A stretch of 46,582 nt of DNA from Burkholderiales bacterium (GTDB lineage: Bacteria > Pseudomonadota > Gammaproteobacteria > Burkholderiales > Usitatibacteraceae), in NCBI GenBank assembly GCA_017853245.1, contig JAFMJY010000005.1, positions 1 to 46,582 of the forward strand, read 5' to 3'. The position numbers and the translations under genes are program-made. This document shows, in pieces, positions 1 to 46,582 of the stretch; position 1 is the stretch's first letter, and every line of letters starts with the position of its first letter. A model generated the notes under the pieces. That model was not told the DNA's origin. It ran no database searches and worked only from the letters and a program-made list of their open reading frames with translations.

Positions 1-965
<965 letters not shown>

Positions 966-976
966 GCGGCTGGCGG

Positions 977-3253
977 ATGCTGCGCATCCTGCACACCGAG
1001 TCTTCCCTGGGCTGGGGCGGGCAGGAAATCCGCATCCTCACCGAGGCGAAAGGCCTGCAGGACAGGGGCCATAAGGTGGCGCTCGCCTGCCCTCGCGAAG
1101 CGCGCATCCACGACGAAGCGCTGAAGCGCGGCATCGAAACGGTAGCGCTGCCGATCGGTCGCAAGCGCGCGACCGGGCTCCTTGCCCTGCGCGCCTGGCT
1201 GCGTGCGAACGCCGAGAGATTCGACGTGATCAACACGCACAGCTCGACCGATGCCTGGCTCGCCGTGCTCGCCTGCCGGGGAATCGACAACGCGCCCGCC
1301 ATCGTCCGCACCCGTCACCTCTCAACCGATGTCGACCGCTCGCCACTCACGCGCTGGCTCTACGTCGGCGGCGACCGCACTGTGGTGACCACGGGCGAGC
1401 GGATCCGCCAGCGCCTCTTCGCCGACAACGGCTACCCGCTCTCGCGGATGGTCTCCGTGCCGACTGGCATCGACCTCTCGCGCTACGCGCCTGGCGACCG
1501 TCACGCGGCGCGCCTGAAGGTGGGGCTCGCCGACCGCCCGACGCTGGGAATCGTGGCGACCCTGCGTGGCTGGAAGGGCCACGCCGACCTGCTCGACGCC
1601 TGGCGCTCGCTGTCTGCGCAGTTTCCGGATTGGCAGGTCGCCATCGTGGGCGACGGGCCCCAGCGCGAGAACCTCCAGAACCGCATAGCCCAGGAGGGGC
1701 TGGGCGATCGCGTGCGCATGGCGGGCAATCGCGACGACGTGGAGCGCTGGCTGCAGGCCGTCGACCTCTTCGCGCTGCCCTCGTGGGGCAACGAAGGCGT
1801 GCCGCAGGCGATCCTGCAGGCGATGTCCGCCGGCCTGCCAGTGGTGTCGACCACGGTCGGCTCAATCGATGAAGCAGTGGTGGAAGGCGAGACGGGGTTC
1901 CTCGTCAGCCCGCGCGACGTGCCCGTCCTCACCGACCGGCTCGCGCGCCTGATGGGGGACGCCGCGCTCCGCACCCGCTTGGGCGCCCTTGGCCGCGAGC
2001 GGGCACTGGCACGCTTCGGCCTCGACGCCATGCTCGACCGTATGCAGGCCGTGTTCCGCGCCGCCGTGGCGCGAGCCCCTCTCGCGTCGATGCTTCCGGA
2101 AGACGCGCGCTTGCACGTGGCCTTTCCCTACAACGAAATCCTGCCCAAGCGCTCGGCGCACGACGTCTACGTCTTCACGACAGCGGTGGCGGCAGCGCAG
2201 GCGGGAGCGCAATCAAGCCTTCTCGCCGGCAAAGGTGGCTGGGAGGAAGCGAAGCTGCACACGCACTTCCGCACCGAGCCGCACGTGACCTTCCATGCCT
2301 TCGGGCTCCCGATCGTGCGACGCAACCTGGCGCTGCGTGTCACGGTGAACGCGGTGTTCGACCACTTCGCCCGGCGCTGGCTCGACAGGACACGCCCAGA
2401 CTGGGTGGTGACGAGCGTGATCAAGCAGGGGATCTTCCACGCTGCCCACCGGGTTCCGGGGGTGAAGCACGCGCACGAGATCCACGAGCTCGCTTGGTAT
2501 CCCGGCCGCGATGCCGCTTCCGCCGCAATTGCGCCGCGTCTCGCGCGCGAGCGGCAGCTCCTCGCTGCGGTCGACCTGGTCGTCGTCACCACCGAGGCGC
2601 TCGCTGGCGTGCTGCGCGCCGCGCCCTACGAAATCACCACGCCCATCCGCGTCTTGCCCCTGGCGGCACCCCGATGCGACGCACTCCCCCACACAGCCCA
2701 AGCAACTTCCGGAACGGTACGGCTCGCGTACGTGGGCCAGCTCTACCGCGAGCAGGGCCTGTCGCTGCTGCTGCAGGCGCTGGCGCTCGCCCCGGGCGTG
2801 TCGCTTGAGGTCGTCGGCGGCCGCGAGGACGAGCTGGCGTTGCTCCGGGGCGAGGCCGCCGCGCTCGATGTCGCCGATCGCATCACGTGGCACGGGTTCG
2901 TCGCGCCTGGCGAAATAGCCGAGCGCATCGCCAATGCGCACGCCTTCGTCGCCCCCTTCCTCTGCGAAGGCCGCATGCCCTTCGTCGCCCACACCAAGCT
3001 CGTCGAGTACCGCGCCTGGCGCCGGCCCGTGGTGGCGCCCGACGTGGCGGTCGCCCGTGAGCACCTGGTCGGCGCGGGCTTCGTGGCATTCGAGGCGGGC
3101 AACGCGCAGAGCCTTGGCGCAGCGCTCCGCGCGCTCACCGATCACGCGACGCTCGCCCGCCTGCAGGCCGAGGCCGCTCAGGCGCCCGCATTGCCCGATG
3201 CCGTGGCGCGCGCCCGGGCGTATCTGCATTGCCTCGCGGAGTGCCGTCAGTGA
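977..3253 (+). CDS. Tandem fusion of two GT4-type LPS glycosyltransferases
   Basis: The product is 758 residues, about twice the usual GT4 length, and contains two Rossmann-type glycosyltransferase units in one frame. Unit 1 (about residues 1-365) opens with LHTESSLGWGGQEIR and carries the donor-site segment EGVPQAILQAMSAGLPVVST, in which the second acidic residue of the E-x7-E motif is Gln. Unit 2 (about 372-758) restarts with MLPEDARLHVAFPYNE and has its own C-terminal lobe (YVGQLYREQGL, then CEGRMPFVAHTKLVEY). I chose ATG 977 because the open frame upstream overlaps msbA. An internal ATG at 2090 (residue 372) could also give the second unit alone. The probable role is transfer of two sugars onto LPS core or O-chain at the cytoplasmic face; donors and acceptors are unknown. 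Confidence 0.8.
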   Translation: MLRILHTESSLGWGGQEIRILTEAKGLQDRGHKVALACPREARIHDEALKRGIETVALPIGRKRATGLLALRAWLRANAERFDVINTHSSTDAWLAVLACRGIDNAPAIVRTRHLSTDVDRSPLTRWLYVGGDRTVVTTGERIRQRLFADNGYPLSRMVSVPTGIDLSRYAPGDRHAARLKVGLADRPTLGIVATLRGWKGHADLLDAWRSLSAQFPDWQVAIVGDGPQRENLQNRIAQEGLGDRVRMAGNRDDVERWLQAVDLFALPSWGNEGVPQAILQAMSAGLPVVSTTVGSIDEAVVEGETGFLVSPRDVPVLTDRLARLMGDAALRTRLGALGRERALARFGLDAMLDRMQAVFRAAVARAPLASMLPEDARLHVAFPYNEILPKRSAHDVYVFTTAVAAAQAGAQSSLLAGKGGWEEAKLHTHFRTEPHVTFHAFGLPIVRRNLALRVTVNAVFDHFARRWLDRTRPDWVVTSVIKQGIFHAAHRVPGVKHAHEIHELAWYPGRDAASAAIAPRLARERQLLAAVDLVVVTTEALAGVLRAAPYEITTPIRVLPLAAPRCDALPHTAQATSGTVRLAYVGQLYREQGLSLLLQALALAPGVSLEVVGGREDELALLRGEAAALDVADRITWHGFVAPGEIAERIANAHAFVAPFLCEGRMPFVAHTKLVEYRAWRRPVVAPDVAVAREHLVGAGFVAFEAGNAQSLGAALRALTDHATLARLQAEAAQAPALPDAVARARAYLHCLAECRQ

Positions 3254-4464
3254 CCGCCGCTGCCACCGAGCCGGTGTCCCGCCGGGAACAGGTCTTCGAG
3301 ATCGTCTACGCGCTCGCGATCGCGGCGTTCCTCATCTCCGTCTACAACAAATCGGCCACGGCGCTCTCGACGCTGGGCACCTGGGTGCCGGGCATCCTAT
3401 GGTTGCTGCGGCCCCGTATCGCACCTACGACACGGCCGTATCTGCGCGACCGGCTGCTCTGGCTCGCCATGGGCTTCGTCATCGCCCTAGAGGCGTCCTG
3501 CCTGTGGAGCCCGAAGCCGATGCACAGCTTCGACCAGTTCCGGCGGGAAATCGCCGTGGTGGTCGCCATCATGCTGACGCTGGCCGATGCCGGAAGCACA
3601 CGCCAGGTGCTGGCGCGCTGGTGCCTCGTCCTCATCGCGGGCCTCGCGTGGCATTTGGGCATGCACCTGCGCGACTGGGTCGTGCTCGCCAGCACCGCTG
3701 GGCGCCTGCTCCCGGATTACGGCCTGCTGCGCGATTACGGCTACGGGCTCGTCTTCGCCTTTCCATTCCTGTTCGCGGCCCGTCACTTTGTGAGGCCTCG
3801 CCTGCAGAGCGTGCTCATCGCGCTCGCCGTGCTCGCCACGGTTCTCGCCATCACGACCGGCGCGCGAGGAACGTGGTTTGCGCTCGCCCTGATGGTTGCA
3901 GGCTCGGCCATCCTGTTAGGCAGCCGGAAGCTTGCCCTCGCACTCGTGGCTGTGGGCCTTGGCGCCGCCGTCACCTTCGCGACACTCGACCCGGGCAACC
4001 CCATCACCACCAACGTCGAGCGCGGCCTCGACACCAGCTATCGCAGCGCCGGCACGTGGACGCCGGCGGTGGAAATGATCGCCGAGCGGCCCGCGCTCGG
4101 GCACGGCTTCGGGCGCTTCGTGTTCGACCGGGCCTACGAAGCGCGGCAGCCGAGCCGGCCCCATTGGGTGTTCGAGCGCTCCCCCGGCCCGCACTCGATC
4201 TTCCTCGACACGGCGTTTGCGGGAGGAATCGTTGCGCTCGCCCTCTTCATTGCCCTTTGCGCAGCAATCGCTCGTCGCGCCTGGGACCTGGGGCGGGATG
4301 GCGGCTGGCGAGGCGACCTGGCCCTTGCGGTGCTGCTTTCCTTCGTCGGGCAATACCTGGTCTACGGCTTCATCGAGTCGATGTCGTGGCACCCCCTGGG
4401 CATCCAGCTGGGGCTGCTCCTCGCGCTCACCCAGGCACGCAGCGCCGAACGCCCGGCCAGCTGA
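3250..4464 (+). CDS. O-antigen ligase (WaaL/Wzy_C-type) membrane protein
   Basis: The product is 404 residues with about ten to twelve hydrophobic segments and a large extracytoplasmic loop. That loop holds the family features: an RSAGTWTPAVEMIAERP stretch followed by GHGFG, then the HSIFLD histidine (about residue 315). Members join undecaprenyl-linked O-chains to lipid A-core, or polymerise glycans, on the periplasmic side. GTG 3250 overlaps the preceding stop in a GTGA junction. Upstream in-frame starts at 3229 (TTG) and 3241 (GTG) would lie inside the previous gene. Context (msbA, glycosyltransferases) favours LPS ligation, but a polymerase or a protein O-oligosaccharyltransferase cannot be excluded from sequence alone. 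Confidence 0.8.
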   Translation: MTAAATEPVSRREQVFEIVYALAIAAFLISVYNKSATALSTLGTWVPGILWLLRPRIAPTTRPYLRDRLLWLAMGFVIALEASCLWSPKPMHSFDQFRREIAVVVAIMLTLADAGSTRQVLARWCLVLIAGLAWHLGMHLRDWVVLASTAGRLLPDYGLLRDYGYGLVFAFPFLFAARHFVRPRLQSVLIALAVLATVLAITTGARGTWFALALMVAGSAILLGSRKLALALVAVGLGAAVTFATLDPGNPITTNVERGLDTSYRSAGTWTPAVEMIAERPALGHGFGRFVFDRAYEARQPSRPHWVFERSPGPHSIFLDTAFAGGIVALALFIALCAAIARRAWDLGRDGGWRGDLALAVLLSFVGQYLVYGFIESMSWHPLGIQLGLLLALTQARSAERPAS

Positions 4465-4470
4465 TTACTC

Positions 4471-5304
4471 ATGCAGCCTTCGACGCTTTCCGTGAGCCTC
4501 GTCGTGCACCAGCCGAACTGGCGTCACCTCGCGCGCACGCTCGCCTTCCTGGGCGATGCGATCACGCACGCCAGGGACCGCGGCAGCCTCACCCAGGCGA
4601 GCGTCACGCTGGTGGACAACGGAACGGGGGAAGACCGCGAGCGCTTGGCGCTGCTGGCCGAGGCGGCACTCACGCGCGCACCCGGCACGCGCACTGGCGT
4701 GCTCACCGGCCACGGCAACGTGGGATATGGGCGCGGGCACAACCTCGGCATGGGGCACGCGAAGGCGGACCTGCACCTCATTCTCAACCCCGATGTCGAG
4801 ATGGAAGCCGCGGCTCTCGACTCGGGCATCCGCTACCTCGAATCCCATCCGCAAGCGGGCGCCGTCATGCCGGATGCGCGCGACGAGGAAGGTGAGCGCC
4901 AATACCTCGCCCGAACGATGCCCTCGGTCGCGGTGCTGTTGCTCCGGGGCTTCGCACCCGCGTGGCTCAAGACGCCTTTTCAGGCGTCGCTCGACCGCTA
5001 CGAGATGCGCGAGCGCGACTGGGATACCGAGCAATTTCCGATTGCGTTCGCGAGCGGCTGCTTTCTCCTCGCGCGCCGAAGCGCGCTCGACGCGATCGGT
5101 GGGTTCGACCCGGCGTATTTCCTGTACTTCGAGGATTACGACTTGTCGATCCGGCTCGCGAAAGTGGCGCCGGTGGGCTACGCGCCCGCCGTGCGCGTCG
5201 TTCACCACGGGGGTGGCGCGGCGGACAAGGGTTGGCGCCATATCCTCTGGTTCATCGGCTCTGCAAGACGATTTTTCGCGGCTCACGGGTGGCGCTGGGC
5301 TTAG
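4471..5304 (+). CDS. GT2-family glycosyltransferase, rhamnosyltransferase-like
   Basis: The product is 277 residues with a GT-A fold. The N-terminal strand SVSLVVHQPN leads to VTLVDNGTG and NVGYGRGHN. LNPDVEM (near residue 106) is the metal/nucleotide-sugar DXD-type site, and the acceptor end carries GGFDPAYFLYFEDYDLSIRL with the catalytic-base region. This set is typical of WbbL/RfbN-like transferases that use dTDP-rhamnose, although the donor cannot be read directly. It starts 6 bases after the ligase stop and looks like the last LPS gene before the small-peptide cassette. No terminator is visible after its TAG. Confidence 0.85.
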   Translation: MQPSTLSVSLVVHQPNWRHLARTLAFLGDAITHARDRGSLTQASVTLVDNGTGEDRERLALLAEAALTRAPGTRTGVLTGHGNVGYGRGHNLGMGHAKADLHLILNPDVEMEAAALDSGIRYLESHPQAGAVMPDARDEEGERQYLARTMPSVAVLLLRGFAPAWLKTPFQASLDRYEMRERDWDTEQFPIAFASGCFLLARRSALDAIGGFDPAYFLYFEDYDLSIRLAKVAPVGYAPAVRVVHHGGGAADKGWRHILWFIGSARRFFAAHGWRWA

Positions 5305-5354
5305 CCCTCCGCCATCGGTTTCGCACAGAATGCCGCCGCACCTGGAAACCCCTC

Positions 5355-5374
5355 GAACGTTCCACGGAATTTCC
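5355..5374. repeat. Overlapping short inverted repeats upstream of the peptide cassette
   Basis: The 131-base gap between the GT2 gene and the first small ORF holds the 8-base palindrome GAACGTTC (5355-5362). It overlaps TTCC-AC-GGAA and a following TTTCC. It is the only symmetrical element I see in this gap and could be an operator for the peptide genes. No convincing -35/-10 pair accompanies it, so this is tentative. Confidence 0.25.
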
Positions 5375-5435
5375 GCGCGACGCTGAACACCCGCTTCGCG
5401 CACGCTTGGCGCCATCTCAACGCGAGGAGCGCAGC

Positions 5436-5585
5436 GTGAAGGAACTCGACCCTGCCGAAGTGCTGGCCATCGCGGGCGGCTTGCCGCCGGGCGCCCTGCT
5501 CGACGAAGTGCTCTACCGGAACTCGCCCGAGCCCCTGCGTGACCCGCTCGCGATCGCCACTCTCGAATCGCCGATCGCGCCATGA
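5436..5585 (+). CDS. Double-glycine-leader peptide precursor 1 (microcin-like)
   Basis: This is a 49-residue ORF with a GTG start preceded by GAGGAG at 5424-5429. Residues 1-15 read VKELDPAEVLAIAGG. Numbered back from the GG, Leu is at -12, Asp at -11, Glu at -8, Val at -7, Ile at -4 and Gly at -2/-1. This matches the double-glycine consensus and the 15-residue leader length of colicin V-type microcins. The predicted 34-residue core begins LPPGALLDEVLYRNSPEPL and ends SPIAP; it is rich in Leu and Pro and has no Cys. The expected route is export and cleavage by the C39-ABC transporter encoded at 8168-10279. No modification enzyme is encoded nearby. The core matches no family I know, so a bacteriocin or signalling role is inferred from the leader and context. 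Confidence 0.7.
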   Translation: MKELDPAEVLAIAGGLPPGALLDEVLYRNSPEPLRDPLAIATLESPIAP

Positions 5586-5660
5586 CGATTTCGGCCGGCG
5601 TGCGACGGGCCGCCCGTGCGCTGGCCGCTTTCGTGGCGGCCCACCATCCAGGAGAACCCG

Positions 5661-5822
5661 ATGAAAGAACTGCCCGTGCAGGACCACGACGACGCTGCAG
5701 GCGGCATCACGCCCGACGGCGGCGGTTGCGTCTCGCCCTTCCCCAACCCGCTCGATTACCCGCGGCTGCCGATCGTGCCGGACCCGTTCCCCTCGCCCAA
5801 CGACCCCATCACCCAATTTTGA
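5661..5822 (+). CDS. Double-glycine-leader peptide precursor 2, proline-rich core
   Basis: This is a 53-residue ORF with ATG preceded by AGGAGA at 5650-5655. The leader MKELPVQDHDDAAGG has the same 15-residue length and opening KEL as precursor 1, with Leu at -12 and Asp in the -8 acidic position. The hydrophobic -7 and -4 positions are degenerate (His, Ala). The predicted 38-residue core starts ITPDGGGCVSPFPNPLDYPR. It contains eleven prolines and one cysteine and has a net negative charge by inspection, unlike cationic proline-rich antimicrobial peptides. The stop lies at the edge of the next gene's ribosome-binding site (GAGGAG, 5821-5826). The function is unknown; it may be a second peptide of a multi-component bacteriocin or a signalling peptide. 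Confidence 0.65.
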   Translation: MKELPVQDHDDAAGGITPDGGGCVSPFPNPLDYPRLPIVPDPFPSPNDPITQF

Positions 5823-5835
5823 GGAGCCCTTCGCC

Positions 5836-6042
5836 ATGACTGACACCACCCCGAACTCCGCCCCCCGTTCTTCCGACACGACGGGGCCTCAGCCGCTGGA
5901 TGCCACCACGATCGACGAGGTTGGCGGCGGCCTCTCGTGCAGCCCCGAGGACCTCACCCGGCTCACCGCCTCGCTCAAGGAGTCGTACGAGAACCTCGTG
6001 GACTTCACCTCGCACGTGATCGAGCGCGTGATCGGCAAGTGA
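5836..6042 (+). CDS. Double-glycine-leader peptide precursor 3, amphipathic core
   Basis: This is a 68-residue ORF whose ATG is preceded by GAGGAG overlapping the previous stop. The N-terminal 20 residues are Thr/Ser/Pro-rich, followed by LDATTIDEVGGG. If cleavage follows the last glycine, Leu falls at -12, Asp at -11, Ile at -7, Val at -4 and Gly at -2/-1, again fitting the double-glycine rule within an extended 32-residue leader. The 36-residue core starts LSCSPEDLTRLTASLKESYE and ends VIERVIGK. It has one Cys and a regular hydrophobic spacing that suggests an amphipathic helix. The third-position GC bias matches the neighbours. It could be a mature effector, a partner peptide, or an immunity or carrier protein that happens to carry a leader. 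Confidence 0.65.
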   Translation: MTDTTPNSAPRSSDTTGPQPLDATTIDEVGGGLSCSPEDLTRLTASLKESYENLVDFTSHVIERVIGK

Positions 6043-6106
6043 CGTGAACCCACCGGGGCCGCCCGACCGGCCCCGGCCTACTCCCTCTCTCCCGGAGCCA
6101 CAGGCG

Positions 6107-6916
6107 ATGCAAGTGTCCGCTTGGCAGATCGCATTCTTTGTCTTCGCGCTGCAGTTCTTCGCAATGCTCGCCGCCACCACGCTCGCGCCGCGCCTGGGCT
6201 GGCCGGCGGCTGAGCTCGAGTTGCTCGGCCGGCTCATCACCTTTACCACTGCGTCGGCCCTCCTGTTTGGCATTCCCTCAGTGCGGCGCCATTGCGTTCA
6301 ACTGCTGCAAACGCCGGGGCGCGCCAGCTGCGCCAAGATCGCGCTCGCCGTCGCCACCAAGGTCGCTGTGCCGTTCGCGCTGGCGGGGCTCGTGGTGATT
6401 GCCGCCCTCGTGAGCACCGACGAATCCCTGGCCGCGTCGAGGCTGCCTGTGGTGAACCCTGCCGACGCATGGCGCTGGCTGCTCACGCCGCCAGGCCTGG
6501 TCACGACGATGCTGCTCAGTTGGCTCGTCGGGCCCTTCATCGAGGAAGTGGTCTTTCGTGGCCTGCTGCAGCCGGCTCTGGAACGCAGATGGGGTTGGGC
6601 GCTCGGTAGCGTGATCAACGGGCTCATCTTTGCCGCCATGCACCCGACCCACTTCGTTTCGGCCGCCATCGGCTCCATCGTGATGGCCTGTGTGTGGCGG
6701 CACACCCGGTCGCTACGCGATTGCATCGTCGTGCACATGGGATACAACTTGGCGATCTCCTGGCCGTTGATGGGCCAGTTGCTCTTTGCGAGCCCCGATA
6801 GGCCGTTGCTTGAGCTCTCGCAGTGGGTGCCCCACTTCGTCGCCCTCACAGTCGCCGCCGCGGCGCTGCCGGCCTGGGTGTGGGCTGCCATTCGCCGCCC
6901 GGCTTTCCACGCCTAG
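6107..6916 (+). CDS. CPBP-family intramembrane glutamic protease, candidate immunity protein
   Basis: From ATG 6107 the product is 269 residues of mostly membrane helices. All three CPBP/Abi motifs are present: EEVVFR (E146, E147, R151), F175-x3-H179 in FAAMHPTH, and H210-x3-N214 in HMGYN. CPBP proteins are intramembrane proteases; bacterial members in bacteriocin loci act in self-immunity or in maturation of exported peptides. I prefer ATG 6107 because GGAG lies at 6094-6097. An in-frame GTG at 6044, one base after precursor 3, would add a proline-rich tail of 21 residues and has no visible ribosome-binding site. Its position between the precursors and the exporter supports a dedicated role in this system. 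Confidence 0.85.
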   Translation: MQVSAWQIAFFVFALQFFAMLAATTLAPRLGWPAAELELLGRLITFTTASALLFGIPSVRRHCVQLLQTPGRASCAKIALAVATKVAVPFALAGLVVIAALVSTDESLAASRLPVVNPADAWRWLLTPPGLVTTMLLSWLVGPFIEEVVFRGLLQPALERRWGWALGSVINGLIFAAMHPTHFVSAAIGSIVMACVWRHTRSLRDCIVVHMGYNLAISWPLMGQLLFASPDRPLLELSQWVPHFVALTVAAAALPAWVWAAIRRPAFHA

Positions 6917-6920
6917 GCCA

Positions 6921-8171
6921 ATGCCCGTATTCCGCCGCGAAGTGCAGGCTGAGCGGGAACGCGCCGCGCTGGGCTCGATCCTGCTCATTCGGCCGCTCTC
7001 GTTTTCCGCTCTCACCGTCGCCGCAGTGGCCACCGTGAGCGTCGTGTTCGCCTTCCTTGGCACCGCGGAGTACGGGCGCAAGGCGCGGCTGGCTGGCACG
7101 CTCGTCCCCGAGAGCGGTGGCATTCGTATCGACGCGCCCCATGCGGCGCGGCTTGCGGTGCGACACGCCGGGGAAGGCGAGCGCGTGAGCGTCGGCAGCC
7201 CCCTCGCTCGCCTGGAGGACATGCGGGCGACGATGCAAGGCGATGCCGTGGGGGATGCGTCACGGCGGCACGCGGACGCCCGCATGCGTGAATTGCAGCG
7301 AGAGCGCACCGAGACCGAGACGGCGCTCAGTCGAGGCCTCGCGCTGCAGGAATCGAGGCTCTCGAGCCTCGAGGCGGAGCGGAGCCAGCTCGATCGCGAG
7401 GCGGGGCTTCTCGCGCAGCGGGAATCGCTCGCGGAGGCCGACTTCGAACGGGTCCGGCTGCTGGAAGCGCGAGGCATCGTCACGGCAGCACAGCGCGGCC
7501 AGCAGGAGGATCGCCTGCTCGAGCATCGCAGCCGCGGCGAGGCGCTGCGCCGCACGCGCCTGCTCCTCGAGCGGGAAATCGAGCAGGCTCGGCACGCCGC
7601 CGACCAGTCCCGCTCGCAGGCTCGCGCCCGCCTTGCCGCCGTTGACGCGCGCGCCGCCGAAGCGTCGCTCGCAGACATCGAGCGCGAGTCGCGCGCCCAA
7701 TCCCTGGTGCTGGCGCCTGCGGCGGGCATCGTCTCCACGTGGGTGGCGAACGAGGGCCAATCGGTGGGCGCGGGCGAGCCACTCGTCTCGATCCTGCCCG
7801 TGGAGGCACGGCTCGAGGCCCAGTTCCTCGCGCCATCCCACGCCATCGGGCTCCTGCGGCCCGGGCAGCCCGTGCGCCTGCGCTACGGCGCCTATCCGTA
7901 TCAGCGTTACGGCAGCCACGCCGGGCGCGTGCTCGCCATATCCACGCAAGCGCTCGGCCCGCGCGAGCTCGCTTCGGGCGGCCATCCGGCTTCTGCCACT
8001 CCCCTCTACCGGGTGCGCGTGGCGCTCGAGCAGCAGCATGTCCAGATTCACGGTGAGCCAGTGAGCCTTCGCCCGGGGCTCGCCGTCGAAGCCGATGTCG
8101 AGGTCGACCGCCGGCGCCTGGTCGAGTGGGCGCTCGAGCCCCTCTTCGCCGTCACCGGCACGTTGTCGTGA
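6921..8171 (+). CDS. CvaA/HlyD-like periplasmic adaptor of peptide exporter
   Basis: The product is 416 residues with the layout of colicin V secretion protein CvaA. It has a short cytoplasmic N-terminus (FRREVQAERERAALGSILL), one membrane helix at about residues 26-47, a lipoyl half-motif, a long Glu/Arg/Gln-rich coiled coil (about 105-260) and a beta-barrel part. The C-terminus (LRPGLAVEADVEVDRRRLVEWAL) is the conserved end of the family. It would link the inner-membrane ABC exporter to an outer-membrane TolC channel; no TolC gene is in the window. It starts 4 bases after the CPBP stop, and its TGA overlaps the exporter start, so the three genes form one operon. Confidence 0.9.
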   Translation: MPVFRREVQAERERAALGSILLIRPLSFSALTVAAVATVSVVFAFLGTAEYGRKARLAGTLVPESGGIRIDAPHAARLAVRHAGEGERVSVGSPLARLEDMRATMQGDAVGDASRRHADARMRELQRERTETETALSRGLALQESRLSSLEAERSQLDREAGLLAQRESLAEADFERVRLLEARGIVTAAQRGQQEDRLLEHRSRGEALRRTRLLLEREIEQARHAADQSRSQARARLAAVDARAAEASLADIERESRAQSLVLAPAAGIVSTWVANEGQSVGAGEPLVSILPVEARLEAQFLAPSHAIGLLRPGQPVRLRYGAYPYQRYGSHAGRVLAISTQALGPRELASGGHPASATPLYRVRVALEQQHVQIHGEPVSLRPGLAVEADVEVDRRRLVEWALEPLFAVTGTLS

Positions 8172-10279
8172 GCGCGCTGGCAGGCCTTGCCTGGCGGTCG
8201 GCTCGCCGCCTGCCGCTCTGCCTGCAAACGGAAGCGGCCGAGTGCGGGCTCGCGAGCCTCGTGATGATCGCCGGCTGGCACGGCTACCGGGTCGATCTCG
8301 CCACGCTCCGCCAGCGCCATCCGCTGTCGATCAAGGGCGTGACGCTCGCCCATCTGATTCAAGTATCGGGGCGTCTCGGCCTCGCTGGCCGGCCGCTGCG
8401 GCTGGAGCTCGCCGAGCTGCCCCAGCTCGCCACGCCGTGTGTCCTGCATTGGGACCTCAACCACTTCGTGGTGCTGCGTGAAGCGAGCGCCCGCGCCATC
8501 GTCATTCACGACCCGGCCGCCGGCGTGCGACGGCTTTCGATGGAAGAAGCCTCCCGCCACTTCACTGGAATCGCGCTCGAGCTGTCGCCCACGGGGGAAT
8601 TCCGCGAGGCTGACGAACGGGTGCGCGTGCGGCTTCGTGACCTCACCGGGCCGGTGCGCGGCCTGGGGCCCGCCCTCGCGCAGGTTCTCGCGCTGGCCCT
8701 CGCGTTGCAGGCGCTCGCGGTCCTCGCCCCCTTCTACCTGCAGTGGGTGGTCGACGGTGCGGTGGCCTCCGGCGACCGGGAGCTGCTCACGGTGCTCGGC
8801 GTGGGATTCCTGCTGCTCGCTGCAATACAGGTGGCGGTAGGCGCCCTGCGCTCGTGGGTGGTGCTCTACCTCGGCACCACGCTCAACCTGCAGTGGCTCG
8901 CGAACGTCTTCTCGCACCTGCTCAGGCTGCCCGTAGCGTGGTTCGAGAAGCGCCACCTGGGCGACGTCGTCTCGCGCTTTGGCGCCGTCACCACCATCCA
9001 GCGCACGCTCACCTCGAGCTTTGTCGAGGCGGTGATCGACGGGCTGATGGCGGTGGTGACGCTGGCGATGATGCTCGCCTACAGCTTCCCACTCACGCTT
9101 ATCGCGCTCGCTACCGTGTCGGCCTATGGTGTAGCGCGGGCGGCGTTCTACGCGCCACTCAAGCGCGCCACCGGGGAACACATCGTCCACGCCGCCCGCC
9201 AGCAAAGCCACTTCCTCGAGACGGTTCGCGGTGTGCAGTCGATCCGGCTCTTCGGGCGCGAGGACGAGCGCCGGGCTCGGTGGCTGAACCTGGCGGTGGA
9301 CGCCACCAACGGCGACCTGCGCGTACAGAAGCTCTCGCTCGGCTTCCGCTCGGCCAATGGCATCGCCTTTGGCGTCGAGCGCGTGGCGGTGGTGTGGCTG
9401 GGCGCCATCCTCGTACTCGACGCGACCCTCACCACCGGCATGCTCTTCGCATTCCTCGCCTACAAGGAGCAGTTCTCGGCGCGCGTGGCAGGCCTCATCG
9501 ACAAGACGATCGAGTTGAAGATGTTGAAGCTCCAGGGCGAGCGGCTCGCCGACATCGTGCTCACACCCGCAGAGTCTCAGCCGCGCACGCCAGTGGTGAG
9601 CGTCGAGGATGCCTCGCTCGAGGCGCGGAACCTTTCCTTCCGCTACTCCGAGATGGAGCCCTTCGTGCTGCGCGATTGCTCCTTCCGCATCGCGCCGGGC
9701 GAGTCGGTGGCCATCGTTGGCGCGTCGGGTTGCGGCAAGACGACGCTCGTGAAGCTCCTGCTGGGGCTCATCCCGCCCACGGATGGGCAGGTGCTGGTCG
9801 GTGGCGTCGACGTGCAGAAGATGGGATTGGAGGCTTACCGGCAGCTCGTGGGTACGGTGATGCAGGACGACCCGCTGTTCGCGGGCTCGATTGAGGACAA
9901 CGTGAGCTTCTTCGATCCCTCGCCCAGCCAGGAAGCGATCGAGCGGTGCACGCGGCTTGCTGCCGTGCACGACGACATCGCCGCCATGCCGATGGGCTAT
10001 CACACGCTGATCGGCGACATGGGCACCGCGCTCTCCGGGGGCCAGCGGCAGCGGCTGCTGCTCGCGCGAGCGCTCTACAAGCAGCCGCGGATTCTCTTTC
10101 TCGATGAAGCCACCAGCGCCCTCGACGTGCAGCGGGAGCGGCTGGTGAACGAGGCGATCCGGGGACTCAAGCTCACCCGCATCCTGATCGCGCACCGGCC
10201 CGAGACCATCGCCTCCGCGAGCCGCGTGATCGTGCTGCAGGGCGGGCGCGTGGCGCAGGACCTGCGGCAAGCCGCCTGA
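8168..10279 (+). CDS. CvaB-like peptidase-containing ABC exporter (C39 family)
   Basis: The product is 703 residues in three parts. The N-terminal C39 cysteine peptidase has oxyanion Gln20 and catalytic Cys26 in QTEAAECGLA, His99 in NHFVVL and Asp115 in IHDPA, so the leader-cleaving triad is intact. A membrane domain follows (about 150-440). The ATPase domain has Walker A GASGCGKTT (about 517), LSGGQRQR (about 622), ILFLDEATSALD (about 641) and IAHRPET (about 674). The family cleaves double-glycine leaders and exports the core in one step. GTG 8168 overlaps the adaptor stop (GTGA). The three GG-leader ORFs at 5436-6042 are the obvious substrates. The resemblance to colicin V CvaB extends over the whole length. 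Confidence 0.93.
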   Translation: MSALAGLAWRSARRLPLCLQTEAAECGLASLVMIAGWHGYRVDLATLRQRHPLSIKGVTLAHLIQVSGRLGLAGRPLRLELAELPQLATPCVLHWDLNHFVVLREASARAIVIHDPAAGVRRLSMEEASRHFTGIALELSPTGEFREADERVRVRLRDLTGPVRGLGPALAQVLALALALQALAVLAPFYLQWVVDGAVASGDRELLTVLGVGFLLLAAIQVAVGALRSWVVLYLGTTLNLQWLANVFSHLLRLPVAWFEKRHLGDVVSRFGAVTTIQRTLTSSFVEAVIDGLMAVVTLAMMLAYSFPLTLIALATVSAYGVARAAFYAPLKRATGEHIVHAARQQSHFLETVRGVQSIRLFGREDERRARWLNLAVDATNGDLRVQKLSLGFRSANGIAFGVERVAVVWLGAILVLDATLTTGMLFAFLAYKEQFSARVAGLIDKTIELKMLKLQGERLADIVLTPAESQPRTPVVSVEDASLEARNLSFRYSEMEPFVLRDCSFRIAPGESVAIVGASGCGKTTLVKLLLGLIPPTDGQVLVGGVDVQKMGLEAYRQLVGTVMQDDPLFAGSIEDNVSFFDPSPSQEAIERCTRLAAVHDDIAAMPMGYHTLIGDMGTALSGGQRQRLLLARALYKQPRILFLDEATSALDVQRERLVNEAIRGLKLTRILIAHRPETIASASRVIVLQGGRVAQDLRQAA

Positions 10280-10305
10280 GGGCGAGGGGGCGCCGAGCGC
10301 GCCTG

Positions 10306-10311
10306 TATAAT
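10306..10311 (+). promoter_or_regulatory. Putative -10 element TATAAT with GC-rich discriminator
   Basis: A perfect TATAAT lies 48 bases before the next ATG and is followed by CCGCGC, a GC-rich discriminator. No convincing -35 hexamer stands at 16-18 bases. The leader that follows contains a GCCGGC-TCTC-GCCGGC hairpin (10327-10342). It probably starts transcription of the transporter and sulfurtransferase genes downstream and marks the end of the peptide-export operon. Confidence 0.5.
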
Positions 10312-10358
10312 CCGCGCTCCCATCGAGCCGGCTCTCGCCGGCACTGCAACCGCCCCGC

Positions 10359-11216
10359 ATGACCGCCCTCTGGATGCTCGCGGCGAGCTTCTGTTTCGGC
10401 ACCATGGCGGTGTTCGTGAAGCTCGGCGCCGCGCACTTCGACCCCGTCGAGCTCGCCTTCTACCGATCGCTGGGCGGCCTGCTGCTCATAAGCGGCTTCG
10501 TCCTCTCGCGCGGCGAAACCGTTGCGAGCCCCCACATGCGCTTGCATCTCTTTCGGAGCGTGGCGGGCATCGCTGGCGCAGCCGCGTACTTCTATTGCCT
10601 CGCCGAGTTGCCGCTTGCCTCGGCCACCACGCTCAACTACACGTCGCCGCTGTTTCTGGCAGCTATCACGACGCTGTTTCTTCGCGAGCGGTTTTCCACC
10701 CGGCTTCTCGTGGCCGTGGCGGCCGGATTCGGCGGCGTGGTGCTGCTTCTCGAGCCCACCTTCGGGCAGGGGAAGGCTTTCGCGGGCGCGCTGGGGCTTG
10801 CATCGGGCCTGGTCGGCGCGTGGGCCTATCTGGGTGTGCGAGCGCTGGGGCGCGTGGGCGAGCCCGAGTGGCGTGTGCTCTTCTGGTTCAGCGCCGTGGG
10901 CACGGTCGGCTGCGCAGCGTGGCAACTCGCGTTTTCCGGCTTCCACGCCCTCCGTTGGGAGACGGCGTGGATCCTCGTCGGCATGGTTGCGCTCGGGACG
11001 CTGGGGCAGCTCACGCTCACGCGCGCCTACGGCCGGGGCAATACGCTTGTAGCGGGCACCGTGTCGTACTCGACGATCATCTTTTCGGCCGCCTACATGG
11101 CCGTGCTGTGGGACGACCATCTGAAGCCCTCCGCTTGGGCAGGCATCGCCATCATCGTGGCAGCGGGTATCCTCGCCACCGCGGCTGGGCGCCCCCGCTC
11201 GCCCGCGCGCACCTGA
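10359..11216 (+). CDS. DMT-superfamily (EamA) transporter
   Basis: The product is 285 residues with ten predicted membrane helices arranged as two EamA repeats. The first repeat begins LWMLAASFCFGTMAVFVKLGA and includes the conserved ASATTLNYTSPLFLA. The second begins near FAGALGLASGLVGAWAYLGV and ends with GIAIIVAAGILAT. Relatives export amino acids or other small metabolites through the inner membrane; the substrate is not predictable here. The sulfurtransferase gene starts 10 bases after its stop, suggesting co-transcription from the TATAAT-containing region upstream. Confidence 0.85.
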   Translation: MTALWMLAASFCFGTMAVFVKLGAAHFDPVELAFYRSLGGLLLISGFVLSRGETVASPHMRLHLFRSVAGIAGAAAYFYCLAELPLASATTLNYTSPLFLAAITTLFLRERFSTRLLVAVAAGFGGVVLLLEPTFGQGKAFAGALGLASGLVGAWAYLGVRALGRVGEPEWRVLFWFSAVGTVGCAAWQLAFSGFHALRWETAWILVGMVALGTLGQLTLTRAYGRGNTLVAGTVSYSTIIFSAAYMAVLWDDHLKPSAWAGIAIIVAAGILATAAGRPRSPART

Positions 11217-11226
11217 AGGAACCCCC

Positions 11227-12060
11227 ATGCTCGTCTCCACTGAAGACCTCGCCAGCCATCTCGGTGACCCCGACTGGGTCGTGATCGACACGCGCCACGA
11301 CCTCTCCAATCCCGGCCAGGGGCGCGCGGCCTGGCGTGCCGGCCACATTCCCGGTGCGTTTCATCTTCACCTCGACGAGGACCTGTCAGGCGCCACGACA
11401 GGGCGCAACGGCCGGCACCCGCTGCCGGATCCGGCTTCGCTCGCCGTCAAGCTCGCCTCGTGCGGGGTGGCGCCGGGCCGCCAGGTGGTCGTGTACGACG
11501 ACACCGGCAACTGCTTCTCGGTGCGCCTGTGGTGGTTGCTCACGTGGCTGGGGCACGATCGCGTTGCGCTGCTCGATGGGGGCCTGAAGGCATGGCTCGC
11601 CGAAGGCCGCCCCGTCGACGATCGCGTGCCGCCTCGGCGTGCGGGTCAGGTGAGCGCCACGCCGCGCGAGCGCCTCACCGTGGATCGCGAGCATGTCCTT
11701 GCCACGCGCGGCCAGGCGGGCGCGTGCCTGATCGACGCCCGCGCGCCAGGGCGCTTTCATGGCGAAGGAGAGACGCTAGACCCCGTCGGCGGCCACATCC
11801 CTGGCGCGGAGAATCGCTTCTGGCAGATGAACCTGCAGCCCGACGGGCGCTTCCGGCCACCCGAGGTGCTGAAGCAGCAGTTCCTTGAACTGATGGGTGG
11901 CGCGCGCCCAGAAGACACCATGCACAGCTGCGGCTCGGGTGTCACCGCCTGTCACAATCTCTTTGCCATGACGCTCGCCGGGCTTGCAGGCAGCCGCCTC
12001 TACCCCGGGTCCTGGAGCGAGTGGTGCGCGCATCCCGAATTGCCGGTTTCCACGGAGTGA
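11227..12060 (+). CDS. 3-mercaptopyruvate/thiosulfate sulfurtransferase (tandem rhodanese)
   Basis: The product is 277 residues with two rhodanese domains. The N-terminal, inactive one (about 1-130) contains VVIDTRHDL and AGHIPGAFHL. The C-terminal, active one (about 150-275) contains LIDARAPGRF, the GHIPGAEN signature and the active-site loop CGSGVTA with Cys235. The CGSGVTA loop points to 3-mercaptopyruvate sulfurtransferase rather than classical rhodanese (CRKGVTA type). The enzyme transfers sulfane sulfur to acceptors such as cyanide or thiols in the cytoplasm. Four bases separate it from the following peptidase gene. Confidence 0.88.
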   Translation: MLVSTEDLASHLGDPDWVVIDTRHDLSNPGQGRAAWRAGHIPGAFHLHLDEDLSGATTGRNGRHPLPDPASLAVKLASCGVAPGRQVVVYDDTGNCFSVRLWWLLTWLGHDRVALLDGGLKAWLAEGRPVDDRVPPRRAGQVSATPRERLTVDREHVLATRGQAGACLIDARAPGRFHGEGETLDPVGGHIPGAENRFWQMNLQPDGRFRPPEVLKQQFLELMGGARPEDTMHSCGSGVTACHNLFAMTLAGLAGSRLYPGSWSEWCAHPELPVSTE

Positions 12061-12064
12061 CACG

Positions 12065-14038
12065 ATGACCCGCCTCACATGGACTCGCCGCCTCGCCCTT
12101 GCTGCGCTCGCCGCCTCAGTGATGAGCGCCGGCGCCCAGCCCGCCACGCTCACGCCCCCTGCAGCGATGCGGCTCGATGGCGTGCCACCGATCTCCGCCG
12201 CGATCGTCGACAAGGTGGCTGCCTATACCGAGTTCAAGCCGAGCGGCGTGCTGGATTGGCATCCGCAGCGCCGCGAGATCCTCATCCGTCAGCGGCTGCG
12301 CAACACCGCGCAGTTGCATCGCGTCACGCAGCCCGGCCAGGCGCCGGCGCCGATCACGGACTTGGCGGAAGCGGTGGCGGGTGGCACCTGGCAACCCAGG
12401 AAGGGCGGATACCTGTTGCTTTCGGGAAGTGAGGGCGGCAACGAGGTCTACCGAATCCGACGCTTCGACCCGGAGACAAAATCCATCACCGCAGTGAGCC
12501 CGGATGGCCAGCGCGCGGGCAGCCTCAATTGGAGCCCGGATGGCGAGCGCATCGTCTACACGACCGTGCCCATCGACCGCAACAACCAGTCGCGCGAGTT
12601 GCAGACCACGGTCCATCTTGCCGACCCGTTGAACCCGGAGGCCGCGCGCGTTCTCGCGAAGCTCCCGGGCGGCGGCTGGTTCTCGTTTCGCTTCTCGCCC
12701 GACGGGAAGCAGCTTTCCTACATCGAGTACCGCTCGGCGGAATCGTCGGATCTGTGGCTGATGGATGTCGCGACGGGGGAATCCCGCCGCCTCACGCATC
12801 AGGCCAAGGGGGAGCCCGTGGCCTACCGCGACGCCGAGTTCGCGCCGGATGGAAGGGGGCTGTATGCGATCAGCGATCGCGGCTCGCCCTTCTCGCGCCT
12901 TGTCTACCTCGACATCGCCAGCGGGAAGGAAACGGCACTTGCCGCCAACCTGCAGGCGGACGTGGAGTCGATCGCCGTGTCGGGTGAGGCCAACCGCCTC
13001 GCCTTCATCACCAACGACGCGGGCGCGCACACGCTGCGCTTCCTCGATCTCAAGACCCGCAAGGAAGTCGACCGCCCGGCGCTCGTGCCCGGCGTGGTCT
13101 CCGGCATGCTCTGGCGGCCGGACGGGAGCGAGCTGGCTTTCGCGCACGCGTCGGCCAAGTCACCGGGCGACGTCTTCACCTACGACCCCAAGGCCAACCG
13201 CGTCACGCGCTGGACGAACGGCAATAGCCCGAAGCTCAATGCCCAGGCCTTCGTCGACCCGCGCGTCATCCGCTGGAAGAGCTTTGACGGCCGCGAGATC
13301 ACCGGCCTCTACTACCACCCGCCCTCCACCTTCGAGGGCCCGCGCCCGGTCTACGTGAGCATTCACGGCGGCCCGGAGGCTCAGGCGCGCGCCGGGTTCA
13401 TCGGCCGTAACAACTACCTCGTGAACGAGCTGGGCGTCGCCGTGATCTATCCGAACGTCCGCGGCTCGAGCGGATTCGGCAAGGAATTCCTCAAGCTCGA
13501 CAACGGTCGACTGCGCGAGGATTCGGTGAAGGACATCGGCGCGCTGCTCGATTGGATCGCCAAGCAGCCGGGGCTCGACGGCAAGCGCGTGCTCGTCACC
13601 GGGGGAAGCTACGGCGGTTACATGACGTTCGCCACCGCCGTGCATTACGCCGACCGTATTGCGGGCGCCGCAAGCTCCGTGGGCATCTCCAACTTCGTCA
13701 CCTTCCTCGAGCGCACGGAGACGTACCGCCGCGACTTGCGCCGCGTGGAGTACGGCGACGAGCGCGACCCGGCCATGCGCGCCTTCCTGGAATCGATCTC
13801 GCCGCTCAACCACGCCGACAAGATTTCGAAGCCGCTGTTCGTGATCCAGGGCAAGAACGACCCGCGCGTGCCCTGGACGGAATCCGAGCAGATCGTGGCG
13901 GTGCTCAAGAAGCGCGGCACGCCCGTCTGGTACATGCTCGCCGAGGACGAGGGCCACGGCTTCCAGAAGAAGGCGAACGCCGACTACCAGTTCTACGCCA
14001 TGCTGGCATTCGTGGAGCGCACGCTCTTCCCGAAGTAG
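12065..14038 (+). CDS. Secreted S9-family prolyl oligopeptidase-like peptidase
   Basis: The product is 657 residues. A signal peptide (RRLALAALAASVMSAGAQP) is followed by a TolB/WD40-like propeller with several SPDG turns (for example LNWSPDGERIVY and FSPDGKQLSY), then an alpha/beta-hydrolase domain. The catalytic set is visible as Ser515 in GGSYGGY, Asp599 in QGKNDPRVP and His631 in DEGHGF. The family cleaves short peptides, often as dipeptidyl or acylaminoacyl peptidases, here probably in the periplasm. ATG 12065 is chosen because it gives a clean signal peptide; the frame is open further upstream inside the sulfurtransferase gene. A paralogue faces it at 14088-16049. Confidence 0.88.
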   Translation: MTRLTWTRRLALAALAASVMSAGAQPATLTPPAAMRLDGVPPISAAIVDKVAAYTEFKPSGVLDWHPQRREILIRQRLRNTAQLHRVTQPGQAPAPITDLAEAVAGGTWQPRKGGYLLLSGSEGGNEVYRIRRFDPETKSITAVSPDGQRAGSLNWSPDGERIVYTTVPIDRNNQSRELQTTVHLADPLNPEAARVLAKLPGGGWFSFRFSPDGKQLSYIEYRSAESSDLWLMDVATGESRRLTHQAKGEPVAYRDAEFAPDGRGLYAISDRGSPFSRLVYLDIASGKETALAANLQADVESIAVSGEANRLAFITNDAGAHTLRFLDLKTRKEVDRPALVPGVVSGMLWRPDGSELAFAHASAKSPGDVFTYDPKANRVTRWTNGNSPKLNAQAFVDPRVIRWKSFDGREITGLYYHPPSTFEGPRPVYVSIHGGPEAQARAGFIGRNNYLVNELGVAVIYPNVRGSSGFGKEFLKLDNGRLREDSVKDIGALLDWIAKQPGLDGKRVLVTGGSYGGYMTFATAVHYADRIAGAASSVGISNFVTFLERTETYRRDLRRVEYGDERDPAMRAFLESISPLNHADKISKPLFVIQGKNDPRVPWTESEQIVAVLKKRGTPVWYMLAEDEGHGFQKKANADYQFYAMLAFVERTLFPK

Positions 14039-14045
14039 AAACGAC

Positions 14046-14069
14046 AAGGGCCGCCCGAAGGCGGCCCTT
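14046..14069. terminator. Shared hairpin terminator between two convergent S9 peptidases
   Basis: A perfect 10-base-pair stem (AAGGGCCGCC / GGCGGCCCTT) closes a CGAA tetraloop, 8 bases after one stop codon and 19 before the other. A- and T-ends on both sides allow function in both directions, though the U-run is short. Confidence 0.8.
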
Positions 14070-14087
14070 GAGGGGTCGCGCTGCCGA

Positions 14088-16049
14088 CTACTTCTTCAGG
14101 CTCTCTTCGAAGAACCGCGCGAGCCGCCCGTAGAAGTCGAAGCGGTTCTCGTCCTTGTTGTAGCCGTGCCCTTCGCCGGCATAGACCACGTACTCCACCT
14201 TCTTGCCGGCGCGCTCGAGCGCGCTCTTGAATTGGTTGCCGTGCGCAATGGGCACGCGCACGTCAGCCGAGCCCATCGAGAGGAAGACCGGCGCCTTCAC
14301 TCGGCCGGCAAGCTTCACGGCTGAGGTGCGGTCGAAGAGGTCGCCGTCGGCCTTGTGGTCGCCCACCAGGCGCTTGAAGTCCGTCTCGAAATAGTCGGTG
14401 AGCTGCGCGGTGTCCGAGTACGCGGTTGTTTGCAGCAGCGTCAAGTCGGTGACCGCAATGAACGGTGCCGAGCAGGCCCACAGGTCCGGGTCTCGGGCGG
14501 CGCCAATGGCCGCCGCGTAACCGCCGTAGCTGCCGCCGAAGATGCACATCTTCTTCGGGTCGGCAATGCCCTCCTTCACCAGGTGCAGGGCGCCATCGTT
14601 CAGGTCGTCCTGCATGGCGAGGCCCCACTGCTTGAACCCCGCTTCGTAATGCTTGCGGCCGAAGCCCGTCGACGCCCGCGGCTCAGGCTGCAGCACCGCG
14701 AAGCCGCGCGAGGCAAACCACTGCGCCTCGATGTCAAAGCCGCCGCGATAGACGCGCACGTGGGGGCCGCCGTGAACGTGAACGATGAGCGGCAGGTTCT
14801 TGCCCGAGGTTCCCTTGGGGATGGTGAGCCAGGCCGGGATCTCGAGACCATCGCGCGCCTTGTAGGTGATGAACTTGCGCTCGGACATGAGCGCCGGGTC
14901 CAGCCACTCGCGCGTGGAAACCACCGGCTCAATGGACGGGCCCTTCATGTCGAGCAGGTGGTACTGGCCCGCGTCCGTGTCCGAGGAGGAGAGCACGAGC
15001 GCCATGTTCTCCTTGCGCGACGCCGGGAGCATGGTGTTCAACTTGCCCTTGAACGTCTGGTCGAGCTGGCGCTGGAGCTTTTCCATCTCCGGGTCGAACC
15101 ACTTCACGGACGGGTTCTCGGCGCTGTAGCGCACACCTACCAGCCTCTTCTTTTCCTCGCTGAAGATGAGGCCACCCTGCACGTCGATCAGCGGGTGCTC
15201 GAACACCAGGTCGCCCAGCTTCTTCGCCTTGGTGTCGTACTTGTAGATCGCCATCTTGTCGCGCCCGGCGTTGGTCGCGACGTAGAGAGTGGTGTTGTCC
15301 CAGTCGAAGGCGAGCGGCTGCCAGGTGGCGCGCTTGTCGCCCTCGGCGAACTGGTTGTATTCCCAGAGCTTTTCCCACTTGGCGTCCTTGCCGTCGCGAT
15401 GCCAGACCTGCGTCCACTGCAAGGCATCCTTGTTGGCGCGCTCCGGCACCGAGATGGCCACGCGCGGCACGTTGTTCCGGTCGAGCACCCAGCCACGCAC
15501 GCGTCCCGGCGAGTCGAAGCTCAGGAGCTCGGAGCGGCCGTTCTCGGTGTCCAGCAGATAGACGTCGGCCGACTCGCGCGAGCGCTGATTCATGGAAACG
15601 TACGCCTTCGGCGAGTCGTCCGTCGTGCGTGCGAGCAACGTCAAGCCGCGCTGAGCGAACTGCGAGAACTCCCGGACCTTCCTGCCGTCCTCGTTGATGC
15701 AATAGGAGCCGCGATAGTTGAAGTTGCCAGTAACGTCCTGGCCATCGGCCACCGCGAAGCACAGGCGCTCGTTGTTCACCCAATAGAAGTCCGCCACGTC
15801 ATAGGCATCGAAGGACGTCACGACAAATCGCGAGCGCTTGGCGAGGTTGATGACGGCCAGGTTGTTGCGCCCTTTCGAGGGCACCAGTGCCGCGAGCTTC
15901 GTGCCATCAGGCGAAAGCACCATCGAGGCGTACTGTGCCCGCTTGAAGAACGTCTCAACCGAAATGTCCCGCGCGCTCTTGGCGTGAAGGGCCGGGGAGG
16001 CGAGCATGACGGCCACCGCGGATACGGCAGTAGCAAGGAGTCGACGCAT
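14088..16049 (-). CDS. Secreted S9-family peptidase, second copy
   Basis: The product is 653 residues. A signal peptide (MRRLLATAVSAVAVMLASPALHA) precedes a propeller domain (about 40-380) and an alpha/beta-hydrolase domain with Ser507 in FGGSYGGYAA, Asp596 in GSADVRVP and His628 in GEGHGYN. It belongs to the branch with the ARDGLEIPAWLTIPKG and IVHVHGGPH motifs, that is, dipeptidyl aminopeptidase/acylaminoacyl peptidase-like. ATG 16049 is chosen because it starts the signal peptide and has GAGGAT upstream; the longer open frame lacks a leader. It differs clearly from the peptidase at 12065-14038, so this is not a recent duplication. Both enzymes probably trim peptides in the periplasm. Confidence 0.88.
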   Translation of the reverse strand: MRRLLATAVSAVAVMLASPALHAKSARDISVETFFKRAQYASMVLSPDGTKLAALVPSKGRNNLAVINLAKRSRFVVTSFDAYDVADFYWVNNERLCFAVADGQDVTGNFNYRGSYCINEDGRKVREFSQFAQRGLTLLARTTDDSPKAYVSMNQRSRESADVYLLDTENGRSELLSFDSPGRVRGWVLDRNNVPRVAISVPERANKDALQWTQVWHRDGKDAKWEKLWEYNQFAEGDKRATWQPLAFDWDNTTLYVATNAGRDKMAIYKYDTKAKKLGDLVFEHPLIDVQGGLIFSEEKKRLVGVRYSAENPSVKWFDPEMEKLQRQLDQTFKGKLNTMLPASRKENMALVLSSSDTDAGQYHLLDMKGPSIEPVVSTREWLDPALMSERKFITYKARDGLEIPAWLTIPKGTSGKNLPLIVHVHGGPHVRVYRGGFDIEAQWFASRGFAVLQPEPRASTGFGRKHYEAGFKQWGLAMQDDLNDGALHLVKEGIADPKKMCIFGGSYGGYAAAIGAARDPDLWACSAPFIAVTDLTLLQTTAYSDTAQLTDYFETDFKRLVGDHKADGDLFDRTSAVKLAGRVKAPVFLSMGSADVRVPIAHGNQFKSALERAGKKVEYVVYAGEGHGYNKDENRFDFYGRLARFFEESLKK

Positions 16050-16100
16050 GAGAGAGATCCTCGGGTGAAAAGCCGCGGGCAAAGTGCTCGCGCCGCGCGG

Positions 16101-16106
16101 ATTATA
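16101..16106 (-). promoter_or_regulatory. Putative -10 element TATAAT for the second S9 peptidase
   Basis: Reading the minus strand, TATAAT is followed by CCGCGCGG, the same TATAAT-CCGCGC arrangement seen at 10306. The predicted start lies near 16094, giving a leader of about 45 bases before ATG 16049. A -35 hexamer is not evident. Confidence 0.5.
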
Positions 16107-16117
16107 GGAGGGAAGCG

Positions 16118-16129
16118 CCCGCATGCGGG
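16118..16129. repeat. 12-base perfect palindrome CCCGCATGCGGG
   Basis: The palindrome lies 22 bases downstream of the plsY stop and just upstream of the putative -10 of the S9 gene. It could act as a weak terminator for plsY (no U-run) or as an operator. Confidence 0.35.
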
Positions 16130-16151
16130 GGCGGGACGCGGGCCGATTGCC

Positions 16152-16748
16152 CTACTTCGGGCGGGCCTTTTGTCCGATGCGGCTTTCCTCGCCGCGCAGG
16201 AGCTTGGCGAGATTCGCCTGGTGGCGCCAGACGAGCACCGCGCCCATCGCCGCGCCAGCCGCGAGCATCGGCGTGGCCCCCTGGATCGCCCAGATCACGG
16301 CTGGGGCGACGAGCGCCGCCGTCACCGCCGCGAGCGAGGAATAGCGTGTCACCAGGGCCACCGTCACCCACACCGCCAGGACGCCCACGCCCACCCGCCA
16401 GTCGAGCGCAAACAGGACGCCGGCCGCGGTGGCCACCCCCTTGCCCCCCTTGAAGCGCAGCCACAGGGAAAACACGTGGCCCAGGAACGCGGCGAGCCCG
16501 ACGGCAGCAATGGTCTCGGCGGGCAAGCCTGCGGCCCACGCCACCCACACCGCCACCCAGCCCTTGAGCGCATCGCCTCCCAGCGTGAGTACGGCGGCCA
16601 GCTTGCTGCCGGAACGCAGCACGTTCGTGGCTCCCGGGTTGCCCGAGCCGAATGAACGGGGGTCGGGAAGCCCCATCGCCCGGCTCACCAGCACCGCGAA
16701 CGGGATGGAACCCACGAGATAAGCGGCAACGATCGGGAGAAGCCACAT
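16152..16748 (-). CDS. plsY: Acyl-phosphate:glycerol-3-phosphate acyltransferase PlsY
   Basis: The product is 198 residues with five membrane helices, typical of PlsY. The three conserved cytoplasmic motifs are present: GSGNPGATNVLR (motif 1), LWLRFKGGKGVATAAGV (motif 2) and HQANLAKLLRGEESRIG near the C-terminus (motif 3). It makes 1-acyl-glycerol-3-phosphate from acyl-phosphate and glycerol-3-phosphate, the first step of membrane phospholipid synthesis. It is divergent from folB, an arrangement also seen in other proteobacteria, with 48 bases between the starts. Confidence 0.95.
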   Translation of the reverse strand: MWLLPIVAAYLVGSIPFAVLVSRAMGLPDPRSFGSGNPGATNVLRSGSKLAAVLTLGGDALKGWVAVWVAWAAGLPAETIAAVGLAAFLGHVFSLWLRFKGGKGVATAAGVLFALDWRVGVGVLAVWVTVALVTRYSSLAAVTAALVAPAVIWAIQGATPMLAAGAAMGAVLVWRHQANLAKLLRGEESRIGQKARPK

Positions 16749-16761
16749 GGTGTCGGTACTC

Positions 16762-16768
16762 TACAATA
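16762..16768. promoter_or_regulatory. Overlapping divergent -10-like elements of plsY and folB
   Basis: On the + strand TACAAT (16762-16767) could serve folB, with a start near 16774 and a leader of about 23 bases. On the - strand the almost coincident TATTGT (16768-16763) could serve plsY, with a leader of about 8 bases. Both lack a good -35. If real, the two promoters would exclude one another. Confidence 0.35.
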
Positions 16769-16796
16769 CGGCGCTCTTCGCTCGACTCCGCGCTCC

Positions 16797-17153
16797 TTGG
16801 ACCTCATCTTCATTCGCGACCTGCGCGTCGACGCCCGCGTCGGCATCTACGACTGGGAACAACTGCGCCCCCAAACGCTCGAGCTGGACGCCGAGATTGG
16901 CATCGGCCTCGCCGCCGGGCAATCCGACGCCATCGGTGACACCGTGGATTACGGCAAGGTCATCGAGCGCTTCACGGAAGAGCTTCGCGACCGTCGCTTC
17001 GGCCTGCTGGAAGCGCTGGCCGAGCATCTCGCTGCCATCGTCACGACGGAGCTCGGCGCCCCGTGGGTTCGGCTTTCGGTCGCCAAGGTGGGCCATGTGC
17101 GTAGCGCCCGCCGCGTCGGCGTCGTGATCGAGCGCGGCCAGCGCCCCGGCTGA
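16797..17153 (+). CDS. folB: Dihydroneopterin aldolase FolB
   Basis: The product is 118 residues, the normal length. The N-terminus LIFIRDLRVDARVGIYDWE is the family signature with the substrate-anchoring region. FGLLEALAEHLA and the C-terminal basic VAKVGHVRSARRVGVVIER are also typical. The enzyme converts dihydroneopterin to hydroxymethyl-dihydropterin and glycolaldehyde in folate synthesis. The start is TTG at 16797; no ATG or GTG lies in a suitable place, and no Shine-Dalgarno sequence is obvious, so translation may be modest. The next gene starts 6 bases after the stop. Confidence 0.9.
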   Translation: MDLIFIRDLRVDARVGIYDWEQLRPQTLELDAEIGIGLAAGQSDAIGDTVDYGKVIERFTEELRDRRFGLLEALAEHLAAIVTTELGAPWVRLSVAKVGHVRSARRVGVVIERGQRPG

Positions 17154-17159
17154 GCGCCC

Positions 17160-17354
17160 GTGCTCAAGTGGCTGCTGGTGCTGGTGGTGGCCGTGGTGGT
17201 GCTGGCCATCTTCCGTCAGCGCCTCCAGTCCTGGGGACTGGGGCGGCTTCCGGGTGACGTAACGGTGCGTCACCGCGGCCGTCCCATCTACCTGCCGATC
17301 ACCTCCACGATCCTGGTCTCGCTGCTGCTTTCCCTCATTGCCCGGGTGCTCTGA
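17160..17354 (+). CDS. DUF2905-family small membrane protein
   Basis: The product is 64 residues from a GTG start. It has two hydrophobic segments (about 3-17 and 48-63) around a conserved centre, LGRLPGDVTVRHRGRPIYLPITSTIL. This matches the DUF2905 pattern of small two-helix proteins found beside many different genes. The function is unknown. It lies 6 bases after folB and is probably translated from the same message. Confidence 0.8.
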   Translation: MLKWLLVLVVAVVVLAIFRQRLQSWGLGRLPGDVTVRHRGRPIYLPITSTILVSLLLSLIARVL

Positions 17355-17433
17355 CGCGCCGCGCCGACCCGTTTCGCTGCCTTGCGGCAAAATACGCCTT
17401 CGCCCGTCGACCGGGCGCCCACGGAGACCCCCG

Positions 17434-18366
17434 ATGAAGCCCTTGACCTTGCGCGTCGCAGCCCTGCTGCTCGGCGCCACGCTCGCCGCCCCGGCCCTCG
17501 CCCAGCATGCCAAGGCGCTCGCCGACTGCGAAAAGAAGTTGAACTACGCGCCCACCTCCGGCCAATCCGGCAAGGACGTGGTCTGGGTGCCCACGCCCGA
17601 CGAGCTGGTGACCCTGATGCTCAAAACCGCGAAGGTCACCGCCAACGACTACGTGATCGACCTGGGCGCGGGCGACGGCAAGATCGCCATCGCTGCCGCC
17701 AAGCAATTTGGCGCCAAGTCCCTGGGCATCGAGTACAACCCGCAAATGGTGAAGCTAGCCGAGTGCGTGGTGAAAGCGCAGGGTGTCGAGGGCCGCACCA
17801 AGGTCGTCGAGGGTGACATCTTCAAGGAGGACTTCTCCAAGGCTGACGTCCTCACCATGTATCTGCTGCCGGAGCTGAACCTCTGCGTACGCCATCGGGC
17901 GCTTTCCATGCGGCCCGGCGTTCGCGTTGTGGCCCATCAATTCAACATGGGCGACTGGGAAGGCGACGAGGTCCTCGATTTCGAAGGCCGCACCGCCTAC
18001 CTCTGGATCGTGCCGGCGCGCGTGGGCGGCACCTGGGCCTTCAAGGAAGCCGACAACGCCGTGGCGCCCTTCACCGTGACGCTTTCCCAAAACTTCCAGA
18101 AGGTCGGCGGCGAGGTGGCGATGGGCAAGTCGCGCCAGCCGCTCATGGGCGCCTCGCTCAAGGGCGAGGACCTGCGCTTCACCTTCACCGACGACAAGGG
18201 CCTCGTGCGCAGCTTCCACGGCAAGGTGTCGGCCAAGGGCATCAGCGGCCAGTTGCGCACGGCCTCGAGCGCCGATGCGTCGGTCACCGCCACCCTGCAG
18301 GGCGCGTTGAAGCCAGCGCCGTGGGCGGACATGCTCGACCGCTGCGGCCGCTTCTACGGCAAGTAA
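17434..18366 (+). CDS. Class I SAM-dependent methyltransferase with a signal peptide
   Basis: The product is 310 residues. Residues 1-23 form a signal peptide ending ALA before Gln24 (LRVAALLLGATLAAPALA). A Rossmann methyltransferase unit follows, with the SAM loop VIDLGAGDGKIAIAAAK (motif DLGAGDGK at 76-83) and acidic Glu100 in LGIEYNP. This is the style of the FAM173/DOT1-like group. The C-terminal third (about 190-300) is a beta-rich segment without a recognised motif. ATG 17434 gives the signal peptide; the frame is open further upstream but overlaps the previous gene. SAM is not normally available in the periplasm, so either the segment is an uncleaved membrane anchor or the enzyme has an unusual location or cofactor. 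Confidence 0.75.
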   Translation: MKPLTLRVAALLLGATLAAPALAQHAKALADCEKKLNYAPTSGQSGKDVVWVPTPDELVTLMLKTAKVTANDYVIDLGAGDGKIAIAAAKQFGAKSLGIEYNPQMVKLAECVVKAQGVEGRTKVVEGDIFKEDFSKADVLTMYLLPELNLCVRHRALSMRPGVRVVAHQFNMGDWEGDEVLDFEGRTAYLWIVPARVGGTWAFKEADNAVAPFTVTLSQNFQKVGGEVAMGKSRQPLMGASLKGEDLRFTFTDDKGLVRSFHGKVSAKGISGQLRTASSADASVTATLQGALKPAPWADMLDRCGRFYGK

Positions 18367-18387
18367 CCCCACGCCAACCGACGAATC

Positions 18388-18411
18388 AGCCCCGCTTCGG
18401 CGGGGCTTTTT
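18388..18411 (+). terminator. Rho-independent terminator after the methyltransferase
   Basis: An 8-base-pair stem AGCCCCGC / GCGGGGCT closes a TTCG tetraloop and runs into TTTTT. It lies 21 bases after the stop at 18366 and 16 before the next start. Confidence 0.92.
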
Positions 18412-18426
18412 GCGACTGGAGCCACG

Positions 18427-19782
18427 ATGAGCGAGACCCCCCGGCACGCCGCGCCTGAACGGCAGCTTTCCCACCTCGACGCCGTGATGATCATCGTCGG
18501 CATCGTGATCGGTGGAGGCATCTTCGCGCTGCCGCCGGCCATCGCCGGCTTCACCGGCAGCCCCGGCTGGATGTGGGCCGCCTGGGCCGGCGGCGCGGCG
18601 CTCACGCTCATCGGCGCGCTCTGCTACGCCGAGATGGCGAGCGCCTTTCCGCACCCCGGCGGCGACTACCACTTCCTCACCAAGGCATTCGGCCGCGACG
18701 TGAGCTTTTTCTTCGGGTGGGCGCGCGTCACCGTGATTCTCACGGGCTCGATCGCGATGCTGGCCTTCGTGTGTGGCGACTACCTCTCGGCGGTGCTCGG
18801 CCTGGGGCCCTACTCCTCCGCGATCTATGCCGCGCTGATCATCGGCGTGCTGACATCCGTAAACATCGCCGGCCTGCGGGCGTCGGCCACCACGCAGACG
18901 ATCCTCACGATCCTGGAAGTCGGTGGCGTGCTGCTGGTGATCGTGGCCGGCTTCTTCGCAGCCGGCAGCCCTGCCACGCCGGTGGCGCCCTCAACGCCAG
19001 CCCCGGCTGGCATGCCCGCGATGTTCGGCCTGGCGCTGGTCTTTGTCCTCTTCACTTTCGGGGGCTGGAACGAGGCGGCCTACATTTCTGCGGAAGTGCG
19101 CGGCGGCCAGCGCGCCATCCTGAAGGTGCTGGTGGTCTCCATCGCGGCGCTGGCTGCGATCTATGGCCTCTTCGTGCTGGCGCTGTTCACGGGCCTGGGC
19201 TTCGAGGGGCTCAAGTCGAGCAAGGCCGTGGGTGCCGATATCCTCAAGGCGGCCTTTGGGCCGGCCGGCGAGGCGTTGATCGCCGGCATGGTGGCGATCG
19301 CCGCACTCACCTCGATCAACGCCACCATGATCGTCGGCGCGCGCAACAACTACGCGCTGGGAACCGACTGGCCGCTCTTGCGCTTCATGAGCCGCTGGCA
19401 CGGCGAGCGCGGCACGCCGGTGACGGCGCTGCTGGTGCAATCCGGCATCGCACTCGTGCTGGTGGCCATCGCCGCGGTCGAAAAGGGCGGCGTCAACACC
19501 ATGGTCGAGTTCACGGCGCCTGTCTTCTGGGGCTTTCTCACCCTGGTGGGCGTCGGCTTTTTCATCTTGCGCGCCCGCTACCCCGACGTGCAACGCCCCT
19601 TCCGTGTGCCGCTTTACCCCGTGCTGCCGATCGCTTTCATCCTCACGTGCGCCTACCTTTTCTACTCGAGCTTGACCTACGCGCAGTCGAAAGGGGCGGT
19701 TCGGGTGTCGCTCTACGTGATGGCCGCCGGCGTGGTGGCCTGGGTCATCGCACGGATGCAGCAGGGGCGAAAGCCGGGCTGA
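18427..19782 (+). CDS. APC-superfamily amino acid permease
   Basis: The product is 451 residues with twelve predicted membrane helices. TM1 holds the unwound substrate/ion motif (IIVGIVIGGGIFALPPAIA). The TM2 region AALTLIGALCYAEMASAFPHPGGDY is the signature of LAT/YfnA-like amino acid carriers, and FGGWNEAAYISAE in TM6 is the second binding segment. It imports or exchanges amino acids across the inner membrane; specificity is unclear. The start is supported by GGAG 6 bases upstream and the terminator before it. It converges with the next gene with one base between the stops, and no terminator follows it. Confidence 0.88.
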   Translation: MSETPRHAAPERQLSHLDAVMIIVGIVIGGGIFALPPAIAGFTGSPGWMWAAWAGGAALTLIGALCYAEMASAFPHPGGDYHFLTKAFGRDVSFFFGWARVTVILTGSIAMLAFVCGDYLSAVLGLGPYSSAIYAALIIGVLTSVNIAGLRASATTQTILTILEVGGVLLVIVAGFFAAGSPATPVAPSTPAPAGMPAMFGLALVFVLFTFGGWNEAAYISAEVRGGQRAILKVLVVSIAALAAIYGLFVLALFTGLGFEGLKSSKAVGADILKAAFGPAGEALIAGMVAIAALTSINATMIVGARNNYALGTDWPLLRFMSRWHGERGTPVTALLVQSGIALVLVAIAAVEKGGVNTMVEFTAPVFWGFLTLVGVGFFILRARYPDVQRPFRVPLYPVLPIAFILTCAYLFYSSLTYAQSKGAVRVSLYVMAAGVVAWVIARMQQGRKPG

Positions 19783-19783
19783 C

Positions 19784-20560
19784 TCAGGCGTCGGCTGACG
19801 GGGGCGCCACGAATACGCTCTGGTAGCTGGTGTAGAGGCTGGCGAGCATCACCGGGACCCAGACGACGAGCCCGAGCAGTAGCGGGATCAACGCCAGCAC
19901 CAGCAGCACGCCCGCCAGAATCCCGTAGACCGTCATCGGCAGCCAGTTCCGCAGGCAGGCGATGAAGCTTGCCTTCATCGCGGGGATGGCACCCATGCCG
20001 CCCAGCGCGACGAGCGCCGGCGCGAACCAAAAGGCGGCGAACAGGGGCACCGCCAACAGCAGTGTGGCCAGCGCGCCGACCACGGCTCGCCACGCCGTCT
20101 CGTCGACGTCGACGGCAGCCAACGCCGCCAGGTCACCCGTCAGCACGGCGCCGAGCAGGGGCAGGCCCACGAATCCTGCGAACAGCGCCATCAGCGCGAG
20201 TTGCCCCACGAGGTACAGCATCCCTAACGCGAGGAGGGGGGCGGGGCGCTCGCGGAAGCCCCCAAAAAAGTGCTCGAGCTCGAGCTCGCCCCCCTGGTCA
20301 AGGCTTCGGGCGCCCAGCATGATGCCGCCCAGAATCACCGTTGAGAGTAGCGAGCCCAGGAGGCCCCCCACCACTGGGAGCATCGAGATGGCGAGGCTCA
20401 GCAAGAAAAAAAGCACCACGAAAACAACCCACATGAGCTTGGCGCGCCGAAAAAGCCGCCAGGCGTCGACAAGCCAGTCGGCACCCGCGCCGGCCCGGAG
20501 GACGCGGCCGCATTGCGCCATCGGGGCAGCCTGCTCAGGGGGTGGGAGAGCGTTGTTCAT
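19784..20560 (-). CDS. BPSS1780-family integral membrane protein
   Basis: The product is 258 residues. A soluble N-terminus of about 30 residues contains GAGADWLVDAWRLFRRAKLMWV, the hallmark of the BPSS1780 group, followed by about six hydrophobic segments. Central features include ILGGIMLGARSLDQGGELELEHFFGGF and, near the end, WLPMTVYGILAGVLLVLALIPLL. Proteins of this family are of unknown function and are common in Burkholderiales. ATG 20560 is chosen because it begins the conserved part; the longer open frame upstream runs into the xerD end. Confidence 0.75.
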   Translation of the reverse strand: MNNALPPPEQAAPMAQCGRVLRAGAGADWLVDAWRLFRRAKLMWVVFVVLFFLLSLAISMLPVVGGLLGSLLSTVILGGIMLGARSLDQGGELELEHFFGGFRERPAPLLALGMLYLVGQLALMALFAGFVGLPLLGAVLTGDLAALAAVDVDETAWRAVVGALATLLLAVPLFAAFWFAPALVALGGMGAIPAMKASFIACLRNWLPMTVYGILAGVLLVLALIPLLLGLVVWVPVMLASLYTSYQSVFVAPPSADA

Positions 20561-20606
20561 CGGCAGCAGGATATCCCGAGGCTGCGCAAGACGCCGCGAC
20601 GGCTGT

Positions 20607-21527
20607 TCACCCGCGCGGGTGGTGCTTTGCCAGCAGTTCCTTGAGGCGCTCGCGGGCGACGTGCGTGTAGATCTGGGTTGTCGAGATGTCCGCATGCCCC
20701 AGCAGCAGTTGCACCACCCTCAGGTCGGCGCCGTGGTTCACCAGATGGGTGGCAAACGCATGACGCAGCGTGTGCGGCGAGATGGCGATGCCGATGCCGG
20801 CCGCGCGCGCATACCGGCCCACGATTCCCCAGAAGGCCTGGCGTGTCATCGGCCCGCCGCGGCCCGTGACGAAGAGCGCATCCGACTTGCGCTCGCCCAG
20901 AATCTCGCCTCTCGCTTGTTCCTGGTACCGTCGCACCCAATCGAGCGCCTCTTCTCCCAGGGGCGCCAGGCGCTCCTTGGCCCCCTTGCCAACAACCCTC
21001 ACGACACCCATGTCGATACTGAGCTGCTGCGTGCGCAGGCTCACGAGCTCGGAAACCCGAAGCCCGCTCGCGTAGAGCGTCTCCAGCATCGCCTTGTCCC
21101 GCAGGCCAAGGGATGTTTCAACGTCGGGCGCGTCGAGCAGCGCCTCCACCTGCGCCTCCGAGAGCGATTTGGGCAAGGAACGCGGGATGCGAGGCGAGTC
21201 GACATCCCCCGTGGGGTCATCGACGCGCAGCGACTCCTGGGCCAGGAAGCGGTAGAAGCGCCTCAGCGCCGAAACGAGCCGCGCGGTACTGCGAGGCTTC
21301 GCCTTGCGCGAGGATACCTGCCAGGCGAGGTATCGATGAATGTCGGCGGAGCTGGCCTGCGCGATGCCCGGCACAGGCTGCGCATCGGGCGATGCGAGCC
21401 ACGCAGCGAATTGCGTGAGGTCCCGCCTGTAGCTTTCGAGTGAGTTGCGCGCCAGGCCGTCCGTCAGCCAGGCGTTGTCGCAGAACCGCTCGATCAGGCG
21501 CCGGTCAGCGTCGGGCTCGCGCTTCAT
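20607..21527 (-). CDS. xerD: Site-specific tyrosine recombinase XerD
   Basis: The product is 306 residues, the normal length. The N-terminal SAM-like core-binding domain (about 8-95) precedes a catalytic domain with the full active site: Arg157 (GLRVSELVSL), Lys181 (VGKGAKER), His252 and Arg255 (HTLRHAFATHL), His278 (LGHADISTTQIYTHV) and nucleophile Tyr287. With XerC it resolves chromosome dimers at dif during division. The sequence is of the housekeeping XerD kind, with no attachment site or integrative-element genes beside it. Its start overlaps the end of ogt by 23 bases, indicating translational coupling. Confidence 0.93.
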   Translation of the reverse strand: MKREPDADRRLIERFCDNAWLTDGLARNSLESYRRDLTQFAAWLASPDAQPVPGIAQASSADIHRYLAWQVSSRKAKPRSTARLVSALRRFYRFLAQESLRVDDPTGDVDSPRIPRSLPKSLSEAQVEALLDAPDVETSLGLRDKAMLETLYASGLRVSELVSLRTQQLSIDMGVVRVVGKGAKERLAPLGEEALDWVRRYQEQARGEILGERKSDALFVTGRGGPMTRQAFWGIVGRYARAAGIGIAISPHTLRHAFATHLVNHGADLRVVQLLLGHADISTTQIYTHVARERLKELLAKHHPRG

Positions 21528-21996
21528 GGGTGAGCAGCCAACGCTTGATGCCGCGCTCGAAGCCCTCGCCGGTAGCGCCCATGAACCCCCCGATCCCGGC
21601 TGAAGCAACGACGCGATGGCACGGAATCACGATCGGCAACGGGTTGGCGCCGCAGGCACCACCCACGGCGCGCGGTGATGAGCCCAGCTCCTGGGCGATG
21701 TCGCCATAGGTTCGGGTCCTCCCGACGGCGATTGCCTGCATCGCCTCCCAAACGGACAGCTGATGGCGTGAGCCCGAGAGTTGCAGCGGCAAGTCGAAGC
21801 GCTGCCGGGGGTCGTCGAGGTAGGCCTGCAGTTGCACGCACACAAGGTAAGCAAGCGTGTTGCGTTTGGGAGCCAGCGCGGGCGTGCCGGGCACAAGAAA
21901 ACGAATTCCGGAGACAAACGCGCCATCCGTCGTGATGCCCAACGTGGCGAACGGCGCGCGAAGCCGGGCGTCGAAGGCGTCCCCCTGCACGGGCAC
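21505..21996 (-). CDS. ogt: Methylated-DNA--protein-cysteine methyltransferase
   Basis: The product is 163 residues. It has a degenerate N-terminal domain and the C-terminal catalytic domain with the helix-turn-helix region (VWEAMQAIAVGRTRTYGDIA) and the suicide cysteine Cys126 in PIVIPCHRVV, followed by GGFMGATGEG. It repairs O6-alkylguanine by transferring the alkyl group to Cys126. It is of the Ogt/AdaB length without an Ada regulatory domain. It lies between xerD (23-base overlap) and the TRAP permease stop, 3 bases upstream. Confidence 0.92.
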   Translation of the reverse strand: MPVQGDAFDARLRAPFATLGITTDGAFVSGIRFLVPGTPALAPKRNTLAYLVCVQLQAYLDDPRQRFDLPLQLSGSRHQLSVWEAMQAIAVGRTRTYGDIAQELGSSPRAVGGACGANPLPIVIPCHRVVASAGIGGFMGATGEGFERGIKRWLLTHEARARR

Positions 21997-21999
21997 GCC

Positions 22000-23985
22000 T
22001 CAGGGCGATGCGGCCGACCGCCGTCGCCGCAGCAGCTGCAGCCCGGCCACCGAGGCGAGGAGGGCAACACCGACGGCATCGAGCCGCCCGAAGGGCAACA
22101 CCACTAGCGTGCCGGCCGTGATCAGGAGCAGCCGCTCGAAGCGGTTGGTCTTCGTGAACAGCCACCCCTGCAGGCCGGCGGCCAGCGCCGTGATGGCCAC
22201 GAAGATGAGCGCGACGACCCACGAGACGTCGAGCCACGTGGCGCCCTTGGGCAGCGTGAGGAGCACGCCGACACCCAGGGGATCGAGCACGAAGAAGAAC
22301 GGCACCACGAAAGCGGGCATCGTGTACTTCCATGCCTGCAGCGTTGTTCGGTAGGGGTCGGCGCCGGTGATCGCGGCGGCGGCGAAGCAGGAGAGCGCCG
22401 TCGGCGGCGACACTTCCGACAGCAGCGCGTAGTAGAAGATGAACATATGTGCAGCGTAGTCCGGCACACCCAGAGTCATGAGCGAAGGCGCAGCAATCAC
22501 CGCGCAAATGATGTATGAGGCAGTGACAGGCACCGCCAGGCCCACGATCCAGACGATGAGCGCAGTGTAGAGCGCCGTGAGCGCCAGACTGCCCCCCGCG
22601 TAGTCGATGACGATCGAGGAGAACTTGAGGCCCAGCCCTGTGAGCGTCACCACGCCGACGATGATCCCCGCCGAGGCGCAGGTGGCGGCGACGTTGAGCA
22701 TGCCGGTGGTGCCAGTCTCGAGGGCCTGTACCAGGCGCCGCGGCAGCATTGCCGTGTCGCGGTTGAAAAAGCTCACCACGAAGGCAGTAATGGTCGCCCA
22801 CAAGACCGACATGGTGGGCGAAAACCCCATGACCATGAACACCACGATCGAAGCGAGCGACAGGAAGTGGTACCAATACCGCTTCGCCAGCGCCCAGGCG
22901 CTCTCCACCTTCTCAAAGACGCCTTCGCTCATGCCGTACTTGCGGGCGTCCAGCTCCACCATGAAGTAGAGCGAGAAGTAGTAGAGCACGGTGGGGATGA
23001 GCGCCATCCGCACCACGTCGAGGTAGGAGATCTTCAGGAACTCGGCGATCAGGAAGGCCGCTGCGCCCAGGACCGGCGGTGACAGGATGGCCCCCAGTCC
23101 CCCAGCGGCAAGCAGCCCGCCTGCATCCGCCGGGTTGTAGCCGCTTTTCTTCAGCATGGGGTAAGCCACTGAACCGATGGTGACCGTGGTCGCCACCCCC
23201 GAGCCGGAAGGACCGCCCAACAGGAAGGACGAAAGCACCACTGCACGGCCGGCGCTGGTTCCCTTCCCCCCCATGAGCGAGAAGGAGAAGTCGAGGAAGA
23301 ATTTGCCCGCGCCCGAGTACTGCAGGAACGCCCCGTAAATGGTGAAAAGGATGATGAGCGTGGCTGACACATCCACCGCAACGCCGAAGATCCCCTCGAG
23401 CGTCATGTACATGTGGCCCACGAGCCTGCCGACGTCATACCCCCGGTGCGTCCAAGGCGCCGGGAGCCACGGCCCCACGAAGGCGTAGAGCACGAAGAGG
23501 CCGATCACGATGGGCATGATCCAGCCCGAGGTGCGGCGCGTGGCCTCCACCACGAGGAGCATCAGCGCCACGCCGAAGAAGATGTCCCAGCTTTCGGGCG
23601 CGGTGTTGCGATCGGCGAAGGAATCGCCCTGAGAGACCATCCACACAACGGTGGCGAGCGAGAGCAGCGCCAGCGCCACGTCGAACCACATCAGCCGGTG
23701 GCGGAACCGCCGCGCCACGGGGATGAGCATGAACGACAGGAACAGGACCAGGGCCACGTGCGCGCCACGCAGCCAATCCGTCTGCACGATGCCGTACGCG
23801 GCATAGAGGTGAAAGAGCGAGGTGCCCACCGCGACGGCGGTGAGAAACACCGCGAGCCAACCCTTGTAGCGGTTGAACGCGCCTTCCTCTTCCTCGATGA
23901 ACTCCTCGAGGCGGGCGCGCTGGTCGTCGCTGAGGGCCGTGGCGAGGGGGCTCGTCTCGTCGCTCTGGCTGGCAGACCCTGTCAT
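22000..23985 (-). CDS. Fused TRAP transporter permease, TAXI type (DctQM fusion)
   Basis: The product is 661 residues with about 18 predicted membrane segments. The small-subunit-like N-terminal part (about 40-170) is joined to the large DctM-type part with the signatures GGPSGSGVATTVTIGSVAYPMLKKSGY, AGGLGAILSPPVLGAAAF and LSEVSPPTALSCFAA. This is the architecture of TAXI-TRAP permeases, which use a TAXI-type periplasmic receptor and an ion gradient. No TAXI receptor gene is in the window. It lies downstream of the sulfonate block on the same strand (85-base gap), so it might move a sulfonate or another organic anion, but this is only positional. Confidence 0.88.
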   Translation of the reverse strand: MTGSASQSDETSPLATALSDDQRARLEEFIEEEEGAFNRYKGWLAVFLTAVAVGTSLFHLYAAYGIVQTDWLRGAHVALVLFLSFMLIPVARRFRHRLMWFDVALALLSLATVVWMVSQGDSFADRNTAPESWDIFFGVALMLLVVEATRRTSGWIMPIVIGLFVLYAFVGPWLPAPWTHRGYDVGRLVGHMYMTLEGIFGVAVDVSATLIILFTIYGAFLQYSGAGKFFLDFSFSLMGGKGTSAGRAVVLSSFLLGGPSGSGVATTVTIGSVAYPMLKKSGYNPADAGGLLAAGGLGAILSPPVLGAAAFLIAEFLKISYLDVVRMALIPTVLYYFSLYFMVELDARKYGMSEGVFEKVESAWALAKRYWYHFLSLASIVVFMVMGFSPTMSVLWATITAFVVSFFNRDTAMLPRRLVQALETGTTGMLNVAATCASAGIIVGVVTLTGLGLKFSSIVIDYAGGSLALTALYTALIVWIVGLAVPVTASYIICAVIAAPSLMTLGVPDYAAHMFIFYYALLSEVSPPTALSCFAAAAITGADPYRTTLQAWKYTMPAFVVPFFFVLDPLGVGVLLTLPKGATWLDVSWVVALIFVAITALAAGLQGWLFTKTNRFERLLLITAGTLVVLPFGRLDAVGVALLASVAGLQLLRRRRSAASP

Positions 23986-24070
23986 GTGCTCTCCCTGGCC
24001 CCCGGGCTACGGGGGTGCGTTGCCATTGTCCGCCAAATGCGACGCCGCTGCCGCCCGGGCAGCCGTGCGC

Positions 24071-25069
24071 TCACCCACCAGGACGCAGGACGATCTTGGC
24101 GGCGGCCGACCGGCCTTCGTGCAAGTCGCGGAACGCCTTGCGCCCGGCCGACAACGGCCGTTCCTCCACCCACTCGAGGCCTCCGAACAAGCCCGCGGCC
24201 AATCCCTTGACCGCTGCGCGCAGATCCGCCGTCGAATACGTGTAAGTCCCCACGAGCGTGATCTCGGCGAGCGTCAGCTTCCTCATGTCGATTTCGCTCG
24301 CCCAATCCTGCAGGCCGATGTGCAGCACGACGCCGCCCGGCTTCACGGCACGGAAGGCGGCTGCACGAGTGACCTTGGCACCCACCGCGTCGACCACGAA
24401 ATCGCAGGTGGCCTCGCCCGGGCCTGCGCCGCCGAGCGGGTCGAAAGGGTCGCAGCACCCCGTGGCGGCGGCCGAGGCGCGGCGCAGGGCGTTCGTCTCG
24501 GCCAGCGCGATGCCGCGGCAGCCGTGCGAATGCAGCAGGAGCGCAGACAGCAGGCCGATGGCACCGCCGCCGATGACGAGCACCCGGCTCTCGGCAAGCG
24601 GTCGCACGAGCGAGCGCTGCGCAAGATGGATCGCATGCACGGCCGTGGCCGCCGGCTCCGTGAGCGCTGCGTGCGCGGCGTTCATCCCCTCCGGGATCTC
24701 GACCAGCGTCGACTGCGGGATCGACATGTACTCGGCGAAGGCGCCCGGCCGCGTCATGCCCACCATCGTGCGATTGCTGCACAGGTTGTTGCGCCCTTGA
24801 ACGCAGTACTCGCAATGGCCGCACGTGATGAGCGGGTTCCCGGTGTAGCGACGGCCCTTGCCGGGCCCCTCCACCACCGTGCCCGCAAACTCATGGCCGA
24901 GTACGAGCGGCGGGTTACGGCGCGGGTCGTGCCCGTGGTAGGCGTGCATGTCCGAGCCGCAGATGCCCACGGCATCGATGCGAAGCACCACTTCCCCGCC
25001 TGCGAGGGCCGGATCAGCCTCGTCGCGATACGTCACCTCGTTGGGCGCGGTATAGACCAGTGCTTTCAT
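24071..25069 (-). CDS. Zinc-dependent alcohol dehydrogenase, possible HpsP-type DHPS dehydrogenase
   Basis: The product is 332 residues of the medium-chain dehydrogenase family. The catalytic zinc ligands Cys37 (GICGSDMHAYHG) and His59/Glu60 (LGHEFAG), the structural-zinc cysteines 83, 86, 89 and 97 (CGHCEYCVQGRNNLC) and the NAD-binding loop VIGGGAIGLLSA are present. It oxidises a secondary or polyol-type alcohol. It is the last gene of the sulfonate block and its ATG overlaps the aminotransferase stop (ATGA). In DHPS degradation two extra dehydrogenases (HpsO, HpsP) interconvert DHPS enantiomers; this gene could fill one of these parts, which is inference from context. Confidence 0.8.
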   Translation of the reverse strand: MKALVYTAPNEVTYRDEADPALAGGEVVLRIDAVGICGSDMHAYHGHDPRRNPPLVLGHEFAGTVVEGPGKGRRYTGNPLITCGHCEYCVQGRNNLCSNRTMVGMTRPGAFAEYMSIPQSTLVEIPEGMNAAHAALTEPAATAVHAIHLAQRSLVRPLAESRVLVIGGGAIGLLSALLLHSHGCRGIALAETNALRRASAAATGCCDPFDPLGGAGPGEATCDFVVDAVGAKVTRAAAFRAVKPGGVVLHIGLQDWASEIDMRKLTLAEITLVGTYTYSTADLRAAVKGLAAGLFGGLEWVEERPLSAGRKAFRDLHEGRSAAAKIVLRPGG

Positions 25070-26388
25070 GGCGCGGGGCTCGCCGTGTCGACGATAGCCT
25101 GGCGCAACGCGTCGGCCATGCGCTGGATGTCGTCGCGGGTGGAGACGAACGGCGGGGCGAGGATCAGCGTGTCACCGGGCGCGCGGGTAAGCACGCCCCG
25201 GTCGAACGCGGCCGCTTGGGCGCGGGCGCCCCGGCGGCCGGGGCCCGCGGGATCGGGGGCGAGCTCAACGCCCGCAGCCAGGCCAAGGTTGCGGATGCTC
25301 ACCACCCCGGGCGCGTCGGCGAGGGCGTGCACGATCGACTCGAATTGCGGCGCCAGTTCGGCGACGCGCTGCAGCAGGCGCTCCTCCTCAAGAACATCAA
25401 GCGTGGCCATCCCCGCGGCGCACGCAAGCGGGTGCCCCGACCAGGTGTAGCCGTGCATCAGCTCCGCAAGGTGGTCGGGCCCCTGCATCACCGCGTCGTG
25501 CAGCTCACGCCGGACGATCACGCCACCGAGCGGCGCAGCCCCGTTGCTCACGGTCTTCGCGAACACGATCATGTCTGGCACAACGCCAAGAGCCTGTGCA
25601 GCGAACATCGACCCGAGCCGGCCGAAGCCACTGATGACTTCGTCGAAGATCAGCAGCAGGCGGTGCCGGTCGCAGATCTGTCTCAGCCGCTGGAGGTAGC
25701 CGACCGGCGGAACCAGAACGCCCGTGGAGCCCGCAAACGGCTCGACCAGCACGGCAGCGATGTTCGACGCGTCGTGAAGGGCTACGAGACGCTCGAGTTC
25801 GTCAGCAAGCGCGATGCCGCCCTCGGCGGGCTGGCCACGAACGAACGCCTGCGTTGCCGGGTCCCACGTCGAGCGCAGGTGGTCGCTTCGCATCAGCACC
25901 GGCCCGAAGGCACGGCGGTTGTTCACCATGCCGCCGACGGACATCCCGCCGAAGCCCACGCCATGGAAGGCGCGCTCGCGTCCGATGAGTAGCGTTCGCT
26001 GGCCCTGGCCACAGGCGCGGGCGTGCGCGAGAGCGATCTTGATGGCGGTGTCGACCGCCTCGGACCCACTGTTAGTGAGGAAGACGCGGTCGAGGCCGGG
26101 GGGCGCGAGCGCCGCGATCCGCTCCGAAAGCGCGAACGCTCCCGGGTGGCCAACCTGGAAGCTCGACACGAAGTCCAGTGTGTCGACCTGCCGCTTGATC
26201 GCCTCCGCGATGCGCGGGTGTCCGTGGCCTGCGCCCACGCACCAGAGGCCCGAGATCCCGTCGAGCACCTCGCGCCCGTCGGCAGTTCGGTAGGCCACTC
26301 CCTTGGCAGATACGACGATGCGCGGCGCCGCCTTGAACTGGCGGTTGGGCGTGTAAGGCATCCAGTACGCGTCGAGTCGGTCGTTCAT
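25066..26388 (-). CDS. Class III omega-amino acid:pyruvate aminotransferase
   Basis: The product is 440 residues of PLP fold type I. The N-terminal [15 protein letters not shown] and [12 protein letters not shown] closely follow beta-alanine:pyruvate transaminases. The PLP-site motifs are [13 protein letters not shown], the aspartate in [13 protein letters not shown] and the Schiff-base lysine in [14 protein letters not shown]. It transfers an amino group from an omega-amine to pyruvate. Placed inside a sulfonate operon that yields pyruvate, it may deaminate an amino-sulfonate such as taurine or cysteinolate to feed the pathway, but substrate residues cannot be read from sequence. Both junctions are 4-base ATGA overlaps. 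Confidence 0.85.
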
Positions 26389-27155
26389 TTGGCGGTGTAC
26401 CCCCCGTCGACCATCAATGTCTGGCCGGTGACATAGGCGCTAGCCTCGCTCGCCAGAAAGACGGTGACGCCGGCGAGATCCCCCAGCTGGCCGTTGCGCC
26501 CCACGCACGTCTGCTGCGCGTGGCGTTGGGCAAGCGCCTCGTCGGCGAACACGGACGCTGTGAGGGCCGTTGGAAAAAATCCGGGGCCGATCGCATTGCA
26601 GGTGATGCCCTTGGGCCCCCATTCCTGCGCGATCGCTCGGGTGAGTTGCACGATGCCGCCTTTGCCGGCGCCATAGGGCGCGCTGTTCGGGAATGCGCGG
26701 TAGCTTTGCAGGGAGGCGATGTTGATGATGCGCCCCCAGCCGCGCGCCGCCATGGCCGGCGCCAGCGCCTGCGCGAGAAAAAACGGCGCCCCGAGGTGCA
26801 CAGCGAGCTGCTCGTCCCACGCGTCGGGGGTGACCTCACCAAATGGCTGACGCCGGTTAACACCGGCCGCGTTGACCAGGATGTCGATGGCGCCCGTGAT
26901 GGCGAGAGCGCCGGTGGCGCCACGCTGGAGCGCAGCGCGGTCCGTCACGTCGCAGGCCGTGGCGTGAGCGCTATAGCCCCTTTCACGCAGACGCCGGGCT
27001 GCAGCCTCCAGGGGCGCTGCGCGACGCGCCATCAGGACCACCGTTGCCCCCGCCTCGGCGAGTGCGCCAGCCATCGCCTCGCCGATGCCCGAGTTGCCGC
27101 CGGTGACCAGCGCCGTGCGCCCGTCGAGGCGAAACGTGTCGAGCACGCCTGCCAT
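26385..27155 (-). CDS. Short-chain dehydrogenase, possible HpsO-type DHPS 2-dehydrogenase
   Basis: The product is 256 residues of the classical SDR type. It has the coenzyme loop TGGNSGIG, the structural [11 protein letters not shown], the active-site serine in [11 protein letters not shown], the YxxxK pair in PYGAGKGG, and the C-terminal [15 protein letters not shown]. It resembles gluconate 5-dehydrogenase-like enzymes. Its ATG directly abuts the stop of hpsN, an arrangement that suggests a linked role: HpsO is an SDR-type 2-dehydrogenase that helps convert (S)- to (R)-DHPS. The enzyme class is certain; the substrate is inferred from the neighbours. Confidence 0.85.
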
Positions 27156-29533
<2,378 letters not shown>

Positions 29534-29553
29534 GGTTCTCCTCCGGTTTGTTG

Positions 29554-30351
29554 TCAGTGGTCGTTAGGGGCTTGCTGCTCTCTCAAAAGCTTCCAGATGC
29601 GGGTACGCAGGTGCACGAACGAATCCTGGTCCATCACTTCCTCGATGCGCTCCAGGCGATCCCAGTTCTCCGACTGGCGAACGGAGGCGACGTCGATGAC
29701 CTCGCGGATTGTGCCGGGCCGCCGGCTCATCACCACGACGCGGTCGGATAGGTACACTGCCTCCTCCACCGCGTGCGTGATGAAGAGAACCGTGCGCGGG
29801 TTCTTCCGCGCGAGGCGCACGAGCTCTTCCTGCATGACGGTGCGGGTCTGCGCATCGAGCGCGCCGAAGGGCTCGTCCATGAGGAGCACGTCGGGGTCCA
29901 GGACATACGCCCGCGCAATGGCCACACGCTGCTGCATGCCGCCGGAGAGCTGGTGGGGAAAGGCGCTCTCGTAGCCTTCCAGGCCCATCAGCGTGATGAT
30001 GTCGCCCACGCGTCGGCGGCGTTCCGCCTCCAGGACGCCCTTGTTGCGCAAGCCGAAATCGATGTTGTCCCACACGGTCTTCCAGGGGAAGAGCGCGAAT
30101 TGCTGGAAGACCACGGCGCGGTCCGGCCCCGGCTCGGTGACTTCCTTGCCGCCCACGCTCACCCGACCCGAGGTGGGAAACTCGAGTCCCGCGGCCATGC
30201 GCAGGCACGTGGTCTTGCCACAGCCGGAAGGGCCCACGATGGCGACGAACTCCCGATCCCGGACTTCCAGGGAGATGCCGTCGAGCGTCGGGAAATCCTT
30301 GCCATCGCGGCGAAAGACGCGCGTGACGGCATCGAAGACGATATTGCTCAC
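29554..30351 (-). CDS. ABC importer ATPase, SsuB/TauB type
   Basis: The product is 265 residues. Walker A is GPSGCGKTT, the Q-loop FQQFALFPW, the signature LSGGMQQRVAIARA, Walker B VLLMDEPFGALD and the switch histidine in FITHAVEEA. The C-terminal stretch VVMSRRPGTIREVIDV is typical of nitrate/sulfonate/taurine importers. The start is GTG 30351 in a GTGA overlap with the permease stop; the open frame upstream is a shadow of the permease gene. Confidence 0.92.
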   Translation of the reverse strand: MSNIVFDAVTRVFRRDGKDFPTLDGISLEVRDREFVAIVGPSGCGKTTCLRMAAGLEFPTSGRVSVGGKEVTEPGPDRAVVFQQFALFPWKTVWDNIDFGLRNKGVLEAERRRRVGDIITLMGLEGYESAFPHQLSGGMQQRVAIARAYVLDPDVLLMDEPFGALDAQTRTVMQEELVRLARKNPRTVLFITHAVEEAVYLSDRVVVMSRRPGTIREVIDVASVRQSENWDRLERIEEVMDQDSFVHLRTRIWKLLREQQAPNDH

Positions 30352-31142
30352 TCCCCCCTCCCGCGGCGCCGGTGGATGCCTGCCTCCACGCGGCGAAGGA
30401 TCACGTCGATCAGGACGCCCACCAGCCCGATGGCAACCATTCCCGCCATGACGGTGGCCGTGCTGATGCTCGCCTGCCCTTTTACCATCAGGTAGCCGAT
30501 GCCGCTCGAGGCAACGATAAGCTCGGCACCGACTAGCGACTGCCAGCCGAGCCCGGCCGAAATGCGCAATCCCGCGACAATCGAGGGCACCGACGCCGGC
30601 AGAAGAACGTGGGTGACGATCTTCCAGCCTGGCGTGCCGAGCATGCGCGCGGCCTCCAGGAGCCGCACGTCGACGAACTTGGCGCCCCGGTAGGCGTTGA
30701 TGAGCGCAGGCGGGAAGGCCCCGGCGAAGATGATGAGCGTCGGGCCGCCGATGCCGGTGCCGAACCAGAGCGCCGCAAACGGCACCCAGGCGATCGGCGC
30801 GATGAAGCGAACGGCGTCGAAGAAGGGCGTGACGATCTCGTCCAGCCAGCGAAACCAGCCCATCGCGAGCCCCAGGCTCACACCGATTACCGCTGCGAGC
30901 CCGAAGCCCATGCCGAAGCGGCCGAGGCTCGACAGCAGGTGCTGCTGGAGCGTGTGACCGACGAAGGGCGACTGCGTGAGCTCCACGAAGCGCTGCAGCA
31001 CGCCCAGCGGCGTCGGCAGGAACTGCTTCTGCACCACGCCCGAGAGCGCGAGCAGCGTCCACAGGGCGAGGAACGCCACCGCGCCAGCAAGCCCCAGCGC
31101 GATCAGCCCTGAAGTCGTCGTGCGCGTCGTGAGAGTGGCCAT
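30348..31142 (-). CDS. ABC importer permease 2, SsuC/TauC type
   Basis: The product is 264 residues with about six membrane helices and a BPD-transport inner-membrane domain. The EAA-loop that contacts the ATPase reads LLEAARMLGTPGWKIVTHVLLPASVP. The stretch IAPIAWVPFAALWFGTGI is typical of the nitrate/sulfonate/taurine group. It pairs with the second permease at 31153-31956, so the channel is probably a heterodimer. The gap to the upstream permease is 10 bases and its stop overlaps the ATPase start. Confidence 0.9.
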   Translation of the reverse strand: MATLTTRTTTSGLIALGLAGAVAFLALWTLLALSGVVQKQFLPTPLGVLQRFVELTQSPFVGHTLQQHLLSSLGRFGMGFGLAAVIGVSLGLAMGWFRWLDEIVTPFFDAVRFIAPIAWVPFAALWFGTGIGGPTLIIFAGAFPPALINAYRGAKFVDVRLLEAARMLGTPGWKIVTHVLLPASVPSIVAGLRISAGLGWQSLVGAELIVASSGIGYLMVKGQASISTATVMAGMVAIGLVGVLIDVILRRVEAGIHRRRGRGE

Positions 31143-31152
31143 CGAATTGGCT

Positions 31153-31956
31153 TCAGCCTTGGCGCCAGGGTGCGGCGCGGGCTTCCACGAGCGCCAGCGT
31201 ACACGTCATCACACCGCCGGCAATGCCGACGAAAACCATGCCAATGAGGATCATCGCCGGGAAGATGTCCTGGGCGGAGGCGTTGAGCACTTTGCCGAGG
31301 CCCAGGGCTGCGCCCACCAGTTCCGCGGCGACGAGCGTCGTCCACGACGCCTGCAGCGACAGGCGCAAGCCCGTGAAGATGTGGGGAAGTGCCGCCGGCA
31401 GCAGTACCTCGCGCACGAAAGACCAGCCGCGCACGCCCAGCATGCGGGAAGCCTCGAGAAGGTAAGGCTCGATCGAGCGGACCCCGGTGTACGCGTTGAT
31501 CACTGACGGCACGAAGGCTGCGAACCAGATCACCATCACCTTGGCCGCGTCACCCAGCCCCAGCCACACGATGGCAAGCGGAATCCACGCAAGCGGTGGC
31601 ACCGGGCGGATGGTGAGAAAGATGGGGTTCACGAACGCCTCGACGCGCCGGCTCCACCCCATGGCGAGCCCGAGGGGCACCCCCGCCGTCACAGCCGCCG
31701 CGAACCCCATGAGCACCAGCTTCGAGCTGTGGAGCACATGCTGGTGCAATCGCCCGTCGGCATAACCGTCGAGTGCGAGTTGCCGGAAGGCCGCGAAGAC
31801 CTCAGGAGGGGACGGAAAGCGCGCCGAGCCGATGACGCCGGTGAGGGTGGTGAGGACGTACCAGAGGACGAGGGCTACGGCGAACGCCGCAGCCCCGACC
31901 CACACCGCCCGCCGCCCGCGGCTGGCGCCGCCAGGCGTTGACCTCGCGGTCGCCAT
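31153..31956 (-). CDS. ABC importer permease 1, SsuC/TauC type
   Basis: The product is 267 residues with six membrane helices and the EAA-loop LLEASRMLGVRGWSFVREVLLPAALP. The segment IRPVPPLAWIPLAIVWLGLGD is the conserved core of the sulfonate/taurine permease group. It differs clearly from permease 2 next to it, so the pair looks like an established heterodimer rather than a recent duplication. It starts 12 bases after suyB, tying uptake and desulfonation together. Confidence 0.9.
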   Translation of the reverse strand: MATARSTPGGASRGRRAVWVGAAAFAVALVLWYVLTTLTGVIGSARFPSPPEVFAAFRQLALDGYADGRLHQHVLHSSKLVLMGFAAAVTAGVPLGLAMGWSRRVEAFVNPIFLTIRPVPPLAWIPLAIVWLGLGDAAKVMVIWFAAFVPSVINAYTGVRSIEPYLLEASRMLGVRGWSFVREVLLPAALPHIFTGLRLSLQASWTTLVAAELVGAALGLGKVLNASAQDIFPAMILIGMVFVGIAGGVMTCTLALVEARAAPWRQG

Positions 31957-31968
31957 CGTGACGGAAGC

Positions 31969-33138
31969 TCAGGCGCTCTCGTAGAGGCGCGTAAGGACGA
32001 ACTCGCGGTGGCCCAAGGCCTCGGCCGCCGTGAGCCGTCCGTTGGCGGTGCGGAACATGCACTCGAGGAGCGCATCACCCGCCTGGTCCGGGTTCATCTC
32101 CTTGCGAAGCAGCCCGGAAACATCCACGTCGATATGCTCGCTCATCGTGCGCACCGTGCGCGGGTTGGCGCACAGCTTGATCACCGGCAGGATGGGGTTG
32201 CCGATGACGTTGCCCTGCCCGGTCGGGAAGAAGTGCACCGTGTAGCCAGCAGCGGCAACGAGCGTCACCATCTCCGCGGCAGCGGAGGACGAATCCATGA
32301 ACCAGAGGCCCGGGCCCGTGGGCGCCTCGGCCTTGTCGAGCACGCCATCGACCAGGCACTTGCGGCCGATCTTCTGGATGTTGCCGAGCGCCTTCTCCTC
32401 GATGGTGGTGAGGCCACCGGCGATATTGCCCTTGGTGGGCTGCGAATCCGACAGGTCGTTGGTCTTGTGGCGATTCACGACTTCCTGGTAGCGGTCGAAC
32501 ATGAATTGGAACTTCTTCTTCACGTCCTCGTTGCGGCAGCGCGCGGCCACCAGGTGCTCGCCACCCGTGAGCTCGGTGGTCTCACCGAAGCAGAGTGTCA
32601 CGCCGTGCGGGTAAAGCTTGTCGAAGGCGTTGCCGACCGTGGGGTTCGCGCCGCAGCCGGAGGTGGTGTCGGACTCGCCGCACTTGGTCGAGACCCACAG
32701 GTCCTTCAGGGGCCGCTCTTCGCGCCGCAGCTCGCTTGCCCACTGCACGTACTGCTTGGCGACCTTGGAGGCGCGCATGATCGTGTCATGGTCGCCGTGC
32801 TGCTCGATGCCGAAGAAGGAGACGGGCTTGCCGGTGGCGGCGATGCCGTCGGCGACTTTCTTCGCCCACTGGTCCTCGATACCGATCACGACCACCGCAG
32901 CGACGTTCGGGTTCGAGCCCGTGCCGATCAGCGTGCGGAAGTGCAGCTCCAGGTCGGCGCCGAATTGCAGTCGCCCATAGGGGTGCGGGAGCGCCAGCGC
33001 GCCCTTGATGTTGTTCGCGACCGCCTCGCTTGCCGCGTTGGAGAGGTCATCGACGGGAAGGATGATGACGTGATTGCGGACACCGATGCGGCCGTTCTCG
33101 CGGCGGTATCCCCAGAAGGTGGCTTTGCTGAGATCCAT
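31969..33138 (-). CDS. suyB: (R)-sulfolactate sulfo-lyase large subunit SuyB
   Basis: The product is 389 residues of the UxaA/altronate dehydratase C-terminal family. It has the SuyB-type N-terminus ([18 protein letters not shown]) and [20 protein letters not shown]. Cysteines suitable for an iron-sulfur site appear in [17 protein letters not shown]. With SuyA it splits (R)-3-sulfolactate into pyruvate and sulfite. ATG 33138 has AGGAG upstream and follows the suyA stop by 13 bases. The alternative, a sugar-acid dehydratase, is less likely given the separate small subunit, the hpsN neighbour and the sulfonate-type importer. Confidence 0.87.
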
Positions 33139-33151
33139 GTCGTTCGTGCTC

Positions 33152-33433
33152 CTACCAGCGCTTGGTCTTGATGTTGTGGACGTGGGCGTGCTCACCCTTG
33201 CCGATGGCGGCCACCGTGCGGCCGATGTCGACGCCGTACTTGATGACCGTCGCGCCGTTGGCGAGGTCCTTGATGGCGAGCTTGTGGCCGATCGGGATGT
33301 CGTTCTTCGCCTGGACCTGGATGTCCTTGTCCTGGTCCATGATCCAGCCCGTCAGGGTCTGGCCGGACTTCACGCCCTCGACCACCACGACGCCCACGGC
33401 GTCGCCCTCGTCGTGCACCACAAAGTGAATCAT
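33152..33433 (-). CDS. suyA: (R)-sulfolactate sulfo-lyase small subunit SuyA
   Basis: The product is 93 residues with an SAF domain as in the N-terminal part of UxaA. It has [18 protein letters not shown] near the start, the central [14 protein letters not shown] and the C-terminal [16 protein letters not shown], whose HxHN motif is characteristic of the family. It forms the active sulfo-lyase with SuyB. It is the first gene of the tightly packed sulfonate block; 54 bases separate it from the ThDP-enzyme stop upstream. Confidence 0.87.
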
Positions 33434-33487
33434 GACTTGCCGCTCCTCTGAAAATGACCGTTGCTGACTGCTGATACGAATGCTACC

Positions 33488-35140
33488 TCAGGTGCCAGTG
33501 GGGCGCCGGATGTTCGGGGCCGCGAGCCCCTCGACCATCACGTTCAGGACGGCGGGCTTGCCTGACGCGATCGCGCGCCTGGCTGCCGGCAGCAATTCCT
33601 CCGCGCGCGTCACCAACTCCCCATGGCCCCCGAACGCGGTGGCCACCTGGTCGTAGCGCGTCGGCAGCAGCTCGCATCCCACGAGCCGCTCGGGGCCGTA
33701 GTCGCGCAACTGGATTTGGTACTCAGCATTCCAGCGCTCGTCGTTGCCCACAACGCACACGAACGGCAGGCCGTGGCGCACGGCGGTGTCGACCTCGGCC
33801 GGATGAAAGCCGAACGTGCCGTCGCCCATCACCGCGAGAACGGGCGCCTTCGGCTTGGCCAGGCGCGCTGCAAGCGCGAAGGGGAGGCCTGCCCCAATCG
33901 AGCCCGCCATTCCGTTGACGACGCGGTTCGGCGCACTGAGGCACGCCTGCGCCCACTGGCCGATCTCGCCACCGTCGGAAACCAGCACCGAATCCGGGCT
34001 CTCGTCGAGGATCGCCTGCAAGGGGAGTAGCGCCTGCGCGGGATGGACCCGGCCCGGATGCTTCGAGGTGGCACTGCGCCACTCCGCGGGCCGATAGGCC
34101 ACCGCTTCACGCACAGAACGACACCAGCCGGCATCACCTTCGGACGAGCCCGTCGCGGCCGCCACGAGCGCATCCACCGCAGGAGCCCAATCGGCCACTG
34201 CGTGCGCGCGCAAGCGCGCGCCCACGGCCCGACGCGTGCGGTCGATCTCGGCAGCCTCCGCATCGCACTGCGCGAAGACGCAAGCGGCATCAAAGGCCGG
34301 GGCCTTGCCAAAGCGCAAGGTGAAGTCGAGTCGCTTGCCGAGTAGAAGTACAGCATCAGCCTGCGAAAGTACTTCCGCGAAGGCACCCAGCGCGGGGTCA
34401 GCCACGCCGCGCGGGCTTTCCGTGCCGACGACGGGAATGCCGGTTGCATGCTCCAGTTGCGCAGCCCGCGTGCGTCCGGTCGCGGTACACGCCGCTGGAC
34501 CCGAGATGATGAGGGGGCGCTTTGCGGCGCGCAGCACCGCGAGCAACGCCTCGGCAGGCGCAGCGTCGAGCGACTGCACGGGCGCCACGAAATCTTTCGT
34601 GCCCGGTACCGACGCGGAGGCCGCGGGCGGATCGAGCACATCCTGCGGCAGGCTCAGGTGCACCGGCCCCGGGCGCGCGGCGCGCGCGGTGCGTATCGCC
34701 TTCGCAAGATCACCGACCAGGTCGGCGGGTGAGGCTACCGTGCCGCTCGCCTTGCAGAGCGGCGCCGCGACATCGGCCTGCCGCATCTCCTGGAAGGCAC
34801 CCATGCCCCGCTGCCCGTTCGGCGCGTGCCCCGAGAGCAGCACCACAGGCGACTCCGCCATTGCCGCCGTGTAGAGGGCCGAAACCGCGTTCGCGTGCCC
34901 CGGGCCGCCGGTGACCAGCGCGACGCCAACTTCGCCCGTCAAGCGCGCCCACGCATCGGCCATATGAACCGCAGCGGCTTCGTGGCGCACGTGGATCAGA
35001 TCGATGCTCGCGCCAAGCGCCGCATCGAACACCGGCATGATGTGGTTGCCCGAGAGCGTGAAGACGCGGCGCACGCCGGCGGCGATAAGCGTGGCGGCGA
35101 GCGCATCCGCGCCGCGCGGCGAGCGAGGTGCAGCGGTCAC
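33488..35140 (-). CDS. Thiamine-diphosphate-dependent enzyme, acetolactate synthase-like, substrate unknown
   Basis: The product is 550 residues with the three-domain ThDP fold. The N-terminal Pyr domain has the cofactor-activating Glu54 in VRHEAAAVHMADAWAR, and the C-terminal PP domain has the metal/diphosphate motif GDGTFGF followed by the downstream GND. It belongs to the acetolactate synthase/benzoylformate decarboxylase-like family. It lacks the opening I would expect of sulfoacetaldehyde acetyltransferase, so I do not call it Xsc. GTG 35140 overlaps the binding-protein stop (GTGA). Placed next to suyAB, which makes pyruvate, it might decarboxylate or condense a 2-oxo acid or a sulfo-oxo acid; this is open. 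Confidence 0.75.
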   Translation of the reverse strand: MTAAPRSPRGADALAATLIAAGVRRVFTLSGNHIMPVFDAALGASIDLIHVRHEAAAVHMADAWARLTGEVGVALVTGGPGHANAVSALYTAAMAESPVVLLSGHAPNGQRGMGAFQEMRQADVAAPLCKASGTVASPADLVGDLAKAIRTARAARPGPVHLSLPQDVLDPPAASASVPGTKDFVAPVQSLDAAPAEALLAVLRAAKRPLIISGPAACTATGRTRAAQLEHATGIPVVGTESPRGVADPALGAFAEVLSQADAVLLLGKRLDFTLRFGKAPAFDAACVFAQCDAEAAEIDRTRRAVGARLRAHAVADWAPAVDALVAAATGSSEGDAGWCRSVREAVAYRPAEWRSATSKHPGRVHPAQALLPLQAILDESPDSVLVSDGGEIGQWAQACLSAPNRVVNGMAGSIGAGLPFALAARLAKPKAPVLAVMGDGTFGFHPAEVDTAVRHGLPFVCVVGNDERWNAEYQIQLRDYGPERLVGCELLPTRYDQVATAFGGHGELVTRAEELLPAARRAIASGKPAVLNVMVEGLAAPNIRRPTGT

Positions 35141-36111
35141 TTGAGCTCGATCCCCAGCTTCTGGCCGAGTTCCTGATAGACACGGAACTGCGACTCGACA
35201 AATTTTTCCGTCTCTGCGGGGCCCAGCACACGCGGGATGCTGCCGATCTTTTCCTCGCCGCGCAGCCAGTTCGGGTCCTTCGAGACCTGCTGCAGCACCT
35301 CGGCCCAGCGAGCCACCAGTGCAGGCGCCATCTTCGGCGGGCCGTAGAGGGCGCTCCACCCGACGATCGCTTCCAGCGCCGGCACGCCGGCCTCGCGCGC
35401 CGTGGGCACCTCGGGAATGTCCTTCACGCGCTCCGGCGTGGTGACGACGATGGGCCGCAGCTTGCCGCCGGTGATCAAGGCGAGCGCGGAGGTGAGGTTT
35501 CCGCAGGAGAAATCGACGTCCTTGGTCACCACCGCCAGCGCCGCCTCGCCACCGCCCTTGTAAGGCACGTGTACCGCAGCATTCGGGGGCACGCCGAATG
35601 ATTGAAGCAACAGTTGCGACCCGAGGTTCAGGATCGTGCCGACGCCCGAGGAGCTGTAATTGAGCTTGCCGGGCTGCGCCTTGATGGCGCGGCCGAGGTC
35701 GGCAACGGTCTTGTGCGGCGACTCCGGGTGCACGACGCATACCATCGGGTTCAATTCCAGCAACCCCAGAAAGGTGAAGTCGTTCCACTTGTAGGGCGTG
35801 TCTTTTTTCAGCGCCGGCAGCACGGCGTTCGATCCCACTCGCGCAACGAGCAGCGTGTAGCCATCGGGCGCGGCCTCCTTCACGACTTGCGAGCCGATGG
35901 CGCCGCTCGCCCCGACCCGATTGGTCGCCACCAGCGGTTGTTTCAGGATCGACTGTGCAGCGGCGGCAAGGTTGCGCCCGGCAAGATCGGCATCCCCCCC
36001 GGCACTGAACGGAATCACCAGCGTGATGGGCTTGTCGGGATAGGCGAAGCCAGAGAGGGGAATGGCGGCGGCGACGAGGGCTGCGAAAACGGCACGAACG
36101 ACTCGGTGCAT
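35137..36111 (-). CDS. Bug/TctC-type solute-binding protein, copy 2
   Basis: The product is 324 residues. A signal peptide (VRAVFAALVAAAIPLSGFA) precedes the Bug hallmarks: YPDKPITLVIPFSAGGDADLAGR, the VATNRVGASGAIGSQVV loop, APDGYTLLV and VPYKGGGEAALAVV. These periplasmic receptors bind carboxylates and usually serve tripartite tricarboxylate transporters. No TctA/TctB membrane genes are in the window, which is common for orphan Bug proteins of Burkholderiales. It overlaps the ThDP gene by 4 bases. Confidence 0.87.
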   Translation of the reverse strand: MHRVVRAVFAALVAAAIPLSGFAYPDKPITLVIPFSAGGDADLAGRNLAAAAQSILKQPLVATNRVGASGAIGSQVVKEAAPDGYTLLVARVGSNAVLPALKKDTPYKWNDFTFLGLLELNPMVCVVHPESPHKTVADLGRAIKAQPGKLNYSSSGVGTILNLGSQLLLQSFGVPPNAAVHVPYKGGGEAALAVVTKDVDFSCGNLTSALALITGGKLRPIVVTTPERVKDIPEVPTAREAGVPALEAIVGWSALYGPPKMAPALVARWAEVLQQVSKDPNWLRGEEKIGSIPRVLGPAETEKFVESQFRVYQELGQKLGIELK

Positions 36112-36171
36112 GGCGCTCCTCCTGTGGTGGGTGCAGCAGTGATGGTGCGGCGACGTTCGGCGAGCCGGCGA

Positions 36172-37896
36172 TCAGGCCGGCGCGGCTTCCTTGAGAATCG
36201 TCTCGCCCGGCTTCACGCGCGTAAAGCGCACGGCCTCTTCGGTGATGTCGAGTGAGCCCTCGAGACTGCGGACCACGGTGTAGCGCGACCGGTCGAGCGC
36301 GCTCGGCACCGGGAAATCCTCGCGGAAGTGGGCGCCGCGCGAGTCCTCGCGGGCGAGCGCCGCCGTGGCGATCACCCGGCTCACCGAGAGGAGGTTGCGC
36401 AGGTTCATCCAGTCGTGCCACGTGAGGTTATAGACGCGGTTGCCGTCCGCCACGCCGACCTTCATGAGCTCGCCCTCGAGCGACTCGAGGGTGGACAGGC
36501 CCCGCCTCAACCCAGCCGTATCGCGCAGGATGCCCACATCGTTCCACATGCACTCGTAGAGCGCCTCGCGGATCGGCGTGAGGTCGCCGGTGGGAAGGCC
36601 GAAAGGCGCCTCATGTTCGGCGACCGCGCGGGCAATGGCATCAGCGTCTGGCTCATGGAACGCCCGCGTGCCGCGAACCTCACGCGCCATCGTGTCCCCA
36701 GCGATGCCGCCATAGACAGTGGAGTTAGCCACGCCGTTGCCGCCCAGGCGATTGGCGCCATGGACGCCGCCCGTGTCCTCCCCCGCCGCGTAGAGGCCGG
36801 CGAGCGCTGTGGCCGTGTCGGGCCGGAACACGACGCCGCCCATGAGGTAATGCGCGGTGGGAACGACCTCCACCTTGCCGCCGGCGAGGTCGAAACCGCA
36901 ATCAGCACAGCGCTCGACCATGCCCTTGAACTGGCGGCGCACGATGTCGGGGCCCAGGTGGCTCATCTGGATGTAGACGCCGCCGTTGGGTGTGGTGCGC
37001 CCGGCGCGCATCTCTCGGAAGATCGATCGCGAGACGATGTCGCGCGTGGCGCGCTCCAGGGCCTTGTCGTAGTTGCCCATGAAGCGATCGCCCGCGCCGT
37101 TCACGAGCCAGCCGCCCGCGCCGCGCAGACCCTCCTCGAGGACGGTGCCAGTCATGCGGGTGTGCGTTCCGGCAAGCAACCCGGTGGGATGGAACTGCAC
37201 CATCTCCATGTCGCGAAGCGCCAGGCCCGCGCGCAACGCCATGGCGAGGCCGTCGCAGCTCTTGTCGCCCGAGGGCGTGTGGAACTTATACATCGTCGGC
37301 CCACCGCCGGTGCCGAGCAGCACGGCCTTCGCACGAACCATCACGAATTCGCCCGTGCGCATGTCGATCATCAGCACGCCGGCAAGCGATTGCCCGTCGC
37401 GCGTGCGGATCAGCTCGACGGCGCGATGCTCCTCCAGACGCCGGATACCGCGAGCCCACACCTGCTCGGCGAGGCGATTGATGATCTCGATGCCGGTGAG
37501 GTCGCCCTTGTGCACCGTGCGATCGAAGGTTTGCCCCGCAAACGCCTTCTGGTGAATGGTGCCGTCGGGGTTCCGGTCGAAGAAGCAGCCCAGCTCGTTC
37601 TCGAGCTCATGAATGCGCTCGACCGCCTTGGAGACGAGCGTCCACGCGAGCTCCTGGTCCGGAAGCCACTTGCCGCCCTCGATCGTGTCCATGAAATGGC
37701 GCTCGACGGAATCGCCCTCGGCCAGCGCCACGTTGTAGCCACCCTGCACCATGCGCGTGCAGCCACTCTTGCCGAGCAGGCCCTTCACGGCGATGGTGAT
37801 GTCGAGCGAAGGGTCGGCCTGATGCGCATGCAGCGCCGCGAAGAGCCCGGCGCCGCCAGAGCCCAGGACCAAAATATCCGTGTCGACGCGCTTCAT
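36172..37896 (-). CDS. Succinate dehydrogenase/fumarate reductase-like flavoprotein subunit
   Basis: The product is 574 residues. It has the FAD loop GSGGAGLFAA (12-21), HPTG in MVQFHPTGLLAG, an Arg-containing DIVSRSIFREM helix, His in TAHYLMGG and Arg in ANRLGGNGVANS, so the catalytic set for dicarboxylate oxidation/reduction is present. The histidine that covalently binds FAD in SdhA/FrdA (S-H-T before AAQGG) is replaced by Cys46 in SGCTRMVQGG, so flavin is probably held non-covalently or linked differently. Together with the iron-sulfur and two membrane subunits at 40476-41883 it would form a complete quinone-linked complex. Its ATG overlaps the beta-hydratase stop by one base. Confidence 0.85.
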   Translation of the reverse strand: MKRVDTDILVLGSGGAGLFAALHAHQADPSLDITIAVKGLLGKSGCTRMVQGGYNVALAEGDSVERHFMDTIEGGKWLPDQELAWTLVSKAVERIHELENELGCFFDRNPDGTIHQKAFAGQTFDRTVHKGDLTGIEIINRLAEQVWARGIRRLEEHRAVELIRTRDGQSLAGVLMIDMRTGEFVMVRAKAVLLGTGGGPTMYKFHTPSGDKSCDGLAMALRAGLALRDMEMVQFHPTGLLAGTHTRMTGTVLEEGLRGAGGWLVNGAGDRFMGNYDKALERATRDIVSRSIFREMRAGRTTPNGGVYIQMSHLGPDIVRRQFKGMVERCADCGFDLAGGKVEVVPTAHYLMGGVVFRPDTATALAGLYAAGEDTGGVHGANRLGGNGVANSTVYGGIAGDTMAREVRGTRAFHEPDADAIARAVAEHEAPFGLPTGDLTPIREALYECMWNDVGILRDTAGLRRGLSTLESLEGELMKVGVADGNRVYNLTWHDWMNLRNLLSVSRVIATAALAREDSRGAHFREDFPVPSALDRSRYTVVRSLEGSLDITEEAVRFTRVKPGETILKEAAPA

Positions 37897-38507
37897 CAGG
37901 CCTTGACGCCGAGCGAGGCCAGCACGTCCGCGCGCCGGCGCTGCGTTTCCGAGGCCACCTCGCGATAGAGGCTGCCGCCGTGGCTATCCATGCCGACCAG
38001 CAGCGGCCCGAAGCTCTTCACGCGAAACTGCCAGAGCGACTCCGGGTTCACGTCGTCGAGATCCACATCCTCGATGGCCTCTATCCAGGTGGTCTCGAGC
38101 GCCGCCGTGCCGCCGATGATGGCAAGGTACACGCCACCGAGTTCCTGGAAAGCGGCCTGCGAGCCATCCCGCAACCCGCCCTTGCCGATGATCATGCGCA
38201 CACCGTACTGCGTCATCAGCGGGCGCGTGAAGCGCTCCATGCGATCCGACGTCGTGGTGCCCACACAGATCGGCTCGTAGCCCGCGGGAAACTTCGCCGA
38301 CACCGGCACCCTACGCACGTTGGGCGCCGTGTGGATCACCGCGTGGCCCTGCAGGTTCAAGCGCGTCTTCCGTCCGCGGTCAAACATCTCGATCTGCGTG
38401 CGGTCCCGGATGCCGAAGAGCAATCCGTTCAGCGTCACCGTGTCGCCCACGCGCCAGGCGCGCGCTTGCGCTTCGGTAACGGGCGTGTCGACGTCGTGGT
38501 GGCTCAT
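37896..38507 (-). CDS. Class I fumarase/tartrate dehydratase beta subunit
   Basis: The product is 203 residues, matching the C-terminal domain of class I fumarases (FumA-C/TtdB type). It has VTLNGLLFGIRDRTQIEMF, KFPAGYEPICVGTTTSDRMERF, MIIGKGGL and SFGPLLVGMDSHGGSLYRE. With the alpha subunit it hydrates fumarate-like, or dehydrates hydroxy-dicarboxylate, substrates with an iron-sulfur cluster. ATG 38507 begins the natural N-terminus and lies one base after the alpha-subunit stop. Confidence 0.88.
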   Translation of the reverse strand: MSHHDVDTPVTEAQARAWRVGDTVTLNGLLFGIRDRTQIEMFDRGRKTRLNLQGHAVIHTAPNVRRVPVSAKFPAGYEPICVGTTTSDRMERFTRPLMTQYGVRMIIGKGGLRDGSQAAFQELGGVYLAIIGGTAALETTWIEAIEDVDLDDVNPESLWQFRVKSFGPLLVGMDSHGGSLYREVASETQRRRADVLASLGVKA

Positions 38508-38508
38508 G

Positions 38509-39387
38509 TCAGGCGTCGTAGGACAGGCCGGCGGGAGTAAGACGCGCCGTGGCACGCCGCACGGCGTGGCACTGCATGTTCACGGCCACCGGGTTCATGG
38601 TGATGTGGGTGGCGGCGAGTTCCACGTGCACTGCGAAGGCAGTCGAGTCGCCGCCGAGGCCCTGTGGGCCTACGCCCAGCTCGTTCACCGCGGCGGAGAG
38701 CTCATCCTCGAGTTTCGCGCCCTCCGCATCCGCGCAGCGGCTGCCGAGCGGGCGCGAGGTGGCGGCGATCTTCGCCAGGTGCACGCACAGGTCGCCCGAC
38801 CCACCGATGCCCACGCCCACGATCGTCGGCGGGCACGTCTTGCCGCCTGCGGCGATGACACAATCCACCACGAAGGCCTTGATGGCGGCGACCCCTTCGG
38901 CGGGAATCGCCATGCGCAGGAACGTGTTGTTCTCGGAGCCGCTGCCCTTGGGGATCATTTCGATCGCGAGCTCGTGCGGGCGATCCGAGAACGCCACGTT
39001 GATCACCGGTATGCGCGTGCCGCACGAGGTGTGATCGTTAACCCGCGTGATCGGATGCACGACCGAGGAGCGAAGCGGGTGCTCGCGTGTGGCGCGCGTG
39101 CATCCGCGAACGATGGCCGCCTCGAGATCGACGCCATCGAACTGCACGCCGCGCCCGACGGTCACGTTGTAGATCGGGATGCCGGTGTCCTGGCAGGTGA
39201 GGTTTTCCGTCTGCTCGGCCACTGCGATGTTGTGGCGTATGGTGCCCAGCACCTGCCGCGCGCGCGGCTGCGTCTCGGCGGCCGCCAGCCGCTCGAGGCC
39301 CTGCTTCACGTCCGGCGGCAACACCTTGAGCGCGCGGATGTAGAGGGCGCGGGCGGCCTCCTCGACCGCCTGCAGATCCACCTTCAT
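38509..39387 (-). CDS. Class I fumarase/tartrate dehydratase alpha subunit
   Basis: The product is 292 residues of the TtdA type. The likely [4Fe-4S] ligands are Cys65 (LTCQDTGIP), Cys185 (GGKTCPPTIVGVGIGG) and Cys273 (VNMQCHAVRR), at nearly the spacing seen in TtdA. It forms the catalytic part with the beta subunit encoded next. The two-gene form is shared by archaeal-type fumarases, tartrate dehydratase and mesaconase-type enzymes, so the natural substrate is open. The neighbouring succinate dehydrogenase-like complex suggests a substrate related to succinate/fumarate/malate. Confidence 0.88.
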   Translation of the reverse strand: MKVDLQAVEEAARALYIRALKVLPPDVKQGLERLAAAETQPRARQVLGTIRHNIAVAEQTENLTCQDTGIPIYNVTVGRGVQFDGVDLEAAIVRGCTRATREHPLRSSVVHPITRVNDHTSCGTRIPVINVAFSDRPHELAIEMIPKGSGSENNTFLRMAIPAEGVAAIKAFVVDCVIAAGGKTCPPTIVGVGIGGSGDLCVHLAKIAATSRPLGSRCADAEGAKLEDELSAAVNELGVGPQGLGGDSTAFAVHVELAATHITMNPVAVNMQCHAVRRATARLTPAGLSYDA

Positions 39388-39406
39388 CGCTGCACGCCCT
39401 CGCCCG

Positions 39407-40408
39407 TCAGTTCGCCGTGAGCTTGCGGCGCGCCACCACCTGCGCCCAGCGCTGCAGCTCGGCAGCGATCTGATTGGTGAACTCGGCCGGGGTGTTGCCG
39501 ATCGAGACCATGCCCTGCCCCGCGAGGCGCGACTGCACGTCCGGGTCGCGCAGCACCTTCACCGTGTCGGCGTAAATCCTGTCGACGATATCCTTCGGCG
39601 TGCCGGCCGGAACCATGAAGCCGAACCACCCGGTGTTTTCAAAGCCGGCGAGGCCCGCCTCGATGGCCGTGGGCACGTTGGGAAGCATCTTGGAGCGTTC
39701 GCGGCTCGTCACCGCCAGCGCCCGCAGACGGCCATCGTTCACGAAAGCCGAGGCTGCGGCGATGTTGCCGACGATCAGCTCGATCTGCCCGCCCACGAGG
39801 TCCGTGTAGGCGAGGGCCTCGCCCTTGTAAGGCACGTGCTTGATGTCGATACCGGCGGCGTCGGCGAAATTCTCTCCCGCCATGTGCACCTGGCTGCCCT
39901 GGCCCGCGGAACCGAAGTTCAGGTCCCCCGGCTTCGCCTTGGCGAGCGCGATCAGTTCCTTCAGCGTGTTGGCCTGCACCTTCGGGTTCACGGCAATGAG
40001 CATCGGTCCGCTGGCGAGGTTGGTGACCGGGATCAGGTCCTTGGCCGGGTCGAAGCCCATGCTTTTGTAGATGTGCGGGTTCACGGTCACCACGCTGCCC
40101 GAAGGCAGGAAGATCGTGTGGCCATCGGGCGCCGCTTTCGCCGCCGCCACGCCGCCGATGTTGCCCCCTGCGCCGGCGCGGTTTTCGACGATGACGTTCT
40201 GGCCCCACATCGCCGAGAGCTTCTGCGCCATGAGTCGCCCCACGATGTCGGTGGTGCCCCCGGCCGCGAACGGGACGATGATGGTTACCGTCTTCGTGGG
40301 CCACGCCCCCTGCGCAAGCGCGAACGCCGGAAAGGTTGCGAGGGCGGCGATCGCGCCGCGAAGGAGCACGCGCCGAAGGCCGGCGCCCAGACCGATTCCG
40401 TTGCTCAT
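39407..40408 (-). CDS. Bug/TctC-type solute-binding protein, copy 1
   Basis: The product is 333 residues. The signal peptide (RRVLLRGAIAALATFPAFALAQ) is followed by WPTKTVTIIVPFAAGGTTDIVGR, VENRAGAGGNIGG and VPYKGEALAYTDLVGGQ, the Bug family landmarks. ATG 40408 has GGAGG upstream; the longer open frame has no signal peptide. It probably binds a carboxylate in the periplasm. It sits between the complex subunits and the hydratase, 19 bases from the latter, so the ligand may be the substrate of these enzymes. Confidence 0.87.
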   Translation of the reverse strand: MSNGIGLGAGLRRVLLRGAIAALATFPAFALAQGAWPTKTVTIIVPFAAGGTTDIVGRLMAQKLSAMWGQNVIVENRAGAGGNIGGVAAAKAAPDGHTIFLPSGSVVTVNPHIYKSMGFDPAKDLIPVTNLASGPMLIAVNPKVQANTLKELIALAKAKPGDLNFGSAGQGSQVHMAGENFADAAGIDIKHVPYKGEALAYTDLVGGQIELIVGNIAAASAFVNDGRLRALAVTSRERSKMLPNVPTAIEAGLAGFENTGWFGFMVPAGTPKDIVDRIYADTVKVLRDPDVQSRLAGQGMVSIGNTPAEFTNQIAAELQRWAQVVARRKLTAN

Positions 40409-40475
40409 GACATTTCCTCCGTTGGGGGTTGTTGTGCGGACTATTTTGTCACGGCCACGCCCGAAAGCCCGCCAA

Positions 40476-40832
40476 TCACCGCGCGAGCGCCAGGGCAAAC
40501 GCGAGACCGGCCACGACCCCGACGCCCGCCGTGCCGGCGATCCAGTTCTTGCGCAGGCCGGTGCCGCTGCCGAATTCGATGAGGAGCAAGCGCACGCCAC
40601 CCATCATGTGCAGGCCCAGGAGAACCACCAACCCCCACTCGGCGAACTTGAAGAGCGGCTGGTCCGTCGCGCGCAGGAAATCCTCGAGGGCATCGGCCCC
40701 CGTGAGGGCCTGGCCCAGCGCCCAGAAATGCACGGGCAGGAACAGCGCGAGGCCCAGGCCGGACAGGCGATGCGCCAGAAAGGCCCAGTACGCCGGATGC
40801 TGCCGAGCGCGGAAATCTCCGGGCCGTCTCAA
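40476..40832 (-). CDS. Succinate dehydrogenase-like membrane anchor subunit (cytochrome b type)
   Basis: The product is 118 residues with three hydrophobic helices. The first holds AYWAFLAHRLSGLGLALFLPVHF, the HRLSG...H pattern of SdhC-type cytochrome b subunits; GLHMMGGVRLLLIEF marks the third histidine region. It anchors the iron-sulfur and flavin subunits and carries haem or quinone sites. The start is TTG 40832 in a TTGA overlap with the preceding subunit; the open frame upstream of it overlaps that gene. Confidence 0.8.
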   Translation of the reverse strand: MRRPGDFRARQHPAYWAFLAHRLSGLGLALFLPVHFWALGQALTGADALEDFLRATDQPLFKFAEWGLVVLLGLHMMGGVRLLLIEFGSGTGLRKNWIAGTAGVGVVAGLAFALALAR

Positions 40833-41170
40833 GCGGTAACCCCGTAAACCGCCCGAAGCCCCATCACCAGGATGACTGACGCCACTGCCCACGCGAGGGC
40901 ACGCGCCGCGCGGGGCCCGAAGCGAAACCACTCGCGAGCAATGTTCTCGACGCCGACGGGCACATGCACCGCGCAGGCGAGGACGAAGACCGAATAGAAC
41001 CCCGCAAAGATCAGGTTGCCGCGCGTACGACCGAGGATTTCGCCCGCCGTGAGCCCACCCTGCACCGCGTAGATGATGGTCGCAAGGTGCACCACCACGC
41101 AGACCGCCAGCACCATGGCGCTGATGCGCGAGGCGTACCAGCGCCGCGCTTCGGAAACCGCGTCACTCAC
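40829..41170 (-). CDS. Succinate dehydrogenase-like membrane anchor subunit, second
   Basis: The product is 113 residues with three hydrophobic segments (about 17-38, 50-74 and 88-108). Histidines lie in VCVVVHLATII and LACAVHVPVGVENIAREW, the kind of positions used for haem or quinone binding. GTG 41170 overlaps the iron-sulfur subunit stop (GTGA) and the gene overlaps the next subunit by 4 bases, so all three are translationally coupled. It would be the partner of the 118-residue anchor. Confidence 0.75.
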   Translation of the reverse strand: MSDAVSEARRWYASRISAMVLAVCVVVHLATIIYAVQGGLTAGEILGRTRGNLIFAGFYSVFVLACAVHVPVGVENIAREWFRFGPRAARALAWAVASVILVMGLRAVYGVTA

Positions 41171-41883
41171 AGCTTGCCCCGGATGGCGGCGCGCCCGGCG
41201 AGTCGCTTCAGGCCTGCAATCGACACGGTAGGCTGCAACTGCTTGGGGCAGCGCTCGGTGCACGAGCCTTGCGTGTGGCACGCATGACAGCCCACGTCGC
41301 CCGCCACTGCGCGCAGGCGCTCGCGCTGCGCCACGTCGCGCACGTCATTCGCGAGCGTCCAGGCGCGATTCAACGCCGCGGGCCCCAGAAACTCCGGCCG
41401 CCACTCGACCACGTCGCAGGACGCGTAGCAAACACCGCAGCCGATGCACTCGATGCCAGCGTTGGCCGCCTGACGCTCGGCCGACTCCGGCGACACGGTG
41501 GCGAACGGCTCGTGCCGAGTGGCCGAGCCCTGAAACTGCCCCCTCGCGCGCGCCCACTTGTCGAAGAACTCGCTCATGTCAGTAGCGAGATCCTTGATCA
41601 CGGGCAGGTTCGCAAGGGGCGCGATTTCCAGCGTGTCGCCGTCCGCTACTTTTGCCACGTGAGTGCGGCAGGTCCAGCGCGGCCTGCCGTTGACCGTCAT
41701 GGCGCAGGAGCCACACATGCCGACTCGGCAGGCGTAGCGATAACTCAACGTAGGCTCGAGGTGGCGCTGGATGTGGGTTACGACATCCAGAACCGTCTGG
41801 CTTTCCTGGCGAGGGACGTCGTACAGCGAGAACGCGCCATCCCGCGCGCCACGCCAGACGCGAACCTTCAGCAGGGCATCCAT
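41167..41883 (-). CDS. Succinate dehydrogenase/fumarate reductase-like iron-sulfur subunit
   Basis: The product is 238 residues. The N-terminal ferredoxin domain has the [2Fe-2S] ligands Cys52, 57, 60 and 72 (ACRVGMCGSCAMTVNGRPRW, then TC). The C-terminal part has CIGCGVCYASC and CHACHTQGSCTERCPKQLQP for the [4Fe-4S] and [3Fe-4S] clusters. It passes electrons between the flavoprotein and the membrane anchors. ATG 41883 is the first base expected from the promoter at 41890-41918, so the message appears leaderless. It is the first gene of the long minus-strand train. Confidence 0.9.
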   Translation of the reverse strand: MDALLKVRVWRGARDGAFSLYDVPRQESQTVLDVVTHIQRHLEPTLSYRYACRVGMCGSCAMTVNGRPRWTCRTHVAKVADGDTLEIAPLANLPVIKDLATDMSEFFDKWARARGQFQGSATRHEPFATVSPESAERQAANAGIECIGCGVCYASCDVVEWRPEFLGPAALNRAWTLANDVRDVAQRERLRAVAGDVGCHACHTQGSCTERCPKQLQPTVSIAGLKRLAGRAAIRGKL

Positions 41884-41889
41884 GGCTGA

Positions 41890-41918
41890 ATTATGAGTCG
41901 GATCCGGCTGTGTGCCAA
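41890..41918 (-). promoter_or_regulatory. Sigma70-type promoter of the 41.9-24.1 kb gene train
   Basis: On the minus strand TTGGCA (41918-41913) and CATAAT (41895-41890) are separated by exactly 17 bases, each one mismatch from consensus. Six bases (TCAGCC) follow the -10 before the ATG at 41883, so the expected +1 is the A of the start codon. Confidence 0.75.
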
Positions 41919-41929
41919 TGCGCCAGGCG

Positions 41930-42634
41930 CTAGTCCGTGGCAGCGAAAAACATGTTCCACGAAACCCGCGTCACCCGGTAGCCGAGCCCCGAGACGAATT
42001 CGAAGAGCGGGGGGTTATCGGCATTGCATTCAAACAGCACGGGCGGAAACCCACAACGCCGCAGCGTCTCGGTGGCCCCCCTCAGCACGTGCAACTCGTT
42101 GTCTTCCACGTCAAGCTTGATGAACGACACGCCGGACAGCTGGTAACTGTCCAGCGTGCGAACCTCGACAGTCTCCTGCGCCAGCACGGCCTGCGACCCC
42201 GGGTGCAAGGTCGAGCCGCCCCCGTCCGCGCTCACGACGGACAGCGTTCGCTGCCCGGCCTGCTCCAAGCTGCCCAACGCGACGTTGTGGCACTCGACAT
42301 TCCGCGCGTCGCTCAAGGCAACGCTGCCGCACAAGGCGTAGAAAGTCCGGCGCTGCGGCTCGAAGGCGTGCACCTGCGACGCATGGCGCGACAAAGACAC
42401 GGCGTAAGTGCCCGTGTGCGCCCCGATATCCAGCACAACCCCTCGGCAGAATTGCTGACACCAATCGATCATGGCCGCCTCAAAGAGGCCCTGGGTGGCA
42501 TAGTCCCCGACCAGCGCCTCGGGCAGCAGGTAGCAGGCCTGGCCCTCCGGATTGAGCAGGCGCTGGCGCACGCGCTCCCGAACCTCGTCTTCGCGGGGTT
42601 TGAGCAGGACAACGTAACGGGTTTCGTGGGCCAT
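41930..42634 (-). CDS. FkbM-family methyltransferase
   Basis: The product is 234 residues. The SAM-binding segment is VVLDIGAHTGTYAVSL (about 67-82), followed by acidic VHAFEPQ. The FkbM region has SGVSFIKLDVEDNELHVLRGA and FPPVLFECNA. These enzymes O-methylate sugars, polyketides or other small molecules, and solitary copies often accompany surface glycan synthesis; the acceptor is unknown. ATG 42634 begins the conserved part; upstream in-frame sequence is intergenic. It is divergent from the AEC carrier and its end lies beside the train promoter. Confidence 0.82.
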   Translation of the reverse strand: MAHETRYVVLLKPREDEVRERVRQRLLNPEGQACYLLPEALVGDYATQGLFEAAMIDWCQQFCRGVVLDIGAHTGTYAVSLSRHASQVHAFEPQRRTFYALCGSVALSDARNVECHNVALGSLEQAGQRTLSVVSADGGGSTLHPGSQAVLAQETVEVRTLDSYQLSGVSFIKLDVEDNELHVLRGATETLRRCGFPPVLFECNADNPPLFEFVSGLGYRVTRVSWNMFFAATD

Positions 42635-42661
42635 ATCGACGCCTTTGACGGTCTTGCCCGC

Positions 42662-42693
42662 CAGGCTCCGACCGCAGCTTGCCTCGGAGCCTG
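42662..42693. repeat. 10-base perfect inverted repeat in the fkbM leader
   Basis: The arms CAGGCTCCGA (42662-42671) and TCGGAGCCTG (42684-42693) are separated by 12 bases. A CATAAT -10-like box lies just upstream on the minus strand (42710-42705), so the repeat would fall in the first 40 bases of the fkbM message. It may be an RNA hairpin or a repressor site. Confidence 0.5.
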
Positions 42694-42791
42694 ATTGCGG
42701 CCTGATTATGGGTTTCCCCCGCTGTGCGCGCCACCGCCACCCCCCGTACAGCCTCGGATGCCGTGCTACCCTCGCCGCGCCGCGCGCCGCC

Positions 42792-43685
42792 ATGCAGACC
42801 ACGCTACTCATCCTGCCGAACTTCGTGCTGATCCTGGCCGGCCTCGCGCTTGCACGGCGCTTCGGCTTTGGCAGCGATTTCTGGGCAGGCCTCGAGAAGC
42901 TCGTCTATTTCGTGCTCTTTCCGGCGCTGCTCTTCCGAACACTCGCGCTCGCCACGCTTGACCTGGCTTCCGTCGCCACCATGCTTGCCTGCGGCGCGGG
43001 TATCACCGTGCTGGCCATGGGGCTCTCGGCGCTCGCGAGGCCCCTCTTCGGGGCCAACCCGCGAACCGCGGCGTCGTGTTTCCAGTGCGCGTTCCGCTTC
43101 AACTCCTACATCGGCCTCGCCGTGGCAGGCACCGTCTACGGCGCGCCCGGGCTCGCGCTGACCGCCCTGATTTTCGGCGCCATGATCCCGATGGTGAATG
43201 TCGCTGCCGTTTCGATGCTGGCGGCGCATTCACGGGCGAACCCGTGGGCTGAACTTGCCCGCAACCCGTTGGTGCTCTCCACCGTCGGGGGCCTCGTCTG
43301 GGGCCAACTTGGCCTGCCGCTGCCGCGCTTTGCCGACCAGACGCTCAACCTCCTGGGGCAGTCGGCGCTGCCGGCGGGGCTCCTGGCCGTGGGCGCCGCC
43401 TTGCGCATCGAGGGCATGGGCGAGAAGCCGCTCGTGCATGGCTGGTGGCTTGCGATCAAATTGGTGCTGATGCCTGCGGGCGCGATCGCCTGCGCTCATT
43501 TTTTTGTGCTGCCGCCCAACGAAGCGGGCGCGCTGGTCGTCTGGGCCGCCTTGCCCACGGCAGCAAGCGCCTACATCCTCGCCGTCCGGATGGGCGGTGA
43601 CGGGCCAGCAGTCGCGGCGCAGATCACGGCGAGCACGCTCCTGTCGATGCTGACGCTCCCCGTCTGGATCGCGCTCATCGTCTGA
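42792..43685 (+). CDS. AEC-family (auxin efflux carrier/malonate-type) transporter
   Basis: The product is 297 residues with about ten helices in two inverted halves. The N-terminal helix FVLILAGLALARRFGFG, CFQCAFRFNSYIGLAVAG in the fourth helix and LPAGLLAVGAAL in the second half are the family landmarks. Bacterial members move malate, malonate or other carboxylates. ATG 42792 starts the first helix; the frame upstream is intergenic. A hairpin terminator follows. Confidence 0.85.
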   Translation: MQTTLLILPNFVLILAGLALARRFGFGSDFWAGLEKLVYFVLFPALLFRTLALATLDLASVATMLACGAGITVLAMGLSALARPLFGANPRTAASCFQCAFRFNSYIGLAVAGTVYGAPGLALTALIFGAMIPMVNVAAVSMLAAHSRANPWAELARNPLVLSTVGGLVWGQLGLPLPRFADQTLNLLGQSALPAGLLAVGAALRIEGMGEKPLVHGWWLAIKLVLMPAGAIACAHFFVLPPNEAGALVVWAALPTAASAYILAVRMGGDGPAVAAQITASTLLSMLTLPVWIALIV

Positions 43686-43705
43686 GGAAGCCGCGCCGGA
43701 AATGC

Positions 43706-43731
43706 AAAGGGCCGCCCGCAGGCGGCCCTTT
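43706..43731. terminator. Bidirectional hairpin terminator between AEC gene and rplS
   Basis: A perfect 11-base-pair stem (AAAGGGCCGCC / GGCGGCCCTTT) closes a CGCA tetraloop between two convergent genes, 20 bases from each stop. The core is the same as in the hairpin at 14046-14069. Confidence 0.85.
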
Positions 43732-43751
43732 GGTGCGAGCTGAACCGAGGC

Positions 43752-44153
43752 TTAGCCTGCGGCGGGCTCTTCCGGCGGCAGCACGTCGCGCTCGGCCACC
43801 GCGGCGAGCTTTTCGCGAATGCGCGCGCTCTTGCCGGAACGGTTGCGGAGGTAATAGAGCTTCGCGCGACGCACGTCGCCGCGGCGCTTGACCTCGATGG
43901 AGGCCACGGCCGGCGAATACGTCTGGAAGGTGCGCTCCACGCCTTCGCCGCTGGAGATCTTGCGCACGATGAAGGAGCTGTTGAGCCCCTTGTTGCGCTT
44001 GGCGATCACCACGCCCTCATACGCCTGCTCGCGCTTCTTGTCGCCCTCGACCACCTGCACCTTGACGATCACCGTGTCGCCGGGGGCGAACTCCGGGATC
44101 TTGCGGCCCAGGCGGGCGATTTCCTCTTGCTCGAGTTTCTGGATCAGGTTCAT
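43752..44153 (-). CDS. rplS: 50S ribosomal protein L19
   Basis: The product is 133 residues: [47 protein letters not shown]-like core and [19 protein letters not shown], all typical of L19. The C-terminal tail (after about residue 115) is longer and acidic, as in betaproteobacteria. It sits at the 30S-50S interface. It is the last gene of rpsP-rimM-trmD-rplS, with AGGAAAGGAA upstream of the ATG. Confidence 0.97.
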
Positions 44154-44238
44154 TGCGTTTCCTTTCCTGTCGGTCCGGCCTTCCGGCCTTTCATGCAGAG
44201 CAGCCCTCGGGCTGGTGCATGCAGTTTGTCGTTGGGTG
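44154..44238 (-). other. trmD-rplS intercistronic leader with two hairpins
   Basis: The 85-base gap is longer than the other gaps of this operon. On the minus strand it holds AGCCC-GAG-GGCT flanked by GCATG repeats, then GGCC-GGAA-GGCC, then the ribosome-binding site of rplS. The hairpins could protect or regulate the rplS message. Confidence 0.35.
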
Positions 44239-45012
44239 CTACGCCTGCTGCTGTGCTGCCTGCTGCTCGCGACGGATCTCCTCGAGAAGCGCCGCGTCCT
44301 GCGAATTCCACTGCTTTCCCGCCACGAGGTCCGGCCGTCGCGCGAGCGTTCGCGCCAGCGCCTGCTTGCGACGCCACCGCGCAACCTTGGCGTGGTCGCC
44401 CGAGAGCAAGACCTCCGGCACCCTGCTGCCTTCCCACTCTTCCGGCCGCGTGTAGTGCGGCCAATCGAGCAGCCCATCCGCGAAGGATTCCTCCTGCGCG
44501 CTCGCCGAATCGTTGAGGCTCCCCGGGAGGAGCCGGATCACGGCGTCCATCACCACCATCGCCGGCAGCTCGCCACCGGAGGTGACGTAATCGCCGATCG
44601 ACACTTCCCGGTGCACGTGGCGCTCGATCAGCCGCTCGTCCACCCCTTCGTAACGCCCGGCCACCAGCACAAAGCCCGGCAACTGCGCAAACTCCCTTGC
44701 CACCGCGTCCGTGAAGCGCTCGCCCTGGGGCGAGAGCAGCACCACGGGTGGGCTTCCCACCCCCGCCTCACGCTGGCGAGCCACGGCCGAGGCGATGCAA
44801 CTTGCCAACGGGCCCGGAATCATGACCATTCCCGGCCCGCCACCGTACGGCCGGTCGTCGACCGTGCGGTGCGGGTCGCTCACGAAATCCCTCGGGTTCC
44901 ACGCACGGAAGGAGAATGCCCCCTCCTCCAGAGCGCGCCGCGTGATGCCATGGCGCGTGAGCGCTTCGAACATTTCCGGGAACAGCGTGACGACGTCGAC
45001 CTGGAGGCTCAT
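44239..45012 (-). CDS. trmD: tRNA (guanine-N1)-methyltransferase TrmD
   Basis: The product is 257 residues of the SPOUT class. [41 protein letters not shown] and the knot region [19 protein letters not shown] are typical; the C-terminal domain includes HYTRPEEW and [15 protein letters not shown]. It methylates G37 of tRNAs to prevent frameshifting. ATG 45012 overlaps the rimM stop (ATGA). Confidence 0.97.
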
Positions 45013-45503
45013 GCGCCGTCTTCCGTTTCCCAATCGACCGTGATGCAGCGTGACTCCCGGTCGACCGACTTCACGTAATCGTCGACGAACGGGATCAGAT
45101 GCTCCCGATCGCCTTTCACCACCAGCACGTCGGCTCCGCCGGCGCGCAACAATTCAGTCACTTCCCCGAGGCGATGGCCTCGGCGGTCCACCACCGCAAG
45201 CCCCACCAGGTCCACCCAGTAGTGCTCGCCTTCGCCTGGCTCGCCCAGATCCTCCCGCGTGACCGCGACATCGGATCCCCGTAACACCTCGGCCGCCGTT
45301 CGGTCATCAACCCCGACGAGCTTGGCGCTCACCCCCGCCGGGCGCACCCGGAATTCCTCCAGCACCGCGGCTCGCCACCCTTCCGGGCGCTGGACCCACC
45401 ACCGGGGATGGGCTGCGAGCCCGTCGGGCAATTCGGTAAAGACCTTGAGCTTCACCCAGCCCTGTATCCCGAAGGCACCGGTGATGCGGGCCATCACCAC
45501 CAA
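45009..45503 (-). CDS. rimM: Ribosome maturation factor RimM
   Basis: The product is about 164 residues. The N-terminal domain has [21 protein letters not shown] and [16 protein letters not shown]; the PRC-barrel domain has [22 protein letters not shown] and [13 protein letters not shown]. It assists maturation of the 30S head. The start is uncertain: TTG 45503, GTG 45500, GTG 45497 and ATG 45494 are consecutive candidates without a clear Shine-Dalgarno. I chose the longest of these because the conserved strand begins at LVV. Confidence 0.93.
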
Positions 45504-45540
45504 TTGCGAGGCGTCGCCCGTGAAGGCGGCGCCCGCGGAA

Positions 45541-45816
45541 TTACTTGGCGGCGGCCTGGGGCTTGGCGGCGAGTTGCGCCTTGCCACGCTTGATGAGCTT
45601 CTTCACGGCATCCGACGGCTGCGCGCCCTGGCCCACCCAGTGCGCGACCCGATCCAGCGACAGCTGGAACGCGGCTTCGTGCTCGGCGGCCTTGGGGTTG
45701 TAGAAGCCGATACGCTCGATGAAGCGCCCGTCGCGCGGCATGCGCGAATCGGCAACGACGATGCTGTAGAAGGGGCGGTTCTTGGCGCCGCCGCGGGACA
45801 TGCGAATAACGACCAT
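45541..45816 (-). CDS. rpsP: 30S ribosomal protein S16
   Basis: The product is 91 residues: [40 protein letters not shown] and [21 protein letters not shown] are the S16 landmarks. The tail is Ala/Lys-rich. ATG 45816 is preceded by AAGGAG. It is the first gene of the operon, with its own promoter and a structured leader upstream. Confidence 0.97.
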
Positions 45817-45832
45817 CTTCGTGGCTCCTTTG

Positions 45833-45876
45833 CCCGTTGAGAACGGGAAACATGGCGCCGCCCGAAAGGCAGCACC
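45833..45876 (-). other. Structured 5' leader of rpsP
   Basis: Read on the minus strand, a 9-pair stem GGTGCTGCC / GGCGGCGCC (45876-45854, two G-U pairs) is followed by CCCGTT/AACGGG symmetry (45847-45833) just before the ribosome-binding site. It may be a target for ribosomal-protein feedback or only a stabilising structure. Confidence 0.4.
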
Positions 45877-45891
45877 GGTGAAAAGCCTGCA

Positions 45892-45921
45892 ATTATAAGG
45901 GCTTAGCCCCGCGGGGCGCAA
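45892..45921 (-). promoter_or_regulatory. Promoter of the rpsP operon
   Basis: A perfect TATAAT (45897-45892, minus strand) has TTGCGC 18 bases upstream (45921-45916). The predicted start near 45885 gives a leader of about 70 bases. The 12-base palindrome GCCCCGCGGGGC (45906-45917) overlaps the -35 and could be part of an ffh terminator. Confidence 0.65.
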
Positions 45922-45938
45922 CCCGCCCCCGTACGGGG

Positions 45939-46582
<644 letters not shown>

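Follow-up and report, generated by a model that had tools for sequence, protein, structure and literature searches.

Does the short open reading frame at positions 5661 to 5822 of the DNA studied here, a stretch of 46,582 nucleotides referred to throughout as the window, encode a genuine exported peptide, and what might an acidic, proline-rich chain do behind a leader that ends in GG? The frame, P2, is the middle one of three precursors (P1, P2, and P3) that are followed by a CPBP membrane protein, a HlyD-type adaptor, and a C39-ABC exporter, with a glycosyltransferase and an O-antigen ligase-like gene upstream of the cassette:

5436..5585, + strand: P1 precursor, 49 aa from a GTG start, with a canonical GG leader and a slowly changing core LPPGALLDEVLYRN...; counterparts in 10 other genomes and on contig L086
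5661..5822, + strand: P2 precursor ORF; leader 5661-5705, predicted core 5706-5819, then stop (translation, 13 copies aligned, coding tests)
5836..6042, + strand: P3 precursor of 68 aa, with a GG(G) leader directly followed by a Cys and a C-terminal helix containing YENLVDFTSHVIERV (14-copy alignment, AlphaFold)
6107..6916, + strand: CPBP (Rce1-like) membrane protein, 269 aa; Pfam PF02517 at E 2.3e-19; motifs EEVVFR, FAAMH, and HMGYN
6921..8171, + strand: HlyD-type periplasmic adaptor; Pfam HlyD_3 at E 3.7e-16, TIGR01843 below its cutoff
8168..10279, + strand: C39 peptidase-ABC exporter; Pfam Peptidase_C39, ABC_membrane, and ABC_tran; Cys, His, and Asp motifs intact

The precursors and their neighbors

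P2 is translated as the leader MKELPVQDHDDAAGG followed by the core ITPDGGGCVSPFPNPLDYPRLPIVPDPFPSPNDPITQF and a stop, with AGGAG immediately 5′ of the ATG. The leader has 15 residues and ends in GG, and the core behind it has 38 residues, including 11 Pro, a single Cys, and a GGG stretch, with a net charge of -3; translation thus confirms the composition that a sequence-only reading had assigned to it (eleven Pro in 38 residues, one Cys, GGG, negative charge). The GGG is not a general feature, as the homologues mostly carry a mix of D, G, and N ahead of the Cys. AlphaFold predicts no fold for P2 (pTM 0.15), as expected of an extended Pro-rich chain, and Pfam, NCBIfam, and PHROGs contain no family that matches P1 or P2 at E up to 1.

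When V, I, L, M, and F are counted as hydrophobic, the only hydrophobic residue of the window P2 leader at positions -4, -7, and -12 is L at -12, with A at -4 and H at -7; across the 13 copies of P2 these positions are hydrophobic in 12 (-4), 12 (-12), and 3 (-7). The P1 leader has such residues at -4 and -12 in 11/11 copies and at -7 in 10/11, counts that, like the P1 pN/pS value below, do not include L086, where P1 is also GTG-started. P1 fits the Gram-negative GG motif as quoted in the available part of PMC9200625, apart from its GTG start and a V where the motif has I/L behind Glu. For P3, AlphaFold gives a helix over residues 37-67, with pLDDT of 82-92 in blocks from residue 41, and the hydrophobic moment exceeds that of shuffles at p < 0.05 in 7 of 12 copies, so that an amphipathic helix is only partly supported. 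Searches of Pfam, NCBIfam, and PHROGs give only a chance-level Pfam match for P3 (E 0.29), and neither its profile against PDB sequences nor P3 against plasmids gives any match.

The exporter lies 2.3 kb downstream of P2 on the same strand, and its C39 domain is recognized at E 5.7e-30; its start, GTG at 8168, was inferred from the 4-base overlap with the HlyD gene, the ORF list placing it at 8126. The Cys, His, and Asp motifs of C39 are intact in all 10 exporters examined, TolC-type OEP domains give 15 matches elsewhere in the genome, and the window CPBP protein carries the EExxxR, FxxxH, and HxxxN motifs. A scan for sigma-70 promoters found none, and the single terminator found by a second scan lies on the other strand, shuffles giving 0.6. 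Compared with members of the genus, the window HlyD is 44-47% identical and the adjoining exporter 78-80%, an odd contrast within one machine.

P2 is a protein-coding gene

P2 is a genuine coding gene. In the six frames of the window, 15 ATG starts open a frame of 40-90 aa with a suitably placed GG, and only in P2 does Pro make up at least 25% of the core, which is also acidic; 40 order-2 Markov simulations of the window yield on average 41.3 GG frames, 0.2 that are Pro-rich, and 0.0 that are both Pro-rich and acidic. There are 57,195 stop-free stretches of 38 residues, 131 of them with at least 11 Pro, and the P2 core belongs to the kind, represented by 5 of these 131, that also has a charge of -3 or below.

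In all 13 copies of P2 a purine-rich ribosome site precedes the ATG, and the leader ends in GG; it is 15 residues long in 12 of them. The GC content of the cores is 0.67, 0.54, and 0.90 at codon positions 1-3, near the values of neighboring genes, and Pro is encoded by CCC or CCG in 148 of 149 cases, whereas all four Pro codons occur in the exporter when it is read in either wrong frame. While individual residues vary, every core is 22-34% Pro and net acidic, with charges of -1 to -7 and a mean of 1.08 Lys plus Arg. The observed means (Pro fraction 0.281, charge -4.1) lie beyond anything reached in 300 simulated drifts of the cores to 45% identity, where the means are 0.175 and +0.5 and the extremes 0.207 and -1.5. 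Between the closely related genomes G001 and G007, the P2 leader has two synonymous differences and no nonsynonymous ones over 36 sites, and the core has 28 nonsynonymous differences over 81 sites (leader vs core, Fisher p 9e-6).

Two weak tests, together with the 68% GC content of the window, could be taken to mean that the frame is open by chance in GC-rich intergenic DNA: the first 14 codons show an identity of 0.56 in frame vs 0.53 and 0.48 out of frame, and frame-blind gap lengths are distributed modulo three as 267:187:160, just 267 of 614 being multiples of three, although this gap test says little, as P1 and P3 also lack an excess of such multiples. Stops interrupt the +1 frame in 12/12 copies and the +2 frame in only 2/12; G010, with its longer leader, was left out of the frame tests, and the G012/G012b pair out of the gap and all-pairs pN/pS analyses. 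A chance frame is nevertheless highly improbable, given that 13 copies keep start, ribosome site, leader, and composition, that Pro codon choice is so narrow and the composition is lost under simulated drift, and that the close pair combines an unchanged leader protein with so altered a core. On this point the sequence-only reading, which had made its case depend on protein-coding selection on this frame, was not refuted: leader conservation, codon usage, and the kept composition favor coding, and its proposal of a GG-leader precursor with an acidic Pro-rich core is supported.

Distribution and modularity

Two related genera of betaproteobacteria share the gene order P1-P2-P3-CPBP, which was found at 12 loci, namely in the window genome, in G001, G002, G004, G005, G006, G007, G010, G012, G014, and G020, and on contig L086. 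In all 12, P2 lies immediately 5′ of P3 and CPBP comes after P3; CPBP was recognized by similarity and motifs in 10 loci and also in G020 and L086, in the latter by Pfam as well. The exporter shares a contig with the four genes in 9 loci, and in the other three the contig breaks in or before HlyD (G004), the exporter is on a different contig (G020), or the contig ends after CPBP (L086). Close counterparts of the exporter (69-81% identity) come from the genus of the window genome and from a second genus of its family, which we take to be, perhaps, Usitatibacteraceae. G012 is Betaproteobacteria bacterium GR16-43, a complete genome (CP019169.1), and the other named records are MAGs. L086 is labeled Vicinamibacteria, yet it has the cassette, with upstream sequence that by eye is as in G010 and G014; it may be mis-binned.

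A profile built from nine P2 copies finds matches at E up to 0.1 in 12 of 28 genomes of the family, nine of which supplied the profile; the three non-contributors are G004 (strong), G016 (doubtful at 0.03), and G020, whose true P2 (E 0.0013) ranks behind a better match in another frame. In G003 there is no P2 match, and its exporter match covers query residues 351-715 only. Of 399 genomes of the order searched with a 13-copy profile, the first 16 candidates per genome being scored, six have P2, and these belong to the family of the cassette; since all six had contributed to the profile, the news is the absence of P2 elsewhere in the order. The P3 profile is strong in the same 6 of 399 genomes and reaches two further genomes only at E 0.007-0.009. 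In the genomes searched, the cassette is restricted to one family. Three other Pro-rich GG peptides (A6) used as query gave 7 matches in 6 of 399 genomes at E 0.001-0.007, 4 of the 7 inside frames of more than 400 aa, and these were treated as chance.

The cassette also appears in extended forms. In G002 (L039, 5934-7004), a second P3-like precursor lies directly before a second CPBP gene (EEFYFR; Pfam E 1.3e-18), the pair sitting between the first CPBP and HlyD, and this side-by-side occurrence ties CPBP to a peptide. In G012 (L079, minus strand, 1501-1659), a second P2-like peptide, acidic, Pro-rich, and free of Cys, lies between CPBP and HlyD. G016 (G016:C393; L093, minus strand, 63-2166) has five GG peptides with a different type of leader, three of them Pro-rich, around a protein that has a sub-threshold CPBP match (E 0.0012) and lacks EExxxR. 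Near related exporters, Pro-rich GG peptides are present in G034 (12 Pro in 43 residues), G043 (11 in 54), and G099 (6 in 31, opposite strand), and other such loci carry different cargo. The Pro-rich core of the G043 peptide (L049, 6371-6598) ends in VALNPQPLPPKSLAAFEIQM.

Cysteines of P2 and P3

The sequence-only reading had suggested that the single Cys of P2 could be joined to that of P3. P3 has one Cys right behind GG in all 12 main copies, whereas P2 has its single Cys in 10 of 13 copies, near the start of the core in eight and toward the C-terminus in G002 and L086, and lacks it in G014, G020, and the second P2 of G012. Because G014 and G020 keep the P3 Cys while their P2 has none, the suggestion does not hold as a general mechanism, and with Cys in just 10 of 13 copies a P2-P3 disulfide cannot be obligatory. 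Dimers of P3, or an optional P2-P3 disulfide in the window strain, are possible.

Variation between close relatives

In G001 and G007 the glycosyltransferase, HlyD, and exporter proteins are 94-98% identical, P1 96%, and CPBP 88%, against just 53% for the P2 core and 69% for the P3 core. At the DNA level, a stretch of about 290 bases (L036, 7340-7632) reaches an identity of only 0.55-0.73 in 60-column windows; its shoulders are at 0.83 and 0.80, and the remaining windows, a ragged last one apart, at 0.81-1.00. This divergent block, observed in one pair of genomes, starts within the P2 core, spans P3, and ends in the spacer behind P3. Synonymous divergence is 1.0-1.75 in P3 vs 0.10-0.29 in the glycosyltransferase, CPBP, HlyD, and exporter genes, and omega for P3 is 0.13-0.34, values on which positive selection of P3 by point mutation was rejected. 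The simplest reading for this one pair of draft genomes is that the block was imported by recombination, with P3 probably under purifying selection. P1 is nearly without synonymous change in the same comparison (1 of 43.6 sites; p 0.02 against the glycosyltransferase), which perhaps reflects recent exchange or overlapping constraint.

Omega for the P2 core is 1.03 (G001/G007), 1.19 (G012/G014), and 0.61 (G001/G004), and pN/pS over all pairs is 0.66 for the P2 leader, 0.93 for the P2 core, 0.68 for the P1 core, and 0.67 for the P3 core. Variability of this kind between near-identical bacteria tends to match weapons or recognition peptides; omega near 1 in two pairs and 0.61 in the third also fits weak constraint.

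Comparison with known peptide systems

Known proline-rich antimicrobial peptides are cationic and have their site of action within the cell. P2 resembles them in its high proline content and extended form and differs in being acidic and in lying behind a GG leader, net positive charge being absent from 13/13 cores. Acidic Pro-rich cores are likewise atypical for bacteriocins. In the portions of the literature that searches made available, no description of acidic Pro-rich GG peptides was found.

The excerpts available of two surveys describe the class II microcin cassette as a precursor, an immunity protein, a C39 exporter, a membrane-fusion protein, and TolC (PMC9746304, PMC11494933), and one of them gives 12-26% glycine and hydrophobic leader residues at -4, -7, and -12 as traits of the class (PMC11494933). 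As far as these excerpts go, the locus is similar in its 15-residue GG leader, in its C39 exporter with the catalytic Cys, His, and Asp and accompanying membrane-fusion protein or adaptor (PMC9746304), in the TolC-type proteins of the genome, in the variable core, and in the membrane protein beside the peptides. It departs from the class in having three precursors, a P2 core that is acidic and 29% Pro, and a CPBP protein of 269 aa as candidate immunity protein; against the ranges excerpted from PMC11494933, the window P2 has too little glycine (9.4%; 4.9-18.8% across the 13 copies) and a leader that is hydrophobic at -12 but at neither -4 nor -7. P2 does have the short GG/GA leader near a C39 exporter that characterizes C39-exported GG peptides.

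Two-peptide (class IIb) bacteriocins provide a further comparison, for which the position of P2 directly before P3 in 12/12 loci is at most suggestive. The accessible part of PMC4860687 includes CAAX proteases among the putative immunity genes of class IIb loci such as pneumococcal blp, and the likeness, which is one of description and not of sequence, extends to several GG peptides, a dedicated exporter, CAAX-type membrane proteins, and allelic variation of the peptides. The present locus differs from blp, as described there, in its HlyD adaptor, in the absence of a recognized regulator, and in its Pro-rich acidic peptide. We therefore class P2 among the GG-leader cargo peptides, as one that putatively works like a bacteriocin component.

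Possible roles of P2

The explanation that we favor, and to which we give an even chance, is that P2 is the GG-leader precursor of a variable cargo of a dedicated multi-peptide bacteriocin-like cassette, which would act with P3 while CPBP protects the producer. The C39 domain of the ABC protein would cleave the precursors behind GG, and the P2 core, as an acidic, extended, Pro-rich chain, would leave the cell together with P1 and P3 through the ABC protein, HlyD, and a TolC-type outer membrane protein encoded elsewhere. Outside the cell, P2 and the helical, Cys-bearing P3 would jointly antagonize close relatives, P3 perhaps engaging the membrane via its helix and P2 supplying target or partner specificity, with P1 as a presumed accessory. 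This explanation is supported by the P1-P2-P3-CPBP order in 12 loci, 9 with the exporter on the same contig; by the composition kept in 13/13 P2 cores of varying residues; by the intact C39 motifs (10/10) and the OEP domains of the genome; by the unchanged P2 leader beside a divergent core and P3 in G001/G007; and by the strong P2 and P3 matches in the same 6 of 399 genomes. It is weakened by the window leader, with H at -7 and A at -4 (-7 being hydrophobic in only 3/13 copies), by an exchanged block known from one pair of draft genomes, by a nearly invariant P1 without an assigned role, and by CPBP, which may instead be a processing protease, in line with what is reported for SilX (PMC9298176).

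A bolder form of the bacteriocin-like explanation is put forward tentatively. Here the cassette would be a three-peptide Gram-negative weapon in which P2 and P3 form a strain-specific pair, swapped as a block behind a near-constant P1, P2 leader, and exporter, and specificity would lie in the composition and pattern of P2 and not in conserved residues.

It is somewhat unlikely that P2, with P1 and P3, is instead an exported signal for kin or quorum recognition, in which case the variable cores would be pherotypes and CPBP would process the peptides as a protease. Signals, too, make use of GG leaders and C39 exporters, pherotype switching would likewise fit the block exchange, and P1 has the most canonical leader and is the most conserved sequence in the close pair. 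The CAAX protease SilX is reported, in the available text of PMC9298176, to matter for the processing and production of a signal peptide and not for immunity. Against a signal, no sensor or regulator is present among the ten classified proteins (P1 to the exporter and two genes on each side).

We consider it unlikely that P2 serves as a helper, its extended acidic chain, constrained in composition only, holding the helical P3 in a soluble or inactive state while it is exported. Such a role would suit a core with pN/pS and omega values around or below 1 (0.93 over all pairs; 1.03, 1.19, and 0.61) that yet keeps its Pro and acidity, the lack of a fold in AlphaFold, and the place of P2 right before P3 in 12/12 loci; P2 has, however, a leader and a ribosome site to itself, and in G012 the second P2 lacks an adjoining second P3.

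Outlook

The term Burkholder is absent from the main text of the two class II microcin surveys (PMC9746304 and PMC11494933) in a term search, so the exported peptides of these bacteria look little explored. P2 would be an exported peptide, one that seems to be constrained in composition rather than in residues. G001 and G007 are near-identical strains set apart mainly by the P2 core and P3 and offer a natural comparison in which specificity is directly testable. If the bacteriocin-like explanation is true, the locus shows that acidic Pro-rich peptides can serve as C39 cargo.
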